Shown here piece after piece: positions 1 to 64,000 of a stretch of DNA of 64,000 bases. The stretch spans positions 2,108,001 to 2,172,000 of the forward strand of contig NZ_CP009428.1 in NCBI RefSeq assembly GCF_000758725.1, written 5' to 3'. The stretch is from Paenibacillus odorifer. Its GTDB lineage: Bacteria > Bacillota > Bacilli > Paenibacillales > Paenibacillaceae. The stretch's first letter is position 1. Every line of letters begins with the position of its first letter. The translations under genes were made by a program, and so were the position numbers. The notes below the pieces were generated by a model. It was not told the DNA's origin and did no database searches. It saw only the letters and a program-made list of their open reading frames with translations.

Positions 1-782
1 ATAGAAACCGAGTTTTTGCGGTAAATAATAAAGGCAGTTTTCAGACTATTATGGATAATATTGAAAATATCAAAAACAAAACACCAGACTATGTTGATAA
101 AGTGATGTTCAATGCAGTAATTGATCCAAATTCAGATTTTAGCTGTTCCACAAACTTTTTTTCAAACTATGAGACCGTAAAAGACTTTGCTGTTATGGCA
201 AGTGATATAGCAAGTAGCTACAAAAAAAGTGAGTCCTTAATCAATGACAGTTTTATCAAGATGTATAATTACGAAGTTTTCAAATTATTTCTTTATAAAT
301 TTGATAGGCTTAAGAAAAATGATGTATCCAAGCTGGTGATGGAAAGCTTTGATCAAATCCAGGAGAATGTCCATAACAGGCTTAGAATCTCTTTCTATGA
401 TGTAAAAAAAGACCATCATTCCGGACCGTGTGTTCCAGGAGTACAACGATTGTTTGTGAATGCTGACGGTGCTCTGTATCCCTGTGAAAGAGTTAGTGAA
501 GCATCTAGTGTAATGAGGATTGGGCATATAGATACAGGCTTTGAATTGGATAATATCCGGAACATACTAAACATTGGAACAATAACGGAGAAAGAATGCA
601 AAGAGTGCTGGGCCTTTAGATATTGCACTTCTTGTGCAATGGCCGCCGATGATATCAGTGAGTTTTCTGCTGCCAAAAAATTAAGTATCTGCAATAAAGT
701 TAAAGAAAACACTGAGAGTTTGTTTAAAGATTATTGCGTACTAAGAGAGTTAGGCTACGACTTTGATAAAGAAAAAGTGTAA
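1..782 (+). CDS. Radical SAM peptide maturase, C-terminal SPASM part (partial, CcpM-like)
   Basis: The reading frame is open from base 3 with no start signal at the first ATG (51), so the gene begins upstream of the window and only its C-terminal part is seen. The visible part has a SPASM-type auxiliary iron-sulfur cluster region: CVPGVQRLFVNADGALYPC, then later CKECWAFRYC and further cysteines (CTSC, SICN). This Cys pattern is typical of radical SAM enzymes that modify ribosomally made peptides. The downstream partners (a TIGR04066-type protein and an acyl-carrier-related protein) match the gene set I recall for Cys-rich peptide maturase CcpM of clostridial CLI_3235-type systems. The radical SAM CxxxCxxC core and the precursor peptide lie outside the window, so substrate and chemistry are inferred. 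Its stop (TAA, 780-782) overlaps the first ATG of the next gene, which suggests coupling. Confidence 0.75.
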   Translation, partial: RNRVFAVNNKGSFQTIMDNIENIKNKTPDYVDKVMFNAVIDPNSDFSCSTNFFSNYETVKDFAVMASDIASSYKKSESLINDSFIKMYNYEVFKLFLYKFDRLKKNDVSKLVMESFDQIQENVHNRLRISFYDVKKDHHSGPCVPGVQRLFVNADGALYPCERVSEASSVMRIGHIDTGFELDNIRNILNIGTITEKECKECWAFRYCTSCAMAADDISEFSAAKKLSICNKVKENTESLFKDYCVLRELGYDFDKEKV

Positions 783-793
783 TGGGGGAGACA

Positions 794-1903
794 ATGGTGA
801 AAAAAAGAGCAATTGTTTATCCATATCATGCAGATTTCGGTCCGGTCGTCAGATTCTCCAATTTACTGGGCAACTATGAGCTTGTTTCATTAATGGCACC
901 TTTAGGTTTTGGACTGAATGAAAAAGATGCAGCGTACAGCTATTATGGTGAGGATGTGGGTATAAAAGTTAAAGATTCTTTTTCAGATGATGAATTTGAT
1001 GTGTTAATGATTTGTGAATTTGAATGCAGTTTTGAAAAAGTGGTGTTCCCGACAATTATCAAAGCCGCAGAGATGGGGAAAGATATTGTTCTGCTTAACA
1101 GATGTGCTGATCATGAAGTTGAAATGGTAAAGAAGGTATGCCTGAAAAATAATGTGGAACTCACAAGTTTTTTTGGAATTGACATTGACAGAACGAAAGT
1201 AGAACTCGTTGAGAAAATACTGCTGGATATTAATGTTCCGATAATCTGCGTGGCGAGTCTTATGGAAAAATCCAATAAATTTGATGTTCAGCTTAGCCTA
1301 AGGGATTATTTCTTGAAAGAAGGGTACAAAGTAAGTCAAATTGGGACAAAATCTTATTGTGAGATTATGGGATTTCATTCTTTTCCTGATTTTATGTTTA
1401 ATCATAAAGAAGCGGAGATAGATAAAATATTTCTTTTTAATCACTTCTGTAAATATATTGAATTGAACGAACGACCTGATGTAATGATTATCGGAATTCC
1501 AGGCGGGACAATGGTATATAATAATCTGTTTACCAATAGATTTGGTATTACTGCATTCGAGGCGGCTAGTGCAATCCATCCGGATGTCGGTATTATGAAC
1601 TTGACCTATGATGATTTTAATGGAGAGTTTCTCGATAAGATATGTGTGTCAACAAAGCATAAATTAGGTTTTGATATTGATTGTTTTAATATGTCAAATC
1701 ATAAATTTGATACGGGCAGAAGCAAACAGGATAAAGAATTGAAGTTTTTTACGGTTGATTCTAAGTTGGTTGATGAAAAAATTGCACAAATATCGCTAGA
1801 GTCAAAGGTTCCTCTGTTTAATTCGTTAAATGGGACAGACACTTTGAAATTAGCAGAATGCTGTGAAGCTCTATTGTTACAGGAAAATATGCAAATCGTA
1901 TAA
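794..1903 (+). CDS. Peptide maturation system protein, TIGR04066-like
   Basis: A protein of about 369 residues with no signal peptide or membrane segment. It starts with KKRAIVYPYHADFGPVVRFSNLL and has a middle region with a P-loop-like or nucleotide-binding character (PIICVASLMEKSNKFDVQLSL), followed by VMIIGIPGGTMVYNN. I recognise the overall look of the TIGR04066 family, found only beside radical SAM maturases of Cys-rich peptides; its biochemical role is not known. Start choice is uncertain. The ATG at 782 overlaps the upstream stop as TAATG, but the GGGGGAG at 784-790 better serves the ATG at 794 or the GTG at 797. It is co-directional and tightly packed with its neighbours, consistent with one operon. 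Confidence 0.7.
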   Translation: MVKKRAIVYPYHADFGPVVRFSNLLGNYELVSLMAPLGFGLNEKDAAYSYYGEDVGIKVKDSFSDDEFDVLMICEFECSFEKVVFPTIIKAAEMGKDIVLLNRCADHEVEMVKKVCLKNNVELTSFFGIDIDRTKVELVEKILLDINVPIICVASLMEKSNKFDVQLSLRDYFLKEGYKVSQIGTKSYCEIMGFHSFPDFMFNHKEAEIDKIFLFNHFCKYIELNERPDVMIIGIPGGTMVYNNLFTNRFGITAFEAASAIHPDVGIMNLTYDDFNGEFLDKICVSTKHKLGFDIDCFNMSNHKFDTGRSKQDKELKFFTVDSKLVDEKIAQISLESKVPLFNSLNGTDTLKLAECCEALLLQENMQIV

Positions 1904-1919
1904 AAGAAGGGTGATATTT

Positions 1920-2204
1920 ATGGATCTGGATCAAGTGCGTGAACAGATAAACGAAATATTATTCGACGTAATGGGAATGGACAAGATCAAGCTTAATGAA
2001 AACTACTTCTATGAAGATTTATTGGGCGAGGCGATGCAGTTCTCACCACGGGATTTGTTGGTTCTATTTGTACATATTGAGGAAAAACTAAAAATACAAA
2101 TTCCGGAAACCGATATATTAAATGGATGCTTCAACAGCCTAGATCGAATTAATAATACAGTTTGCCGCATTCTACAGGAAAAAAGAATAAGGGAGTTGGT
2201 TTAA
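1920..2204 (+). CDS. Acyl-carrier-related protein of peptide maturation system
   Basis: A small 94-residue protein starting MDLDQVREQINEILFDVMGM, with the helical pattern of an acyl carrier protein (EDLLGEAMQFSPRDLLVLFV, then IEEKLKIQIPETDI). The usual DSL phosphopantetheine attachment motif is not visible at the expected place; the equivalent stretch reads around GEAMQFSPRDLL, so it may be a non-carrying ACP relative, as in the ACP-related proteins I recall from CcpM-type loci. The start at 1920 is chosen over the in-frame ATG at 1863 because AAGAAGGGTGA lies just upstream and the earlier codons overlap the previous gene. It lies 16 bases after the upstream stop and 1 base before the next start. 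Confidence 0.65.
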   Translation: MDLDQVREQINEILFDVMGMDKIKLNENYFYEDLLGEAMQFSPRDLLVLFVHIEEKLKIQIPETDILNGCFNSLDRINNTVCRILQEKRIRELV

Positions 2205-2205
2205 G

Positions 2206-2841
2206 TTGTTGAATGTAGCTTCACTCAGTAGCCTGAATCGTGCGGGGGCTGCAATGGTAATCCAGAAAAATAAGAGTTCAGAGATTTCATTTCAAGACGC
2301 GCTATCGACATCGAGTTCGGAAGCGGTTTTGACGGAATTGGAAAAAAAATTCGACATTAAAATCAACGTTCAAGCCATACCAAAGAACAATGAAGCAGTG
2401 AAAAGTGTATACTCTGGTAGTGTTGGCAAAGGGAATGTAACCATTGCTCCAAATATACTGAATCAGTCGGCAACAGATCCACAAATGCAAAAAAGGGTAG
2501 AAGCAATTATTCAGGATCATTTTGCTTCCAGCGCTAATGATAAACCCGGTGATGCCAGTGGCGTCATTATACATCCGGATGGAACAGCTACTTTTTGGGT
2601 GATTGGTGATTATTTAACACCTGCCGAGCGGGAGAAGATTAATAAAGAAGTAGAGGCAGAAAAAAAAAGAAAGGCGGAGCAGTTAGACTCGTTGAGTAAA
2701 TTAAGTAGCAGCTCTAGCCTATCACAATTCGGGTTATTTATTGACAACTCCAATAATGGTGAAGAAGATAGCATGTATTTAAATAGTGTGCTACAAGCTA
2801 GTCTGGATTCGATGCTGCGGAAAAAGAACCTGTTTAATTAA
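2206..2841 (+). CDS. Unassigned protein of the RiPP locus
   Basis: A 211-residue protein with TTG start at 2206 (TTG at 2209 also possible) after GGGAG at 2191-2195. No signal peptide, membrane segment or catalytic motif is evident. The middle reads GNVTIAPNILNQSATDPQMQ, followed by a helix-forming region, GVIIHPDGTATFWVIGDYL, a charged helix (PAEREKINKEVEAEKKRKAE) and a serine-rich, probably flexible tail. The pattern of an APNIL segment followed by a helix recalls DUF6033-type proteins of Clostridia, but this is a weak memory match. It follows the ACP-related gene by one base, so it is probably translated with the maturation genes; a hairpin terminator follows at 2870. A role as substrate, chaperone or immunity factor cannot be told apart here. 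Confidence 0.6.
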   Translation: MLNVASLSSLNRAGAAMVIQKNKSSEISFQDALSTSSSEAVLTELEKKFDIKINVQAIPKNNEAVKSVYSGSVGKGNVTIAPNILNQSATDPQMQKRVEAIIQDHFASSANDKPGDASGVIIHPDGTATFWVIGDYLTPAEREKINKEVEAEKKRKAEQLDSLSKLSSSSSLSQFGLFIDNSNNGEEDSMYLNSVLQASLDSMLRKKNLFN

Positions 2842-2869
2842 ATGATTAATCACTTTTTTAATCATGACT

Positions 2870-2916
2870 ACCGCCTGGGTCAATGGATTTGTGACCAATG
2901 AGGCGGTTTTATTTTT
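2870..2916 (+). terminator. Intrinsic terminator after the 211-residue protein gene
   Basis: ACCGCCT at 2870-2876 pairs with AGGCGGT at 2901-2907, with inner GGTCA/TGACC pairing, followed by TTTATTTTTG. A second short inverted repeat, ATGATTAA/TTAATCAT, sits at 2842-2865. The subtilase gene starts only 20 bases later, so read-through may be partial. Confidence 0.65.
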
Positions 2917-2934
2917 GTCGATCTGTAAAAGGAG

Positions 2935-4455
2935 ATGATGAACATCGAAGCTAAAGTGAAAATTGCCGTGATTGATGATGGTATCAACGAATATTTGCTA
3001 GGTGAACCGGTTGTTCAACAGTTGATCTTCAATGAAGATTTCACAATAGACGCTTATACAATAGACAGTCCCGAAAGAATAACTCACGGCACCATCTGCG
3101 CAGGCATAATTAAGCACTATTATCCGGAAATCTATATGTATAGCTTGAAGATATTGTCTGATACCTTAAGGGGAAATATCCAGAAGTTGTATAGTGCACT
3201 AGAATGGTGCGTTCAAAATGATATCCAAGTTGTAAATATCAGCTTGGGAAGCCATTGCTCAGCGGATTTATTAGAAACGCAGAGAGTTATAAACAAGGTT
3301 GCTGGTCAAGGCTTAGTTATTGTAAGTGCCGCAAGTAATCATGATTATATTACATATCCAGCTTCTTTTTCAAACGTTATAGGCGTTAAGAGAGAGGTAA
3401 GCAACACGCTGCACGAAGGGGAGTTTTATCTCAATGATAATATCATCGACGGTATAGAATTTACGGCTTTTGCTAGACATCATTTGAATGGTAAAGAGTG
3501 CAGCAACTCGAACAGCTTTGCCGCGCCCATGATTACAGCCAAAGTATGTGAACTCATTGGTAAATCTCACCTAACTAACTTGCAGCAAATAAAACTCATG
3601 TTGTCGAAAATGGCAAATAACTATAGGGACGATAAACACTTGTTTATTTGCTATGCTGACCCTGATTGGATAAGTGATATATTAGTATGCTATGTGAACG
3701 GAAAATGCAAATTGGACAATCGGAATCTTTGCGTTAACATACACGGTGAAATTGTCGTTCCCGCTGAGTCGGCTTATGATGCTGTTGATGCAGCCCTATT
3801 GGCTTACAATGAAAATATTGAGACTCTCGTTGTGATCAGCAGAGATCTTTACCCTGATGCTTATGTTGAATTACAGTGGATTGCTTCGAAATACAATAAA
3901 AATGTAGTGTTTATTGACAATTACCAAGGAAAAGATATGAACAAGATAGTTAACAATCAGTGTACTAACATTAAGTTATGGCATAGCTTATTCAAAATAC
4001 ACAACATTTACACACTTAACAGCACCCCGTTGCTGATCGAAGAGCCAATGGTTTCTATTTACATCCCTGCTGACACTGACTTTGAAGTTATTCTCTGGTT
4101 AAAAGGGCAATTTAAAAATAATAACTATAACAGTTATTTTGCATCGAATCACCCTATCGGAGTTTTATACGGAATAGACTATGTTCCTGAGACAAACTCA
4201 GCGCAGACATCTTCCTATTTTTCCTTAATTCTGAATAAGAAATCTTACGATATCGCGATATATGTCTTATATGGCTATGATATTTCGGATAAAATAGAAA
4301 CGGATATTGAAATAGACATTGAACCATTAAACGGTTACTTTCAAGCAACTTTTGCTGTAAATGGCTTATGCCAGGAACGTATTATCAATATTAAACAGAT
4401 TGATGAAACCTTTATCGGAGAACTTTATAATTCTATAGTTTATTTACTCTCTTAA
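2935..4455 (+). CDS. S8 family serine peptidase (subtilase), cytoplasmic
   Basis: A 506-residue protein. Residues about 8-225 form a subtilase domain with the Asp motif AVIDDGI (D14), the His motif THGTICAGII (H51) and the Ser motif SNSFAAPM (S194), so the catalytic triad appears complete. The oxyanion-region motif VSAASNHDYITYPAS is also present. The C-terminal half (about 260-506) is not recognised. There is no signal peptide or prodomain, so it should act inside the cell. Context suggests leader cleavage or another processing step for the peptide matured by the upstream genes; this is inference. The start is either ATG 2935 or ATG 2938, directly after AAAGGAG. Its stop overlaps a further ATG (TAATG at 4453-4457). 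Confidence 0.8.
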   Translation: MMNIEAKVKIAVIDDGINEYLLGEPVVQQLIFNEDFTIDAYTIDSPERITHGTICAGIIKHYYPEIYMYSLKILSDTLRGNIQKLYSALEWCVQNDIQVVNISLGSHCSADLLETQRVINKVAGQGLVIVSAASNHDYITYPASFSNVIGVKREVSNTLHEGEFYLNDNIIDGIEFTAFARHHLNGKECSNSNSFAAPMITAKVCELIGKSHLTNLQQIKLMLSKMANNYRDDKHLFICYADPDWISDILVCYVNGKCKLDNRNLCVNIHGEIVVPAESAYDAVDAALLAYNENIETLVVISRDLYPDAYVELQWIASKYNKNVVFIDNYQGKDMNKIVNNQCTNIKLWHSLFKIHNIYTLNSTPLLIEEPMVSIYIPADTDFEVILWLKGQFKNNNYNSYFASNHPIGVLYGIDYVPETNSAQTSSYFSLILNKKSYDIAIYVLYGYDISDKIETDIEIDIEPLNGYFQATFAVNGLCQERIINIKQIDETFIGELYNSIVYLLS

Positions 4456-4754
4456 TGGGGGACAAAAATCATCAAACACTTAGAATACCCTGCATTAATA
4501 ACTTCTTTGCTAGCCCCTCGTTAGTCGACTTCCGGATTCATCGTATTTACACTACAGTGATATCATCAGCCTTGTATTTACATGAGGATTCGATACACAC
4601 ACTACTCATAGCGAAATTATTATTCCAATGATAGATCCTATTTAAGTTTGACTTACTAAACATCTGGGTAAATGACGGAGTAGCGTTCTTGCTAGTTTTC
4701 GACAATTTCCTACTTGTGATTGCGGATAAGCGGAGTGACAAGATTTACAAATAG
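4455..4754 (+). pseudogene. Possible decayed ORF coupled to the subtilase gene
   Basis: An ATG at 4455 overlaps the subtilase stop as TAATG and opens a 58-codon frame (MGDKNHQTLRIPC...) that ends in TGA TAG at 4629-4634. The same frame is then open again for 39 codons (ILFKFDLLNIWVND...), ending at 4752-4754. The second half looks protein-like (VFDNFLLVIADKRSDKIYK). This may be a gene broken by stops, a real 58-residue peptide, or chance. No family was recognised, and no Cys-rich bacteriocin core is visible. Confidence 0.3.
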
Positions 4755-4910
4755 ATTAACGAAGGTATTTTAGGGTAGAATTGTCATCAAGTAGGGTTAC
4801 ATTCTGGGTGGATTTCGACATTCCAGAGAAGCCCCTATTTTTTTGTGTTCTGACACGGCTTCATATCTTGGTGCTCAACAGATATCATACATTGTCGAAA
4901 TTTTGTCGAA
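4698..4910. promoter_or_regulatory. Cluster of four Spo0A-box (TGTCGAA) matches
   Basis: Exact matches to the seven-base 0A box lie at 4893-4899 and 4904-4910 on the + strand (tandem, 11 bases apart) and at 4698-4704 and 4814-4820 on the - strand (TTCGACA). In Bacillus subtilis, abrB is repressed by phosphorylated Spo0A through tandem 0A boxes. The tandem pair here lies just upstream of the -35 element of the abrB-like gene, rather than downstream of the promoter as in B. subtilis abrB. The rest of 4755-5036 holds no recognisable gene. Confidence 0.6.
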
Positions 4911-4936
4911 TAATATCATATAATGTAGAAAAATAA

Positions 4937-4965
4937 TTGACAGGAAATGAATAGAACTTTAGAAT
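4937..4965 (+). promoter_or_regulatory. Sigma-A promoter of the abrB-like gene
   Basis: TTGACA at 4937-4942 and TAGAAT at 4960-4965 are separated by 17 bases. Transcription would start near 4972, giving a leader of about 85 bases before the gene at 5057. Confidence 0.65.
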
Positions 4966-5056
4966 TAGGTAGTAGCGTAATCATTACTATCATATAGAAG
5001 CGTACATAGCTTTTAGCAAGAATGATTATAAATGTGACTTCAAGGGAGGATGTACG

Positions 5057-5314
5057 ATGATGAAAGCAACAGGCATAGTAAGAAAAGTGGATGAATTGGG
5101 ACGTATCGTAATTCCTATTGAACTGCGTAGAACAATGGGAATCGACATAAAAGACCCGCTCGAAATTTTTGTAGACGCTGAAAAGATTATCCTTAGAAAA
5201 TATGAGCCAACTTGTATCTTCTCCGGAAGCTCAGAAAACCTGATCAATTTCAAAGGTAAAATGGTAAGCAAAGATGTTCTTGATGAACTTATTGCAAGCT
5301 TTGATAGAGCATAA
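5057..5314 (+). CDS. abrB: AbrB-type transition-state regulator
   Basis: An 85-residue protein. Its N-terminal 50 residues (MKATGIVRKVDELGRIVIPI, then ELRRTMGI...DPLEIFVD) are close to the swapped-hairpin DNA-binding domain of B. subtilis AbrB, including the conserved KVDELGRIVIP core. AbrB represses post-exponential genes during growth and is itself shut off by Spo0A. The C-terminal part (after EPTCIF) is shorter and less conserved than in B. subtilis AbrB. GGGAGG at 5044-5049 is the ribosome site; either ATG 5057 or ATG 5060 may be used. The gene stands alone with its own promoter, upstream Spo0A boxes and a strong terminator. Confidence 0.9.
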   Translation: MMKATGIVRKVDELGRIVIPIELRRTMGIDIKDPLEIFVDAEKIILRKYEPTCIFSGSSENLINFKGKMVSKDVLDELIASFDRA

Positions 5315-5336
5315 TCCATATACCACATATGATTCC

Positions 5337-5396
5337 AAAAAAAAGAACCGGTATTACAAGCACAAGATGTGCCTGTAATACCGGTTCTTTTTTTTA
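5337..5396. terminator. Bidirectional terminator between abrB and padR
   Basis: AAAAGAACCGGTATTACA (5341-5358) pairs with TGTAATACCGGTTCTTTT (5374-5391). There is an A-run before and a T-run after, so it can end transcription of both convergent genes. Confidence 0.85.
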
Positions 5397-5419
5397 TGGT
5401 GTACTTTCGAAAGCGGGTT

Positions 5420-5929
5420 TTATTTAGACTCTAGCACACTTTGGATTTTTTTGATAAAAGCATCATATTGTACGAGGCCTAGCTCCATGCACAACTTCTG
5501 GTAGGAAGATAACTTGTAATCTAGCTGGTTCAACTTCTGTTCCAGATCGTCGTACATTGCCTGCTTTTCTATCAATGCTTGCCGAAGCAGATTATCTATG
5601 TTCTCTTTGTCCGTCTTTTCCCCAAAATACAGGTGCATAAAAAAGTCAGAACGCAGAACATCTTTTTCGGCTGGTGATTGTAGATAAGCGTGGAACTGAT
5701 CCAAGCCGGCAGAGGTAATGGTGAATACATTTTTGTCGGGTTTGCCTTCCTGTCGCACAGATTCTTTAGTGATCAGATTCAGCTTTTCCATCTTGCTTAG
5801 GGTAGGATAGATCGTGCCATAGCTGGCATCGAAGAAAAATGAGAAGTATTCCTCGAAATGTCGTTTTATCTCGTAACCAGAATGAGGTTTTTCGCTTAAA
5901 ATCCCCAGAATAACATCTTGTATGTTCAT
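5420..5929 (-). CDS. PadR family transcriptional regulator
   Basis: A 169-residue protein with an N-terminal winged helix (VILGILSEKPHSGYEIKRHF, then SYGTIYPTLSKMEKLNLI), the hallmark of PadR regulators. The C-terminal part (about 95-169) is an alpha-helical dimerisation domain of the Vir_act_alpha_C type. PadR proteins usually repress neighbouring transporter or detoxification genes in response to a ligand. It lies 96 bases downstream of the ABC-2 membrane protein gene on the same strand, so it probably controls that gene. AAAGGAG lies upstream of the ATG at a rather long spacing of 12 bases. Confidence 0.9.
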   Translation of the reverse strand: MNIQDVILGILSEKPHSGYEIKRHFEEYFSFFFDASYGTIYPTLSKMEKLNLITKESVRQEGKPDKNVFTITSAGLDQFHAYLQSPAEKDVLRSDFFMHLYFGEKTDKENIDNLLRQALIEKQAMYDDLEQKLNQLDYKLSSYQKLCMELGLVQYDAFIKKIQSVLESK

Positions 5930-6025
5930 AAATCATTGCCGCTCCTTTCTTTCACTTCCTACCATATCACAACTGCATATCGCTCTCAATTTGAAATGGC
6001 ATAGCCGGAGTGGCAAACTGTATAA

Positions 6026-7189
6026 TTACGCATTTACTGACACGGGCTCTTGTTCTCGTGAGATCCGAGTTTCTTTACGAAGGAAAGTGACAAGTACGCT
6101 TAATACAGCAATTGTTGCCCCAATACAGAGTAAATAGAACATATCTTTCCATACCCCGTTACCCCCGATAACCAGGTCGAGCATACCATTAACTGCATAG
6201 TAAGCGGGCGAAAAGGGACCGATCCAGTTATAAAAAGGTGAAAGCACATCGCGTGGAATAGTTGCTCCGGACGCTAACATTTGCATGGAGAGAAGGGCAA
6301 TATTTAGCCAGCCGCCAGCATCCCCGAGGAGCAGCAGACTAAACTGAGCAAGGATCATACAGGAGAGAATTACCGTGAACTCGAACAGCCACATAAGCAG
6401 AAAGCCACGATTAGAGTGGATACCGAGTGAGTTAACCATGATAGTTCCCACTAGTGAGATAAGCACAGCCGTTCCACCCATTATGACAAATCGGGCTGCA
6501 AAGCGATTCCATTTACTAAATTGTCCAGACAAGTTGGAGGAAGCTTTATGGAGATTCATCGCGAGTAACATAGCACCGGTAAATGAGGCGGTAACGATCA
6601 TTAAGGGAACCATAGTTTGTGCAAAATTAGTTGTAGGGTTAATGATTTCGACGTTGGCGGAAATGCGGCTGCTTGCAGCACTTTTGATGATCTCCGCTTG
6701 TGCCTGCGGCAGATTCATAGCATCCAAGGTGTGGCTTAGTGCTGAATTACTGCTTTGAGTGTTCATTGCAGCCGTGACTTTAAGTGCTACCGTCTGCATG
6801 ACATTGCTGACCATCTGCGGATTAGATTCATTTAAGAAGTAGTGGAGTTCAGTCTTTGCAGATGGATTACTGATCTGTCCAGTGAACCCTTGGGGAATAT
6901 TGATAATCATGCGGATTTCTCTATGCTCAAGTGCTTCTTTTGCATTTTCTAGTTGGAGATCCTGTCTGGTTACGAACTGAAGTGATCCTGCAATCCCATC
7001 GACTATAGGCTGGGCATTTGTACCATCCTCATTAACAATAGCAATGGGCAACTGATCTACCCGATCCGTTACATGATCGTACCCTGTAATCCAAATTAAG
7101 CTGAAAAAAACTTGGAACAACAGTGCAGTTATAATTCCAATGATGGTAGCAGGCTGCTTGAGGAAGCGTATGATTAATGGATTTGACAT
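6026..7189 (-). CDS. ABC-2 type / YhgE-Pip-like membrane protein
   Basis: A 387-residue membrane protein. It has one N-terminal transmembrane helix (IIGIITALLFQVFFSLIWI), a large extracellular domain (about residues 40-200, beginning LPIAIVNEDG) and five or so helices in the C-terminal half, the arrangement of ABC-2 permeases and YhgE/Pip-like proteins. No ATPase gene adjoins it, so it may work with an ATPase encoded elsewhere or act alone. The ATG at 7189 (MSNPLIIRF) is chosen because AAAGGAG sits 8 bases before it; a longer frame to 7213 has no such signal. Export of a small molecule, drug or envelope component is the usual role; the substrate is unknown. The downstream PadR gene is its likely regulator. 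Confidence 0.8.
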   Translation of the reverse strand: MSNPLIIRFLKQPATIIGIITALLFQVFFSLIWITGYDHVTDRVDQLPIAIVNEDGTNAQPIVDGIAGSLQFVTRQDLQLENAKEALEHREIRMIINIPQGFTGQISNPSAKTELHYFLNESNPQMVSNVMQTVALKVTAAMNTQSSNSALSHTLDAMNLPQAQAEIIKSAASSRISANVEIINPTTNFAQTMVPLMIVTASFTGAMLLAMNLHKASSNLSGQFSKWNRFAARFVIMGGTAVLISLVGTIMVNSLGIHSNRGFLLMWLFEFTVILSCMILAQFSLLLLGDAGGWLNIALLSMQMLASGATIPRDVLSPFYNWIGPFSPAYYAVNGMLDLVIGGNGVWKDMFYLLCIGATIAVLSVLVTFLRKETRISREQEPVSVNA

Positions 7190-7382
7190 GGTTATTTCTC
7201 CTTTATATTTCAAGTTGTAATATTACAGATTGAAATATAGCACAACGAAATATAAACTGCAACAGAAAAAGTTAAGAGCATGGACATTACAAAGCGATTT
7301 CATATATCATAGGGCTTGTACTGGAAATATCGCACAGATGAATGTCTTACCTGAAGTAGAACAGAATGGGGAGGAACAACAG

Positions 7383-8108
7383 ATGAGTAACGAAGTACAA
7401 GGAACGGAACAAAACGTGGTTCATGCGAAACTGAACAAGCCAGAAGCGATTGTATTTGATATGGATGGAACATTGTTCCAGACTGAAAGTCTTTTATTGC
7501 CTGCATATCATAAAATGTTCGATATTTTGCGGGAAGAGGGACTATACGTAGGACCTACACCACCAGAAGAACGTATTCTAGGCTGCTTAGGAATGTTGCT
7601 GGCAGACATTTGGAAGAATGTTATGCCTGAAGCAGATGAAGCCGTGCACCGCCGGGCGGATGAATTGCTCCTGCAGCTGGAGATTGAAGGGCTTGAAGCC
7701 GGAGGCACACTACTGTATCCACAGGTGGTTGAGACACTGACAGCGCTTAAAGAGCGCGGAGTGAAGCTGTTTGTGGCTAGCAACGGGCTGGAGGATTACA
7801 TTCACAGCATCGTTGTGGTGCATGAGCTTAAGGAGTTGTTCGAAGGATTGTATAGTGCGGGTGGTCAAGGCACTGCGACAAAGACCGAGCTGCTACGCAT
7901 TCTTTTGGATAATCATGGTATCAGCAGTGCTTGGATGGTTGGGGATCGTTCTTCTGATGTTCAGGCAGGTAAAGGAAATGGCCAGACCGTAATCGGTTGC
8001 GCCTATGCAGGCTTCGGACGTCAGGATGAGCTGAAGGGCTCTGATGTCATTATTACCTCCTTCGACGAATTGGTTGACTTATACGACAACGCAGCGATTA
8101 GTGAATAA
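7383..8108 (+). CDS. HAD superfamily hydrolase (phosphatase-like)
   Basis: A 241-residue protein with the HAD motifs in order: FDMDGTLF (nucleophile and acid Asp) near residue 25, VASNGLEDY (motif II), a lysine in TATKTELLR (motif III) and VGDRSSDVQAGKGNG (motif IV). The helical cap between motif I and II is of subclass I type, as in phosphoglycolate phosphatase and beta-phosphoglucomutase relatives; the substrate cannot be told. GGGGAGG at 7369-7375 sets the start at 7383; the frame is open further upstream but without a signal. It is divergent from the ABC-2 gene and followed by a terminator, so it appears to be a single-gene unit. Confidence 0.85.
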   Translation: MSNEVQGTEQNVVHAKLNKPEAIVFDMDGTLFQTESLLLPAYHKMFDILREEGLYVGPTPPEERILGCLGMLLADIWKNVMPEADEAVHRRADELLLQLEIEGLEAGGTLLYPQVVETLTALKERGVKLFVASNGLEDYIHSIVVVHELKELFEGLYSAGGQGTATKTELLRILLDNHGISSAWMVGDRSSDVQAGKGNGQTVIGCAYAGFGRQDELKGSDVIITSFDELVDLYDNAAISE

Positions 8109-8190
8109 GAACTTACGATGGGGAGTTTGCTAAGCTTGCGGGCAAGCACTTGTTCTTGATCAATCTAGTCAAAATCGTCTTTAGGACAGT

Positions 8191-8236
8191 AACCGCACTT
8201 TCTGCATCATGCAGTGAGGCGGTTATTTGTTTTTGT
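8191..8236 (+). terminator. Intrinsic terminator after HAD gene
   Basis: AACCGC (8191-8196) pairs with GCGGTT (8219-8224), with inner TGCA pairing, followed by ATTTGTTTTTG. The rest of the gap 8237-8376 is AT-rich leader of the response regulator with no recognised gene. Confidence 0.7.
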
Positions 8237-8376
8237 GGATCGCCCGTAGAGATGTATCCAAATTGTAACTTATGGATTTGTTGATCAAAGAATAAGTTGC
8301 AAAAAGAAATATCTGATAGAATAAATAAAATAAAAAGATGAGTTTGGATACTGTAATTAGGGAGATTAGCGCACTT

Positions 8377-9078
8377 ATGAATCAGAAAACAATATTATTA
8401 ATTGAAGATGAGGACCCTATACGTGATTTACTTTCATATTCCCTTCGCAAAGAAGGATTTGTTATCAGAGAAGCGGCTGCAGGAATAGAGGGTCTGGAGA
8501 TCCTGAAGCAGTTCAAACCGGATTTGCTTTTACTGGACCTGATGTTGCCTGACATGAGCGGTTTTGATATTTGTAAACAAGTTTCTGTGAACTCAATAAT
8601 CCCGGTTATTATGATAACCGCCAAATCCGATACTATAGATAAAGTTCTCGGCATGGAATTAGGAGCCGATGATTATATCACTAAGCCTTTTGATATTAGA
8701 GAAGTGATAGCCAGAATTCGAGCGATTTTCCGCAGAATCGATTTAATAGAAGTTTCTTTGGAGAAGCAAACCTCTGAAATTATTAATTTGGGGGCAGAGA
8801 TACAGATTCATAAAGATAAAAGGGAAGTATTGAAAAGCGGAATGAAAATTGGACTCACGAATAAGGAATATGACCTCTTACTATTTTTTGCAGAGCATAA
8901 GGGGAGAGTATTCAGCAGATCAGACCTATTAGATAAGGTATGGGACTTTGATTTTGCTGGAGATACAAGAACTGTGGATATACATGTGCAAAGAATCCGC
9001 AAAAAATTGGATGAGGAGCACAGCTTATCCGTGATTGAAACGATATTCGGCATCGGGTATAAGCTAGTAGAGAGGTAG
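8377..9078 (+). CDS. OmpR/PhoB-type response regulator
   Basis: A 233-residue protein. The receiver domain (1-120) shows acidic residues DED near 11-13, phospho-acceptor D54 (LLLLDLMLPD), the conserved Thr (MITAK) and K103 (DYITKPFD). The C-terminal winged helix (about 140-230) has LTNKEYDLLLFFAEHKGRVF and DIHVQRIRKKLDE, typical of OmpR-family DNA binding. The start at 8377 (MNQKTILLIEDED) is preferred because receiver domains begin a few residues before the first strand; AGGGAG lies 12 bases before it. The frame is open to ATG 8338. It lies 3 bases before its cognate kinase gene. Likely targets are the downstream envelope transport genes; that is inference from position. Confidence 0.92.
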   Translation: MNQKTILLIEDEDPIRDLLSYSLRKEGFVIREAAAGIEGLEILKQFKPDLLLLDLMLPDMSGFDICKQVSVNSIIPVIMITAKSDTIDKVLGMELGADDYITKPFDIREVIARIRAIFRRIDLIEVSLEKQTSEIINLGAEIQIHKDKREVLKSGMKIGLTNKEYDLLLFFAEHKGRVFSRSDLLDKVWDFDFAGDTRTVDIHVQRIRKKLDEEHSLSVIETIFGIGYKLVER

Positions 9079-9081
9079 TAT

Positions 9082-10497
9082 ATGAAATTTCCAATTCAAT
9101 TTAAAATTGTAGTAGTTTTTTCAATTGTCATTTTTGTGGGGCTTTCTGCAATGTTGTTTGTTTCCTATAGGGTTACAGAACAAAATATGTATCGAACCAT
9201 TGATGGGGATATGATTAATGCGAAAACAAATCTGGACATTTACATTAATCAATATTTTTTAGTTCATAAAAAGAGAATGAGTAAAAAAACATTAGTCACG
9301 GAAAAAAGTAGACTTTCGCAAGAATTAACTGCTGGAATTGGCGGACCTGTAACAATTTCCTATATCAATGGGGACAAAAGTCAAGTTGAATCTACCTCAC
9401 GCGCCCAAACTTCTTACACAATTAATAGAGTTGACCACAAAGTGATTGTTACTTTATCCTTCCCTATTCTGCAGAAGCAATCAACCATTGGTTTTTTGAA
9501 TTATCAGAAAGATTACAGTCAGCTTTACCAAAGGAATGCACGTTTTCAATCGATCATCAAAATGTTTGCCGCCATTATTTTCAGCTTTATCTTTATTGCC
9601 TCTATCATCATCTCTAAAAAAATCACCAAACCGATCCGGGAGTTGACCGAAAGTTCCAATCAGGTTACTTTAGGGAATTTCGATATAGATATTTTAATTT
9701 CATCTAACGATGAGGTTGGCGAGTTAGCCCGCCGGTTTCAGATCATGATTAAACATATTAAAGATCAGATTGAAATTATTGAACAAGAAAGGGATGAGGT
9801 CAAGCAGGCTCAGACCCAAAGTAAAGTTTTTTTTGACAATGTCACGCATGAGCTAAAAACCCCGTTAACAACCATTCTCGGTTATGCACAGATTTTGAAA
9901 GATAACGGATTTACAGATTCCCCTTTTTTTGAAAAGGGAATCAACTATATTATTCGTGAAAGTCAACGCTTAAATCGGACGGTCGTTGACATCTTGGAGC
10001 TATCCCAATCGGCAACCTTGAGTACTACCTATCGCTTTGAGAAGGTGGACATTTCGGAAATAGCTAAAGAGGCATGTGAGGATATGCGAATTAAAGCTAG
10101 AAAATATAACATTAATATACATTTTCAGCTTCAAGAAGGATTGTTTGCTCTAGGAGACCGGGATAAACTGAAAGAGGTATTGTTGAATTTGTTGGACAAT
10201 TCCATTAAATATGGGTACGTAAACTCTGCGATTTATGTAGAATCCTACAAGAATAAAGAAGAGGTAGTATTAAAGATCAAAGATGAGGGGAAGGGTATTC
10301 CGGAAGAGGATATTATCCATGTGTTTGAACCGTTTTACAGAGCAAAAAAGAACAGGCTCCAAGAGAAGGGAAGTGCAGGGCTTGGCTTAACCATTGTGAA
10401 GAATACTATCGATGATCATCACGGATCAATCAAACTGCAGAGTATTTTAAATGAGGGCACAGAAATTAAAGTCAGCTTGCCGGAGGATAAGAGATGA
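9082..10497 (+). CDS. Sensor histidine kinase of the adjacent two-component system
   Basis: A 471-residue membrane kinase. Transmembrane helices near 8-30 and 156-178 bracket an extracellular sensor region of about 125 residues. A HAMP linker follows (KKITKPIRELTESSN...), then the dimerisation helix with phospho-accepting H256 in NVTHELKTPLTT. The ATP-binding domain has the N box (LLNLLDNSIKYG), G1 (DEGKGIPEED) and G2 (GSAGLGLTIVKN). Its last codons overlap the next ORF as ATGA. It should sense an envelope or external signal and phosphorylate the regulator encoded just upstream. Confidence 0.93.
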   Translation: MKFPIQFKIVVVFSIVIFVGLSAMLFVSYRVTEQNMYRTIDGDMINAKTNLDIYINQYFLVHKKRMSKKTLVTEKSRLSQELTAGIGGPVTISYINGDKSQVESTSRAQTSYTINRVDHKVIVTLSFPILQKQSTIGFLNYQKDYSQLYQRNARFQSIIKMFAAIIFSFIFIASIIISKKITKPIRELTESSNQVTLGNFDIDILISSNDEVGELARRFQIMIKHIKDQIEIIEQERDEVKQAQTQSKVFFDNVTHELKTPLTTILGYAQILKDNGFTDSPFFEKGINYIIRESQRLNRTVVDILELSQSATLSTTYRFEKVDISEIAKEACEDMRIKARKYNINIHFQLQEGLFALGDRDKLKEVLLNLLDNSIKYGYVNSAIYVESYKNKEEVVLKIKDEGKGIPEEDIIHVFEPFYRAKKNRLQEKGSAGLGLTIVKNTIDDHHGSIKLQSILNEGTEIKVSLPEDKR

Positions 10498-11642
10498 AGA
10501 AGGTGAGTTGGATGGGGAATTACCGACATTACATGATCTTAGGCCTGTTACTGCTTGTATTTATATTGGGTTTTTATGGACTTGGAAGTATCTATGTCCT
10601 AAGTAACATTAATTCCAGAACGGTGGTTTTAAATGATAGTCAGTTCAACACTAGTCTCATTTCAAGAAATCCTGAGGTTTTTGAGATTAAAGCTGTAACC
10701 AAGCTGACTAACAATTACCCGATATTTGATCTTCAAGTGCAAGATCACAATAAGATTATTCTTAATGTGCCAGACCACTCGTATACTGGTTTTAAAATAG
10801 GGATGTTACATCTGGATAATAATCAAATGTCTGTTATTGCGGAGAATGTTGAATATGAAATTACCTTAACGCCGGATGCAAAACAGCTAATCTATTCAAA
10901 GCTGGGAAGCGACGGAGAGAGCTTAGGAACTACTATGTACAGCCTGGAGTTGAATAAGGATCTGAAACAGTTGAAGGATAATAATTCCTACTCCAAGATT
11001 TTTGTTGATGATGAACGTTATTTGGGTCTCTCCGGTAGTGACATGATACTAACTAATATTTCGTCGGGAGAGGTTCAGCAGTTAATCACGTATGACCAAC
11101 TACTAGAATTAGTGGGAACTGCCACTGGCTCCAGCAATCTGAACGAAATCACAATTAGATGGGATATTCTGCAGAAGTCAGGGCAAGAAAAGGTATGCTT
11201 TTTAGCGGAAATTAACAACGGCTACGGTATATTTGAAATGGACTTGAAGAATTTAAGTAAGGTGAAGTTAGTGGTCAAAGGTGAACAAAGTAATCAATTT
11301 TTAGTATTGAATAATGGCGATTTAGTGCTCCAAGGGAAAATAAATAATACTGATGGACTCTTTCTGTACAATCAAGGTACCAGTCAATTCAAGCTATTGA
11401 AGGAAGGGAACATAACGAATTATGCTTTGCAGTCCGATGAGAGTAGAATCGCTTACTTTATGCTGAACAGCAATCAAACAGGGGATGTGCATACTGCTTA
11501 TTTGGAGAATGGGAGCTTGGATTCAGATACAGTGATATATCAAAACATTCATTCTGTACAAACGATGAAATGGCACGAAGATGATCTATTCGTTATCGGC
11601 AGCCAATTTAGTAAAAGCGAGATCTACCGATTTACATTTTAG
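10494..11642 (+). CDS. Membrane-anchored protein of unknown function, beta-propeller-like
   Basis: A 382-residue protein overlapping the kinase gene by 4 bases. It has one N-terminal transmembrane helix (ILGLLLLVFILGFYGLGSIYV) and a long extracellular region rich in beta strands with repeated patterns such as ITLTPDAKQLIYSKLGSDGE and YALQSDESRIAYFMLNSNQ, reminiscent of TolB/WD40-like propellers. No catalytic motif was found. Its coupling to the kinase suggests that it tunes or assists signal sensing at the cell surface, but this is inference. A terminator follows directly. Confidence 0.7.
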   Translation: MKKVSWMGNYRHYMILGLLLLVFILGFYGLGSIYVLSNINSRTVVLNDSQFNTSLISRNPEVFEIKAVTKLTNNYPIFDLQVQDHNKIILNVPDHSYTGFKIGMLHLDNNQMSVIAENVEYEITLTPDAKQLIYSKLGSDGESLGTTMYSLELNKDLKQLKDNNSYSKIFVDDERYLGLSGSDMILTNISSGEVQQLITYDQLLELVGTATGSSNLNEITIRWDILQKSGQEKVCFLAEINNGYGIFEMDLKNLSKVKLVVKGEQSNQFLVLNNGDLVLQGKINNTDGLFLYNQGTSQFKLLKEGNITNYALQSDESRIAYFMLNSNQTGDVHTAYLENGSLDSDTVIYQNIHSVQTMKWHEDDLFVIGSQFSKSEIYRFTF

Positions 11643-11657
11643 AGATATCTTACTATA

Positions 11658-11690
11658 GACCAGCGCATATCTAGTTGCGCTGGTCTTATT
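11658..11690 (+). terminator. Intrinsic terminator after the two-component operon
   Basis: GACCAGCGCA (11658-11667) pairs perfectly with TGCGCTGGTC (11676-11685), followed by TTATTTG. It separates the regulatory genes from the ABC transporter operon that starts at 11807. Confidence 0.75.
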
Positions 11691-11806
11691 TGTGTGCGGG
11701 AAGGAATGATTTACAACTTGGATACAAGTCTGCCAAAGACCGAAACAATCACTTTTTATAATGGAGATAATGAAACACAAGTCATTATATTAAGGGAGTT
11801 CTTAAC

Positions 11807-12514
11807 ATGCTTCGAGTAGAAAATTTATCACATGCTTTTAGGAACAGCACAGAGTTAGTGCCGGTTCTACATCAAGTCAGTTTTCGAGTGAAGCCGGGAG
11901 AGATGGTTGCACTGCTGGGGAGCTCAGGATCGGGCAAATCGACCATGTTAAATCTTATGGCAGGCTTAATGAAACCAACAGATGGTCAAATTTATATTGC
12001 GGATCAAGATATCGTCAAGATGAGTGAGAATAAGTTGGCCGAATTCCGGCGTGGACATATCGGTTTTGTTTTTCAATCCTATGAATTGATCGCCACAATG
12101 ACGGTGCGTGAAAATGTAGAATTGCCCTTGGTTTTTCAATCGGTCCGTCCCTCCGTACGTAGAAAGAAGGCACTTACTCTACTTGAGGAAGTGGGGCTGC
12201 CGGAAAAATCCAATCTCTTCCCTTCACAACTATCAGGTGGACAGCAACAGCGTGTCAGTATTGCCAGGTCGCTTATTACAGAGCCTTCTATCATCTTTGC
12301 CGATGAACCTACCGGAAATTTGGATACCCAAACAGAGGAAGAGATCATAGGAATTCTGCAACGGCTAAATAAGGCAAGGAATACAACCTTCGTCATTGTA
12401 ACGCATGAAGCTGAGGTTGCGGAACAAATGCAGAGTGTTATTACACTGCGGAACGGATATCTGATAACAGAACAAGGGGATTTGGAAGGAATGCCTGCAG
12501 GGAGGGGGGCTTAG
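11807..12514 (+). CDS. MacB/YknY-type ABC transporter ATP-binding protein
   Basis: A 235-residue ABC ATPase with Walker A GSSGSGKS (38-45), Q-loop FVFQSYELI, signature LSGGQQQR, Walker B IIFADEPTGNLD and the H-loop VTHEAEVAE. The sequence type is that of LolD/MacB/YknY ATPases, which power mechanotransmission-type systems moving lipoproteins, peptides or antimicrobials rather than importing nutrients. AAGGGAG precedes the ATG. Its stop overlaps the GTG start of the permease gene, so the two are made together. Confidence 0.93.
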   Translation: MLRVENLSHAFRNSTELVPVLHQVSFRVKPGEMVALLGSSGSGKSTMLNLMAGLMKPTDGQIYIADQDIVKMSENKLAEFRRGHIGFVFQSYELIATMTVRENVELPLVFQSVRPSVRRKKALTLLEEVGLPEKSNLFPSQLSGGQQQRVSIARSLITEPSIIFADEPTGNLDTQTEEEIIGILQRLNKARNTTFVIVTHEAEVAEQMQSVITLRNGYLITEQGDLEGMPAGRGA

Positions 12515-13884
12515 TGCGAATTCAGGACATTTTAATCTTGGCCTGGGATCAAATCAAAAGACGTAAAGTAGTCACGGCATTGTGCGTGACAGGGATTTCA
12601 ATAGGTTGTGCCTCTCTAATTGTCGCCATAAGTGTGGGTGAATCTGCACAGCAATATTCCTTAGATGAGATGAACAGGAACTTCAAGATGAATGAAATCA
12701 CTGTTAAACCCAATGTAGGAATATCTACGAAAGGCAATGGCACTTCGAAAAAAGGAAATTTTGATCGAGGAAAGTTAAGCGAACAGAAGATAGAGCTTAT
12801 TAAGAAGCTCCCGCATGTAACAGCAGTAGCTCCTTCAATGAAGGTTGAAAGCTTCGAGATGATCACGATAGATAATAAAATTAGCTACGTTGAAGTCATT
12901 GGCACGGATCTCCAATCACTTACCAGCTTTGACAACACCTTTGCACAGGGAGGACCTTCAGATGCGGATGGCACTGTTGTATTAAATTACGGGGCTACTA
13001 TTGGCTTGATGGATAATGAAACGGTCAATAAGATGATGCAGCGGTTACAAGAAGATCCTTACAATGATAGTTTATTACAACAGTTTAATTTACTGAACAT
13101 GAAGTCTTCGAAATTATATCAGCAGCAAATTCAATATCGGTATTATAACGCAGAGTTACAACAGAACACCCTCAGTTCTTCTCTTCGCGTCACTGGGATT
13201 CTAAAACAGCCTACGGGAATCCGGCAGGAGGAAGCGGCTTATGATAAAAAAGCATATGTTTCATTGGGGACTGCGCAATTGCTTTTAGAAGAGTTTGGTT
13301 TGAAAGGAGAGACTACAGATACACAAGGCTATGATTCAATATTGGTTAAGGTAGACAGTCAGGATAATGTTGCAGGAGTAGAAGGTCAAATTAAAAAGCT
13401 GATTTTGTCTACAGAAACAAACTTACATCATCAAGTCGAAGTGAATAAGAAGTTCAACATGATTAAAAAGACGGCCCTCGGCATTGGTTTGTTCGTTCTG
13501 GTGATTGCTTCTATCTCTATCATTGTAGCAATGACCATGTCCACCCATCAACGGCGCAGGCAGATTGGTATTATGAAGGTTCTGGGCTCTAATTTATGGC
13601 AAATACGTAATATGTTTATCGCCGAGGCTGCATTGCTGGGATTACTTGGCGGGGGCATCGGAGTGTTGATTTCTTATTTAACGATATCTGGAGTAAATAA
13701 GTTGCTAGCAACAACCTCTATTATCCCCCTAGGAGAGTCGACGGCGGGAATGGTGATTTCTATCTCTTTAAAAAATATCCCGCTAGGTATTTCATTTGCA
13801 GTAATGACAGGTGTTCTATCTGGGATATATCCGGCAATTAGTGCTTCCAATACTAATGCTCTAGTAGCGATTAAGAAAGACTAG
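12514..13884 (+). CDS. MacB/YknZ-type ABC transporter permease
   Basis: A 456-residue FtsX/MacB-family permease with GTG start at 12514 after GGGAGGGGGG. It has one N-terminal transmembrane helix (residues about 18-40), a large extracellular domain (about 45-315) and three C-terminal helices (GLFVLVIASISIIVAMTM, then AALLGLLGGGIGVLISYL, then the last near 430). The cytoplasmic motif STHQRRRQIGIMKVLGS is the conserved FtsX-family coupling segment. With the upstream ATPase and the HlyD-like adaptor at 17585 it resembles the YknXYZ system of B. subtilis. Substrate unknown. Confidence 0.9.
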   Translation: MRIQDILILAWDQIKRRKVVTALCVTGISIGCASLIVAISVGESAQQYSLDEMNRNFKMNEITVKPNVGISTKGNGTSKKGNFDRGKLSEQKIELIKKLPHVTAVAPSMKVESFEMITIDNKISYVEVIGTDLQSLTSFDNTFAQGGPSDADGTVVLNYGATIGLMDNETVNKMMQRLQEDPYNDSLLQQFNLLNMKSSKLYQQQIQYRYYNAELQQNTLSSSLRVTGILKQPTGIRQEEAAYDKKAYVSLGTAQLLLEEFGLKGETTDTQGYDSILVKVDSQDNVAGVEGQIKKLILSTETNLHHQVEVNKKFNMIKKTALGIGLFVLVIASISIIVAMTMSTHQRRRQIGIMKVLGSNLWQIRNMFIAEAALLGLLGGGIGVLISYLTISGVNKLLATTSIIPLGESTAGMVISISLKNIPLGISFAVMTGVLSGIYPAISASNTNALVAIKKD

Positions 13885-13928
13885 GCTTTACAGAAACTTA
13901 ATAAGTCAACAACGAGGTGAATAAGCCG

Positions 13929-14864
13929 ATGTCAGAGTATAAGGATTTTGCACATGATAAAAAAAGAAGACAACGTATAAAGAGAAACCGGAGAGGATTA
14001 CTGTTTATTGTGATTTTGCTGTGTATATTTGGTTTTAACACCATGATTGTGAAGAAGCCAGTGGTTGACAAACATGTGAAGCGGATTTCTATAGCAAATA
14101 AAGAAGAAATGACAGTAGTCCAAACGGTTTCAGAAGATGTGGTGGCTTCATCCATAAAATATGAAGTTGAAGACATAGTCTTTGTAGAAAAGTATTTGAA
14201 GCAACAAATTTCAGGGGACATGCCTGAAGGGGCAAATGGAGAGAAAATTGCTTATTTATCATTTGATGATGGGCCCTCCGAAACCGTAACTCCAAAAATA
14301 CTTGATGTTCTACAGGAAGCAAAGGTACCAGCAACTTTTTTTGTGCTGGGCAAGGAAGTAGATAAAAGTGATGTTACTAAAAATTTAATTAAAAGAATGA
14401 TTGAAGAAGGACATGCTGTAGCCAATCATTCATATTCCCATAACTATGAGTATTTGTATCCTAATAAGAAGGTAAATCTAGCACATTTTATGAATGACAT
14501 TGAGAAGACTAACAACTCTTTAAAAAGGGTATTAGGAGAAGATTTTGCCATCAGGGCAGTCAGATATCCTGGCGGCCATATGACATGGGTTAGAAATGAT
14601 CCCAGAGGTGTGGCTTCATTGGATGAAGCCCTAAATGCCAAGGGTTTCCATTACGTAGATTGGAATGTATTGCCGAAAGATGCAGAAGGTGCACCCAAGA
14701 AAGCAGCAGAATTGATGCACGAATTCACAAAAACAGTAGCAGGTAGAGAAAAAGCAGTGATTTTAATGCACGACACATATGGCAAGGAAGAAACCGCAAA
14801 GGCCTTACCGGAAATGATAAAGTATCTGAAAGATCATGACTATAAATTCAGGACAATGAAATAA
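13929..14864 (+). CDS. NodB-domain polysaccharide deacetylase, membrane-anchored
   Basis: A 311-residue protein. A transmembrane anchor (about 24-40) follows a basic N terminus, then a NodB deacetylase domain (about 105-305). All five motifs are seen: SFDDGPS (D113/D114), the zinc-binding HSYSH (H167, H171), RYPGGHM (R212), YVDWN (D244/W245) and LMHDTYG (H281/D282). Such enzymes remove acetyl groups from peptidoglycan or other GlcNAc polymers outside the membrane. GAGGTG before the ATG at 13929 supports this start; the GTG at 13917 lies inside that ribosome site. It sits between transporter permease and secreted protein genes, suggesting an envelope-remodelling unit. Confidence 0.9.
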   Translation: MSEYKDFAHDKKRRQRIKRNRRGLLFIVILLCIFGFNTMIVKKPVVDKHVKRISIANKEEMTVVQTVSEDVVASSIKYEVEDIVFVEKYLKQQISGDMPEGANGEKIAYLSFDDGPSETVTPKILDVLQEAKVPATFFVLGKEVDKSDVTKNLIKRMIEEGHAVANHSYSHNYEYLYPNKKVNLAHFMNDIEKTNNSLKRVLGEDFAIRAVRYPGGHMTWVRNDPRGVASLDEALNAKGFHYVDWNVLPKDAEGAPKKAAELMHEFTKTVAGREKAVILMHDTYGKEETAKALPEMIKYLKDHDYKFRTMK

Positions 14865-14940
14865 CGGCAATGATTAAAGCTGATGATCTGTTGTCATTTA
14901 GTTTTAGTATTAAATTTGTGAAGATTTTGAGGAGGAAACC

Positions 14941-17532
14941 ATGAGATTGCATAAAGGAAAATATATTGTTCTGTTAATAAGTACTTTTCTTATCAGTCAA
15001 TTGTCTGTATTTACTATTTGGGCAGCACCAGCATCAGTAGGTAGTGATAGTATAAAAATGTCCGTAGTAGCAAGTGCTATAGCAAAGAATCTGGGATCCA
15101 TCCAATTGGATGACAATGTTAAAGCTAGTTTAGAGGATGTTAGTATTTGGCCTCAGGCAAGTGGAAATATTTTGACTTACACTCTGAACTATTCCAACTC
15201 AGGTAATAGAGCCGCTAATCTGATACATTATTTTTCGCGGGTGGTTACATCCGGAGGATCTGTCATTCCAGGCAACCCGGTTACAGCAGATGCGCTTAAG
15301 AATAAAGTAGTTTCCAAACAAACTGAACGTGTAACATATTACGTGAATATTGGGAAAATAAACTCACTTAAGCGTCTGAAAATCTCAATGTATGTATGGG
15401 CTCCCCAAAGCAAGGGTTACCTGAAATATACCGGGTCTCTCAGTATTCCGGCTGATTACTCTCCAACTGCAATTAGCGGACAAAGAGAGAATAGTTTTAT
15501 TAATAACATTCCAGTGTCTATAGCCTCTGAATCTCTACAGATCTACAAATATGGTGGCAAAGTTTACGCAAAAGTGGGCATCAACTTCATTAACCAGGGA
15601 AACAAGGTATTTATGGACCCCGGTTATACTGCATATCTGATGTCGGCAGAAGGAACTGCATTTGAGCTTGCAATCGACAACTCACTGGCGGGATATAAAA
15701 TTCAGCCTAGAGAGAAAAAAACTATTTATTACCTAAGTGAAATTCCGCCGTACATAAAGACCGATAACATGAAGGTGCAATACGTCCAAAAGGATGAGAC
15801 ATTAAAATTGGAGCTGCCTAAAGGTTCTTACAAGCTGCCCGCGGCTAAAATTCCTGATTTAAATGTAGGTAAAGGGGTTATCAAAAAAATTGGCATCAAT
15901 AGTAATACTATCGAATTGCAGTTGACTACTGCAAATGTTTACTCGGAGAATAATACAGGAATATGGACCTTCCAGCTGCGGCTCAAAAATGCAGGAAAGC
16001 AAGCCGTTATTCTACCTTCCTATGAACTTTTTGTCAGAACCGCAGCAGGCATAACCTTTCCGATTAGTGCGAAGGGGCTAGGTGGAGCCAGCCTGAAACC
16101 TCTGGAAGAAAAAGTGGTACAACTTACTGCCCAGGTTCCACTTGAGGTGGAGCAAAACTCACTGAAACTGCAGATGATAGAAGCGGTCATCCCGGATAGC
16201 ACCGAGGAAGTGGCGGGGTCTCCAGGAACTACTCAAAATCCTGTAAGTTCCACAAGCACTCCGGCAAAGACAGCCAAACTGACCATCCCTGTCGCGTATT
16301 TCGAAATTCCCTATACACTACGCGCTGACACACACAAGGGGCTGGATTACCAGACAACCAACCAATTTGGCGCATTTAGTTATAATCTGCTCTCCTTACA
16401 GCGTTTTCCCTGGAAAGATGATGATATCCTTATCGCCAAGATGAAGATTATTAATACGCAATCGGTTAACCTTTCACTCCCAGAAATTAAGGGTGCTTTA
16501 AAGGTGGATAACAATGATTTGGCAGATTCAACGGAGTTGTTCATAGACAAAGAATCGTCCAGTGTTGCCCCGGGAAAAAGCGCAGAAATTTACGTGTTAA
16601 GTAAAATTCCGTATACGACCAATTTCAGAACGACGCGCGTAAATCTATACTCCACTGTAAAGGAAGAAAAAATCCCGTTCCTCTCACTAAGCACGAGTAA
16701 TGTGACGGATGCGGTTAATAAGATAGAACGCGGAGGTAGCTATGTAGTTGTGGGAAAAGGGAAAAATGCCACAATTAAGGAGAACAAGACGGTAGTTTAT
16801 AATGGAGTGAACGCCAATATTGTCTACAGTGAATTATTCCTGAACAGTGAGGAAAAGAGACAAAGTAAGATGGCTAGGCTTCAGGCCTATTATAAAACCC
16901 CAGATGGTCAATTTTATGAAGCCACTGCCAACCAGCCGGATACGCCAGCCACTCCTGGGGGAAAGCAGTTAATTACTTTTTTTGCGAAACTGCCTAAATC
17001 AGTAGACGCATCCGGGGTCACGCTTTACCTTGGACCTGGCATCACCGGGAACAAGCTCTCGGAGGCGGGTCAGGAATCGGATGGATTCATCAATATCTCT
17101 GCTTTGGAGCTTAATATGGTAGCAGTTACACCGGATAATAATCTTTCGAACGTTACCTTATACCCATACACATGGTCCGTTACGAAATCAGACGGCCATA
17201 ATGTTCGCGGCAGTGACACTATTAACATTGAAATGAATTACAGTCTGGTACGTAACTTTAACTATGAGGTAGGGACATTCAATCATAAGCTTGTTATTAA
17301 AATGACGGATCCTTTCGGACAGTCGCAAGAGAAAAGTCTCGTATTAGGTACGGATCTGACGGAAGGTAACAATCATACAATTTCTTTATCCTTTACTAAC
17401 AACATGTACAAAAAGATGGTCGGAGGCACCTATGCAATTACGCTGTATGATGAATTTCAAGGAGAGCGGATCGAGTTGGCTCATCAAGCGTATTCCTTGA
17501 AGATTGAACGATTACCAACTAGTGAAAAGTAG
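14941..17532 (+). CDS. Large secreted protein of unknown function, repeated beta-sandwich domains
   Basis: An 863-residue protein with a signal peptide (basic MRLHKGKY, hydrophobic stretch, cleavage probably after WAAP). The rest is rich in beta strands and looks like four or more repeated Ig/CARDB-like modules: recurring patterns are ILTYTLNYSNSGNRAANL, VYAKVGINFINQGNKVF, IWTFQLRLKNAGKQAVI and DDILIAKMKIINTQSVNL. A linker rich in Pro, Ser and Thr lies near residue 430. No catalytic motif or sortase signal was seen. GAGGAGG precedes the ATG at 14941. It sits between the deacetylase and the adaptor gene, so it may be a cargo or a surface scaffold of the transporter; neither is shown. Confidence 0.75.
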   Translation: MRLHKGKYIVLLISTFLISQLSVFTIWAAPASVGSDSIKMSVVASAIAKNLGSIQLDDNVKASLEDVSIWPQASGNILTYTLNYSNSGNRAANLIHYFSRVVTSGGSVIPGNPVTADALKNKVVSKQTERVTYYVNIGKINSLKRLKISMYVWAPQSKGYLKYTGSLSIPADYSPTAISGQRENSFINNIPVSIASESLQIYKYGGKVYAKVGINFINQGNKVFMDPGYTAYLMSAEGTAFELAIDNSLAGYKIQPREKKTIYYLSEIPPYIKTDNMKVQYVQKDETLKLELPKGSYKLPAAKIPDLNVGKGVIKKIGINSNTIELQLTTANVYSENNTGIWTFQLRLKNAGKQAVILPSYELFVRTAAGITFPISAKGLGGASLKPLEEKVVQLTAQVPLEVEQNSLKLQMIEAVIPDSTEEVAGSPGTTQNPVSSTSTPAKTAKLTIPVAYFEIPYTLRADTHKGLDYQTTNQFGAFSYNLLSLQRFPWKDDDILIAKMKIINTQSVNLSLPEIKGALKVDNNDLADSTELFIDKESSSVAPGKSAEIYVLSKIPYTTNFRTTRVNLYSTVKEEKIPFLSLSTSNVTDAVNKIERGGSYVVVGKGKNATIKENKTVVYNGVNANIVYSELFLNSEEKRQSKMARLQAYYKTPDGQFYEATANQPDTPATPGGKQLITFFAKLPKSVDASGVTLYLGPGITGNKLSEAGQESDGFINISALELNMVAVTPDNNLSNVTLYPYTWSVTKSDGHNVRGSDTINIEMNYSLVRNFNYEVGTFNHKLVIKMTDPFGQSQEKSLVLGTDLTEGNNHTISLSFTNNMYKKMVGGTYAITLYDEFQGERIELAHQAYSLKIERLPTSEK

Positions 17533-17584
17533 TATCAAAGTACCACTGAGCAGTTTATGTTACGTGTGGAAGGAAGCCAAATAG

Positions 17585-18685
17585 ATGAAGAATAGCATAA
17601 AGAGAATTAAAAAGTGGGTTATTATTATAACAATTATTGTTGTCGCAGGTTACTTTTTGAATGCAAAGTTCTTTAACAAGGTAGAAGAGGTAGTGAGCGA
17701 GGTGCCTAGTGAGCTCATAACTTTTCCGGTCACTCAAGAGACGATTACTCAATCTGTACAAGTTAAAGGAACATCCAAGTATGAACATGAAACCCTCGTA
17801 TATGCTCCATTTGCTTCTAAGGTAACACACTGGAATGTGAAAAATGGAGATCAAGTGAAGAAGGGAGCATTGCTATTTACTCTCGATACAAGTGCTCTTA
17901 AGAATGAGATCGCACTCCAAGAGGCGACCAACCGCAAGGCGAAGCTGGAAGCTGAATTAAATTCATTTGTTAGTCAGCAAAATGATGAGGCGATCCCCGT
18001 TGGCACGTCGGAAGCTGAACGGCTAAAGAGCTTGGCTACACAGGAGACGGGTCGAATAGGCGAAGATTTAAATAAGGTAAATGCAGATATTTCAGCAGGA
18101 GAGATAGCAGGCAAGAAAAAGAAGATCCAATCTGCGAGTTATCAGGCCCCATCCTCAGGAATTTTTTTATTCGAAAGCAATAGTGAACCTCCTCAATTAG
18201 TTACGGATAATCAGTATATCGGGAAAATTGTGAATTTGGATAAACTGCAGTTCATAGCTACTGTGGGAGAACAGGAAGTGTTTCGTATTAAGACTGGTAT
18301 GAAGGTGGCCGTTAAAATGACAGCCTCTAAGGATGTTAGATTGTCCGGTAAAGTAGAGAAAATTTCTAAATTTGCAATGGCTACCTCAAGTAAAGAAACG
18401 GCTTCTACTCAACCCCCTCAGTTCGAAGTAGTCATTTCACTTGAATCGAATGAGATTTTGATTGGAGGTCTAAGCTTAAACGGTGAAATTGAGACTATTC
18501 ATAAAGAAAATGTCACAGTGCTTTCTAGCATTGCCGTCATACATGAAGGAGATTTATCTTATGTTATGGTGGATAAAGGTAACGGGAATATTGAACGAAA
18601 AGAAATAAAAATTGGATTGGAGACCTCTGATAAAGTTGAAGTGCTGTCAGGACTGAAAGCTGGAGATGAAGTAGTTCTTCAGTAG
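17585..18685 (+). CDS. HlyD/RND-type adaptor protein (YknX-like)
   Basis: A 366-residue protein with an N-terminal transmembrane anchor (VIIITIIVVAGYFLNAKFF). A lipoyl/barrel-sandwich half motif follows (YAPFASKVTHWNVKNGDQVKKGALLFTLD), then a short charged helical hairpin (about 100-180), the second lipoyl half (SYQAPSSGIFLF) and beta-barrel segments ending with GLKAGDEVVLQ. This order is typical of membrane fusion adaptors that work with MacB-type permeases. The helical hairpin is short, as expected in a Gram-positive without an outer membrane partner. It closes the operon begun at 11807. Confidence 0.85.
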   Translation: MKNSIKRIKKWVIIITIIVVAGYFLNAKFFNKVEEVVSEVPSELITFPVTQETITQSVQVKGTSKYEHETLVYAPFASKVTHWNVKNGDQVKKGALLFTLDTSALKNEIALQEATNRKAKLEAELNSFVSQQNDEAIPVGTSEAERLKSLATQETGRIGEDLNKVNADISAGEIAGKKKKIQSASYQAPSSGIFLFESNSEPPQLVTDNQYIGKIVNLDKLQFIATVGEQEVFRIKTGMKVAVKMTASKDVRLSGKVEKISKFAMATSSKETASTQPPQFEVVISLESNEILIGGLSLNGEIETIHKENVTVLSSIAVIHEGDLSYVMVDKGNGNIERKEIKIGLETSDKVEVLSGLKAGDEVVLQ

Positions 18686-18723
18686 CTAGCCTTATTATAT
18701 TTAGGTGGGTGAAACAAATGATA

Positions 18724-18770
18724 CAACAAAGAAGCGTGCCCCCATTAAGGAGCACGCTTCTTTGTTGACC
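18724..18770. terminator. Long perfect hairpin between convergent operons
   Basis: CAACAAAGAAGCGTGC (18724-18739) pairs perfectly with GCACGCTTCTTTGTTG (18752-18767). There is no clean T-run, but both arms are U-rich at their 3' side on each strand, fitting a shared bidirectional terminator. Confidence 0.6.
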
Positions 18771-18798
18771 GGTATGATAATTGCCGCGGCGGTGCTTA

Positions 18799-20328
18799 CT
18801 ACTGCTTGGCGTACCATTCGGAAAATTGTTTCTGGTATTCAGCGATATATTTGTCTATTCCCGCTGCTTTTAGTCTGTCTAGCGCTTTGGGAAAGGCGGT
18901 GTCATAATCACTGAAGCCGCTGCCGATCGGAGCGAGGTATTCAGTGAATACGCCGTTCAGCTTCGTTTCTTCATTCTTGACGGGTGTATTGTCAAAGTTG
19001 AAGCCGGCACCTTTGGAAATGATGGCTCCATCGTCCCAAGCTTTATATTCTGCAATAAACTCATCCGGTACCGTGTTATCGAAACGCATGAAGTTTTTGT
19101 TCATCAGCAGCCAGTCAGGGATCAGCGAATCAGTGGTTATTTTGGTCAAACGCCCGTTTTCATCCAGCGTATAGTCTGTTCCTTCTATCCCGTAGGCGAA
19201 CAAGTCGTACAGCTCCTGGTTTTTTTGCAGCAGATTGAAGAACATGACGTAACGTTCAGGGTCTTTAGCTGCGGTGGAGACGAAAAAGGCGGTGCTGTAA
19301 GTGCCGCGGCTGATTTTTGGACGGCCGCTGCCGAGGAAATAGTTGACCAGTTTGGCATCAGGCACTGCTTGTGAGATGGTTGCCGCACCTTCGAATGGGC
19401 GTGCCGCTGTGCCGGCCCAGAACATCGCTTTACCGGAGTTCCAGTCAGACTGCAGCTGCGGAACATTGGTGGCGGCATATTTCGGAATGATTCCTTTTTC
19501 ATACCAGCCGTGCATAAGGTTCGCATAACTCTTGAACTCTTCGGTTTCAAACCAGCTAATAATTTTATCATCCTTCACAGACTCATCCAGGGCAATAAAA
19601 TCATTTTGCCAATAGAGGTTTTTGTCCGTGTAATCATATTGTAGGAGTCTGCGTGCATCGGTGTTGGCGTACCCGATCAGTTCGGGATGAATGGCATGGA
19701 CCTTATCATAGAACTGCTCTAGTTCCCCCAGTGAAGTGACCTGTGTCATCCCGGCTTCTTCAAGCAAATCCTGTCTGACTAGCGCACTGTAGAATTCCGC
19801 AGAATTCGGTTTGTTGCCGACGGGGATCGCATACTGCTTGCCTTCCAGCTGAAAGGCTTTGAAGGAGGCCTCGTCCACATTTTTACTCAAATCAGCTGCT
19901 GCATCGGCATACGGAGTGAGGTCGGCATAAAGCCCCTTTGCCACAGATTTTACCATGTAATTGGCATCTGTATAGGTTGCGAAGTCTTCTCCCGTAGACA
20001 GCATTAAGTCAGTTTTGCCGCCGCCATATTCGGTCCAAGGAAGAAACTGAAATTCAACCTCAGCATTGATTTCTTTCTTAATAGTGTCGTAGAACGATGT
20101 CTTCGCTAGTTCCTTCATCCGGTTGGACTCATCCCCGTACAGCACAATTTTCAATTTGGCAGGAGTCAAGGCGCTGCCGTCATTACTACCGCTATCCGTA
20201 GAGGAAGAGGTACCTTCATTTCCAGTCCCAGAACTAGGGGGAGCGCTTTCATTGTTGCCCTGAGCACAGCCACTTACCAAGAACACCGCAGCTAGGAGCA
20301 AACTTAACCAACCTTTTTTCTTTTTCAT
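18799..20328 (-). CDS. Sugar ABC transporter substrate-binding lipoprotein (first importer)
   Basis: A 509-residue lipoprotein. The signal peptide MKKKKGWLSLLLAAVFLVSG ends in a lipobox, with lipid-modified C21. A Ser/Gly-rich linker follows, then a type-1 extracellular solute-binding fold (KLKIVLYGDESNRMKELAKT...). The size and sequence resemble LipO/YtcQ-type binding proteins of CUT1 oligosaccharide importers. AGGAGG 8-9 bases before ATG 20328 fixes the start; the frame is open upstream without signal. It is the last gene of a three-gene operon after two permease genes. Its sugar is probably a plant-derived oligosaccharide, judging only from the neighbouring enzymes. Confidence 0.88.
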   Translation of the reverse strand: MKKKKGWLSLLLAAVFLVSGCAQGNNESAPPSSGTGNEGTSSSTDSGSNDGSALTPAKLKIVLYGDESNRMKELAKTSFYDTIKKEINAEVEFQFLPWTEYGGGKTDLMLSTGEDFATYTDANYMVKSVAKGLYADLTPYADAAADLSKNVDEASFKAFQLEGKQYAIPVGNKPNSAEFYSALVRQDLLEEAGMTQVTSLGELEQFYDKVHAIHPELIGYANTDARRLLQYDYTDKNLYWQNDFIALDESVKDDKIISWFETEEFKSYANLMHGWYEKGIIPKYAATNVPQLQSDWNSGKAMFWAGTAARPFEGAATISQAVPDAKLVNYFLGSGRPKISRGTYSTAFFVSTAAKDPERYVMFFNLLQKNQELYDLFAYGIEGTDYTLDENGRLTKITTDSLIPDWLLMNKNFMRFDNTVPDEFIAEYKAWDDGAIISKGAGFNFDNTPVKNEETKLNGVFTEYLAPIGSGFSDYDTAFPKALDRLKAAGIDKYIAEYQKQFSEWYAKQ

Positions 20329-20468
20329 GATGAACCCTCCTGTAATAGAATCATAATGTTTGAGGCATCTATTGCAAAGGCCGTGCTCCCTTAAGTCCCA
20401 TTGTACATCAAGAAGTAGGGGAGCATAAACCCGGTGCAACCGAACATAATTTGGTATCTTTGCTGGAA

Positions 20469-21353
20469 TTATCCTTTGACCGAACCTACAATAATACCTT
20501 TGACAAAAAAACGCTGGAGAAAAGGATATAATATGGCGATTGGCAAAACGGTCAGACAGGTCATTGCCATTTTGGCTGTCTCCAGTGGCGGTGCGATGAT
20601 AGCTCCACCAACTTGAGCAGCATTGCCGGAAGCCAGGAACTGAATGTTCGCCATCATGTTATACATCAAATATTGGATCGTATAGAGATCCTGATCGGAT
20701 ACCAGCATTAGTGGCAAATAGAAGTCATTCCAGAATTGCAGTGCGTAAAAGAGCGAGATGGTGACCAGTCCGACGCGGCCCAGCGGAATCATAATGCTGA
20801 AGAAGATGCGCAGATGTCCGGCACCATCGATTTGCGCAGATTCCACGATTTCATGCGGGATGCTACGGAAATAGTTAGCCATGAGAAACATCAGAAAGAC
20901 GCTTAGCACATAAGGGATGAACAGACCGATGAGCGTATCGCCCAAATGATAATATTTGGTGCTAAGCAGATACCATGGCAGCGTTCCTCCGCTGAACAGC
21001 ATTGTAAAATAGGCGAAGAAGGCGAAGAAATTTTTGAGCCGGAAGCTTTTAACGGAAATAACATAAGCGTAAGCGGTGGTCACCAATACGGCCGACACGG
21101 TACCCAGCACCGTAACGATCACCGACATGGAATACGCCCGCAGAATCTGCTGTGCCTTCGAGCCAAACAGGAATTCATAGGTTTCAAAGGTAAAGCCTCT
21201 GGGCCAGAACGAATAGCCTTCCGCGGCGATTCTGGATTCGGTAGATAATGAGCCGGATACTGCCAGAATAAACGGCGCTAGACAGATTACTGAAAATACG
21301 GCAATACAGATGTAAAAGAAAATGAGCAGGCCTTTGTTTTCGGTAGTTTGCAT
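20469..21353 (-). CDS. Carbohydrate ABC transporter permease, LplC/MalG type
   Basis: A 294-residue inner-membrane permease with six predicted helices and the EAA-loop motif ESAQIDGAGHLRIFFSIMIP, which docks the ATPase. It begins MQTTENKGLLIFFYICIAVF after GGAGACTGATAAG and ends in KGIIVGSVKG, the usual tail of MalG-type CUT1 permeases. It pairs with the permease gene 12 bases upstream. No ATPase gene is present, so a shared MsmX-type ATPase encoded elsewhere is likely. Confidence 0.92.
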   Translation of the reverse strand: MQTTENKGLLIFFYICIAVFSVICLAPFILAVSGSLSTESRIAAEGYSFWPRGFTFETYEFLFGSKAQQILRAYSMSVIVTVLGTVSAVLVTTAYAYVISVKSFRLKNFFAFFAYFTMLFSGGTLPWYLLSTKYYHLGDTLIGLFIPYVLSVFLMFLMANYFRSIPHEIVESAQIDGAGHLRIFFSIMIPLGRVGLVTISLFYALQFWNDFYLPLMLVSDQDLYTIQYLMYNMMANIQFLASGNAAQVGGAIIAPPLETAKMAMTCLTVLPIAILYPFLQRFFVKGIIVGSVKG

Positions 21354-21365
21354 CTTATCAGTCTC

Positions 21366-22346
21366 CTAAAATAGTTTGCTGTCTTTGTCATACCAGCCGG
21401 CTAATTTGTTGGCCACCAGCACCAGGATGAAACCAAAGACGGATTGATAGAGCGTGATGGCTGAAGCAAAGCCGAATTCTCCGGAACGGATGGCTGTGCG
21501 GTATACATACACATCGATAATGTCGGTAGTCGGCAGAAGCAACGGATTCAGGAACGTTACCCCCATAATCATACTGAGATCGCCTTTTAGCATGCCCCCG
21601 ATGCCCAGCAGCGTCATCAGAATGATCGACGGAATCAGCATTGGCACCGTAATTTTGGTGATAATCTGCCATCTGGAGGCACCATCGATTCTTGCAGCTT
21701 CATAATAGGAAGTGTCGATGCCTTGCAGCACCGCATAATAGATAATGGCGCCGTAACCAGCGCTTTTCCAGATATTCGCTAGCACGAGAATGATTACGAA
21801 CAGCCAAGGGCTGGAATACCAGTCAACCTGAGAGAAGCCGAATGTCTGGAGCAACTGGTTCATAATGCCTTTGTCGTAATCCAGCAGGGAGAACAGAATG
21901 GCTCCGATAATAATCCAGGAAATAAAATACGGGAAAAACATGACGCTCTGCGTGATTTTGATAAACCATTTGCTGCGCAGCTCATTTAGAATAATGGCGA
22001 TGGCCACTGAAAAAAACGTGCCGGTTAGCATATACAGCGCATTTAACATCACCGTGTTGCGTGTAGCCCTAAGAGAATCTTCCATACTAGAGAAGAAAAA
22101 CTCGAAATTAGAGAAGCCGGCCCACGGGCTGCCGAAGATTCCGTCGTTGAAGTTGTAATTTTTAAAGACGAGAATCAGACCACTCATCGGCAGATAAGCA
22201 AAAAGAATTAGAATGACGATTCCCGGAAGAGCGAGCAAATAAAGCGAGCTGTCCTTCCTTAGGGATTTACGGAAGCTCTTGGCTTTAGCCGTCCTGATTC
22301 CCGGACTTGGCATTCCTTGTGTCTCCGATGTAGCCTCTTGCATCAT
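21366..22346 (-). CDS. Carbohydrate ABC transporter permease, LplB/MalF type
   Basis: A 326-residue permease with a basic cytoplasmic N terminus, six predicted helices and the EAA-loop motif EAARIDGASRWQIITKITVP. It belongs to the LplB/YteP group of oligosaccharide importers. AAAGGAG precedes the tandem ATGs (22346 or 22343). It is the first gene of the operon with the LplC-type permease and the binding protein, and is preceded by a candidate cre site at 22435-22448. Confidence 0.92.
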   Translation of the reverse strand: MMQEATSETQGMPSPGIRTAKAKSFRKSLRKDSSLYLLALPGIVILILFAYLPMSGLILVFKNYNFNDGIFGSPWAGFSNFEFFFSSMEDSLRATRNTVMLNALYMLTGTFFSVAIAIILNELRSKWFIKITQSVMFFPYFISWIIIGAILFSLLDYDKGIMNQLLQTFGFSQVDWYSSPWLFVIILVLANIWKSAGYGAIIYYAVLQGIDTSYYEAARIDGASRWQIITKITVPMLIPSIILMTLLGIGGMLKGDLSMIMGVTFLNPLLLPTTDIIDVYVYRTAIRSGEFGFASAITLYQSVFGFILVLVANKLAGWYDKDSKLF

Positions 22347-22434
22347 TAACAGTCCACTCCTTTATACTAGCGTTGTCATTTCCGTCCCTTGTTTAGGAGA
22401 ACGCTTTACATGAAAATCATAAATCCACCCGGAA

Positions 22435-22448
22435 TGTAAACGCTATCA
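22435..22448. promoter_or_regulatory. Candidate CcpA cre site upstream of the first importer operon
   Basis: TGTAAACGCTATCA matches the cre consensus TGWNANCGNTNWCA at every position. It lies 89 bases upstream of the permease start and overlaps a TTTACA-like -35 element on the minus strand, so carbon catabolite repression of sugar uptake would be expected. The rest of 22347-22665 holds only AT-rich leader and the terminator of the regulator gene. Confidence 0.6.
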
Positions 22449-22595
22449 TAATAAACGGAAAAAAGTTAAAAAAAGCGGAAAAGGACGGCTTAAAAAAACG
22501 AAAAAAACAGAACTTTTTTGTTTTTTAGGTGCTAAAAAGCCTGATTTAAAGGGAAATCTCATAGTATATGCGACGCGAGGGATTATTCATAGAAA

Positions 22596-22646
22596 GTCAA
22601 AAAGGGGATGTCTCCGGCTATGAAAATGCTGCCGGGACATCCCCTA
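22596..22646 (-). terminator. Intrinsic terminator of the AraC-type sensor regulator
   Basis: On the minus strand AGGGGATGTC (with CCGGC) pairs with the facing arm at 22604-22619 and is followed by TTTTTGAC. The arms GGGGATGTC/GACATCCCC with inner CCGGC/GCCGG make a strong stem at the 3' end of the gene that stops at 22666. Confidence 0.75.
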
Positions 22647-22665
22647 GTTTCTTACTTTTAGCGGG

Positions 22666-24918
22666 TCAATCAGGAAGATTCTGTTTCTGCAGAATATGAT
22701 TCATTCTCCATTTGGAAGGTGTAACCCCATAACGCTTTTTGAACTGGGTTGTAAAATAGGTGCTGCTGTTGTAGCCCACTTTCTCGGCAATTTCCCGGAT
22801 ATCCAAGCCAAGCTCAGTGACTAATAACATCTGCGCCTGCTCCAGACGCAGCAGGTTAACGAAATCGGGAAAGCTGCAGTTTACTTCGTCGGCAATAAGT
22901 CTACTGAGATAAGCGGGACTTAGCGATAGCTTGTCAGCAAGGGCATTAAGGGAGAGCCTGGAGTCATCATAATGATCTCTGATATAACAAATGGCTTCAC
23001 CAGCAATGCTCTTGGTCTGTACAGCACTCATGCTGGCAATGCGCTCGTGGGCGGTATAACAGCTGTCTACAATCCAATTCCATAGCTTGTCATAGCTTTG
23101 GATCTGCCAGATATGCTGGTAATTATCTAGAAAGCCGGAATGCTGGACGTCTGCATTAAGCTCAGCCGTGCGACTGAGCTCAAAGACCAGTCTCGATAAA
23201 GCGATGGTGGCAGGCTCGACGCGGTAACTGCAGGCTACTGCCAGCAATCTCTCCACTGCCTGCGGAATATGGTTCGAGAGTTCCGTCTGCTTAACGGCTT
23301 GCAGTACCGGTTCAAGGGCACTGTCGGGCATTGGGCTGCTGTTCAGATGGATCGTATCATCGGCAAAGATGATATTCTGCTGCACATGAAATTTAATATA
23401 TTGCAGACTGTCTGCAGCCTCATTGTATTTAGCCCTTAGTAGGTTTAAATCATCCGTCAGCCCGCTGATTCCGAGGACGCAGCAGGATCCGGAAAGCTGC
23501 AGCTGAGCCGCGAATTCTTCCCATTTACCGCGGTACAAAGCGTAATCGCCGAAGCTGCCGCTGTGAAGCTCGCTCAGAATCAGCACAGCAGTGCCCTGAT
23601 GCGGGCGGAAGGATTGAATGGCTGCAAGTTCACAGAAGGCATGTTCAATCTGCTGTATGTTTTCTTCAAAGGTATGCCGGAAGTCGGAGTCTTCAGGTTG
23701 ATCGGGCTCCAGAGCGGTCAGCACGCATACACAATATGCTCTCCCAGCAGCGGCTATACTCATCAGGGGTGTCCTGCTGTTCTCCGGTGTTCTCTGCGGG
23801 GAAAGCAGCCACCGCATCAAGGCGCTATCATCGCTTTCTTTTTTTAGCTGCTCCAGCTTAACGCCAATCTGTTCGAGCTCCTGGCTTACGGTATCGAAAT
23901 CGCCACCGGTTTTCAGCGCTTCTTCATTGCCAGATAGATGAGCGATATTGCCGAACAGCCGGCCGATTGGCTTATACATCCGCCGCGAGATCAGGTTGGC
24001 GGTTATAGATGCGGCGGCAATCAAGGCCAAGCATAGGCCAGTCATCAGATTGCGGGCATTGGAGATATCACGGATGCTATCCTTGTAGGAAGTCTCCGAC
24101 ACAAACCACAGCTTGTCCGCTGCAGAATATACATAGGTAATCAGCTGTGGCTCTGCACCTCCCCTATAGACAAAAGAGCCTCTTTCAGAGGTGGATGACA
24201 CCACCTGCTTTAACATGCCCTCTTCCAGAGGGATGTCAGATAATGCACTGTGCATGAGCACCGATGCTTTTCCGTCAAGCACAGCGTAACGGGTGGTTTC
24301 GCCTTCTTTTTGCGTAAACAGATTATTCTGCAGCTTTCCCAGATTGACGGTCAGCGCTACCGCACCATTATATTCGCTATCCGCAAATGCCCGGTCATTA
24401 TAGAACACGGTGAGCAGGGTAATGGGGGCACCGTTATTCAAGGTTGCTTCCCACAGAAACGGTGATTCAACAATAATGTTATCCCGCATTCTCGAGAACA
24501 GCTCCAGCTTGGATTCAGGGCTTAGCGGAAGGTTTTCGAACATGGCAACAGGCTCATCCACTCCCATGATGTAGGCATTCTCCATATATTGGTTCACAAC
24601 CAATGCTCCGCGGATTTGGCTTAGGGCACTGTACAACTGGTCGCTCCAGCTGGTATCGCCATTCATCATGAGCGCGTTGATGTTTGGATTCCTATAGAAG
24701 TCCATAGCGTAGTTCTGGACGATCTCTTCATAGTTTGTAAAAACGGTTTCAGTATTCACCAGTACATTTTGGTTCGCCTTGTTGACATTATCTATCGTAA
24801 TATTCCGGTACCAATAAAAGATCACTACAGCCAGTACTAGAATACAGCAAACTGAAATCGCGGTTAGGCTCATAAAAAAGCGGGAGTACAATTTCTTTCT
24901 TTTTCCCAAGCTGCTCAC
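22666..24918 (-). CDS. AraC family regulator with membrane sensor domain
   Basis: A 750-residue one-protein sensor and regulator. It has a transmembrane helix near 14-36, an extracellular cache-like sensor (about 40-285), a second helix near 290-310, a HAMP-like linker and a cytoplasmic middle region. The C-terminal double helix-turn-helix of the AraC type (about 645-745) shows LNALADKLSLSPAYLSRLIA and IREIAEKVGYNSSTYFTTQF. Such proteins, common in Paenibacillus, sense extracellular sugars directly and activate the adjoining transporter operon. It lies upstream of the importer on the same strand and has its own terminator. Confidence 0.9.
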   Translation of the reverse strand: MSSLGKRKKLYSRFFMSLTAISVCCILVLAVVIFYWYRNITIDNVNKANQNVLVNTETVFTNYEEIVQNYAMDFYRNPNINALMMNGDTSWSDQLYSALSQIRGALVVNQYMENAYIMGVDEPVAMFENLPLSPESKLELFSRMRDNIIVESPFLWEATLNNGAPITLLTVFYNDRAFADSEYNGAVALTVNLGKLQNNLFTQKEGETTRYAVLDGKASVLMHSALSDIPLEEGMLKQVVSSTSERGSFVYRGGAEPQLITYVYSAADKLWFVSETSYKDSIRDISNARNLMTGLCLALIAAASITANLISRRMYKPIGRLFGNIAHLSGNEEALKTGGDFDTVSQELEQIGVKLEQLKKESDDSALMRWLLSPQRTPENSRTPLMSIAAAGRAYCVCVLTALEPDQPEDSDFRHTFEENIQQIEHAFCELAAIQSFRPHQGTAVLILSELHSGSFGDYALYRGKWEEFAAQLQLSGSCCVLGISGLTDDLNLLRAKYNEAADSLQYIKFHVQQNIIFADDTIHLNSSPMPDSALEPVLQAVKQTELSNHIPQAVERLLAVACSYRVEPATIALSRLVFELSRTAELNADVQHSGFLDNYQHIWQIQSYDKLWNWIVDSCYTAHERIASMSAVQTKSIAGEAICYIRDHYDDSRLSLNALADKLSLSPAYLSRLIADEVNCSFPDFVNLLRLEQAQMLLVTELGLDIREIAEKVGYNSSTYFTTQFKKRYGVTPSKWRMNHILQKQNLPD

Positions 24919-25111
24919 CCCTTCAGGTAAATCCTATTACACCCATTCTAGAGGGAAAGGCTATTCGCTGACAAGGAGTGAAATATGGGCAATATAGCAT
25001 GAAAGTATAAAAATGAAGAAATAGAACATAGAAAATACAAGAAAGTTAAACTTATACGAACTATAATTGGTGGTGCTTACATTTGAATTGTTTTGAGGAG
25101 GATTACTTTTA

Positions 25112-26677
25112 ATGAGAACATTCCGCAATCCAGTGCTGCCGGGATTTTATCCTGACCCTTCCGCTATCCGTGTTGGTGAAGATTATTATCTTGTGACTTC
25201 AAGCTTTGAATTTTTCCCAGGCGTTCCTATCTTCCACAGCAAGGATCTGGTCAATTGGCGCCAGCTTGGCCATGTACTGGACCGCCCGTCCCAGCTCAAT
25301 CTGGATCACTCGATTCCCTCCATGGGCATTTGGGCACCGACGCTCCGCTATCATGAGGGAGTTTTCTATATGATTACTACTTTTATTGACAATGACAAGA
25401 ACCAGCATAATTTTTATGTAACAACAACCGATCCGGCCGGAGACTGGTCTGACCCTGTATGGCTGGAGGATGCACCCGGTATTGACTCCTCTTTGTTCTT
25501 CGATGAAGACGGCAAGGTGTATTATACCGGCAACCGTGTTCCGCCGGAAGGGCAGGATTATCCGAAGCATATGGATATCTGGCTGCAGGAGATTGATCTC
25601 AGCCAAGGGAAGCTAATCGGTCCGAAGCATAGTATTTGGCAAGGCGCACTCAAGGTAGCTCATGCGCAAGAGGGACCGCATATTTATAAGATCGGCGCTT
25701 GGTATTACGTGCTGATTGCCGAGGGCGGAACCGGGCATACTCATGCGATTACGATTGCCAGAAGCAAGAGTGTGACAGGTCCTTATGAGGGCCATAAAGC
25801 CAATCCGATTCTGACGCATCGCCATCTTGGCAGAGCGTATCCTATTGTTAATGTGGGTCATGGAGAGCTAGTGGAGACTCAGCATGGTGACTGGTGGATG
25901 TTCTGCTTGGCTTCACGAACCAGCGGTGGTTATTACCGCAATCTGGGACGTGAAACCTTCCTGACACCGGTAATCTGGGAGAACGAATGGCCTGTGGTCA
26001 ATCCCGGCAAAGGGGTGCTGGAATTTGAGACGGAGGCTCCGGATTTGCCGGAGACAAAATGGCCGGAATTGCCTGCGCGCGATGAGTTTATAGGTTATGA
26101 GCTGGCACCGATCTGGAATTTCCTGCGGACACCGCGGGGTGAATTCTGGAGTCTCACCGACAAGCCTGGAGTTCTGCGGCTTCGCCTGAAGCCAGAACGG
26201 CTCTCGGAGATCACCAATCCATCTTATATCGGTAGACGCCAGCAGCATTTGAGCTTCAGAGCGGCGACGGACATGACGTTTAGTCCCGCTGCAGAAGGGG
26301 AAGTGGCTGGTCTTGTTCTCCTCCAAAATGCGGATCACCACTTCCGTTATGAACTGGGGCTGGAGGCAGGCGAACGCGTATTACAGCTGATTCATCGGAT
26401 GGGGGGCAGCGAGCAGCTGCTGGCGTCAGTGCCATATCCACAGGATCAGGTACAGCTTAAGGTGGAAGCCAGAGGACAAGAGTACAGCTTCTATTACAGA
26501 CCTTCTGAAGCCGCCAAGTGGACAGCCTTCTGCGAACGGACGGATGGCAGAGTGCTCAGCACCGATCTGGCCGGAGGGTTCACAGGAGCATACATCGGGA
26601 TGTACACAAGCTCTCAAGGTGCAAAGAGCGAAAGCTATGCTGATTTCGACTGGTTTAGCTATGAAGGACTTGAGTAA
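25112..26677 (+). CDS. Glycoside hydrolase family 43 (beta-xylosidase/arabinofuranosidase-like)
   Basis: A 521-residue enzyme. The N-terminal five-bladed propeller (1-310) has the GH43 catalytic residues: base D15 in FYPDPSAI, pKa-modulating D125 in PGIDSSLF and acid E187 in HAQEGPHIY. A C-terminal beta-sandwich (about 330-520) follows, as in XynB-like beta-xylosidases. No signal peptide, so it acts on imported oligosaccharides. Substrates may be xylo- or arabino-oligosaccharides decorating pectin. GAGGAGG precedes the ATG. It is 19 bases upstream of the GH28 gene and in the same operon. Confidence 0.92.
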   Translation: MRTFRNPVLPGFYPDPSAIRVGEDYYLVTSSFEFFPGVPIFHSKDLVNWRQLGHVLDRPSQLNLDHSIPSMGIWAPTLRYHEGVFYMITTFIDNDKNQHNFYVTTTDPAGDWSDPVWLEDAPGIDSSLFFDEDGKVYYTGNRVPPEGQDYPKHMDIWLQEIDLSQGKLIGPKHSIWQGALKVAHAQEGPHIYKIGAWYYVLIAEGGTGHTHAITIARSKSVTGPYEGHKANPILTHRHLGRAYPIVNVGHGELVETQHGDWWMFCLASRTSGGYYRNLGRETFLTPVIWENEWPVVNPGKGVLEFETEAPDLPETKWPELPARDEFIGYELAPIWNFLRTPRGEFWSLTDKPGVLRLRLKPERLSEITNPSYIGRRQQHLSFRAATDMTFSPAAEGEVAGLVLLQNADHHFRYELGLEAGERVLQLIHRMGGSEQLLASVPYPQDQVQLKVEARGQEYSFYYRPSEAAKWTAFCERTDGRVLSTDLAGGFTGAYIGMYTSSQGAKSESYADFDWFSYEGLE

Positions 26678-26696
26678 TAGGAGGAGGTGAAATTCA

Positions 26697-28151
26697 ATGA
26701 GCAGCAATCTTGTAACCAATACGTATCCGATTCCCGAGCTTCCCCAGATTCCCGAGCGGACTTTTACAATCACGGATTATGGGGCGGAAGAGGGTGGATT
26801 AACGCTATGTACCTCTGCTATTCAGGCTGCACTGGACGCCTGCGCTGCAGCGGGAGGCGGAAAGGTTGTTATTCCCGCTGGTATCTGGCGCACAGGACCT
26901 CTTACTTTGCATAGTCGAATTAATCTGTATGTAGACAAGGGAGCATTGGTGCAGTTTGATCCTGATCATACCTTGTATCCGCTACTTTCTTCCCATTATG
27001 AGGGGAATGCCGGCTGGCGCTGTCAGGCTCCGCTCGATGGAGAAGGCTTAAGCGATGTGGCAATAACCGGTGAGGGAATATTCGACGGCAGCGGTGAAGG
27101 CTGGCGTCCAGTGAAGCGGTTTAAGATGACCGAGAAGCAATGGGAGCGTTTGATCGAATCTGGAGGAGTACTTGATCCCCAGGGCGAAGTATGGTGGCCT
27201 TCCCGGGAAGCCATGGAAGGTGAGGACTTCTGCCGGAAGCTGTGGGACAAGGGAGAAACTAGTATGGAGGCTTATCTGCCTGCTCGTACGTATCTGCGTC
27301 CGACGTTACTTAGCCTGCGCAACTGCCGGCGTGTGCTGCTGGAAGGGCCGACCTTCCAGAATTCACCTGCTTGGTGTCTTCATCCCATTGGTTGCGAACA
27401 GATTACCGTACGAAATGTTCAGGTACGTAATCCTTGGTATTCGCAGAACGGGGATGGCCTTGATTTGGAATCCTGCACGCATGCTCTAGTTGAGCACAGC
27501 AGCTTTGATGTGGGTGATGACGCCATCTGTCTCAAATCAGGCAAGGATGAGGAAGGCCGTAAGTGGGGAATGCCCTGCCAGTATATTACCATCCGGAATT
27601 GCACGGTATATCACGGACATGGAGGCGTTGTGATCGGCAGCGAGATGTCCGGAGGTGTACATGCAGTTCGAGTTAGTGACTGCCTGTTCATCGGCACGGA
27701 CATCGGCCTGCGGTTCAAAAGCACCCGGGGAAGAGGCGGTGTGGTGGAGGATATTGTAATGGAGAATATCAACATGACCGGCATCATCCACGAGGCTGTA
27801 TCCTTTCATATGTTCTATGCAGGGGTTGAAGGATCGGAAGGGTATGACGAGCAGTTATTTTCGGTTACAGAGGAAACTCCGCAATTTCGGAAGATTACCC
27901 TGAAGAACATTGTGTGCCATGGTGCGGCAACCGCTCTACTGGTTAACGGGCTGCCGGAGATGCCGCTTGCTGATCTAACCATTGAAAAATTCCACGCAGT
28001 GAGTGACCGGGGAATTGTGCTGCGGCATGCTACGGGGCTTAAGCTGGATCGTATCCGGTTGCAGACTTCGGAAATGCCGAAGATAACAGCGCATAGATGC
28101 AGCCACGTCACGCTCACTAATTCCGAAGATTTGACGATCACAGAGAGATAA
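26697..28151 (+). CDS. Glycoside hydrolase family 28 (polygalacturonase-like)
   Basis: A 484-residue parallel beta-helix enzyme. The GH28 signature residues are present: NGDGLDLESC and GDDAICLKSGKDEEG carry the catalytic Asp residues, GHGGVVIGSE carries the His and RFKSTRGRGG the substrate-binding Arg-Lys. N-terminal ITDYGAEEGG is the usual opening of the family. No signal peptide, so it is likely an exo-acting or oligogalacturonide-specific intracellular enzyme of the YteQ-like or rhamnogalacturonan type. AGGAGGAGG sits 8-10 bases before the ATG. It follows the GH43 gene closely. Confidence 0.93.
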   Translation: MSSNLVTNTYPIPELPQIPERTFTITDYGAEEGGLTLCTSAIQAALDACAAAGGGKVVIPAGIWRTGPLTLHSRINLYVDKGALVQFDPDHTLYPLLSSHYEGNAGWRCQAPLDGEGLSDVAITGEGIFDGSGEGWRPVKRFKMTEKQWERLIESGGVLDPQGEVWWPSREAMEGEDFCRKLWDKGETSMEAYLPARTYLRPTLLSLRNCRRVLLEGPTFQNSPAWCLHPIGCEQITVRNVQVRNPWYSQNGDGLDLESCTHALVEHSSFDVGDDAICLKSGKDEEGRKWGMPCQYITIRNCTVYHGHGGVVIGSEMSGGVHAVRVSDCLFIGTDIGLRFKSTRGRGGVVEDIVMENINMTGIIHEAVSFHMFYAGVEGSEGYDEQLFSVTEETPQFRKITLKNIVCHGAATALLVNGLPEMPLADLTIEKFHAVSDRGIVLRHATGLKLDRIRLQTSEMPKITAHRCSHVTLTNSEDLTITER

Positions 28152-28157
28152 AAAATT

Positions 28158-29039
28158 CTATGGATGATGGAAATCCGTCTTGAACTTCCGTGGGTGTGAC
28201 CTTGCTTCTTTTCGGTATTGGAGCGGGGTCAGACCGGTTGATTTTTTGAATGTTTTATTGAAATGGGAAAGATGTTCAAATCCGACAGCGGAGGCGATCT
28301 CCTGGATTTTGCCTGTAGATCCGACAAGCAGGCGTTCGGCTTCCCTTACACGGACATGAACGATGTATTCCCGAAAGTGAAAACCCGTCAATCGGTGAAA
28401 TACCCGGCTCAAGTATGAAGGACTAATGTAAAAATTACTTGCAGTTTCTTCCAGAGTAAGGGCCTCACGGTAGTGATCACGGATATAGGTGGCTACATCA
28501 GTTACTAGATGATGGAGCGGATGTTTCGTCCCTCCAGCTTGTGAGATACTCTCTGAACGCTGAAGGAGAATCATCAGCTCGGCGAATAAAGCGATTACGC
28601 TGGTTTCGTAATACGGTCGCTGTAACCGGCATTCTTCCAGCATCCGGTTCATTAGGATTTCCGCTTCGTCCTGCTCGCGCAGGGTCAGCTTGAACAAGCG
28701 GTACCCGCGGTCATGAAACCAGATGGCTTCATTCTGCAGGGAAGGCGGTAGAAGAGCAGGATCATAGTTGATCAGAATCCGCTCGAACTCGGCTACTTCC
28801 GAGCTTGCTGTGGAATGAAGCTCCCGGCCGGAGATAAGAATAAGCTCACCCTTATGAACCGTAATGACTCGGTCGTCCACAAAGTATACCCGCTCCCCTT
28901 GTATCAGATAGTACAGCTCGGCTAAGTCATGGCTGTGGGGACGTGGCATAGCAGTGATGCCTTTACGTTTCATATGTTGGATGCTGTAGCGGTCTTCTTC
29001 AATATGATATTTGTGATTGGGGCTAGTCAGGCTAGTCAT
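28158..29039 (-). CDS. AraC family regulator with cupin sensor domain
   Basis: A 293-residue cytoplasmic regulator. An N-terminal cupin (HSHDLAELYYLIQGERVYFV, then HKGELILISGRELHS) can bind a sugar ligand; the C-terminal double helix-turn-helix is seen in LTLEETASNFYISPSYLSRV and IQEIASAVGFEHLSHFNKTF. GAGGAG precedes the ATG. It is divergent from the pectinesterase gene and convergent with the GH28 gene, so it probably controls the pectin genes on either side. It is the only cytoplasmic transcription factor in the locus. Confidence 0.92.
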   Translation of the reverse strand: MTSLTSPNHKYHIEEDRYSIQHMKRKGITAMPRPHSHDLAELYYLIQGERVYFVDDRVITVHKGELILISGRELHSTASSEVAEFERILINYDPALLPPSLQNEAIWFHDRGYRLFKLTLREQDEAEILMNRMLEECRLQRPYYETSVIALFAELMILLQRSESISQAGGTKHPLHHLVTDVATYIRDHYREALTLEETASNFYISPSYLSRVFHRLTGFHFREYIVHVRVREAERLLVGSTGKIQEIASAVGFEHLSHFNKTFKKSTGLTPLQYRKEARSHPRKFKTDFHHP

Positions 29040-29112
29040 AATTCTCCTCTTCTCTTACGAAGCGTTACGGTTATTATAGAATAAACTCAGGTTGATAGGA
29101 AAGGAGCCGCAG

Positions 29113-30003
29113 ATGTTAATTACAGTCTCTAAGAGTGTCGACGAAGGATTCAGTAGTCTACAGGCAGCGTTGGATTCAATTCCACAGGAACACAAGGAAG
29201 AAGTGACGATCCGTATCAAACCCGGCATTTACGAGGAAAAAATTACAGTGAAACAGGGAACGCCTCCGGTTCTGCTATTGGGGGAAGACACGAATTCCAC
29301 CATCATTACCTGGTCAGACAACGCCCATACTTTAGGTCCGGACGGAGAGCCGCTTGGTACGTTCAAATCCGGCACCTTGAATGTATTCGCTGAGCATTTC
29401 ACGGCTGAAAATCTGACCATTCGAAATGCATCAGGTCCCGGCACTGGCCAGGCGGTGGCTGCTTTTGTTGATGCTGGTCATGCTGTATTCCGGCGTGTAC
29501 GCCTGCTGGGTGATCAGGATACTTTGTATACAGGGCAAGGGAAGCAATATTATAACGAATGCTACATTGAAGGCGATGTGGATTATATTTTTGGCGCGGC
29601 TACGGCTTTGTTTGAACGTTGCCGGCTGCATAACAAGCGTTCCAGAGGATATATTACAGCCGCATCAACGCCTGAAGACGCATCGTTTGGTTATGTATTC
29701 CTCGATTGTGAAATTACTGGCGGTCAAGGTGTAAGTGAAGTGTATCTTGGCCGACCTTGGCGCCCTTATGCACATGTGGCTTTTATCCGCACCGTCATGG
29801 ACAGTTCGATTATCGGGGAAGGCTGGCATAATTGGGGACAGCCGGACAGGGAGGAAACTAGCCGCTATGAAGAATATGGCAGCAGTGGACCGGGAGCTAA
29901 TCCCGAAGCCAGAGCTGCATGGTCGCGGCAGCTGATTCCACAGGAAGCTGCGGAGTATAGGGTGCTGTCCGTGCTTGATGGCTGGCATCCTGAAGGATAT
30001 TAA
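29113..30003 (+). CDS. Carbohydrate esterase family 8 pectinesterase
   Basis: A 296-residue right-handed beta-helix enzyme that removes methyl esters from galacturonan. Catalytic residues are in GDQDTLYTG (D136) and GDVDYIFGA (D157), with the Gln-rich turn GQAVAAFVD and the arginine in YLGRPWRPYA. No signal peptide, in contrast with secreted pectinesterases, so it probably acts on imported methylated oligogalacturonides. ATG 29113 is chosen because AAAGGAG lies just before it; a TTG at 29092 is in frame but has no signal. It starts an operon with the esterase and GH105 genes. Confidence 0.93.
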   Translation: MLITVSKSVDEGFSSLQAALDSIPQEHKEEVTIRIKPGIYEEKITVKQGTPPVLLLGEDTNSTIITWSDNAHTLGPDGEPLGTFKSGTLNVFAEHFTAENLTIRNASGPGTGQAVAAFVDAGHAVFRRVRLLGDQDTLYTGQGKQYYNECYIEGDVDYIFGAATALFERCRLHNKRSRGYITAASTPEDASFGYVFLDCEITGGQGVSEVYLGRPWRPYAHVAFIRTVMDSSIIGEGWHNWGQPDREETSRYEEYGSSGPGANPEARAAWSRQLIPQEAAEYRVLSVLDGWHPEGY

Positions 30004-30020
30004 GGGAAGGAGCACTTCGG

Positions 30021-31043
30021 ATGGAGCCTCTGGAACAATACATGAAAGAACTATCTGGTTCAGCTCAACGCAACTCGGCTTTCAGCAAAGATATACCCTT
30101 TCAGCAATGGCGCGATGAGCTTACCGCAGCATTTACGGAGCGATTAGGTGGCTTTCCAGAAATAGCTGAGGAGCTGCAACCGGTTCTGCTGGAACGTACA
30201 GTCTGCTCCGGGTATACCCGTGAACGTATAGAGATAACTACCTATGAAGGGTTGCGCATGCCGCTGTATCTTTTGATCCCGGATCAGCCGTTCTCTACCC
30301 CTGCCCCTGCCGTTCTTGCCATTCATGGACATGGCTATGGAAGCCGGGAGATCGTAGGCTTGAATCCGGACGGATCGGATCGGCAGGGAGATCCCGGGCT
30401 GCACAAGGACTTCGCTGTTTCACTGGTAAAACAGGGTTTTGTAGTGGCAGCTCCGGAGCTGTTCGGCTTTGGCGACAGACGACTGGAAGAAGACCTAACA
30501 AGCGGGGAGCCTGGACGTAATTCCTGCTTCCGCCTGTCATCAGCATTGTTGATGGTTGGGAAGACGATGGCCGGCTACCGTATCTACGAAACCATGCGGG
30601 CACTGGATTATTTGCAGACAAGAAAAGAGGTTGAGAGCGAACGGATTGGAATTATGGGTATTTCCGGTGGAGGACTGGTAGCTGGCTTCACAGCTGCACT
30701 TGACGAACGAATCGCTTGTGCGGTCGTAAGCGGGTATGCCAATACTTTCGTGGACAGTATTCTGACACGCAATCATTGCCTTGACAATTATATTCCAGGG
30801 ATTTTGCTGGAAGCGGAGATGCCTGATCTACTGGGCCTCATTGCCCCACGTGGCCTGTTCCTCGAATCGGGAGATGCCGATCATCTGTTTGGCCCGCGCG
30901 GAACAAAATTTGCTTTAACCCAGTTGCAGACGATTTACAGGTCGGCGAATCATATCGGACAGGTAGAGGCGGACTTCTTCACCGGAGGTCATGAGATTCA
31001 TGGTGAACCAGCCTTTGCCTGGCTGCGCAAGCAGCTCACCTGA
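30021..31043 (+). CDS. Alpha/beta hydrolase, probable acetyl esterase
   Basis: A 340-residue alpha/beta hydrolase of the dienelactone hydrolase / Abhydrolase_7 type. The core starts at APAVLAIHGHGYGSREIVG (oxyanion region), the nucleophile is S215 in GIMGISGGG, the acid Asp is in LESGDADHLFG and the His is in GGHEIHGEP. Family members near sugar-degrading genes often remove acetyl groups from xylan or pectin. It is cytoplasmic and sits 17 bases after the pectinesterase gene, so deacetylation of pectic oligosaccharides is the likely role; the exact substrate is not shown. Confidence 0.82.
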   Translation: MEPLEQYMKELSGSAQRNSAFSKDIPFQQWRDELTAAFTERLGGFPEIAEELQPVLLERTVCSGYTRERIEITTYEGLRMPLYLLIPDQPFSTPAPAVLAIHGHGYGSREIVGLNPDGSDRQGDPGLHKDFAVSLVKQGFVVAAPELFGFGDRRLEEDLTSGEPGRNSCFRLSSALLMVGKTMAGYRIYETMRALDYLQTRKEVESERIGIMGISGGGLVAGFTAALDERIACAVVSGYANTFVDSILTRNHCLDNYIPGILLEAEMPDLLGLIAPRGLFLESGDADHLFGPRGTKFALTQLQTIYRSANHIGQVEADFFTGGHEIHGEPAFAWLRKQLT

Positions 31044-31090
31044 GCATAAGATTAGACTTCATATGGATGACAAACGAAGGAGGAATAAGG

Positions 31091-32218
31091 ATGTCTATAA
31101 CTGAAGCAACAACCGTTCGCTTGTCCAGTAAAATTGCGAATACGATTCTTAGAGGGTGCAACAAGCAGGGAGAGCATGAATATGTGCTGGAAAGATGGGC
31201 GTATGTTCCGGGCATGTTGCTGATGGCAATGGCCCGGGCGGGTGTTCAGCTCCACCAGTCTGAGTATGTCTCCTTTATGGAGCGGCATATGGACACATTT
31301 ATTGGAGATGATGGTTCCATCCGTACCTACAGGCTGGAAGAATATAATCTGGACCAGATTAACGAGGGGAAAAACCTGTTCCTGCTATACCAGAAAACCG
31401 GAGAAAAACGGTATGCTGAAGCAGCCCATTTGCTGGCCGCACAGCTTATTGGACATCCCCGCACCTCCGAAGGGGGATTCTGGCATAAGAAGGTATACCC
31501 TTTCCAGATGTGGCTGGACGGGCTGTACATGGCATCGCCATTCCTAGCGGAATACGGCAAGGTCTTTCAACGACCTGAACTGATTGACGAAGCGGCGCAT
31601 CAGCTGCTGCTGGTTGAGCGACGGACCCGTGATCCACGGACCGGCCTGCTCTATCATGGCTGGGATGAATCCAAAGAGCAGGAATGGGCTGACTCGTCTA
31701 CCGGATTGTCCTCTCATTTCTGGAGTCGGGCGATGGGATGGTATGCGATGGCTGTGGTTGATTGCCTGGAGCATTTTCCGCTCACTCATCCGCAGCGGGG
31801 GACGATCATTGGCATTTTCCAGCGGATGTGCGGCGCGCTTCTGGAGGTTCAAGACAAGGAGACTGGCCTCTGGTACCAGGTGTTAGATCAAGCGGGGAGA
31901 AAAGGCAATTATCTTGAAGCTTCCGGCTCGTGCATGTTTGTTTATGCGATGGCTAAGGGACTAAGATTAGGTTATCTGGAACCCTCTTTTATAGAGGCGA
32001 TGTTGCAAGGATATGAAGGCATTCTGACGCATTTGACTGAAGAGGATGAACAAGGTGTTCACTTGCACCAGATTTGTCATGGAGCGGGTCTGAGCAAAGA
32101 CCGTAATGGCTCATACGATTACTATATCTCTGAGGACGTACTGTCGGATGTGCCTATGGGCGTCGCTCCATTGTTATTAGCATCACTTGAAGTGGAACGG
32201 TACCAAGCTGAAAAATAA
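31091..32218 (+). CDS. Glycoside hydrolase family 105, unsaturated glucuronyl/galacturonyl hydrolase
   Basis: A 375-residue (alpha/alpha)6 barrel enzyme of the YteR/YesR group. It removes the unsaturated uronic acid left by pectate or rhamnogalacturonan lyases. The catalytic Asp is D143 in MWLDGLYMASP, matching the D143 described for B. subtilis YteR; SSHFWSRAMGWYAMAVV is the conserved barrel motif. GAAGGAGG before ATG 31091 fixes the start; ATG 31067 lies upstream without signal. It is the last gene of the CE8-esterase-GH105 operon and is followed by a strong terminator. Confidence 0.93.
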   Translation: MSITEATTVRLSSKIANTILRGCNKQGEHEYVLERWAYVPGMLLMAMARAGVQLHQSEYVSFMERHMDTFIGDDGSIRTYRLEEYNLDQINEGKNLFLLYQKTGEKRYAEAAHLLAAQLIGHPRTSEGGFWHKKVYPFQMWLDGLYMASPFLAEYGKVFQRPELIDEAAHQLLLVERRTRDPRTGLLYHGWDESKEQEWADSSTGLSSHFWSRAMGWYAMAVVDCLEHFPLTHPQRGTIIGIFQRMCGALLEVQDKETGLWYQVLDQAGRKGNYLEASGSCMFVYAMAKGLRLGYLEPSFIEAMLQGYEGILTHLTEEDEQGVHLHQICHGAGLSKDRNGSYDYYISEDVLSDVPMGVAPLLLASLEVERYQAEK

Positions 32219-32223
32219 CAGAA

Positions 32224-32268
32224 GCCCAATCATTCCCTAAGAAATGGAATGATTGGGCCTTTTTTTGC
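32224..32268 (+). terminator. Intrinsic terminator after GH105 gene
   Basis: GCCCAATCATTCC (32224-32236) pairs perfectly with GGAATGATTGGGC (32246-32258), followed by a run of seven or more T. It ends the pectinesterase operon and faces the convergent cupin gene. Confidence 0.9.
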
Positions 32269-32285
32269 TGCCAGATATATATTTA

Positions 32286-32606
32286 TTAGCGTTTCAGCAG
32301 ATCCTCGCGGATTGGTGTAAAGACATCGAGCAGCGCGGAGTCTGCTTCCAATGCGGTTACACCGTGCTTTGCATCTGGCGGTATGGCAATACTTTGCCCC
32401 GCGGTTACCTTATGCTTCTCGCCGTCAATACGAAATTCAAAGCTTCCACGCAGACAGTAGCTCATCTGCTCGTGAGGATGGCTATGCTCATAGCCCTCGG
32501 CTCCCTTTTCGAAATGAACCTCCATCATCATCAGACTGGCTGCAGCATTCAAGATACAGCGTTTAACTCCCGGTTCTGCTGGTTCCCATACTCCAAGATT
32601 GCTCAT
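32286..32606 (-). CDS. KdgF-like cupin
   Basis: A 106-residue single-domain cupin. Metal-binding motif 1 is HSHPHEQMSYCLRGSFEF and motif 2 is AIPPDAKHG. KdgF linearises the unsaturated monosaccharide produced when GH105 or lyases act on pectin or alginate, feeding the 2-keto-3-deoxygluconate pathway. The location between GH105 and a lyase-like gene supports this role. GGAGGAAG precedes the ATG. It lies 26 bases downstream of the heparinase-like gene on the same strand and is likely co-transcribed. Confidence 0.8.
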   Translation of the reverse strand: MSNLGVWEPAEPGVKRCILNAAASLMMMEVHFEKGAEGYEHSHPHEQMSYCLRGSFEFRIDGEKHKVTAGQSIAIPPDAKHGVTALEADSALLDVFTPIREDLLKR

Positions 32607-32632
32607 GTTCTAATCTTCCTCCTTCTATATAG

Positions 32633-35173
32633 TTATCGGGGCATGGCGATGTGAATTTTGCCTGCCTCAATTCTTAATTGGGTTGGTTCAGGTTGCCCGG
32701 ACGTTGACTCAGGTTCCCCGAGCAGCCTAAGCGGTCCGAGACCCGGAACAGTAACAAGGCGTTCCTCCTTGGTGCCGTTGATGGCGGCGATAAACCATTT
32801 TCCATCCGTACGGGATATCCTGTACAAGCGTACTCCTTCGACAGCCTCTTCATAATCAAGCTGTTCAAGCTGTAGTGAAGGAGCATCTTCTGTCCGGGGA
32901 TGAAGCAGAATGACGTAGTCGCTTGTACCACCATAAACACGGAAATGTTGCTGCTCTGCCAGCGGATAATTCCCGGCTACAGCGCCTTCTCCCATTGTAA
33001 TCACTGGAAGTTCTGGCTCGGCGATATAAGCGCTTAGGTGCTTGCCGTTCAGGCAAGCTGCATCAATGGATTGCTCCATTATACTTGCATCAGTACTGAG
33101 TGTATGCAGATTCCAGACGCTGTTCGATGCTCCCTCGATTCGATCCCATATCAAGTAGACGTTAAAGCCTGCTTTAATGAATAAGAAATTCCGCTCATAT
33201 TCCCTGGCGTTAGCATCTGGAATAAGACTGCTGGCATGATCTAACTCTTCTGAGAAGCGTACTTCCTTGCAAGTGCTTTGCAGTGGCCCATTGGCAAAAT
33301 TTCCGAATGAATCGGTAAATTGGACAACATTATGAGCTGCGCTGGATACATACCAATGCCGATCCCCGTTATAATAACCTCCCGTTCCAGAATCAAGGGT
33401 TACTGGAACACCATCTGCCCAGATGGAGAAGTGCCCTTCATCGTGATGAGCGTGATAAGTCAGCGGTGAAGCCTCGTAGATTGCATAATGCTGAAGGTTC
33501 TGTTCTCCGTTGCGGAAGATGACATAACCGATATCGGGATAATGTACGGAGTCGAGTGCAGGCCTTTGTTCTGCTAAATCGGGCTGTGGATATAACAGCG
33601 CGACCAGAGGCAGAGGAAATGCGCCACTATCCTCAATCGGTTCTCCGCCGTGCTTCCACGTCCAGAGCATTTCCCCGGCAAGCTGGGGGTCTTCGTCCAT
33701 ATAGAATGGGGCAGCGTATCCAAGCAGGCGAAACCATTGTTCCTGCACATTGGCATCGCCGACCGCTGGTGTAAGCAGGATGGGGGAGCCAGAAGAGCCT
33801 CCTTGAATAATATCGGGTGCAGTCACTGTGCCGATTAGGAAACGGTACACGCCCTTTACCTTTTCATGCTTGAAATAATCAATGCCCTTCAAACGCTTTA
33901 ATAGGACGAAGAAGAGAAAATAGCGATGCAATACTGCGCCATGGTAACGAATATTTTCTGGCCACGCGCCGTCTGAATCCACCACTTCTGCCAGCTGCCA
34001 GTTGATGACAGAGAGGGCATGATCAAGATATGCCTCACTTTGTTTTTCATTGGGAAAGAGGAGGGCATATACACCCAGTCCGGTTGCCCGGTCGGCATTC
34101 CAATTACTGCGTTTTCCTCCCTTTTCATCTGGAAAGGTCTCCAGATCAAACCGGTAGTAGTGGGTATCCATCATCATGTCTGCGATATACCGGAAATGAG
34201 CGAGAAGTTCAGTTTCTTCACCAGTGAGGAATACACTGCTGCCAGCAATCTGATCGTAGATTACCGAAGCAGCAGCGAGCCCCCTCCCGATATGCACCGC
34301 GCCGTAAGTATCATCGTCATGCCAGCCGTCTCTACGGAAAATATCCATGCCTACCCGCATATCGGCAAGCATGTACTGGAGCTTTTGCTTGGCTCGAACC
34401 GCAAATTCACTTTCACCCGTGATCATATACATATTGGCGTCCGCTCCCGTAGCCTCCAGCAGGTAGGCCCAATTGGTAAGCGTCGGCCGATTAAAAAGCG
34501 GGGAGAGCAGCTCAGTTCCTAACGGCTGCCCCGCAGCATTTAGAAAATGGACCCCGATGCAGATTCCTTCGTCTAGAGGAACTTCCAGACTGAGTGCTGT
34601 CTGCACGCTGTAATGATCTCCTTCGTATACAGGTATGGTCTCTCCATAATGAAGGATTGTCAATCCCTTCACTTCCTCATTACTGATGCAGATACATTGC
34701 AAATCGTCTGCCAGACTAGCGCCAGATGGAGTCACACCAGATGGCTGAAGACCCTGCTGCCAGCTGGCCAATTTCTCTAGATATACTTTGCTTCCGTTTT
34801 CTCGGTCCTGACTCCACCCCAGCATCCCAGATTCTAGACCGCCATTCGCTAGTTCAACCGGCAAGCCAAGCTGCGAATGAGTCAGACGCAAGCCCCCGAT
34901 GCGTGCCGTGCCCTTTCCCCGAATCTGTACAGAAAGCTTCAGGAAGGCCGTACTGGGAGGGGTTTTAAAAACAAAGGGTTCTACCCGGAACACGCCGAGT
35001 TTATGGAGTGGCGCAGCAGCTTCTCGGCTGGCAAATTGTTCAGATAGCTGCCGTTGTCTTTCGTACTCTTGCCGGACCTTGGGAAGCTGTTCGATTCTAA
35101 GGCGTATGCCCTCCAGCTCTCCTTCGGTATAACATCCGAAGGGGCGTGTACAGCCACCATATGCTGAAATCAT
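32633..35173 (-). CDS. Heparinase II/III-like polysaccharide lyase
   Basis: An 846-residue protein. A middle (alpha/alpha) toroid region (about 260-500, with RYHGAVLHRYFLFFVLLKRL) is followed by the heparinase II/III-like beta-sheet domain (about 540-800), whose signature YHAHHDEGHFSIWADGVPV carries the conserved His and Asp residues. The N-terminal 200 residues look like a carbohydrate-binding beta-sandwich (ARIGGLRLTHSQLGLPVELA). No signal peptide, so it would cleave imported uronic-acid oligosaccharides by beta-elimination, giving the substrate of GH105 and KdgF. The exact polymer is unknown. AAAGGAGG lies upstream of ATG 35173. Confidence 0.8.
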   Translation of the reverse strand: MISAYGGCTRPFGCYTEGELEGIRLRIEQLPKVRQEYERQRQLSEQFASREAAAPLHKLGVFRVEPFVFKTPPSTAFLKLSVQIRGKGTARIGGLRLTHSQLGLPVELANGGLESGMLGWSQDRENGSKVYLEKLASWQQGLQPSGVTPSGASLADDLQCICISNEEVKGLTILHYGETIPVYEGDHYSVQTALSLEVPLDEGICIGVHFLNAAGQPLGTELLSPLFNRPTLTNWAYLLEATGADANMYMITGESEFAVRAKQKLQYMLADMRVGMDIFRRDGWHDDDTYGAVHIGRGLAAASVIYDQIAGSSVFLTGEETELLAHFRYIADMMMDTHYYRFDLETFPDEKGGKRSNWNADRATGLGVYALLFPNEKQSEAYLDHALSVINWQLAEVVDSDGAWPENIRYHGAVLHRYFLFFVLLKRLKGIDYFKHEKVKGVYRFLIGTVTAPDIIQGGSSGSPILLTPAVGDANVQEQWFRLLGYAAPFYMDEDPQLAGEMLWTWKHGGEPIEDSGAFPLPLVALLYPQPDLAEQRPALDSVHYPDIGYVIFRNGEQNLQHYAIYEASPLTYHAHHDEGHFSIWADGVPVTLDSGTGGYYNGDRHWYVSSAAHNVVQFTDSFGNFANGPLQSTCKEVRFSEELDHASSLIPDANAREYERNFLFIKAGFNVYLIWDRIEGASNSVWNLHTLSTDASIMEQSIDAACLNGKHLSAYIAEPELPVITMGEGAVAGNYPLAEQQHFRVYGGTSDYVILLHPRTEDAPSLQLEQLDYEEAVEGVRLYRISRTDGKWFIAAINGTKEERLVTVPGLGPLRLLGEPESTSGQPEPTQLRIEAGKIHIAMPR

Positions 35174-35409
35174 CGGTAGTTCTAACCTCCTTTTAAACTT
35201 GTCATATTTCGTGGGTGAGCTTTCTCTTAATTAGTATAAACGTGGCTTTACGAAGGGCGGGATAGATAAACAAATGAAGGAAAGGGGACAAAGCAACTGA
35301 AAAAGTGAAATTCTCCCCCAAGCGCAGTCGCTTTCTCCCTAACCGTTACGAACGGATAGAATTATCATTAAGGACATAAGCTTAGTCCAATGGACAGGAG
35401 GAACAATAA

Positions 35410-36306
35410 ATGAATTTATCAAAACGTCAAATTAACGCCTGGACCTTCGTTGCTCCCAGTTTGATTCTGACGCTGGTTTTTGGAGTATATCCGATCTTTT
35501 GGGCTCTGAAGTACATGTTCTATGATTACCAGGGCTTCGGCGAACCCCTGTTTATCGGACTGGAGAATTTCGAGCGCCTATTAAGGGATCAGGAATTCTG
35601 GAAATCAGTGGTCAACACCTTTATCTACGCTGGAGGGAAGCTGCTCATCACCTTGCCATTATCATTTTTACTGGCGGTTGTCCTCAATCGTGCTTTGAAA
35701 GGGCGGCAGCTGCTAAGAGCGATTTACTTTATGCCGACCGTAATCAGTGCTTCGGTTATGGCCATCGTATTCTACGTTATCTTTAATTCATACAATGGGA
35801 TGGTTAACCAGCTATTGGTCGGCTCTGGAATTATTTCCGCTCCGATAGATTGGCTAGGGCCGAAATATGCCTTACTAACAGCTATTATGATTGCAATATG
35901 GGGGGCTATCGGTAACTATATGCTGCTCTTTATCGCTGGTTTACAGAACATTCCTGAGGATCTCTATGAGGCGGCTTCTATAGATGGAGCTGGACCCTTC
36001 AGAAAAATGTGGAACATCACCGTTCCCATGCTCGGACCTGTATTGCAAATGATCATTATGCTCGCTATTACCGCCTCCCTAAAAGGCTATGAGAGTATTA
36101 TGGTGCTTACCGAAGGCGGTCCTTATGGCAAGACGGAAGTTATGTACCTGTACCTGTATAAGCTGTTCTTCCCTGTATCCAGTGGAGGTACAAGCATTCA
36201 GCAATTTGGCTACGGTAGTGCGGTTGGTTTTGCCACAGCAGTTATTGTAGGTCTGATTACCTTAGTCTACTTTTATGTATCTAAAAAGCTAAATGATATC
36301 TATTAA
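35410..36306 (+). CDS. Carbohydrate ABC transporter permease (MalF type, second importer)
   Basis: A 298-residue permease with six predicted helices and the EAA-loop motif YEAASIDGAGPFRKMWNITVP. It begins MNLSKRQINAWTFVAPSLIL after ACAGGAGGAAC. It heads an operon of permease, permease, kinase, regulator and binding protein, all one strand. The leader 35174-35409 contains the perfect inverted repeat CCGTTacgAACGG at 35343-35355 and no gene. Confidence 0.92.
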   Translation: MNLSKRQINAWTFVAPSLILTLVFGVYPIFWALKYMFYDYQGFGEPLFIGLENFERLLRDQEFWKSVVNTFIYAGGKLLITLPLSFLLAVVLNRALKGRQLLRAIYFMPTVISASVMAIVFYVIFNSYNGMVNQLLVGSGIISAPIDWLGPKYALLTAIMIAIWGAIGNYMLLFIAGLQNIPEDLYEAASIDGAGPFRKMWNITVPMLGPVLQMIIMLAITASLKGYESIMVLTEGGPYGKTEVMYLYLYKLFFPVSSGGTSIQQFGYGSAVGFATAVIVGLITLVYFYVSKKLNDIY

Positions 36307-36324
36307 AAGAGAGGAGAATGAACA

Positions 36325-37215
36325 GTGAGTACATTACATGCGGAGACGAAGAATACTTCGGTCCAGCCTGTCCGATCCTTCAAGACCCGAGCGGTGCTGT
36401 CCCGGACCTTGCTGTGGATTTTTCTACTTATAGTGGCGGCTTTTGCATTGTTTCCGATTATTCTGGCTTTTTTCGGATCCCTTAAGACCAATCTGGAGTT
36501 GACGACAGGAACCACCTTGCTGCCTAAATCTTGGCAGATTGGAAACTACGCGCAGGCTTGGAATTCGGCTAACTTTGCCCGCTTTACATGGAACAGTGTG
36601 TTTATCAGTATCTTTACCACCTTAGGCACTCTATTAATTGGAACGATGGCCGCATATGCGGTAGCGAGAGTCGATTTTTATGGGAAACGCATATATGTTG
36701 TAATTCAGTCCTGCACGCTGTTCATCTCGATCGGTGCTGTGGTGCTTCGGCCACAATTTGACCTTATGGTAGCGCTTAATCTACAGAAATCGTTATGGGG
36801 TGTCATTATTATTCTGATTAGTGCGCATGCCACGGCATTTTTTATGTTGATTGGTTTTGTACGAGCGATTCCGAAGGATCTGGATGAGGCTGCTTTTATT
36901 GACGGCTGTAATTTCTATAGCGTATACTTTCGAGTTATCTTACCTCTTCTGACGCCCGCCCTTGGAGTCACGGCGCTCTGGACCTTCCGCGGAGCATGGA
37001 ACGAATATATTCTGCCGCTGGTTTTTACTATGACACAGCCAAAATTACAGACACTCACCGTAGGATTGGCGGGGCTAAAATATGGTATCGGCGATGCGGC
37101 GCAACCTCAATTGATGCTCGCGGGTGCATGTCTGTCCATGTTGCCAATGATTGTTGTCTATATTTTCGCTAATAAATCGTTCATGCAGATGACAGCTGGC
37201 TCTGTAAAGGGCTAA
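36325..37215 (+). CDS. Carbohydrate ABC transporter permease (MalG type, second importer)
   Basis: A 296-residue permease (GTG start at 36325 after GAGAGGAG) with six predicted helices and EAA-loop motif LDEAAFIDGCNFYSVYFRVILP. It ends in QMTAGSVKG, the typical MalG-type tail. It is 18 bases after the first permease gene. As with the first importer, no ATPase gene is nearby. Confidence 0.92.
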   Translation: MSTLHAETKNTSVQPVRSFKTRAVLSRTLLWIFLLIVAAFALFPIILAFFGSLKTNLELTTGTTLLPKSWQIGNYAQAWNSANFARFTWNSVFISIFTTLGTLLIGTMAAYAVARVDFYGKRIYVVIQSCTLFISIGAVVLRPQFDLMVALNLQKSLWGVIIILISAHATAFFMLIGFVRAIPKDLDEAAFIDGCNFYSVYFRVILPLLTPALGVTALWTFRGAWNEYILPLVFTMTQPKLQTLTVGLAGLKYGIGDAAQPQLMLAGACLSMLPMIVVYIFANKSFMQMTAGSVKG

Positions 37216-37260
37216 ATTCGGGGCGGGCTTCGGACAGCTATTCAAGAAGGATGTGAATAC

Positions 37261-39030
37261 ATGCTGAAGGCCTGGGTTTATCGTACCTCTTTGAAGAAAA
37301 GAATATGGCTATCTTTTACCGCACTGACGGTATTCTGTATTTCAGTCACCGGTTTATTGGCTTACTCCATTGCTTCTCGGGCGATGGAGCGTAACTCTGT
37401 CGAGTTAAATCAAAATGTGCTGAATCAGTCAATCAATGTCCTAGACCAGAAGTTAAAGCAAATCATTGTGGCTTCCTCCACGATGATGTTGAGCGAAGCT
37501 TATCAGCAGACCATCCGGGATATTAAAGCTCATAATATGGAACGTTTTTTTGCCAATTTTTCTATGCTGCAAGCGCCCTTCACGCAGGTAGAGTTGACGG
37601 AAAACTCTATTGAATCTATCTTGATCAGTACGCCAGACGGGGATTTCTACTCTACCAGCAATCAGCGCAGAACCTTGACCCCATTTCTAGAATCTTCGCT
37701 GTACCAACGGGTTAAGGAGAAACCTGAATCCAATTGGGTGGAGAGCCATCGGGACGAGCTATTTGCCGGGAAACATCATGTTATTTCCCTAGTTTTGCAG
37801 CCGCTTACAGACAATTATGTCCCTGATCTATTTTTGATCGTTAATGTAAAAGAGGACATTCTTGAAGATACTGTAAGTGGAGGCGGGAGCCTTGGCTCCG
37901 CGCGTTTTTTACTGATCAATAAAGAGGGAACAAGCGTCTTCGGAGACGGGGAACGCCCGGAATGGTCTCGGGACTCTGTGTTTTTAGACAAACTGAGGGA
38001 GGCGGACCGGGGTAATTTTGAATATTCCGCTGGTGACGGGACAATGCTGCTCAGCTATGCCAGTTCAGGGTATGCAAAAGACTGGGTGTTGGTCAGCTAC
38101 CTGTCCAAAAAGGAACTGCTGCAACCTGTTCGGAGTATTCAATGGCTGGTGTTGATGATCATGGCGGCATGTATCGTCATCGCGCTTTTTCTTGCAAGGT
38201 ATCTGTCCGCTTTGCTACTGGGACCGCTGCTGAAACTGCAACGGACGATGTCTCGTGTAGAGCAGGAGGATCTCAGTGCTCGCTTCCAGAGTCCTTTCCA
38301 GGATGAGATTGGGGAGGCAGGACGCAAATTTAACCAGATGTTAGACCGGATCGGCGAGTTGATTGTTGAAGTCAAGGATACAGAAAAAGAAAAGAGAAAA
38401 GCGGAGATCAAGGCGCTTCAGGCGCAGATCGAGCCTCATTTTTTATATAACACATTAAACACGATTTTCTGGAAATGTGAGATGGATGAATATGAGGACG
38501 TGAAACAGATGGTCATTTCGCTGTCTGCGCTGTTTCAGCTGGGACTGAACAACGGGCAGGAAATTACGACCTTAGGCAAGGAACTGGAACATGTCCGCCA
38601 GTATCTAAACCTTCAGCAGCAATGTTATGAAGGGTTGTTTGACTATACAATTGATGCCGGAGTGGAACTGCTGGAGCTTCCTGTGTTGAAAATTATTATT
38701 CAGCCCTTGGTAGAGAACTCTATCCTGCACGGTCTTAAGGAATTAAGGGGAGGGGGAGTGATCCGGATCTCCGTAGAAGTAGCCAAAAATACACTGCTCA
38801 TCCGGGTTACCGATAACGGAACCGGCATGAATGCGGAGAAACTCAATGCCTGGCTGAAGGAGCCGAACGGCAGTGGAGGGTACGCTCTGTCTAATATATG
38901 TAGCCGATTGCAGCTGTACTACGGCAAAGAAGCCGGATTGGTCTTTCGAAGCAGTCCGCGTGTTGAAACCGAAGCTGTTCTATCCATTCCTGTGGAAGGG
39001 GGAATAAATCCTGAGCGCCCATTCAATTAA
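37261..39030 (+). CDS. YesM-type sensor histidine kinase
   Basis: A 589-residue membrane kinase. Transmembrane helices near 15-37 and 290-310 flank a cache-type extracellular sensor of about 250 residues. A HAMP domain follows (LLGPLLKLQRTMSRVEQEDL), then the His_kinase motif with phospho-accepting H393 in QIEPHFLYNTLN and the ATP-binding domain (IQPLVENSILHGL, DNGTGMN, GGYALSNI). This is the kinase class that pairs with AraC-type YesN regulators to sense extracellular sugars. It overlaps the next gene by about 20 bases. Confidence 0.93.
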   Translation: MLKAWVYRTSLKKRIWLSFTALTVFCISVTGLLAYSIASRAMERNSVELNQNVLNQSINVLDQKLKQIIVASSTMMLSEAYQQTIRDIKAHNMERFFANFSMLQAPFTQVELTENSIESILISTPDGDFYSTSNQRRTLTPFLESSLYQRVKEKPESNWVESHRDELFAGKHHVISLVLQPLTDNYVPDLFLIVNVKEDILEDTVSGGGSLGSARFLLINKEGTSVFGDGERPEWSRDSVFLDKLREADRGNFEYSAGDGTMLLSYASSGYAKDWVLVSYLSKKELLQPVRSIQWLVLMIMAACIVIALFLARYLSALLLGPLLKLQRTMSRVEQEDLSARFQSPFQDEIGEAGRKFNQMLDRIGELIVEVKDTEKEKRKAEIKALQAQIEPHFLYNTLNTIFWKCEMDEYEDVKQMVISLSALFQLGLNNGQEITTLGKELEHVRQYLNLQQQCYEGLFDYTIDAGVELLELPVLKIIIQPLVENSILHGLKELRGGGVIRISVEVAKNTLLIRVTDNGTGMNAEKLNAWLKEPNGSGGYALSNICSRLQLYYGKEAGLVFRSSPRVETEAVLSIPVEGGINPERPFN

Positions 39031-40654
39031 AATATGTATTGTTGATGATATTCCTGCAGTGGTCCGCGGATTGTCGCAGCGGATTCCTTGGGAGGAACAT
39101 GGGATTGTGATCGCGGCCACCGCGGCAGACGGGGAAGAAGGTCTGGAGCAGATCCGCAAGCATCGTCCTGACATCGTATTGACGGATATCCGAATGCCTT
39201 TTAAGGATGGTTTAGAGATGATGCGGAGCCTTCAAGCGGAGCAGCCAGGCATCAAACTGATTTTTTTGACGGGTTATTCTGATTTCACTTATGCCCAGGA
39301 AGCTGTTAAGCTGGGTGCCTTTGATCTGATTGTAAAACCGTACACCAAGGTTCAAGTGCTTGAATCCGTGTTGAAGGCCAAGGAAGTGTTGGAACGGGAA
39401 CGCAGTCAAGCTGAGCAGATGATGGGCATGGAACAAAAGCTGCGCGAGAGCTTACCCTATTTGCGTCAGGAATATATGCGTCTGCTCATCCGTTACGGAA
39501 CTAGACAGCAGCATTTGAGCCAGCAGTGGGATTTTTACAATATCGAGATGAATAACCATAACTTTTGCGTGATGGTAGCGGAAGTGGATTTTTTTGTGGA
39601 ACGTACATCAGAACTTACGGTTTCCGAGGTGGAGTTAATCCGCTTTGCCGTACAGAATATTTTGGAAAATACAATATCTGAATACACTCGGGGCATTGTG
39701 TTCCGGGAAAATGTGAATCAATTCGTTATTGTGATGAACCCTCTGGCGGAGCCGAATATGGAGCAACTTGCAGAGAAATGCCGGGAAAATGTACATCGGT
39801 ATACGTACCAGACGGTGTCCATTGGACTGGGTGGAGAGGTAGAAGAGGTAGGGCAGCTTTCTGCTTCTTATGCGCAGGCACTGTCTGCACTTGCGAACAC
39901 CTTTCTAAATGGTGGGAACAGCGTGTACACCTATGTTGAAGATGCAGTCGTGAATGCCGCGCTACCCAGATACTCATATGACAAGGAGAAAGAATTGCTT
40001 TATTGTCTGCGTTCGGCAAATTTGTCCAAAGCAGAGGAGCAGCTGGATAACATTTGGCATGATTGGATTACTGCACCGGCAACGCCTAACCCGTCCATCG
40101 TTAAGACACTCTGTCTTGAACTGGCTCATTCTATCCATCGGATTTTTTCGGAAAAAGCAACAGATTCGGAAGTTAAAACTCTGGAAAACAAACTTGCAGA
40201 CATGAGCAGTGCAGTCTCTTTTGAAGATCTTAGCCGCCAGATTCGGGAATTTTGCCGTTTGGGCTGTACGTATTTGCAACAACGCCAATGCAGCGACGCG
40301 CGTATGCTTGTGGATCGGGCCATCACTCATATCAATGGCAATCTGCAGCGAAATCTATCCGTCGCCGACTGTGCACGGGAGGTGCATCTTAGTCCTAGCT
40401 ACTTCTCCAATCTTTTTAAAAAGGAGACGGGGATGACACTCGCCCAATATATTATTGGGAGACGAATGGACAAAGCCAAGGAGCTGGTGCTGGAAGGCAT
40501 ACAGGTTCAGGATATTGCCATCTCTTTGGGCTATGAGGATCGACCCTATTTTACAGAGCAGTTCAAAAAATATACCGGAATGACGCCGACTGACTTTCGT
40601 GCAAAATATACCTTACCCAAAGTGGAGGGAAACAGTGATTTCGTCTCCCATTGA
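39011..40654 (+). CDS. YesN-type response regulator with AraC output domain, apparent CTG start
   Basis: A protein of about 547 residues. The receiver (1-125) has the paired acidic residues D12/D13 in IKICIVDDIPAVV, the phospho-acceptor D59 in IVLTDIRMP and the Lys in DLIVKPYTK. The C-terminal double helix-turn-helix (about 435-535) reads LSVADCAREVHLSPSYFSNL and VQDIAISLGYEDRPYFTEQF. The first ATG/GTG start (GTG 39059) would cut off the first strand and both acidic residues. The frame is open back to 39008, and CTG 39011 lies 7 bases after GGAAGGGGGA, so a CTG start fits best; ATT 39026 is another option. It would activate the flanking importer genes. Confidence 0.88.
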   Translation: MSAHSIKICIVDDIPAVVRGLSQRIPWEEHGIVIAATAADGEEGLEQIRKHRPDIVLTDIRMPFKDGLEMMRSLQAEQPGIKLIFLTGYSDFTYAQEAVKLGAFDLIVKPYTKVQVLESVLKAKEVLERERSQAEQMMGMEQKLRESLPYLRQEYMRLLIRYGTRQQHLSQQWDFYNIEMNNHNFCVMVAEVDFFVERTSELTVSEVELIRFAVQNILENTISEYTRGIVFRENVNQFVIVMNPLAEPNMEQLAEKCRENVHRYTYQTVSIGLGGEVEEVGQLSASYAQALSALANTFLNGGNSVYTYVEDAVVNAALPRYSYDKEKELLYCLRSANLSKAEEQLDNIWHDWITAPATPNPSIVKTLCLELAHSIHRIFSEKATDSEVKTLENKLADMSSAVSFEDLSRQIREFCRLGCTYLQQRQCSDARMLVDRAITHINGNLQRNLSVADCAREVHLSPSYFSNLFKKETGMTLAQYIIGRRMDKAKELVLEGIQVQDIAISLGYEDRPYFTEQFKKYTGMTPTDFRAKYTLPKVEGNSDFVSH

Positions 40655-40747
40655 CAGTTGTTTTCTCCTTCACTGATAAAAGGGCAGCGGAATTATAATT
40701 TTCTTAAGAAATGAATGCGATTTCAAAAGAAAAGGGAGGCATTTTAG

Positions 40748-42133
40748 ATGAAAAGAAACAAATGGATATTAGCTGGAGTTTCGCTGATGCTGGCTGGCTC
40801 GTTGGCCGCCTGTTCATCATCCGAATCTAATACGGAGGTAAGCAGCAGCAATACAAACTCCGAAAAAACAAAATTGGTCTACTGGACCATTGATCGTCAC
40901 GATTCTGATTTTATTGAACAAAAAATCAGTGAGTATGAAGGTCTTAATCCCAATATTGAGATTGAAATGAAGGTTATGGCAGAGAACTATACCCAGTCGG
41001 TGGATATTGCCTTCTCCAGCATGCAGGCGCCTGATATTCTCCGGGTGGATACTTATAACGTGCCAACCTGGGTCAAAAGAGGGTATCTGGAATCTTTTGA
41101 TAGCTACATTTCACCAGAGATGAAGAGCCGGTTCGAGAACGTACTTATCAACGAGAAAAATACCGTTGACGGCAAAATATATAGCCTTCCCAATATTGGT
41201 CAGTTCTGGCGCCTCATCTATAACGTAGATTTGTTCGAGAAGGCTGGCATTACAGAGCCGCCTACCACACTCGCAGAGATGGTCGAGGATGCCAAGAAAA
41301 TTACGGCAGCGGGAAAAGATATAGGCGCTTACGGCTTCGCGGGTAATTTCAAAAGTACCAGCGGATTTGAGCGTATCGCTTATCCAATAACAACACTTAG
41401 CAAGACTAAGGGCACAGAGGGCTTCGACTTCCAGACCGGGCAATTTGATTTTAGCGTGTATAAAGAGGTTGCTGAGGCGCTGCGGCAGATTAAGGTGGAT
41501 GGAAGCATGATGCCAGGATCGGAATCGCTTGATATCGACCCGCTGCGTGCGCAATTTGCTCAAGGCAAGATCGGTATGTATTTCAACCATTCCGTTGAGC
41601 CGACGGTCTACAAAACCCAATTCCCAACTGAAATTCGCTGGGCAGCTGCGATTCCTCCAACTATTGACGGGGAGCAGAAGGGTGTCAGCCAAGTTATTGC
41701 AGGAAGTTATTTGGCTATGAGCAAGGATTCTAAGCATAAGGAAGAAGCTTGGAAGTTTATTGAATGGATGTACAGTGATGATGTGCAGATTGCTTATCAG
41801 GAAGCAGGGTACGGGGTTTCGGTTATTCCATCGGTTGCTACTGTTGCCAAGGCACCAGACATTGCAGGGATTGAAGATTTTCTGCCTACAAAGTTAGACG
41901 GGATTTATCCAGCGACTCCGATGGTCATTAGTGAGGGACGTCTGGAAGGACTAAAGAAGGTTGATGTCTTCAATAGATACATTTTTGGTGGTGGAGATTT
42001 AGATAAAGAGCTTCAGGACTTGAATACTCGCTATAATGCGGCACTTGAAAAAGCCAAAGCCGCAGGTGACACCGATATCGAAGCACAGCCGGACTTCGAT
42101 GCAGGTTCCCTGCAGGGATCATTGGCCAAATAA
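40748..42133 (+). CDS. Sugar ABC transporter substrate-binding lipoprotein (second importer)
   Basis: A 461-residue lipoprotein. The signal peptide ends in LAGSLAAC with lipid-modified C22, followed by a Ser/Asn-rich linker and a type-1 solute-binding fold (KTKLVYWTIDRHDSDFI..., FAQGKIGMYFNHS). AAGGGAGG precedes the ATG. Unusually, it follows the regulatory genes rather than heading the permease genes, separated from the regulator by 93 bases that may hold its own promoter. A strong terminator follows. Confidence 0.92.
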   Translation: MKRNKWILAGVSLMLAGSLAACSSSESNTEVSSSNTNSEKTKLVYWTIDRHDSDFIEQKISEYEGLNPNIEIEMKVMAENYTQSVDIAFSSMQAPDILRVDTYNVPTWVKRGYLESFDSYISPEMKSRFENVLINEKNTVDGKIYSLPNIGQFWRLIYNVDLFEKAGITEPPTTLAEMVEDAKKITAAGKDIGAYGFAGNFKSTSGFERIAYPITTLSKTKGTEGFDFQTGQFDFSVYKEVAEALRQIKVDGSMMPGSESLDIDPLRAQFAQGKIGMYFNHSVEPTVYKTQFPTEIRWAAAIPPTIDGEQKGVSQVIAGSYLAMSKDSKHKEEAWKFIEWMYSDDVQIAYQEAGYGVSVIPSVATVAKAPDIAGIEDFLPTKLDGIYPATPMVISEGRLEGLKKVDVFNRYIFGGGDLDKELQDLNTRYNAALEKAKAAGDTDIEAQPDFDAGSLQGSLAK

Positions 42134-42136
42134 ATC

Positions 42137-42189
42137 GAAAAGACGCCCCTTCGGCTTCGTATTAATACGAGCTAGGGGCGTCTTTTTTT
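42137..42189. terminator. Terminator after the second importer
   Basis: AAAAGACGCCCCT (42138-42150) pairs with AGGGGCGTCTTTT (42173-42186), followed by more T. The A-run on the other side would also serve the convergent YheC-like gene. Confidence 0.85.
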
Positions 42190-42209
42190 GATGACTATTA
42201 AGATAATTT

Positions 42210-43340
42210 TTATTCCTCAGTCGTTTTAGCTGTGCTGGGGGTTCCTTTGTTATTGTAGAGCCACAGCGCGTATTCCAGAGGGCGAATAAGGGCTTTGCGG
42301 TATGTGGTTCCGTCACCTGATCTTGCGAACACTTCACGGGCGGGCTTTGGATTAACCTCCAGCACGTAAATTTTCCCTTCGCGATCAATGGCGAGGTCCA
42401 ATGCAAGCTCACATAAGGCTCCGTAACTTTCTTCCAGGAAGGCTGCGGCATCAAGGCCTAACCTCTCGGCAGTCTTCATGACCTTATCGGTTTTATCCTG
42501 ACTACCCAGCCATTCCTTCAGCAGTGTTTCCGCTCGAACGGCATGACCACCGCCATGAAGATTGGAGGTTACACTCCGCGCTGCACCGACCCGTGCTGCC
42601 ATACCTGTGAGTTCCCAGACACCTTGCCCATTCTTTTGAACGAGCATCCGGTAATCATGGAAACGTCCGCCCGGCAGACGTAATGGAATCCCTTGTTGGA
42701 TAAGGAAACGTCCGCCGATGCACCATTGCCGTACGATGGAATCCAGCCGAGTAGAAGAGACTTTACGTGTGGGAATGATTCGGCGATCCTGGCGACGGCC
42801 TTGAATATCATATACCCCACGCCCATTCTTCATTCTCTCAATTCTGAGGATGCCACGTCCACCTGTGCCGTTTGCCGGCTTGATATAGACTACTGAATTG
42901 GTTTTCAGCATCCGGCGCAGGTCGGCAGAGGACTGATAGAGTAAAGTTTCTGGCATATGTTGCCGGAAACGGCTTTTTTGTGAGAATGTTTGGTGAATGG
43001 TCCATTTGTTGCGCAGTGGACGATTCAGAAATAACAGATGATTGTAGCGTTCTCGGAAACGAAGCAGTTGCTGAAAGCGTGAGCTGCGCTGAATACGGCA
43101 ACGGTCATAAATCATGTTCGGAAAAGAACGCCATTTGCGTGACCATTTTCCGCTCTTGGGATCAAAGACAAGGGCATGGATCTGCTCTTTACTGGGATGA
43201 ACATCCATGGGGGTGAAAACAAAGACATCCAAGCCAATTCGTTTGCCCTCGACGATCATTCTCCGGTACACGGCCTTTTCTTCAAGCTGCTTGGCTTCGT
43301 TAATATATAAAGTAAGAATGCCTAAGACGGGCTCTGGCAC
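42210..43340 (-). CDS. YheC/YheD-family ATP-grasp protein, copy 1 (YheC-like)
   Basis: A 376-residue ATP-grasp protein of the endospore coat-associated YheC/YheD family. The N-terminal part (to about 110) holds KWRSFPNMIYDRCRI; the ATP-grasp core has the nucleotide-binding KPANGTGGRGILR, a middle QQGIPLRLPGGRFHDYRMLV and the metal-binding EVNPKPARE. The GTG start at 43340 overlaps the GNAT gene by 19 bases, after AGAAGGTGAACTCCT. Known members are found with the spore coat in B. subtilis; the ligated substrates are not known. It is the last gene of the operon. Confidence 0.9.
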   Translation of the reverse strand: MPEPVLGILTLYINEAKQLEEKAVYRRMIVEGKRIGLDVFVFTPMDVHPSKEQIHALVFDPKSGKWSRKWRSFPNMIYDRCRIQRSSRFQQLLRFRERYNHLLFLNRPLRNKWTIHQTFSQKSRFRQHMPETLLYQSSADLRRMLKTNSVVYIKPANGTGGRGILRIERMKNGRGVYDIQGRRQDRRIIPTRKVSSTRLDSIVRQWCIGGRFLIQQGIPLRLPGGRFHDYRMLVQKNGQGVWELTGMAARVGAARSVTSNLHGGGHAVRAETLLKEWLGSQDKTDKVMKTAERLGLDAAAFLEESYGALCELALDLAIDREGKIYVLEVNPKPAREVFARSGDGTTYRKALIRPLEYALWLYNNKGTPSTAKTTEE

Positions 43341-43840
43341 AGGAGTTCACCTTCTTGTGGAGAATTAGTAGTGCTGCCGGTATGATGGGGTGACCGGAGC
43401 AGTAATGTTGGCTTGCCGGTAGGACCAGTGGTAAGTGTGTCGGCAGCAAGGCCGATATTGAAGCACATCTTTAGGCTAGCTGTATTGTCACAGGCAACAC
43501 TGCATTGCAGATGCCCGAGGCGTTTCAGCTGGGCAGCCATTAAGGCAGTGCCGGTGTGTCTATTCCGGTAGAAGGGGTGCACAGCGACAAGACAGGCTTC
43601 TGCACCGAAACCGGATACGAAGCTGACTCCTGCGAGCTGGCGCCCATTCTGACCGCGTACGGTGGCGACAAGCAGCGAGATACCCGGCTCTGACAACTGA
43701 TCCGGTGTTAAACGGGCCAGTACTTTGCAAGCTTGGTTTGTGATTCGCTTCTCCCCATGCGCTCTTATAAACTCAAGCAGTCCAGCCAGCCGTGATTTCC
43801 ACTGTTTGGCATTTGTGTCATAGATGGAGGATATCTGCAT
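43322..43840 (-). CDS. GNAT family acetyltransferase within the ATP-grasp operon
   Basis: A 172-residue protein with a GNAT fold. The acetyl-CoA-binding motif A is seen in VAVHPFYRNRHTGTALMAAQ, and motif B-like SVACDNTASLKMCFNIGL follows. The C-terminal 25 residues are rich in Ser, Thr and Gly and probably disordered. Its 3' end overlaps the start of ATP-grasp copy 1, so the two are translationally coupled. It may acetylate the product of the ATP-grasp enzymes or a coat protein; the substrate cannot be told. Confidence 0.8.
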   Translation of the reverse strand: MQISSIYDTNAKQWKSRLAGLLEFIRAHGEKRITNQACKVLARLTPDQLSEPGISLLVATVRGQNGRQLAGVSFVSGFGAEACLVAVHPFYRNRHTGTALMAAQLKRLGHLQCSVACDNTASLKMCFNIGLAADTLTTGPTGKPTLLLRSPHHTGSTTNSPQEGELLCQSPS

Positions 43841-43866
43841 GCTGTGTCACATCCTTTTAATGATTT

Positions 43867-44979
43867 CTATTTAAACTGGCGCGCTAAGTGCTGGCCGTAG
43901 TGAAAGATTCGCTCTAGGGACAGCTTGCGGATCGCGGGTTCATCAAATTTCATCGGCCGGGAGTTGGCCTCAAAGAACCAGAGTCCCCCGTTCTCATCTA
44001 CACCCAGATCCATCGACATCTCTCCGAGCATAGAGTCAGAAGCTCTTTCGATTTGTCTAGCGATAAGAAGGGCGGTTGTAGGCACGCTCTTCAGGATCAT
44101 GGCTGCTCTTTCGGTTCCAAATGTACTTTCCAGCATGCTGGCAGGCTCTTCAATACTACCGCCGCGTGGTACATGTGTCGTTATACTTCGGGCACCGGCG
44201 AGGCGTGCGCCTATGCCGGTCACTCCCCAGCCGCCTCTGCTGTTTTTTTGCAGCAGCACCCGCAGATCAAACGGTCTTCCCCGATGAGTCGCCAGTTCAA
44301 TAGCCTGCTGCACAATATAACGAGAGATTCCTTTTTCTTTTCCGATTCTTGCCCAGAGCCGGTCCATGGAAGCTGCTTTGTACGTCACATTTTTTTTGCC
44401 GCTTTGAATTTGAAGCCGGTAAGGCAAAGCGGTATCTGCACGATATTTCAGGCGCATAATTCCTTTTCCTGCTTTGCCGTTCTCTGGTTTAAGGTAGAGG
44501 CTGGTATGCTGGTTCAGCATGGCAGTAAGGGTGTTTGCACTGCGTAATCGTCTCGTTTTTGGAACATGCTTTGAGGTGGAGTGCGAACCCCTTAACCATT
44601 CGAATAGACTCCATTTATTGAAAAAATATGGATTATATAGCTTAATGCCTGGATGTTCCAGGCATTGAGCTATTTTACGTACCACAGCAGGTTTTTCCTC
44701 ATCCTCACGGGTGGGAATTCGGTTATAAATGATTTGTGGAAGAGGTACAGGAATGCTGTACCAGATTTTACCGCTGGACGATGGGACATATCCGTTCACC
44801 ATCCGTTCCTCAAGCTTGAGGTCACGGACAGTGACGACGTAGACAAGAAATCCCATTTCTTTGCCTGTGCGAATAATGTCCCGGAAGTTGCTGCGGTTGC
44901 CATTAAATTGCCGTACTTTATCGCTGGTGGTCAGTATGGCAATAACAGGTTTTGTATCTTCCGGATTATGGGTGCTCAC
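43867..44979 (-). CDS. YheC/YheD-family ATP-grasp protein, copy 2 (YheC-like)
   Basis: A 370-residue ATP-grasp protein. Core motifs are KPENGKAGKGIMRLKY, QQAIELATHRGRPFDLRVLLQ and the metal site FEANSRPMKFDE, where Arg replaces the Lys found in the other copies. It opens with KPVIAILTTSDKVRQFNGN, the short YheC-like form without the beta-rich N-terminal extension. Its ATG overlaps the upstream copy 3 by 4 bases (ATGA), so the genes are coupled. Confidence 0.9.
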   Translation of the reverse strand: MSTHNPEDTKPVIAILTTSDKVRQFNGNRSNFRDIIRTGKEMGFLVYVVTVRDLKLEERMVNGYVPSSSGKIWYSIPVPLPQIIYNRIPTREDEEKPAVVRKIAQCLEHPGIKLYNPYFFNKWSLFEWLRGSHSTSKHVPKTRRLRSANTLTAMLNQHTSLYLKPENGKAGKGIMRLKYRADTALPYRLQIQSGKKNVTYKAASMDRLWARIGKEKGISRYIVQQAIELATHRGRPFDLRVLLQKNSRGGWGVTGIGARLAGARSITTHVPRGGSIEEPASMLESTFGTERAAMILKSVPTTALLIARQIERASDSMLGEMSMDLGVDENGGLWFFEANSRPMKFDEPAIRKLSLERIFHYGQHLARQFK

Positions 44980-46349
44980 ATCTCATCCCTCCTGCGGAAT
45001 TTGCTGAGGTATAGACAATGCTCCAGAATGTGCTCGATGGAAGCTTTGCCCTCAGCGCGCAGGGAAGGGTGACGGAAGATGGAACGACCTGGTTTGGCGT
45101 TGGCCTCGAACATCCAGATGTCTTCATCCTGATCAATTCCGAGATCAAAGCCAATTTCACCGAGCAAATGACGATGCTGGACTTCTAGTGATTCTGCCAG
45201 CTTGATGGCTGTAGTCTTTGCACGCTGCAGTACTTCGTCAGCTCTTGCGCCGAATACACGTCCGAGTGCTTGCTGAGGTGTAAGCAATGCTCCTCCATTT
45301 TTAAGGTGAGTGGTGACACTGCCACGGCCGGCTTTTTTAGCGCCTATGCCGACTACAATCCACTGATTACTGCCGTTTTTATGCATATGGAACCGGAAAT
45401 CAATCGGGCAGCCATCTATTTCAATGAGGCGTATTCCCTGCTGAACTATATAATTTTGCAGATTTTGACCGTGACGCGAACGAAGCATACGCATAAGGGC
45501 TTCAAAGGTGGTAAAGCGTAAAAGAACGTTTTTTCCACCGCGGCGGTAGCGGGCAAAATACCCCTTTTTCGGGAGATAGGTAAGCCGATAAATTCCGTGA
45601 CCCAGACTTCCCGCAGAAGGTTTATAGTATACAAAATGATGGTGATCCAGCATTTCTCTCATTTTTTCCGTGGACGGATTGCTGTGGGTTTCAGGTACGT
45701 AACGATTTGCCGCCCCATCATTTTCTAAAAGCTTATAGATATCGGATTTATTGAAAAAGCTCCAGTTAAAGTATGGAATTCTTTTCCGCATAAATCGTTC
45801 GCGAAGTTGGTTGATATAGGGTGAGGTCTCAGCTCTCCGACTGGGCAATCGATTATAGACAACATCAGGCAGAGGGACCATTTTTCGTTCAAACTTACCG
45901 CTTGAAGTCAAAAAATATCCATAGACCTGTTCCTGTTGCCAGTTGATGTCACGCGGCATAAAGGCAAATATATAACATTTGTTGCTGCCTTCCCGCAGTA
46001 ATTGCTTGATGAACCCTGTGCGAGAACCGAAAGGCTGAGACGAGGAAGCAGGACCATCGGACAATATGCCAACTAAAGGTCCTAGCTGCACCTCGTCATT
46101 CTGTAGATTGCGTAAATAGACACCGCCTGATTTCGGAACCTTGATAGCGCTTTTTACGCCTGAGGCGAGATATAGGTGATTTCCGGCGCGCTTGATGGGC
46201 TTGATCATGGTCGGGGTGGCATCTTTACCGAGCCTTAAGCGTATATTTTTTTTCCCGGTTAACTTCAAGCTTTTCATCAGTGCACCTGATACATATACAA
46301 CTCTTTGGGGCTGCTTAGTGAAATGCACATTGCAAAAAGTGAGACTCAT
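44976..46349 (-). CDS. YheC/YheD-family ATP-grasp protein, copy 3 (YheD-like, long form)
   Basis: A 457-residue protein close in length to B. subtilis YheD (about 453). The first 95 residues form a beta-rich extension (VVYVSGALMKSLKLTGKKN..., VYLRNLQNDEVQLGPLVGIL). The ATP-grasp part has KPSAGSLGHGIYRLTY, QQGIRLIEIDGCPIDFRFH and metal site FEANAKPGRSIFRHP. GGAGGATTCATAA precedes the ATG. It directly abuts the copy 4 gene upstream (no gap), so the operon is continuous. Confidence 0.9.
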   Translation of the reverse strand: MSLTFCNVHFTKQPQRVVYVSGALMKSLKLTGKKNIRLRLGKDATPTMIKPIKRAGNHLYLASGVKSAIKVPKSGGVYLRNLQNDEVQLGPLVGILSDGPASSSQPFGSRTGFIKQLLREGSNKCYIFAFMPRDINWQQEQVYGYFLTSSGKFERKMVPLPDVVYNRLPSRRAETSPYINQLRERFMRKRIPYFNWSFFNKSDIYKLLENDGAANRYVPETHSNPSTEKMREMLDHHHFVYYKPSAGSLGHGIYRLTYLPKKGYFARYRRGGKNVLLRFTTFEALMRMLRSRHGQNLQNYIVQQGIRLIEIDGCPIDFRFHMHKNGSNQWIVVGIGAKKAGRGSVTTHLKNGGALLTPQQALGRVFGARADEVLQRAKTTAIKLAESLEVQHRHLLGEIGFDLGIDQDEDIWMFEANAKPGRSIFRHPSLRAEGKASIEHILEHCLYLSKFRRRDEM

Positions 46350-47516
46350 TTATGAATCCTCCTTAGGAACCATTGTTATCATTCTCCCGTTTGTAACGGA
46401 GCTGTCCGTAGATAGGGATGGTATCCGTCGTTGTGTGAGCAGTAGATGGCGCGCATAAGACAGTGGATTCTCGGCGGCGAGCTTAGCAGCCCGGCGGTCG
46501 CCCGTCAGCCGGAATACCGTGCGCCCTGGCTTGGAATTTGCTTCTAGTAAATGAATCCGACCGCTCGAATCAATACCGAAATCAAGGCCGAGTTCTCCAA
46601 GCCTGCCGCATGCAGCCTCCAGTAGTGGAGGCAAGTATGCAGCTTCTGCAGCAAGCTCACGCATGATGTCTTTTCCACCCTGACCATATTCTGCAAGCAA
46701 AAAAGGCAGGGGAGAAACAGCTGTTCCGCCGCCATGCAGGTTCGAAGTCAGCGAACCTTGGTTACCCAGCCGTACGGCCATGCCGGTAAGAGTCCAGCGG
46801 CCAAGGCCATTCTTTTGCATCAATACACGCACATCGAACGGTTGCCCCTTACTATTAGTTAGGTGCAGGAAAGGCTGTATAATATAGCGGCGTGAGCCGA
46901 TAAATTCATGAATCCAGTTCAGTCCTTCAGCCTGTGAGTCGAAAACATATTGAAATGGTGTATTTGTTCCGTCACGCCCTCGTACTCTCATGCCTCTGTT
47001 CTGCAGTATGGAATGTAATGTACGTTTGCCATGGGTGCCGGCCTTGGGCTTTAGAAAAACTCCATATTCTCTTTCAGCAAGCATTGTACTTAACCTGCGG
47101 GTACCGGTATAGAGTACAGTTTCCGGCAGTATTGCCGCTGCTCTCCGGTCGCGCTTCAATATCTCATGTACACCCCATTTATCTGGCAAACCTCGAGACC
47201 AAGGTAGAGAACGATGAAGAGAAGAAAGTGCAGCGGAAGCTTCTTTTCTTTCTTTCGGACCTTCGTGAAAACAGCGATTATAGACAATATCTGGCGGTGA
47301 AGAAGTGGTATTCTGCCAGCTTCCATCTTTCCAGGTATAGCCGGTAATGGAGGAACCGTCTGCCGCTACTCCGTCTGGATGAAATACGAGGACTTTTAGG
47401 CTGTATAGAGGAGCTGCCCGGCATAAATGACTGCAAAACTCTGGCTCGGCGATCGGTGGATTCCCGTTGCGGCGGCCTGTCATAATGCCGAGGAACCCCA
47501 CTTCTTTTTCAGTCAT
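46350..47516 (-). CDS. YheC/YheD-family ATP-grasp protein, copy 4 (YheC-like)
   Basis: A 388-residue short-form ATP-grasp protein beginning MTEKEVGFLGIMTGRRNGNP. Motifs are FLKPKAGTHGKRTLHSIL (the usual GKGI is changed to GKRT), QPFLHLTNSKGQPFDVRVL and metal site LEANSKPGRTVFRLTG. It lies 10 bases after copy 5 and immediately before copy 3. The altered glycine loop may affect nucleotide binding, but the lysine and the metal-site residues are kept. Confidence 0.9.
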   Translation of the reverse strand: MTEKEVGFLGIMTGRRNGNPPIAEPEFCSHLCRAAPLYSLKVLVFHPDGVAADGSSITGYTWKDGSWQNTTSSPPDIVYNRCFHEGPKERKEASAALSSLHRSLPWSRGLPDKWGVHEILKRDRRAAAILPETVLYTGTRRLSTMLAEREYGVFLKPKAGTHGKRTLHSILQNRGMRVRGRDGTNTPFQYVFDSQAEGLNWIHEFIGSRRYIIQPFLHLTNSKGQPFDVRVLMQKNGLGRWTLTGMAVRLGNQGSLTSNLHGGGTAVSPLPFLLAEYGQGGKDIMRELAAEAAYLPPLLEAACGRLGELGLDFGIDSSGRIHLLEANSKPGRTVFRLTGDRRAAKLAAENPLSYARHLLLTQRRIPSLSTDSSVTNGRMITMVPKEDS

Positions 47517-47526
47517 CGTGTCCTCC

Positions 47527-48894
47527 TTATAAACCGGCCAAGTAGCGGCAATATAAAATCATTTGCTTGACGGACGGTCTTATTTTTTGATCGTTTAACG
47601 GTGTATTATCGTTCTTGGAGGGCTTGGAGTTAACCTCTAAGAGCCATATTCGTCCTGATTGATCCAGTGCCAGATCGATTCCGAGCTCTCCGAAATGAGC
47701 GGGGATAAAGGTTTCGACCCCTCTTGCAATGGCAAGTGCTGCTCTGGGCAGCTGAAGCTGAACGTTTTCTTTTGCGCCCGGAGGAAGACTGCTCTTGCTA
47801 ATCGCTTCTTTCACTGTGCTGAGACTGCCACCTCTAGCTAAATTAGACACGAAGTGATTGCTTCCGGCGGTGCGGGCGACAATGGAGGTAACTCCCCATT
47901 TTCCGCTGCCATTCTTCTGAACAAGTGCCCGGAAATCTACAGGTCGCCTTCCTAGCTCCATCAAAGGCAATCCCTGCTGAATCTGGTATCGAGTGGTCTT
48001 CATTTTGGGAGCGATGGACTGGTACAATTTAGCGAGAGTGGTGTAGCTTTGCTTGCGTGTACCTATGGAGGTAGTAGACAATAGACGGTAACCTCCGCCT
48101 TCTTCTTTAGAGATACGAAGTATGCCTTTGCCGAGACTGCCTCGTACAGGTTTCAAAAATACACTTGGGTAATGGCTGCACATCTTCTTCATTACGGCAA
48201 AGCCGTTCAACGCATGCGATTCAGGTAAATACCGCTGCAGGGAAGGGTCTTGCGCTAAAGCTTCAAATACCTCTGTCTTGTCAAGAAATTTTTCGTTGAA
48301 GAAATGCGTTCCATATCGCGATTTTACATCCGCCAAAAAATGCTGTACGCTAGGTTTATTCTCCACCTTTCGCGTCGTTAACCGATTGTTGATTACATCG
48401 GCAATGGGCAGACTCATTTTTCTCCAACCCTCGTTGTATACCCAGCCCTGAATGGAAGAACTGCGTGTTTCCAGCGCTTCCGGGGTAAAGAAATATACAT
48501 AGGCGCCTTGTGTGTGGCAGGCATTTGTCAATTCCCGGCAGAACATGGTAATGGGTCCAAACAACCTGTCGAGATTATCTGGATGGTCACGACTGACGAG
48601 CACGCCGATCAACGGTCCAAGCCGCAAGGTGCGGCTTACAGAGCTGTAAGAAACGTTGAGGGTTTGTCGGTGTTTCCATCCGGTCCGCCGCGCCAGTCCT
48701 TCGCTTACACGCAGGATGTCGGATTTGGGAGCCGAGATAATGGTAACCTCCTGCCGGAAAGAGCCGAATGCCAGCTGGAGTGTTCCGTGAGACGGGATTT
48801 TGAGTCTTTTCATGGATTTTTCGCCAAGCATTATAGCGTTTTCCTGCAGGATGCCCGAGTTGACCGTATGGACCGGGATCTTGAATTGGGACAT
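47527..48894 (-). CDS. YheC/YheD-family ATP-grasp protein, copy 5 (YheD-like, first gene)
   Basis: A 455-residue long-form protein, first gene of the operon. The N-terminal beta-rich extension (FKIPVHTVNSGILQENAIML... LRLGPLIGVLVSRD) is followed by the ATP-grasp part with FLKPVRGSLGKGILRISK, QQGLPLMELGRRPVDFRAL and metal site LEVNSKPSKND. ATG 48894 is chosen because AAGGAG sits 7 bases before it; the frame is open to 48921. It is divergent from yheA, the same neighbourhood as in B. subtilis, where yheA, yheC and yheD lie together. Confidence 0.9.
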   Translation of the reverse strand: MSQFKIPVHTVNSGILQENAIMLGEKSMKRLKIPSHGTLQLAFGSFRQEVTIISAPKSDILRVSEGLARRTGWKHRQTLNVSYSSVSRTLRLGPLIGVLVSRDHPDNLDRLFGPITMFCRELTNACHTQGAYVYFFTPEALETRSSSIQGWVYNEGWRKMSLPIADVINNRLTTRKVENKPSVQHFLADVKSRYGTHFFNEKFLDKTEVFEALAQDPSLQRYLPESHALNGFAVMKKMCSHYPSVFLKPVRGSLGKGILRISKEEGGGYRLLSTTSIGTRKQSYTTLAKLYQSIAPKMKTTRYQIQQGLPLMELGRRPVDFRALVQKNGSGKWGVTSIVARTAGSNHFVSNLARGGSLSTVKEAISKSSLPPGAKENVQLQLPRAALAIARGVETFIPAHFGELGIDLALDQSGRIWLLEVNSKPSKNDNTPLNDQKIRPSVKQMILYCRYLAGL

Positions 48895-49081
48895 CGTGGA
48901 TCTCCTTCCGGTAGGCAGCATGATGCCGGCAATTTGGTAGCTAAGGGTTACATATCATTCATCATATGGAGACAGATGACCCTTGGTGATTGACCTAATC
49001 GCTAAAAACCTTGCCCAGTCATTTCATAAGCTCGGCCCAAGAAGCGAAACAAGTATGGAATGAGCGAATATTGGAAACTAA

Positions 49082-49255
49082 AGCAGCGTGGATTCAGGAA
49101 GCGGCTGCTAACAAAACTTAAGCGTATGTTTTCGGAGTGAGTTTTTAGAGCAGAGTAGATTCAGGAAGCAGCTGTTACAAAACCTAAGCGTAAGCTTCCG
49201 AAGTGAGTTTTGCACGAAGACGATCTGAGGAGTGTACGCTAACAAAACTTTTAGG
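49082..49255. repeat. Imperfect direct repeat upstream of yheA
   Basis: Two copies of about 64 bases, 49082-49145 and 49149-49211, share AGCAG.GT.GATTCAGGAAGC then a block ending in GTGAGTTTT. A partial third copy (GCTAACAAAACTT) is at 49238-49250, just before the yheA ribosome site. Each full copy contains facing arms AAAACTTA/TGAGTTTT that could fold. The gap 48895-49265 holds no recognisable gene besides these repeats. Confidence 0.7.
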
Positions 49256-49265
49256 AGGAATCATA

Positions 49266-49604
49266 ATGAGCATTCACGACAAAGCACATGAACTGGCGAA
49301 AGCCATTAAAGAGAGCAGCGAGGTATCGGACATCAGAAATGCCATGAAGGTCGTAGAAACGGATCCTGAAGCGAAAGCGATGCTGGACAATTTCCGCCAA
49401 GGTCAGATGGAGCTGCAACAACGGATGATGAGCGGAGAAATGCCTCCACAAGAAGAAATGGAAAAGATGGAGAAGCTGTTCGAGGTGCTTAATTTGAATC
49501 TTGGCATTCGTCGTCTGTTCGATGCGGAACGCCGTCTGAGCGTTGTAATCGAGGATGTAAATAAAATTATCACCGAGAGTTTGTCCCAATTGTACGGTGA
49601 ATAA
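49266..49604 (+). CDS. yheA: YlbF/YmcA-superfamily protein, YheA-like
   Basis: A 112-residue all-alpha protein of the Com_YlbF / UPF0342 family (MSIHDKAHELAKAIKESSEV..., METDPEAKAMLDNFR-like core, ending SLSQLYGE). The LYG ending and lengths match B. subtilis YheA. Relatives YlbF and YmcA influence sporulation and RNA processing; YheA's own role is unclear. TTAGGAGG precedes ATG 49266; the frame is open to 49203. It is divergent from the ATP-grasp operon and followed by a terminator. Confidence 0.88.
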   Translation: MSIHDKAHELAKAIKESSEVSDIRNAMKVVETDPEAKAMLDNFRQGQMELQQRMMSGEMPPQEEMEKMEKLFEVLNLNLGIRRLFDAERRLSVVIEDVNKIITESLSQLYGE

Positions 49605-49624
49605 ATTTCAGCAATGAAAATCAA

Positions 49625-49672
49625 AAGAGGGTGTTCCCGAAGCCGATGGCTCTGGAAGCACCCTCTTTCTTG
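49625..49672 (+). terminator. Intrinsic terminator after yheA
   Basis: AGAGGGTG (49625-49632) pairs with CACCCTCT (49659-49666), with inner TTCC/GGAA pairing, followed by TTCTTG. A CCTCAA hexanucleotide microsatellite follows at about 49707-49734. Confidence 0.7.
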
Positions 49673-49734
49673 TGGCTGTGACTATATGGCTAGCCTAAGC
49701 TCAAGCTCGACCTCAACCTCAACCTCAACCTCAA

Positions 49735-50310
49735 CTAATCTTGTTTACCTTCGACTGCGCAGAGAAGAATACCAGCTGCCAAACCTAAGCGGCGATCAAG
49801 CTTGCCTTTTCGATCCTCCGAGAAGTCAGCCATAATTTTGGTGACAAATGGATTGAAATTTTGCTTGAAGGCAGGGATCGTAGTATCATCCATCTCGATA
49901 TTATATTTCTGCGGAATAATAGCGATGAAGCGGCGCAGTAAAGCCATCGCGGTGCTGTCTTCCTTGATTTTTCCGATTTCCTGATCATGACGGTCAAGAA
50001 TAATCCATTCATCCTTCAAAATAGATTTGAGACCCTTACGGCGAAAAGCACCAATATGCTCACCGGACTCTGTATCGTGTACATCATAAGTAGCGCTAAA
50101 ATCGACGACGCTACGGGCTTTTATGCGCAGAAGCTCCTTCTGCATAGATTCATCCGTATAAAGTGCAATGTCTTCTTTAAGCTTGAACGCTTTCATTTGT
50201 GAATAGAGCACAAGCTGCTCAGAGCTGTCAAAAATATGAAGTTTCGCACCCATGATCGAAAATACCTTTTTGCGAATTATGTATTCGGTATGATTATAAG
50301 CTGCATTCAA
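49735..50310 (-). CDS. LURP-one-related / scramblase-like family protein
   Basis: A 191-residue protein. The pattern YIIRKKVFSIMGAKLHIFD at the start, followed by strands such as LRIKARSVVDFSATYDVHD and EWIILDRHDQEIGKIKED, is that of the LURP-one-related (Tubby-like) barrel found in many Firmicutes. Function in bacteria is not established. A TTG start at 50310 (TTGAATGCA) fits best because GGGGAGG lies about 10 bases before it; upstream in-frame ATGs at 50343/50340 precede that site. It stands alone on the minus strand. Confidence 0.75.
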   Translation of the reverse strand: MNAAYNHTEYIIRKKVFSIMGAKLHIFDSSEQLVLYSQMKAFKLKEDIALYTDESMQKELLRIKARSVVDFSATYDVHDTESGEHIGAFRRKGLKSILKDEWIILDRHDQEIGKIKEDSTAMALLRRFIAIIPQKYNIEMDDTTIPAFKQNFNPFVTKIMADFSEDRKGKLDRRLGLAAGILLCAVEGKQD

Positions 50311-50505
50311 TTCAAAAACGCCTCCCCTAAATGAAATCATCATCTCATATATAAGCGTCTCTTGCTATATAAATGCTAACCTTTTATACATAATTTTGAA
50401 AAGGTTATATTTTTTAATGGACTTGTCTCATATTACGGGCCTCATGTTCATAGAGTAGAGATATAGATTCAATCGAATATCCTGTCTACGAAGGAGCTGT
50501 TATTA

Positions 50506-50787
50506 ATGAGAAAAAGAAACAAGTTCAAACACGGTGTCTATCTCTTGCTGGCGTTGGCCATGCTTTTGTATGCACTGCCGAAGCTTTCGCTTGCGAATGG
50601 ACCGAGTTGGGTGTTTGGTTTTGGAGTCGTCTGGTCACTTTTTGCGTTTATGGTCATTGCGGCACATCTGCATTTTATTATCGGGGTTGATGAGGAAAAG
50701 ACCAAACGTTTGGAAGCTGTGCGAAAAGAAAAGCTGGAGCAATGGCAGACAAAGTGGAATGAAGAAACTAGAGTTTCGCAAAGATAA
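50506..50787 (+). CDS. Small membrane protein of unknown function
   Basis: A 93-residue protein with two predicted transmembrane helices (VYLLLALAMLLYALPKLSLA and FGFGVVWSLFAFMVIAAHLHFII) and a charged cytoplasmic tail (EEKTKRLEAVRKEKLEQWQ). GAAGGAGC precedes the ATG by about 8 bases. No family was recognised. It ends about 50 bases before the 51-bp tandem repeat array. Confidence 0.75.
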   Translation: MRKRNKFKHGVYLLLALAMLLYALPKLSLANGPSWVFGFGVVWSLFAFMVIAAHLHFIIGVDEEKTKRLEAVRKEKLEQWQTKWNEETRVSQR

Positions 50788-50839
50788 TAGAGTTGGGGTC
50801 GATTACTAAAAAAAGCTAGATTAGCTTCAGGTCTCTCGA

Positions 50840-51540
50840 AAAGCACGGCAGTCGTGCAAAGAGAGGCATAAGTGCCTTAGAATGTTGCGGAAAGCGCAGA
50901 AGTGCCGAAAAGAGAGGTATAAATACCGTAGAATGCCGCGGAAAGCGTAGAAGTAGCTAAAAGAGAAGTATAAATGCCTTAGAATGCCGCGCAAAACACC
51001 AAAGTAGCCAAAAGAAAGGTATAAATACCGTAGAATGCCGGGCAAAACGCAAAAGTCGTGAAAAGAGAAGTATAAATACCGTAGAATGCCGGGCAAAACA
51101 CCAAAGTAGCCAAAAGAAAGGTATAAATACCGTAGAATGCCGGGCAAAACGCAAAAGACGTGAAAAGAGAAGTATAAATACCGTAGAATGTCGCACAAAA
51201 CGCATAAGTAGCCAAAAGAGAAGTATAAATACCGTAGAATGCCGCACAAAACGCACAAGTACCCAAAAGAGAGGTATAAATACCGTAGAATGCCGCGGAA
51301 ATCGCACAAGTAGCCAAAAGAGAGGTATAAATACCGTAGAATGCCGGGCAAAACACCAAAGTAGCCAAAAGAAAGGTATAAATACCGTAGAATGCCGGGC
51401 AAATCGTAAAAGTAGCCAAAAGAGAAGTATAAATACCGTAGAATGTCGCACAAAACGCATAAGTAGCCAAAAGAGAAGTATAAATACCTCAGAATGCCGA
51501 GCCAAGCGCAAAAGTCACACAAAGAGGCATACAAAAAAGA
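50840..51540. repeat. 51-bp tandem repeat array (minisatellite), about 14 units
   Basis: Twelve uninterrupted 51-base units run from 50891 to 51502 with no length change, with one degenerate unit on each side (from 50840, and 51503 onward). The shared core reads GTATAAATACCGTAGAATG in most units, and GGTAT/ATACC can pair within it. Three units (50993, 51095, 51350) are identical over all 51 bases, and neighbouring units form a 102-base higher-order pattern. Because 51 is divisible by three, all three minus-strand frames stay open for long stretches, but none has a ribosome site. Confidence 0.93.
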
Positions 51541-51554
51541 CACACTCATACGAA

Positions 51555-51612
51555 AAAGCCCACTAGCCTAAGCAGTGGGCTTTAATATGCCCCCTGCATT
51601 GCTTGCAGGGGG
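51555..51612 (-). terminator. Two hairpins after the 46-residue protein gene
   Basis: CCCCTGCA (51591-51598) pairs with TGCAGGGG (51604-51611), directly after the stop of the small minus-strand gene. AAAGCCCACT (51555-51564) pairs with AGTGGGCTTT (51574-51583), followed on the minus strand by TTTTTCG. The second looks like an ordinary terminator. Confidence 0.65.
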
Positions 51613-51619
51613 TTAAATG

Positions 51620-51760
51620 TTATTTTTCACCCGTAAAAGGATTGATCTCATTGGTGAGATCTCTTCCAGCCTTCTTTTCTTCGGCAGATATCCGTTTACC
51701 AAGAGCCGCGTAATACCACACTGCAGGAACGAGGACCGCGAGTATAAAAAGAAATTGCAT
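51620..51760 (-). CDS. Small single-span membrane protein (46 residues)
   Basis: A 47-codon gene reading MQFLFILAVLVPAVWYYAAL at its start, one transmembrane helix, then a charged tail (GKRISAEEKKAGRDLTNEIN) ending FTGEK. AAAGGAG lies 8 bases before the ATG at 51760, and a hairpin terminator follows, so the unit is complete. The layout resembles small membrane proteins of Bacillales with a helix and a basic/acidic tail. No family was recognised. Confidence 0.65.
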   Translation of the reverse strand: MQFLFILAVLVPAVWYYAALGKRISAEEKKAGRDLTNEINPFTGEK

Positions 51761-51829
51761 AAGCTCAGCTCCTTTCACGTCGATAGTATAAACTTTTTTC
51801 CTGATCGTAGAGAGGATGGACTTAATCCT

Positions 51830-51873
51830 ACCATCATCCGACCATCATCCGACCATCATCCGACCATCCCATC
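51830..51873. repeat. 11-bp tandem repeat
   Basis: ACCATCATCCG is repeated three times and followed by a partial fourth copy (ACCATCCCATCC). It lies between the small membrane protein and the lipoprotein gene. Confidence 0.8.
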
Positions 51874-51898
51874 CACGTGTTAAGCAAAAACAATCCGA

Positions 51899-52721
51899 TT
51901 ACTTTTTACTGACCGAGCATTGAACTTCAAATACATAACTGGCGCTTCCCTGAGGCCATCTTGCATGGATGATATATAGGTGTCTGCCGCTACCTGCTGC
52001 GAGTTTTGTCCACGGAAAGGGCTTCGTCTGGTCGTTCCCCACCAGGAAATGAAGCCATAACCTCCATCTCCTTGGGTGCATATGAGAATTCGAGTTCTAC
52101 CTGATCACCGCTGATGGCTTTGGGATGTACCTTCTGTTTGGAAACCAGCTCATCGTAAGAAGCCATATCCACACATACGCCTTTGCCATTGTCGGTCCAG
52201 CAATAAGAGCCTTGAATAGCCTCGAACTGCTCACCGCCAACAGTAACTTGAACGCTTGGGGGCTGTGGGTTAACAGTGTCTTCTGATGAATTCTTATCTT
52301 CATTAAAAGTTGATTGAAACAAGTCCAATAGATCCTTTTTGCTGGTATCTGACAGGCGATAGTGGCCCATTTGTCCTGATTTAATGAGTAACCCATTGTT
52401 ACTTCCGACGATCCAAAAAGAGAATTCATAACTTATGCCATCCTTCATGTTCACAGTGGTTCTGTAATCGCTGGGAGCAATATCTAGTTGTCCTCTATCA
52501 TATTCAGCAGTAGTTATGGCTTGAACGAAACGTTCAAAGGAGGATGTATCAGAAATAGTCGTCGTTGGCTGTTTTCTTTCAATTAAGTTGATAGAAACTA
52601 TATTATTTGCATCCAGCTCTATCTGGTCTGCTTGTTTTATTTCGTTTCCCGTATTTCCACAGCTGACCAGTCCTATGAAAAGCAAAGTAAGGGTAAGTAG
52701 TAATAAAGCGGTCTTGTTCAT
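51899..52721 (-). pseudogene. Lipoprotein gene, apparently frameshifted near its 3' end
   Basis: The intact frame 51990-52721 gives 243 residues: a signal peptide with lipobox LVSC (C21), a region with SYEFSFWIVGSNNGLLIKS and GSYCWTDNGKGVCVDMAS, then YAPKEMEVMASF. After this it runs into FPGGERPDEALSVDKTRSR and stops. The next frame continues a convincing C terminus: FLVGNDQTKPFPW, LAAGSGRHLYIIHARWPQGS, YVFEVQCSVSKK, ending at 51899. This suggests a one-base indel near 52045-52060 that replaced about 47 residues by 19. Either the gene is truncated or the read contains an error. A lipoprotein anchored outside the membrane is expected; function unknown. Confidence 0.7.
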
Positions 52722-52950
52722 ATCTTCAATGCTCCTTTACACATTCATTAATTCTCAGACTATAAAAAAGAGGAAAAGGTTGCTAAATAAAGGCAGCGAA
52801 TTTTTAAGGTCAGCTTAAAACGCATCAGAGATATTCAGTTTCAAAAAATTCGATTTTAAGGTGGTTTTCAAACTTGCTATGTGGCAATACCTACCTTAAT
52901 CGTAGATTGTGTAAGGAGAGTGAAATTCGAATCCGAAGCTTATGAATCGG

Positions 52951-52980
52951 TTGTACTGAGCCATTCTATCGTTGTATAAT
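52951..52980 (+). promoter_or_regulatory. Sigma-A promoter of ytoI
   Basis: TTGTAC (52951-52956) and TATAAT (52975-52980) are 18 bases apart, ending 41 bases before the start at 53022. The rest of the gap 52722-52950 shows no gene. Confidence 0.6.
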
Positions 52981-53021
52981 AGGTACAGTATAGTACAGAT
53001 CGGAGCATGGGGGTGTAACAG

Positions 53022-54356
53022 TTGGAAGGTCAAGGCGATGCGATTACTAAACACGAGCAACTGCTGCAGCATATTGAAAGTCTTAAGGTAGGTACCAAAA
53101 TATCTGTTCGCAAGCTCGCCAAAGAAATGTTAGTCAGCGAAGGGACTGCTTACCGTGCAGTGAAGGAAGCTGAGAATCTCGGGATAGTCATCACGAAGGA
53201 ACGGATTGGTACAGTTCGTGTAGAAAAGAAACCTCGGAACATTTCAGAGCAGCTGACGTTTGGCGATGTAGTTGATATTGTTGAAGGGCATGTGCTTGGC
53301 GGGGCAAGTGGACTAAATAAACATCTGCATAAATACGTGATCGGGGCGATGAAGGTCGATGCGATGATCCGTTATATAGACGCTGACAGTCTGTTGATTG
53401 TGGGTAACCGTGATGATGTTCACTCTCTGGCGCTGGAGCAGGGTGCAGGGGTTCTGGTGACAGGGGGCTTCGGGACGAGCCGTGAAGTGAAGGCATTGGC
53501 AGACGAGCTGGATCTTCCCATTATTTCTTCGAGACATGACACGTTTACCGTCGCTTCAATGATTAACCGTGCTATTTTTGATAGATTGATAAAGAAAAAA
53601 ATTATGCTGGTAGAGGATATTATCGACAGCAAACCGCGCCTGAATACGTTAAAAATCTCTAGCACCGTCGGCGAGCTACGACAGGTTTCTGAGGAAACTG
53701 GAGAGCAGCGCTTTCCCGTTACGGATGAATGGAACCGAGTCATTGGCATTATCGGTCGCCGTGATGTAGAGGAATTGACGGAAGGGCAGATCATTGAAAA
53801 AGCGATGATTCGCAGTCCGGTTACGGCTGCACTGCAAACCTCACTAGCCTCCGCGGCCCAGATCATGATGTGGGAAGGCGTGGATTTTCTGCCCATAGTG
53901 GACCGTAACCGCAAACTGGTAGGCTCCCTAACCCGTAAAGAAGTGCTGCAAAGCTTACGCGATGTTCGGAACCAACCTCAGCTGGGAGAGACTTTTGATC
54001 ATCTCATTTGGAATGGTTTTGCGGATGAGCGGGACGAAGAGGGACGATTGTTCTTCCATGGCTTTATTACGCCGCAGATGGCCACGGATCTTGGGACGAT
54101 TTCTGAAGGAATATTGTCTACGCTTATGACGCTTTCGGCATTTAAAGCAGCTAAGGATATCACAGGAAATGATTATGTACTAGATAATATGTCCACTTAT
54201 TTTATCCGACCGGTACAGATCGAACACGCGATCATTGTAATGCCGAGACTGCTCGAAATCAGCCGCCGTACCTGTAAGCTTGAGATTGAGATCAGCCACT
54301 CGGATACTCTGGTAGCCAAAGCTGTTCTGATGCTGCAATCCATTGATCATGGCTAA
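53022..54356 (+). CDS. ytoI: DRTGG/CBS-domain regulator, YtoI-like
   Basis: A 444-residue cytoplasmic protein with the domain order of B. subtilis YtoI: N-terminal helix-turn-helix (VSEGTAYRAVKEAENLGIV, residues about 20-60), DRTGG domain (about 80-190), two CBS domains (about 195-315, with RSPVTAALQTSLASAAQIM and DFLPIVDRNRKLVG) and a C-terminal hotdog thioesterase-like domain (about 330-440). CBS domains usually bind adenine nucleotides. TTG start at 53022 follows GGGGGTG. Neighbours ytpI, ytrI, ytrH and dnaE are the same as in Bacillus. Confidence 0.9.
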   Translation: MEGQGDAITKHEQLLQHIESLKVGTKISVRKLAKEMLVSEGTAYRAVKEAENLGIVITKERIGTVRVEKKPRNISEQLTFGDVVDIVEGHVLGGASGLNKHLHKYVIGAMKVDAMIRYIDADSLLIVGNRDDVHSLALEQGAGVLVTGGFGTSREVKALADELDLPIISSRHDTFTVASMINRAIFDRLIKKKIMLVEDIIDSKPRLNTLKISSTVGELRQVSEETGEQRFPVTDEWNRVIGIIGRRDVEELTEGQIIEKAMIRSPVTAALQTSLASAAQIMMWEGVDFLPIVDRNRKLVGSLTRKEVLQSLRDVRNQPQLGETFDHLIWNGFADERDEEGRLFFHGFITPQMATDLGTISEGILSTLMTLSAFKAAKDITGNDYVLDNMSTYFIRPVQIEHAIIVMPRLLEISRRTCKLEIEISHSDTLVAKAVLMLQSIDHG

Positions 54357-54412
54357 AGAATGGTTTGCTAGCTGGATAGCATCCGGTAAATAGGATCGTA
54401 TACATGCTAAAT

Positions 54413-54459
54413 AGACTGCCCTCATCATTGATTGAGAGGGGAGTCTATTTTATTCTTTT
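54413..54459 (+). terminator. Intrinsic terminator after ytoI
   Basis: TAGACTGCCCTC-side arm (54412-54422) pairs with GAGGGGAGTCTA (54436-54447), followed by TTTTATTCTTTTC. Confidence 0.7.
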
Positions 54460-54480
54460 CCTATTCCGTCAGAGCAGCAG

Positions 54481-54801
54481 CTAGGCTTTTGACTGGTGTT
54501 GTTCCTGGCTGCGGCTACGGCTGTAAAAACTATAGCTGCGTAGACCCGAGAAGATGTTGAACGCACCAATCAGCAGAAAGGCAGCTTCAACAATAATATT
54601 AACGGTAGAGCCGCGAAACAAAAACATGGATATCAAGGATAGCGTTACGAGCATAGCACCGAGCATCACATTCATGACGGAGCGTTTCAGCCCTTTATCT
54701 TGGGGATTTAAGGCACGGCGGGAGGATATGCTGAACACAGCGGCACCGATTACAAAGATCACCAGCAGGATAAACAATAAATACTTGATAAATAAAACCA
54801 T
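54481..54801 (-). CDS. ytpI: YtpI-like membrane protein
   Basis: A 106-residue membrane protein with three predicted helices (FIKYLLFILLVIFVIGAAVF, MLGAMLVTLSLISMFLF, IIVEAAFLLIGAFNIFSGL) and a Gln/Ser-rich tail. Length, topology and its place next to ytoI match YtpI of Bacillus, whose role is unknown. GGAG lies upstream of ATG 54801. Confidence 0.8.
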   Translation of the reverse strand: MVLFIKYLLFILLVIFVIGAAVFSISSRRALNPQDKGLKRSVMNVMLGAMLVTLSLISMFLFRGSTVNIIVEAAFLLIGAFNIFSGLRSYSFYSRSRSQEQHQSKA

Positions 54802-54884
54802 GGACAGCCAGCTCCTTTATCGTGTCTTGCAGTAGCCAAGAAGTAATTTCCACGTCTGTCCATTATTGTATCACACGATGGCTG

Positions 54885-55385
54885 TCAGCTGCGCTTAAAA
54901 GGACTGATTTCTACCCAGATTTGCAGGACGCCTTCCATGACGAGCATGGTTCGGATTTTGACAGAGTATTCCTTGTCACGCACAATGTATAGCTTGCCAT
55001 CCAACAGCAGTCTAACCAGTTTACTGTCTGTATCAATATCGAACATGCTGCGGCCGCGCATCGGTTCCAGATCTGAGCCCATTTGGCTTATGATTAATTT
55101 TACAGTTACGGGGTCAAGTGGGGTATCTTCTTTGGATTTGCTTTCCTCCGATCGAATTTTGATTTCTCTGATTACGGTTGAGGTATTATTGTATTTTTTG
55201 AGTGTCTGAATATCTTTTTGATATTGCTCGATCTGTACACGCAGATCTTGATTATGCAGCCATAATACGTTATATCCTACATGGTAAATAGCATTGTATA
55301 TGACAGCTCCTACGACGATCCCTAGCATGAATATAGCGGAGATCTGGGTGAATCTGCGAAAACGACTGAATGGTGGAACTCTCAC
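54885..55385 (-). CDS. ytrI: Sporulation membrane protein YtrI
   Basis: A 166-residue protein starting MRVPPFSRFRRF, a pattern typical of YtrI. One N-terminal transmembrane helix (IFMLGIVVGAVIYNAIYHV) is followed by a coiled-coil-like helix (LRVQIEQYQKDIQTLKKYNN) and a small beta domain. GTG 55385 is chosen because GGGGG lies 7 bases upstream and the protein then begins with the expected RVPP motif; ATG 55412 is also in frame. In B. subtilis ytrH and ytrI are made in the mother cell and affect sporulation. It starts 5 bases after ytrH ends. Confidence 0.85.
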   Translation of the reverse strand: MRVPPFSRFRRFTQISAIFMLGIVVGAVIYNAIYHVGYNVLWLHNQDLRVQIEQYQKDIQTLKKYNNTSTVIREIKIRSEESKSKEDTPLDPVTVKLIISQMGSDLEPMRGRSMFDIDTDSKLVRLLLDGKLYIVRDKEYSVKIRTMLVMEGVLQIWVEISPFKRS

Positions 55386-55390
55386 TGGCG

Positions 55391-55714
55391 TTACCCCCTG
55401 CCGCACACCCATTTTACTAGCTCACTGCCCATATGGGCTCCTAGAAAAGCGAAGGCAAGATACATGATTTGTTTGATGGCGGGGGAGAGGTTGCCTCCAA
55501 TCATGTTGCTTTCAATGACCCGTAAGGGGTCCATAGTACCTCCTACAGCGGCTGCTAGTGCCCATATTTTAATCCGATCTGCCACATCCAGCATCGTTTG
55601 CGTCGGCGGTTGCAGGGATACAACGGCGCCGATTCCGCCGAGCATAGCTCCGCCAAGCACGATGCCGAAGGCGATAAAGAAGTCGAGGATAGCTTTGCTC
55701 ATAAAAATGCTCAT
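55391..55714 (-). CDS. ytrH: Sporulation protein YtrH
   Basis: A 107-residue membrane protein with helices near 5-30 (LDFFIAFGIVLGGAMLGGIGAVV), 45-60 and 80-100 (IMYLAFAFLGAHMGSELV). Sequence and position, divergent from dnaE and upstream of ytrI, match YtrH. GGAAGGGGC precedes ATG 55714. Confidence 0.9.
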   Translation of the reverse strand: MSIFMSKAILDFFIAFGIVLGGAMLGGIGAVVSLQPPTQTMLDVADRIKIWALAAAVGGTMDPLRVIESNMIGGNLSPAIKQIMYLAFAFLGAHMGSELVKWVCGRG

Positions 55715-55774
55715 ACAGGCCCCTTCCCGGACGAGGCATTTACAAGCTTTGCCTGTCCTTATGCTCTTAATCCA

Positions 55775-55804
55775 TTGTATGGGCGGGTCCCCCTTTAATA
55801 TGAT
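55775..55804 (+). promoter_or_regulatory. Sigma-A promoter of dnaE
   Basis: TTGTAT (55775-55780) and TATGAT (55799-55804) are 18 bases apart; transcription would start near 55811, 45 bases before the dnaE start. Confidence 0.6.
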
Positions 55805-55855
55805 AAAATAGTTTCATCTTATGTTTGATTTTTGCAGTAGAGAGGAAGTGGGGTT

Positions 55856-58800
55856 ATGAGCCCTTTCGTGCATTTGCATGTGCACAGCGAATACAGTTTA
55901 CTGGACGGGGCGGCGCGCATTACCGATCTCGTGCGCCGGGCCGGCGAATACGGCATGAAGTCGCTGGCGCTTACGGATCATGGAGTGATGTACGGGGCCA
56001 TCCCCTTTTATAAAGCGTGTAAAGAGAATGGAATCAAGCCGATTATTGGCTGTGAAGCTTATTTAACCGCGGGTTCACGCCGTGAGCGGGGCAGTCGAAA
56101 AGATCAACCGATCTACCACTTGATTCTGCTCGTCAAGAATGAAACCGGCTACAAGAACCTGATGAAGCTGATCTCTATCGGCCATCTGGAAGGCCATCAT
56201 TATAAACCCCGGATCGATATGGAAGTGTTGGCAGCTCATTCAGAGGGGATTATCTGCCTTAGTGCTTGTCTGGGCGGAGAAGTGCCGCAGCATCTGCTGC
56301 ATGGTCGTGATGAGGAGGCGCGAAAGGCTGCGCTGCGATATAAGGCGATTTTTGGCGAAGATTTCTATCTGGAGCTCCAAGACCACGGGATCTCCGAGCA
56401 AAAGAGAGTGAATCCCAAGCTGATCGCCCTTGCCGGGGAATGTGAAATTCCACTTGTGGTGACGAATGATGTCCATTATTTGGCGAAGGAAGATGCTGAG
56501 GTTCAGGATGTGCTGATCTGCATCGGAACAGGCAAAACGGTGGATGATGAGGAACGTCTCAAGATCGGAACAGATCAGCTGTTTCTAAAAAGCAGCGAGC
56601 AAATGGCGGCATTGTTTCCGCATGTGCCGCAGGCTATCGCCAATACCTTATTGATCGCAGAAAAATGTAATTTGGAGCTTACCTTCGGCAATCATATTCT
56701 GCCTGCCTATTCTCCGCTCCCTGAAGGCATGGATTCCGCTGCTTATTTGCGTGAGCTGTGCTGGAAGGGGATGGAGGAACGATATATAGATACACCGCAA
56801 TGGGCTACACCTGAGCAAAGAGAGACGGCTGAGAAGCGTCTCACCTATGAGCTGGGCGTTATCGAGAGTATGGGCTTCAGCGATTATTTTCTAATTGTGT
56901 GGGATTTTATTGCTTATTGTCATCGTCAGGGAATTGCTACGGGACCCGGACGGGGATCTTCCGCGGGTAGTCTCACCGCATACGCTTTGCGAATAACTGA
57001 CGTGGACCCATTGAAATATAACTTGCTCTTTGAACGTTTTCTAAATCCAGAACGGATCACCATGCCGGATATTGATATCGATTTTAGCGATGAACGGCGT
57101 GATGAGGTTATTGGTTATGTAGTGGAGAAATACGGCAAAGAACATGTGGCGCAAATTATTACTTTCGGAACTATGGCTGCACGGGCTGCCGTTCGTGATG
57201 TAGGCAGGGTGCTGAACTTGCCTTATAACGAGGTAGACAAAGCTGCCAAGCTTATACCTGGTCAACTAGGGATCAGCCTTGCCAGGGCGCTGGAGAGTAC
57301 ACCAGATCTTAAAGCACTGTATGATAGCAATCCAAAGATTAAAGGGTTGCTGGATATGGCAATGAAGGTGGAGGGCATGCCCCGCCATGCTTCGACACAT
57401 GCTGCTGGGGTTGTTATCTCGAAGGGTCCGTTGACCGATGCAGTCCCACTTCAGGAAGGTAATGAAAGTACGGCGTTAACCCAATACTCTATGGAGCATT
57501 TGGAGAGCGTCGGGCTGTTGAAAATGGATTTTCTGGGTTTGCGCACGTTGTCGATTATCGAACGCTGTATGAATTCGATTAAAGAAATGAGCGGAAGTGT
57601 TCCGGATTTCCGTGTCATCCCAGATCATGATCCAGCTACGTATGAAATGCTTGGGGCTGGTGAGACAACAGGGGTCTTCCAGCTGGAGTCGGCGGGCGTT
57701 AGACGAGTACTTAAAGATCTGAAGCCTAACGGCTTTGAAGATATTGTATCGGTTCTAGCGCTGTATCGTCCGGGTCCGATGGAATTTATCCCGAAATATA
57801 TAGCAGGCAAACACGGTGAGATTGAAGTAGAGTATCCACATTCTGATTTGAAGGCTATTTTAGCGGACACCTATGGGATCATTGTGTATCAGGAACAGAT
57901 CATGCAGATTGCTTCTCTGATGGCGGGCTTCTCGTTAGGAGAAGCGGATCTGCTCCGTCGAGCGGTCTCTAAGAAAAAACGTGAGACTCTGGATAAGGAA
58001 CGGAGCCATTTTGTTCAAGGCAGCTTGCAGCAGGGGTATAATGAAACGGATGCGAATGCTGTTTATGATATGATCGTGCGCTTTGCCGATTACGGCTTCC
58101 CGCGTGCTCATGCCGCGGCTTACGGAGTGTTGGCTTTCCAGACAGCTTATCTCAAGGCACATTATCCGGTGCAGTTTATGGCGTCTATGTTGACCGCTGT
58201 AATGGGCACTCACCGCAAGGTAGCGGAGTATGTGCTGGACTGCCGCCGCACGGGCATCGGCGTGTTGCCGCCGGATGTGAACGAGAGCGGCGTATTGTTT
58301 ACTCCGGTTCCAGGCGAAGGAACCGGAACGGGGCATATCCGCTTTGGACTCGCAGCCATTAAGAACGTCGGCACGCTGGCAGTGGAGAACATTATGGCAG
58401 TCCGCAAGGAGCGGCCGTTCGACAGTCTGCTAGATTTCTGTCGACGTGTGGACCTGCGGGTCTGCAATAAGCGGGTAGTGGAATCTTTGCTGCAGGCGGG
58501 AGCTTTTGACTGTCTGCCGGGTCACCGCGCCCAGCTGCTGGCTATGCTGGACGAGACGGTTGACGCTGCGCTGAAATGGCGCAAGGAGCGGGATGAGCTG
58601 CAAATCCAGCTGTTCGACGATTTGGTGGAGACACCGAACTGGGAAATCCGCTATCCGGATATCCCTAAGTTCACCATTGGCCAGCAGCTGGAGATGGAAC
58701 GTGAGCTGCTGGGGTTATATCTTTCGGGCCATCCGCTTGATGATAGCGCGGAGCTGCTTGAGGAGCCCGGTATGCAGCGGCTGATGGATCTTGGTGAAGC

Positions 58801-59497
58801 CGCGGATGAGAGCCAGACGGTTACGGCCGGAATGGTCGTATCCGTTAAGGAAATTACGACGAAGCAAGGAAAATCGATGGCCTTCGTCGAATGGGAAGAT
58901 CAGATCGAGCGCTGCGAGGTCGTGCTCTTCCCTGAGGTGTGGAAGCGAAGCCGCAGCTTGATTGCCAAGGGCGCGCTGCTGGCCTTGCGCGCCAAGGTGC
59001 AGCAGGAAGACGAAGGCTTCAAGCTGCTGGCCGAGGAAGTGGCGCTGCTGTCTGCGGAGGCTCTCCGCGGGCTATTGCAGCGCCGCAGTGCCGCCGCGTC
59101 CCGCTCGTACAGCGCGGGACGCTCGGCCTCAGCAGGAGCGCCGCCACGCGGCGCAGCTCCTGCTTCCCGGACCAGCGGTGCCGCCACTGGTCCGGCTGCC
59201 AGGCCAGCAGGCGGCACAACGCCGCCTGCAACACCTGCACAGGCCGCGCCAACAACAGCGGCGACCTCAGGCCAGCGTGTCTTTATCAAGATCACGCCGG
59301 CCTCAGAGAATGCAGCGTTGCTGTCGCGCCTGAAAGAGCTGCTGCAGAATCATCCCGGTCCAGCTGCGACGCTTCTGTTCTATGAACAGGATCAGAAGCT
59401 CCTAGCTCTTAGCGATAATTATCGAATTAAGCCGTCCGAGGAACTTTTCGCGGCGATCGAGGTTATGCTGGGTGCAGGTACGGTAAGAATAAAATAA
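55856..59497 (+). CDS. dnaE: DNA polymerase III alpha subunit DnaE
   Basis: A 1213-residue replicative polymerase, about 100 residues longer than B. subtilis DnaE. N-terminal PHP domain (FVHLHVHSEYSLLDG..., ALTDHGVMYGAI), palm with GRGSSAGSLTAYAL and the catalytic aspartates PDIDIDFSD (about 405-409), fingers (YGIIVYQEQIMQIASLMAGF), helix-hairpin-helix region and an OB domain (about 985-1060, TAGMVVSVKEITTKQGKSMA). An Ala/Pro/Gly-rich linker (about 1075-1138) joins a C-terminal domain (VFIKITPASENAALLSRLKE). The linker-coding DNA contains four GC-rich hairpins. GAGGAAGTGGGG precedes the ATG. Confidence 0.97.
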   Translation: MSPFVHLHVHSEYSLLDGAARITDLVRRAGEYGMKSLALTDHGVMYGAIPFYKACKENGIKPIIGCEAYLTAGSRRERGSRKDQPIYHLILLVKNETGYKNLMKLISIGHLEGHHYKPRIDMEVLAAHSEGIICLSACLGGEVPQHLLHGRDEEARKAALRYKAIFGEDFYLELQDHGISEQKRVNPKLIALAGECEIPLVVTNDVHYLAKEDAEVQDVLICIGTGKTVDDEERLKIGTDQLFLKSSEQMAALFPHVPQAIANTLLIAEKCNLELTFGNHILPAYSPLPEGMDSAAYLRELCWKGMEERYIDTPQWATPEQRETAEKRLTYELGVIESMGFSDYFLIVWDFIAYCHRQGIATGPGRGSSAGSLTAYALRITDVDPLKYNLLFERFLNPERITMPDIDIDFSDERRDEVIGYVVEKYGKEHVAQIITFGTMAARAAVRDVGRVLNLPYNEVDKAAKLIPGQLGISLARALESTPDLKALYDSNPKIKGLLDMAMKVEGMPRHASTHAAGVVISKGPLTDAVPLQEGNESTALTQYSMEHLESVGLLKMDFLGLRTLSIIERCMNSIKEMSGSVPDFRVIPDHDPATYEMLGAGETTGVFQLESAGVRRVLKDLKPNGFEDIVSVLALYRPGPMEFIPKYIAGKHGEIEVEYPHSDLKAILADTYGIIVYQEQIMQIASLMAGFSLGEADLLRRAVSKKKRETLDKERSHFVQGSLQQGYNETDANAVYDMIVRFADYGFPRAHAAAYGVLAFQTAYLKAHYPVQFMASMLTAVMGTHRKVAEYVLDCRRTGIGVLPPDVNESGVLFTPVPGEGTGTGHIRFGLAAIKNVGTLAVENIMAVRKERPFDSLLDFCRRVDLRVCNKRVVESLLQAGAFDCLPGHRAQLLAMLDETVDAALKWRKERDELQIQLFDDLVETPNWEIRYPDIPKFTIGQQLEMERELLGLYLSGHPLDDSAELLEEPGMQRLMDLGEAADESQTVTAGMVVSVKEITTKQGKSMAFVEWEDQIERCEVVLFPEVWKRSRSLIAKGALLALRAKVQQEDEGFKLLAEEVALLSAEALRGLLQRRSAAASRSYSAGRSASAGAPPRGAAPASRTSGAATGPAARPAGGTTPPATPAQAAPTTAATSGQRVFIKITPASENAALLSRLKELLQNHPGPAATLLFYEQDQKLLALSDNYRIKPSEELFAAIEVMLGAGTVRIK
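59097..59229. repeat. Four consecutive GC-rich inverted repeats inside dnaE
   Basis: CGTCCCGC/GCGGGACG (59097-59104, 59114-59121), GCGCCGC/GCGGCGC (59138-59144, 59148-59154, with outer GGAG/CTCC), CCGGACCAG/CTGGTCCGG (59167-59175, 59187-59195) and GCAGGCGGC/GCCGCCTGC (59207-59215, 59221-59229). Together they encode most of the disordered linker of DnaE. Confidence 0.85.
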
Positions 59498-59505
59498 GAA
59501 CAATT

Positions 59506-59564
59506 CTCCCCTTTTCCGCATACATTAGGAAACCACAGGGCACATCCCTGTACGGAAAGGGGAG
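59506..59564 (+). promoter_or_regulatory. Leader hairpin that would hide the pgpA ribosome site
   Basis: CTCCCCTTTTCCG (59506-59518) faces CGGAAAGGGGAG (59553-59564), and ACAGGG/CCCTGT (59535-59540, 59546-59551) forms an inner stem. The right outer arm contains the AAGGGGAG ribosome site of the pgpA gene, 7 bases before its ATG. No T-run follows, so it is not an ordinary terminator, although it lies right after the dnaE stop. Confidence 0.55.
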
Positions 59565-59571
59565 TCGCAGC

Positions 59572-60072
59572 ATGTCCTATCAAATGGCAGTAGATCTGTT
59601 GGAACGCAGAGGTGTATCACTTTCCTCCATTGCTGAAATCGTATATATTTTACAATCGGTTTATTATCCTGGTTTAACCAAGGATGAATGTCTGTCCAGC
59701 GTCAAGTCTGTTTTGGGCAAAAGAGAAGTGCAGTATACTTTAATGACAGGTGTTGCTCTTGATGAATTAGCCGAGAAAAAACTGCTTCCACAGCCGCTGC
59801 AGGCGGTAATGGAGGCTGATGAATCCCTCTACGGAGCGGACGAGACTCTGGCGCTTGGTATTACGGGGGTATATGGGATGATCGGACTGACAGGTTTTGG
59901 GTATTTGGACAAAATAAAGCTTGGAATCATTGGTGAACTGAACGATGATAAAGGTAGGATTCATGTATTCTTGGATGACCTTGTTGCCGGCATTGCTGCC
60001 GCCGCTTCCGCCAGAATTGCTCATCGGCATGAAGGGGCAAAAGTATATCCTTTAGGCACGGACAAGGAATAA
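59572..60072 (+). CDS. Phosphatidylglycerophosphatase A family protein (YutG-like)
   Basis: A 166-residue protein of the PgpA family (YutG group). Conserved stretches are YPGLTKDECLSSVKSVLGKR, TGVALDELAEKKLL, GADETLALGITGVYGMIGLTGFGYLDKIK and HVFLDDLVAGIAAAASARI, containing the acidic residues of the domain. PgpA proteins dephosphorylate phosphatidylglycerophosphate in phospholipid synthesis; the Gram-positive YutG members are soluble and their substrate is less certain. AAGGGGAG precedes ATG 59572 but lies within a hairpin. Confidence 0.88.
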   Translation: MSYQMAVDLLERRGVSLSSIAEIVYILQSVYYPGLTKDECLSSVKSVLGKREVQYTLMTGVALDELAEKKLLPQPLQAVMEADESLYGADETLALGITGVYGMIGLTGFGYLDKIKLGIIGELNDDKGRIHVFLDDLVAGIAAAASARIAHRHEGAKVYPLGTDKE

Positions 60073-60218
60073 TTGAGCCCCTTTATTTCGTTTGAACAAG
60101 TTCCTCAGTCTTGCTTCCTATGCCCTACTCCTGTTGCGGGAAAAAAGAAAACTGTGTTATCATAATTCCATTATACGGGATACGGCTGGGAATTAAGATT
60201 GGGGAGGCCTTGCAGGGC

Positions 60219-60407
60219 ATGTGGACGGTAATATATATCGCGCCGACCGCCAGAGTGGCGGATATGATTAAGAGTAAGCTGACAGAAGAAGGTTTTTTGG
60301 TAGAATGCCGTCCAATCAATATGTCCAAGCAGCAGTTTGAGATATTGGTTCCTTCAGGTGAGCTGGAGGAAGTACAGGAAGTCCTTAATCTTATTCTGCA
60401 TCCCTGA
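60219..60407 (+). CDS. Small conserved protein upstream of accD, DUF2007-like
   Basis: A 62-residue protein, MWTVIYIAPTARVADMIKSK..., with a beta-alpha-beta pattern (KQQFEILVPSGELEEVQEVL) like small DUF2007-type or ferredoxin-fold proteins. Small proteins of this kind are often found before accD in Bacillales; their role is unknown. GGGGAGG at 60201-60207 supports ATG 60219; the frame is open to 60111 without signal. Confidence 0.75.
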   Translation: MWTVIYIAPTARVADMIKSKLTEEGFLVECRPINMSKQQFEILVPSGELEEVQEVLNLILHP

Positions 60408-60479
60408 GTTTCTTACAAGACAAAAGTCATGACAGCGGCAAGCTGCATAACGCAAATAAACGGCTGAAGAGGTGCGGGT

Positions 60480-61373
60480 GTGTTCAAAGATTTATTTCAG
60501 AAGAAACGGAAGTACGCGACTATTCCTTCAGAACGTCTGGAGCGGAGCGGCGGGCCTGCGGAAGGCGAACGCCCCAAACGTGAAATCCCTGAAGGATTAA
60601 TGAGCAAATGTAATAAATGCGGAACGATCCAGTATAGTAAGGAATTAGAGAAGAACCTAAAGGTATGTCCTACTTGTGGTCACCACATGCGCCTAAATGC
60701 TGTGGAGCGCATTGCGATGACATTAGACCCTGAGGGCTTTATTGAGTTTGACAGTGAAATGTATTCTATCGACCCGCTGAAATTTCCGGGTTACGCTTCC
60801 AAAGTGGAGCAACAGCAGCTGAAATCTGGACAAACTGAAGCCGTAATTACGGGTCAGGGTTCCATTGGTGGCCATCCAGTCATCGTAGCTGTGATGAATT
60901 TTGAATTTTTCTCAGGCAGTATGGGCTCTGTAGTAGGGGAGAAGATCACCCGTGCGATAGAAGAGGCCACGGAGCAACAGCTTCCACTCCTTATTTTCTC
61001 TACTTCAGGTGGAGCGAGAATGCAGGAGAGTATTCTTAGTCTAATGCAAATGGCGAAGACCAGCGCTGCGCTGGCTCGTTTTAACGAGGTTGGAGGTCTT
61101 TACATCTCGATAATTACGGATCCTACTACCGGTGGAGTATCTGCGAGTTTTGCCAGCCTTGGTGATATAATTATTGCAGAGCCTGGAGCGGTATTTGGTT
61201 TCGCAGGACGTATAGTCATTGAGCAGACCATTCGCCAGAAGCTTCCGGATGATTTCCAGACCGCTGAATTTAATCTTCAGCATGGGTTGCTTGATATGGT
61301 CGTGCACCGCAAAGAAATGCGCGCTACATTGACTAAAATTTTGGAGCTGCATGACGTGAAAGGGGGATTTTAG
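60480..61373 (+). CDS. accD: Acetyl-CoA carboxylase carboxyltransferase subunit beta
   Basis: A 297-residue enzyme subunit (GTG start at 60480 after GAGGTG). The zinc ribbon has C44, C47, C63 and C66 (SKCNKCG..., VCPTCGHH). The carboxyltransferase fold shows [20 protein letters not shown] and [13 protein letters not shown]. With AccA it transfers CO2 from biotin to acetyl-CoA, the first step of fatty acid synthesis. The stop is 1 base before the accA start. Confidence 0.97.
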
Positions 61374-61374
61374 G

Positions 61375-62376
61375 TTGGCAGGAGAGTTGCCTTTTGAAAT
61401 GCCTCTGGTAGAAATGCGCAAGAAGATTGCTGAACTGAAACAGTTTGGCGAAGAGAAGGGTATTGATTTTACGGACGAGGTAGCTAGGCTGGAAGAACGA
61501 TACCGTGTGCTGGAGGAAGAGATATATTCTAATATTTCTCCTTCGCAAAAAATGCATTTGGCTAGACATCAAGGACGTCCGACTTCCCTTGATCTTATGG
61601 GGCAGATCTTCACAGATTTTATTGAGCTCCACGGTGATCGGATGTTTGGGGATGATCTTGCTATTGTAGGCGGCATCGGTAAACTAAATGGGTTGCCGGT
61701 TACAGTTATTGGCCAGCAGCGCGGTAAAGACACCAAAGAGAATATTTTACGATTCTTCGGCAGTGCACACCCTGAGGGCTTCCGTAAAGCGCTGCGTCTG
61801 ATGCAGCAAGCGGACAAGTTCAAACGTCCCATTATTACCTTCGTGGATACGAAAGGTGCATACCCAGGCAACACAGCCGAGGAAAGAGGTCAATCCGAAG
61901 CGATTGCCCGTAATTTACGCGAGATGTCTCAGTTTGGTGTCCCTGTAATCTGTGTGGTCATCGGTGAAGGCGGAAGCGGTGGCGCCCTGGCATTGGCGGT
62001 TGGAAATAGAGTGCTCATGCTGGAACATGCCATTTATTCGGCGATATCTCCAAACGGAGCGGCCTCTATTCTGTGGAAGGATGCTTCGAAGGCTGATCAA
62101 GCGGCAGAAGCCATGAAGATAACGGCTGCTGATCTGCTTGAGATGGAAGTTATAGAAGAGATCGTACCAGAGCCTAAAGGCGGCGCTCATCGGGATTACG
62201 AAGCAACGGCAGCGGCGATTAAGGATGCATTATGGCGGCATCTGCAGGAGCTAACCCAGATGAACTCAGTGGAATTGAAGGATGATCGATACCGTAAATT
62301 CCGTAAAATTGGTGAGTTTGCAGAGGCTCAGCAGGAACAAATTTTCATTGAAGAAGAAGTGAAGTCAGAAGTGTAA
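61375..62376 (+). CDS. accA: Acetyl-CoA carboxylase carboxyltransferase subunit alpha
   Basis: A 333-residue subunit with TTG start at 61375 after AAAGGGGGA. Conserved motifs include [58 protein letters not shown] and [15 protein letters not shown]. It forms the alpha2beta2 carboxyltransferase with AccD. In B. subtilis pfkA follows accA; here pyk comes next. Confidence 0.97.
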
Positions 62377-62400
62377 AAGTGCAAAATCATTTGCACTTTA
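62376..62400. terminator. Short perfect hairpin after accA
   Basis: AAAGTGCAAA (62376-62385) pairs perfectly with TTTGCACTTT (62390-62399) around a 4-base loop, right at the accA stop. It lacks a T-run and may act as a 3' end stabiliser or weak terminator. Confidence 0.4.
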
Positions 62401-62461
62401 AGACATATAGCTATACTTAGTGGGTCTTTTGGATATAGTGTAAAATATACAATTTATTGGA

Positions 62462-62508
62462 ATTAAAATAATCTCGATCCACTAACGGGATTATTTTAAT
62501 TTTTTTTA
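62462..62508 (+). terminator. Intrinsic terminator of the accDA operon
   Basis: ATTAAAATAATCTCG (62462-62476) pairs with CGGGATTATTTTAAT (62486-62500), followed by a run of T to 62508. Confidence 0.8.
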
Positions 62509-62557
62509 TGTTTACAGAAAATTCGACTTAAAGTTACACCCAAAAGTGCCTACAACA

Positions 62558-62586
62558 TTGATTTTGTGTCTGGTTTGCAGTAATAT
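62558..62586 (+). promoter_or_regulatory. Sigma-A promoter of pyk
   Basis: TTGATT (62558-62563) and TAATAT (62581-62586) are 17 bases apart. Transcription would start near 62593, giving a leader of about 114 bases before pyk. Confidence 0.6.
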
Positions 62587-62706
62587 TCATAAGGGCGTAC
62601 TTAAAGGCACATGTGACAAAGTTCCTATTTTATTAGTTAGCCTTGTAGTAGATTTTGTAGTTGGAAAAAGTGAGACAGAGAGAACGAAAAAACGGAGGAA
62701 AACCTA

Positions 62707-64000
62707 ATGCGGAAAAGTAAAATTGTATGTACGATCGGACCTGCGAGTGAATCGTTGGAGAATATCAAAAAATTGATTTTGGCTGGTATGAATGTGGCCC
62801 GTCTGAATTTCTCCCACGGCGATTTCGAAGAGCACGGTGCTCGGATCAATACGATCCGTCAAGCATCTAAGGAACTGAACAAAACAGTTGCTATCCTGCT
62901 CGATACTAAAGGACCGGAGATTCGCACAGGCAAGCTGGAAGTAGAACCGATTGAACTTGTTCAGGACGAGTACCTGACACTGACTACGGAAGAGATCCTT
63001 GGTAATCAAGATCGTATTTCCATCACGTACAGCGAACTTCCTAACGATGTTCAAGTAGGATCCACAATCCTTATTGATGACGGTCTGATTGGTTTGACAG
63101 TTGTCGACATTCAAGGTACAGAAATCAAGACCCGTATTGTAAACGGTGGTACGATTAAGAGCAAGAAGGGCGTTAACGTACCAGGAGTAAACATCTCCTT
63201 GCCGGGTATTACGGAAAAAGACACCAACGATATTCTTTTTGGTATCGAACAGGACATCGATTTTATCGCCGCTTCCTTCGTTCGCAAAGCTAGCGACGTT
63301 CAGGAAATTCGTGAGCTGCTTGAGAAAAACAACGCTTCTCACATCCAAATCATTTCCAAAATCGAAAACCAACAAGGTGTTGACAACCTTGATGAAATTT
63401 TAGAAGCTTCTGACGGCCTGATGGTTGCTCGTGGTGACCTTGGTGTTGAAATCCCAGCTGAAGATGTACCTTTGGCTCAAAAATTGATGATTCAAAAATG
63501 TAACGTTGCTGGTAAACCAGTTATCACAGCTACACAAATGTTGGATTCCATGCAACGCAACCCACGTCCTACTCGCGCTGAAGCAAGTGACGTAGCAAAC
63601 GCTATTTTAGATGGAACAGATGCAATCATGCTTTCCGGAGAAACTGCTGCTGGTAAATATCCAGTAGAATCCGTACTTACAATGTCCCGCATTGCTGAGA
63701 AAGCGGAATCCGCTCTGAACCACCATGAAATCTTCATGAAACAACAAACTGCACAAGAAACTACAGTTACAGAAGCAATCAGCCAATCCGTTGCAATTTC
63801 TGCTTTGGATCTGAACGCTAAGGCTATCATTTCTTCGACAGTAACAGGTCATACTGCACGCGTTGTTTCCAAATACCGTCCTAAAGCACCAATCATTGCC
63901 GTTACAACACAAGAAAGAACTATGCGTCAATTGTCCCTCGTTTGGGGCGTAACGCCAGTGTTCGGACAAGTTGCATCTTCCACAGATGAGCTGCTGGAAA
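62707..64000 (+). CDS. pyk: Pyruvate kinase (5' part, cut by window end)
   Basis: The first 431 codons of pyruvate kinase, which converts phosphoenolpyruvate and ADP to pyruvate and ATP. Seen motifs: [15 protein letters not shown] at the start, [22 protein letters not shown], the catalytic lysine in [41 protein letters not shown] and [18 protein letters not shown]. The visible region covers the barrel and part of the C-terminal domain; B. subtilis Pyk has about 585 residues, so about 150 are missing. ACGGAGG precedes ATG 62707. Confidence 0.97.

Follow-up and report, generated by a model that had tools for sequence, protein, structure and literature searches.

The window, that is, the whole 64,000-nucleotide stretch of Paenibacillus odorifer DNA that was analyzed, carries a six-gene array on the minus strand at 42210-48894. 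As the initial annotation had proposed, the array is a single compact operon of five tandem YheC/D-type ATP-grasp genes and one GNAT gene, and the lengths given there in order of transcription (455, 388, 457, 370, 172 for the GNAT, and 376 aa) are correct. All five ATP-grasp genes, designated A to E, matched PF14398 (ATPgrasp_YheCD) in a profile search, with scores of 224-269 bits against the curated cut-off of 26.8. From the coordinates, neighboring genes are separated by gaps of 10, 0, and 26 bp or overlap by 4 and 19 bp. The features of the region are as follows.

49266..49604, plus strand: YlbF-family gene, YheA-like, divergent and adjoining the array (PF06133, 97.8 bits)
48945..48996, minus strand: conserved promoter-like block upstream of gene A (ATCACC, with CATATGATG 17 nt past AC)
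47527..48894, minus strand: gene A, 455 aa, long form (PF14398, 265.6 bits)
46350..47516, minus strand: gene B, 388 aa, short form, loop KAGTHGKRT (PF14398, 223.9 bits)
44976..46349, minus strand: gene C, 457 aa, long form (PF14398, 269.1 bits)
46083..46349, minus strand: N-terminal domain of C, residues 1-89, predicted double-psi beta-barrel
43867..44979, minus strand: gene D, 370 aa, short form, Arg in E-N-x-R-P (PF14398, 257.9 bits)
43322..43840, minus strand: GNAT acetyltransferase-type gene, 172 aa (PF00583, 21.7 bits; cut-off 20.7)
42210..43340, minus strand: gene E, 376 aa, short form (PF14398, 256.7 bits)
42138..42186, minus strand: terminator hairpin, main stem, 3' of the operon (fold -29.3 kcal/mol, z -7.9)

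Gene A encodes an N-terminal domain followed by the YheC/D ATP-grasp domain; an upstream ATG at 48921 would extend it to 464 aa. For the YlbF-family gene, we chose as start an internal ATG of the frame that opens at 49203. A comparison among four other genomes (G061, G070, G206, and G216) showed a homologous set of neighbors next to their YheC/D genes.

The block upstream of gene A shows almost no variation among 23 Paenibacillus upstream regions, the window included, and its strict pattern has one exact match in the whole genome. It is recognizable, at up to 130 nt, in 12 of 13 more distant loci (in L144 mainly as its 3' half), L070 being the locus where it was not recognizable. With its ATCACC and CATATGATG, the block resembles a promoter of the sigma-K/sigma-E type. 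Simple consensus scans of the region for sigma-70 promoters and terminators were no richer than shuffled sequences. Folding revealed the strong terminator hairpin past the last array gene.

Alignment bore out the claim that the ATP- and metal-binding residues are retained in all five copies. The catalytic residues are retained across 45-49 sequences per gene; K201, K243, D317, R319, E398, D402, E415, and N417 are kept in all five Paenibacillales groups, except for one gapped row in A. Two deviations that had been noticed earlier are real but were attributed to the wrong copies, because the numbering used for them fits coordinate order and not the stated order of transcription: the altered loop GKRT is carried by the 388-aa gene, transcribed second, and the Arg in the E-N-x-K/R-P motif by the 370-aa gene, transcribed fourth. 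Gene B lacks the last Gly of the loop, and Arg occupies this position in 31 of 49 sequences. We considered this Gly-to-Arg change as a sign of inactivation and rejected the idea, since the remaining residues are kept. The dN/dS values were 0.03-0.15 in 16 of 18 comparisons, namely those with finite dS, and all five copies are under purifying selection.

To follow the array in other genomes, 41 loci were fetched by similarity to gene A. All five frames are present in order in 31 of them (with gene A shortened in L059); the other ten comprise three without a full gene E, two with broken frames, two cut by contig ends, and three that are not from Paenibacillales. This recurrence excludes both chance and the assembly error that the initial annotation had named as a possible source of the array. 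Judged from these sequences, the order A-B-C-D-(GNAT)-E is kept across Paenibacillales, and the array is a fixed, very old feature of Paenibacillus and its relatives.

In the phylogeny of the five copies, genes A and D each formed a clade with partners from L132 and L134 (support 100/96 and 100/98, respectively), gene E formed a clade of its own (100/100), and B, E, and Bacillus YheC fell together on one side of a branch (100/100). A, C, D, and B/E all have orthologs in L132 and L134, in unchanged order, and the array GNAT is homologous to the GNAT past gene D in L132-L134 (hhalign, 99.7%). Past that GNAT lies a CotS-like gene that matched no Pfam family; one of two members tested (L199, not L196) reached TIGR02906 at 21.2 bits against a cut-off of 172.7, and we treat it as a lead only.

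These data bear on the proposed origin of the array, namely that a YheD-YheC pair was duplicated in tandem and one further copy was added, yielding redundant enzymes. The alternation of long and short forms suggests such an origin, and a clade of the two long forms, A and C, was not rejected (AU p = 0.584). The corresponding pairing of the short forms B and D was rejected (AU p = 0.00012), B grouping instead with E. Pairwise identities among the five copies are only 27-33%, the copies fall in separate clades, and their order is kept across Paenibacillales, L132 and L134 included, which together argue against a local duplication; so does the Bacillus order yheC-yheD, a B/E-type gene followed by a C-type gene. 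We regard the duplication scenario as highly improbable.

The Bacillus genes were then placed relative to the array. Bacillus YheD groups with gene C (100/98) and YheC belongs to the B/E group with no preference for either gene (p = 0.449), and a YlbF-family gene lies near both Bacillus yheC-yheD and the array of the window. Exactly two PF14398 genes were found in each of 26 genomes of the genus Bacillus, and the Bacillus genomes that were placed, unlike the window, lack separate A and D genes and hold only one B/E gene. PF14395, a second ligase family discussed below, was not found in G206 or in the B. subtilis control. On sequence grounds, yheC-yheD of Bacillus looks like a reduced version of the A-E array.

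YheD has been described as an early spore-coat protein of B. subtilis, with its function stated as unknown, that forms a SpoIVA-dependent shell and associates strongly with itself; in a two-hybrid assay, it bound none of the tested coat proteins (PMC7911427). The genes yheC and yheD belong to the sigma-E regulon (PMC517825). The strong self-interaction and shell formation would suit proteins that are now mainly structural, self-assembling coat parts in which ligase activity is unimportant, as would the loss of catalytic residues from YheC of one Bacillus group (all three low-scoring members read). We consider this unlikely, as all five Paenibacillales groups retain the eight catalytic residues, bar the gapped row in A.

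Gene C was the one modeled. Its AF2 model (pLDDT 89.7) shows an ATP-grasp fold over residues 90-453, with RimK as the top VIA hit (Z 21.6 across 276 residues; 18% identity), followed by LysX/ArgX (Z 20.6), TTL (18.6), TTLL6 (18.1), and PsnB (18.0); the matches that share the fold within Z 18.0-20.6 also include glutathione synthetase. RimK, a poly-alpha-glutamate ligase acting on the C-terminus of S6, shares the ATP-grasp fold but not the additional N-terminal domain of the long forms. In C, this domain (model pLDDT 84; VIA Z up to 8.9) is a predicted barrel that resembles p97/CDC48-N and PEX1-N; Foldseek gave no match below 1e-3 (best E 2.2e-3). In sequence searches, C had no PDB relative at E 0.1, and the RimK family model TIGR00768 was matched at E 0.001 by A alone and below its cut-off (21.0 versus 143.4 bits). 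Matches of A and E to certain models of the glutathione-synthetase, RimK-like, or MptN kind also fell far under cut-off. PsnB is a graspetide ligase, and its presence among the fold matches raises the idea of a graspetide-like pathway, in which the ATP-grasp proteins would cyclize a small ribosomal peptide. Within the operon, the gaps of at most 26 bp are too short to hold a precursor gene, and such a pathway is very unlikely.

Relatives of the array are often found beside cotE in other spore formers, which suggests what its enzymes work on. Among the sampled non-Bacilli genomes with a CotE match at E <1e-20, cotE lies 538-877 bp from the array in seven of nine. CotE (PF10628) is a coat morphogenetic protein and a candidate acceptor. 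A second partner is the phage phiEco32-like COOH-NH2 ligase type 2 (PF14395), which accompanies homologous arrays outside Bacilli and cotE in Paenibacillales; it belongs to a ligase superfamily other than ATP-grasp, the GCS/glutamine-synthetase-like one. Of 99 genomes, 13 have PF14395, and every one of these also has PF14398 (Fisher p = 5.8e-7, counting related genomes as independent); PF14395 is absent from 24 of the 37 PF14398 genomes. In all 11 of the PF14395 genomes outside the host's family it adjoins the array, within 0.83 kb in ten and at 4.7 kb in one. G192 has three PF14395 copies, one of them in fusion with a YheC/D domain. Arrays outside the A-E clades (for example, L128, L135-L139, and L163) had no adjoining CotE or PF14395 gene.

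We define cotE, PF14395, and the YheC/D array together as the 'spore-coat amidoligase module'. The module forms one gene cluster in seven sampled non-Bacilli genomes. In Paenibacillales and Bacillus, array and cotE lie apart; of 60 Paenibacillales genomes, the 58 with both cotE and PF14395 all have them adjacent, away from the array. The host genome has all three parts at two loci: the array in the window and, about 1.67 Mb away, cotE (G000:C1:3828492-3829013), which together with its adjoining PF14395 gene spans G000:C1:3827040-3829013. The PF14395 frame of G065 is broken. At E 0.001, neither CotE nor the PF14395 protein matched any NCBIfam model, and the same held for the L041 GNAT and two other ORFs. 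SpoIVA was present in 34 of 37 PF14398-positive and 53 of 62 PF14398-negative genomes, a contrast too weak to serve as evidence; G078 of the host's family, where SpoIVA, CotE, PF14395, and the A-E array are all absent together, is the one telling case.

Of the CotE C-terminal tails read in Bacilli, all 23, including 22 from Paenibacillales, were acidic, and at all seven array-linked non-Bacilli loci read, one or more CotE copies end in an acidic tail. Five of 12 non-Bacilli tails read were not acidic: those of three second copies next to arrays, and the G121 and G160 tails. We rejected the tail as a marker of the array: CotE of G121 and G160, which are of the same genus, has no acidic extension, and the two give no clean contrast since G121 still has three PF14398 matches. 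In B. subtilis, CotE needs a negatively charged end to bind CotH, and truncated CotE regains binding or assembly when Glu or Asp is added (PMC4618286). With 12 or 20 residues removed, CotE remained competent for CotH, because an acidic residue stood at the new end, so that encoded residues can suffice (PMC4618286).

The amide- or peptide-type coat modification that the initial annotation had suggested remains the best reading of the predicted enzymes, because gene neighborhoods link the YheC/D family with the spore coat and also with another kind of amide ligase. Pfam's own prediction points the same way. The operon is probably the larger half of an ancient, split spore-coat amidoligase system, with the CotE tail as the most plausible acceptor. 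We infer its activity, substrate, added amino acid, and timing, and roles for the barrel and the GNAT, as follows. The five ATP-grasp proteins would use ATP to activate a carboxylate and couple it to an amino acid or a small amine, and each of the lineages A to E would have retained its own specificity. The second half would be cotE followed by the COOH-NH2 ligase (PF14395), which in Paenibacillales lie elsewhere. The acceptor is likely a coat protein. The conserved acidic tail at the CotE C-terminus is the most plausible one and would be extended by amino acids, perhaps glutamate, as S6 is by RimK, LysW by LysX/ArgX, and tubulin tails by TTLs. The long-form barrel may hold the partner protein, and the GNAT may cap or modify the product.

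The linkage of cotE and the array could also reflect a shared role in the coat without CotE as a substrate. It is conceivable, if not the reading we would bet on, that the ligases make a free or wall-bound peptide polymer, as a poly-amino acid or a peptide decoration of cortex or coat, leave CotE unmodified, and share only a coat regulon with it. Genes resembling Mur ligases occur within or close to the arrays of G153, L078, G128, G198, and Thermincola, a Ddl-like gene ends the G153 array, serial ligases suit stepwise peptide synthesis, and the fusion of PF14395 to YheC/D fits as well. No Mur-like neighbor appeared, however, in the stretches read of Paenibacillales arrays, G203, and G134, the Mur-like gene about 7 kb past the G171 array apparently belongs, in our reading, to a general wall cluster, and cotE sits at the array edge in seven of nine genomes. 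Returning to CotE modification in its most specific form, we tentatively propose that YheC/YheD-type enzymes might be amino-acid ligases acting on the acidic CotE tail, possibly by glutamylation, and tune outer-coat assembly, with the full multi-enzyme set in Paenibacillales and a remnant in B. subtilis.

The linkage of cotE and PF14395 to YheC/D arrays is new here. In the library searched, the literature on ATP-grasp and CotE, or on glutamylation and the spore coat, yielded no paper with a CotE extension in its title, and nothing was found there on COOH-NH2 ligases and spores or on YheCD and ATP-grasp. The amidoligase paper of Iyer et al. from 2009 is the one most likely to have predicted this linkage. 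The linkage offers YheD a partner (CotE), a second enzyme (the COOH-NH2 ligase), and a test by mass spectrometry. Because the B. subtilis set is reduced, a weak phenotype in that species may understate the importance of the system. Coat assembly would gain a regulatory layer if one of its morphogenetic proteins is indeed extended post-translationally.

The operon occupies window positions 42210-48894 on the minus strand, and its six genes are tightly spaced. In order of transcription they are:

A, minus strand, 455 aa, PF14398
B, minus strand, 388 aa, PF14398
C, minus strand, 457 aa, PF14398
D, minus strand, 370 aa, PF14398
GNAT gene, window 43322-43840, minus strand, 172 aa, between D and E
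E, minus strand, 376 aa, PF14398

All five large genes matched PF14398 (YheC/D-like ATP-grasp) with scores of 224-269 bits (cut-off 26.8). The initial annotation gave the gene lengths and motifs correctly; the only error in its description was that the copies carrying the two odd motifs were numbered in coordinate order. A hairpin (z -7.9) lies at the end of the operon. Upstream of A, the block at 48945-48996 hardly varies among 23 Paenibacillus upstream regions, the window's among them; of 13 more distant regions, 12 still show it recognisably within 130 nt. A strict pattern of the block matches once in the whole genome. The layout of the block resembles that of a sigma-K/sigma-E promoter, and we take it to be a putative promoter. 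The CoA loop of the GNAT protein reads RNRHTG, with His for the conserved Gly, versus RGRGIG in some more distant relatives. Separately, a 51-bp tandem repeat (12.9 copies, 85% matches) fills window 50858-51515; it is open in three minus-strand frames and is probably not a gene.

The expected ATP-grasp catalytic residues were almost invariant across 45-49 sequences per gene, which bears out the earlier claim that all five copies keep the motifs; the exceptions were the final Gly of the B loop, replaced by Arg in 31/49, and position 419 of D (24 Arg, 22 Lys). Compared with three relatives, the six genes gave dN/dS of 0.03-0.15 in 16 of 18 comparisons, the other two being saturated (D vs L039, C vs L041), and the values against the loci L039 and L041 are rough, with dS >1 throughout. 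The predicted model of C (pLDDT 89.7) has an ATP-grasp fold from residue 90 onward, nearest to RimK (Z 21.6), then LysX/ArgX (20.6) and glutathione synthetase (20.4), followed by TTL (18.6), TTLL6 (18.1) and PsnB (18.0); Foldseek E-values ranked Ddl and ArgX on top. Residues 1-93, modelled separately, resembled double-psi barrels found in p97/CDC48 and PEX1, with Z reaching 8.9 and a best Foldseek E of 2.2e-3, and this domain may bind a partner protein.

A similarity scan with gene A yielded 41 loci, of which 31 had the complete five-gene set in the expected order, although A is shortened in L059. The rest had broken frames (L060, L069), lacked a full E (L042, L046, L065), were cut by contig ends (L040, L048) or lay outside Paenibacillales (L073, L076, L078). 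The GNAT gene was present in 29 of the 31 complete loci (absent in L066 and L072). The A-B-C-D-E order recurred in 10 of 11 array stretches from Paenibacillales genomes of families f1, f2 and f5 to f10, the eleventh (L159) beginning at B at a contig end. PF14398 genes numbered 8-15 per genome in 61/61 Paenibacillus genomes and 4-18 in 60/60 Paenibacillales genomes. Because order and copy counts hold across the genus and order, the array is a fixed feature rather than a strain peculiarity. Pairwise identity among A-E is 27-33%.

In two Paenibacillus species the E match ends after about 43 residues (L042:15606-15734, L046:15590-15718), with A-D and GNAT found there; this short E is a pseudogene or a frame error. 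Paenibacillus tritici has a second, partial E (L049:18944-19681), which shares 79% identity in residues 98-343 and lies downstream of the full copy at a distance of about 3.5 kb. The window's own genome (G000, contig C1) has five further, scattered PF14398 genes, mostly short; four were placed in a tree separate from the one described next, all outside the A-E clades:

C1:6554-7360, PF14398 gene
C1:355532-356248, PF14398 gene
C1:2485104-2485847, PF14398 gene
C1:5682035-5682793, PF14398 gene
C1:5731114-5731779, PF14398 gene with in-frame TAA

The main tree had 52 rows, among them A-E, YheC, YheD and the partners from loci L132/L134. These partners fell in clades A (support 100/96) and D (100/98) and grouped with C (92/75); C joined Bacillus YheD (100/98), B joined YheC (97/95), and clade E had 100/100. 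Bacillus YheC was placed in the B/E group, the test not distinguishing B from E (p 0.449). YheC as a D-type was rejected (p 0.005), as was a single clade of B and D with YheC (p 0.00012); a single clade of A and C with YheD was not rejected (p 0.584). A YlbF-family gene lies near these genes in both the Bacillus and Paenibacillales groups. The initial annotation had suggested that the operon arose by duplication of a YheD-YheC pair plus an extra copy. Because YheD groups with C and YheC with B/E, the Bacillus order yheC then yheD equals B then C, and exactly two PF14398 copies occur in 26/26 Bacillus genomes, the two-gene operon looks instead like a reduced form of a longer ancestral row. Six Bacillus genomes have a low-scoring YheC, and in all three read (L147, L194, L195) the ATP lysine is gone, as are the glycines of the loop and the metal residues; the YheD of this group keeps nearly all of them. 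Judged from these residues, YheC of this Bacillus group is likely a pseudoenzyme beside an active YheD.

Searches over 99 genomes of the phylum found PF14398 in 37, SpoIVA in 87, CotE in 17 and PF14395 (COOH-NH2 ligase) in 13. Three of the CotE genomes were Bacilli and five had weak matches only and were dropped; the nine clear ones were non-Bacilli (genomes sharing only the phylum with the window's), and in seven of these nine (six of seven genera) the cotE domain lay 538-877 bp from a PF14398 array, the others being G121 (other contig) and G160 (no PF14398). All 13 PF14395 genomes had PF14398 (Fisher p 5.8e-7, or 4.2e-6 without the window's own family, related genomes treated as independent), and a PF14395 gene adjoined the array in 11/11 genomes outside that family (0-829 bp in ten, 4684 bp in G151). 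PF14395 is absent from 24/37 PF14398 genomes, which counts against a general rule. Genome G192 has three PF14395 copies, one fused to a YheC/D domain; at L198:1064-3838 (minus) a single 924-aa protein combines both domains. In L133 and L134 the gene order is cotE - A - PF14395 - B - C - D - GNAT - weakly CotS-like gene, which L132 repeats on the opposite strand; their GNAT is homologous to the window GNAT and likewise follows D. Also against such a rule, neither CotE nor PF14395 was found beside those PF14398 arrays that do not belong to the A-E clades (L128, L135-L139, L163 and others). L128 (G153:C3:95500-114800) has eleven YheC/D genes in a row, with a Mur-ligase-like gene among them and a Ddl-like ATP-grasp gene closing the row.

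In Paenibacillales, cotE adjoins PF14395 in 58/58 genomes having both (60 examined; start-to-start distance at most 1980 bp; ligase frame broken in G065), including the window's genome (G000:C1:3827040-3829013). The cotE, PF14395 and YheC/D set is divided between loci in this order. Of the two remaining genomes, G071 has CotE without PF14395, and G078, of the window's family, lacks SpoIVA, CotE and PF14395 and has four divergent PF14398 matches without the A-E arrangement.

A study of B. subtilis CotE reports that C-terminal negative charge is required for CotH binding, that added Glu or Asp restores it, and that some truncations ending in an acidic residue function without addition (PMC4618286). 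The CotE C-tail was acidic in 23/23 Bacilli tails read (22 from Paenibacillales) and in 7/12 non-Bacilli tails (not in 5/12), and every one of the seven array-linked loci covered had one acidic tail or more. An LDxDLL-like end closes 19/22 Paenibacillales tails (exactly LDPDLL in nine) and is missing in G071, which has no PF14395; L207 and L214 lack this end too, although PF14395 is present in their genomes. Because the tails are acidic, CotH binding needs the charge, and RimK, TTLL and LysX relatives, whose folds the model of C resembles, act on acidic tails, we propose as a concrete hypothesis, not a result, that the ligases may extend the CotE tail. Other coat proteins are possible substrates, and a free peptide is a possible product.

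The Pfam text for PF14398 already predicts spore-wall protein modification. Iyer et al. 2009 may have noted neighbours. Published reports describe YheD as a self-interacting, SpoIVA-dependent shell around the spore with unknown function (PMC7911427), a sigma-E regulon member stimulated by SpoIIID (PMC517825), forming rings that resemble YutH (PMC7769602), and listed as a SpoIVA interaction partner missing from Anoxybacillus flavithermus (PMC3533761). Titles, abstract starts and selected passages of the literature searched contained nothing on the A-E order, the YheC-YheD reduction, the cotE/PF14395 linkage or the divided set. The present analysis showed that A-E keep a fixed order throughout Paenibacillales and counted how often cotE and PF14395 are linked to the array; it also brought out the apparent reduction to YheC-YheD and the split arrangement, in which the operon would be one half of a spore-coat amidoligase system with the CotE C-tail as candidate acceptor.
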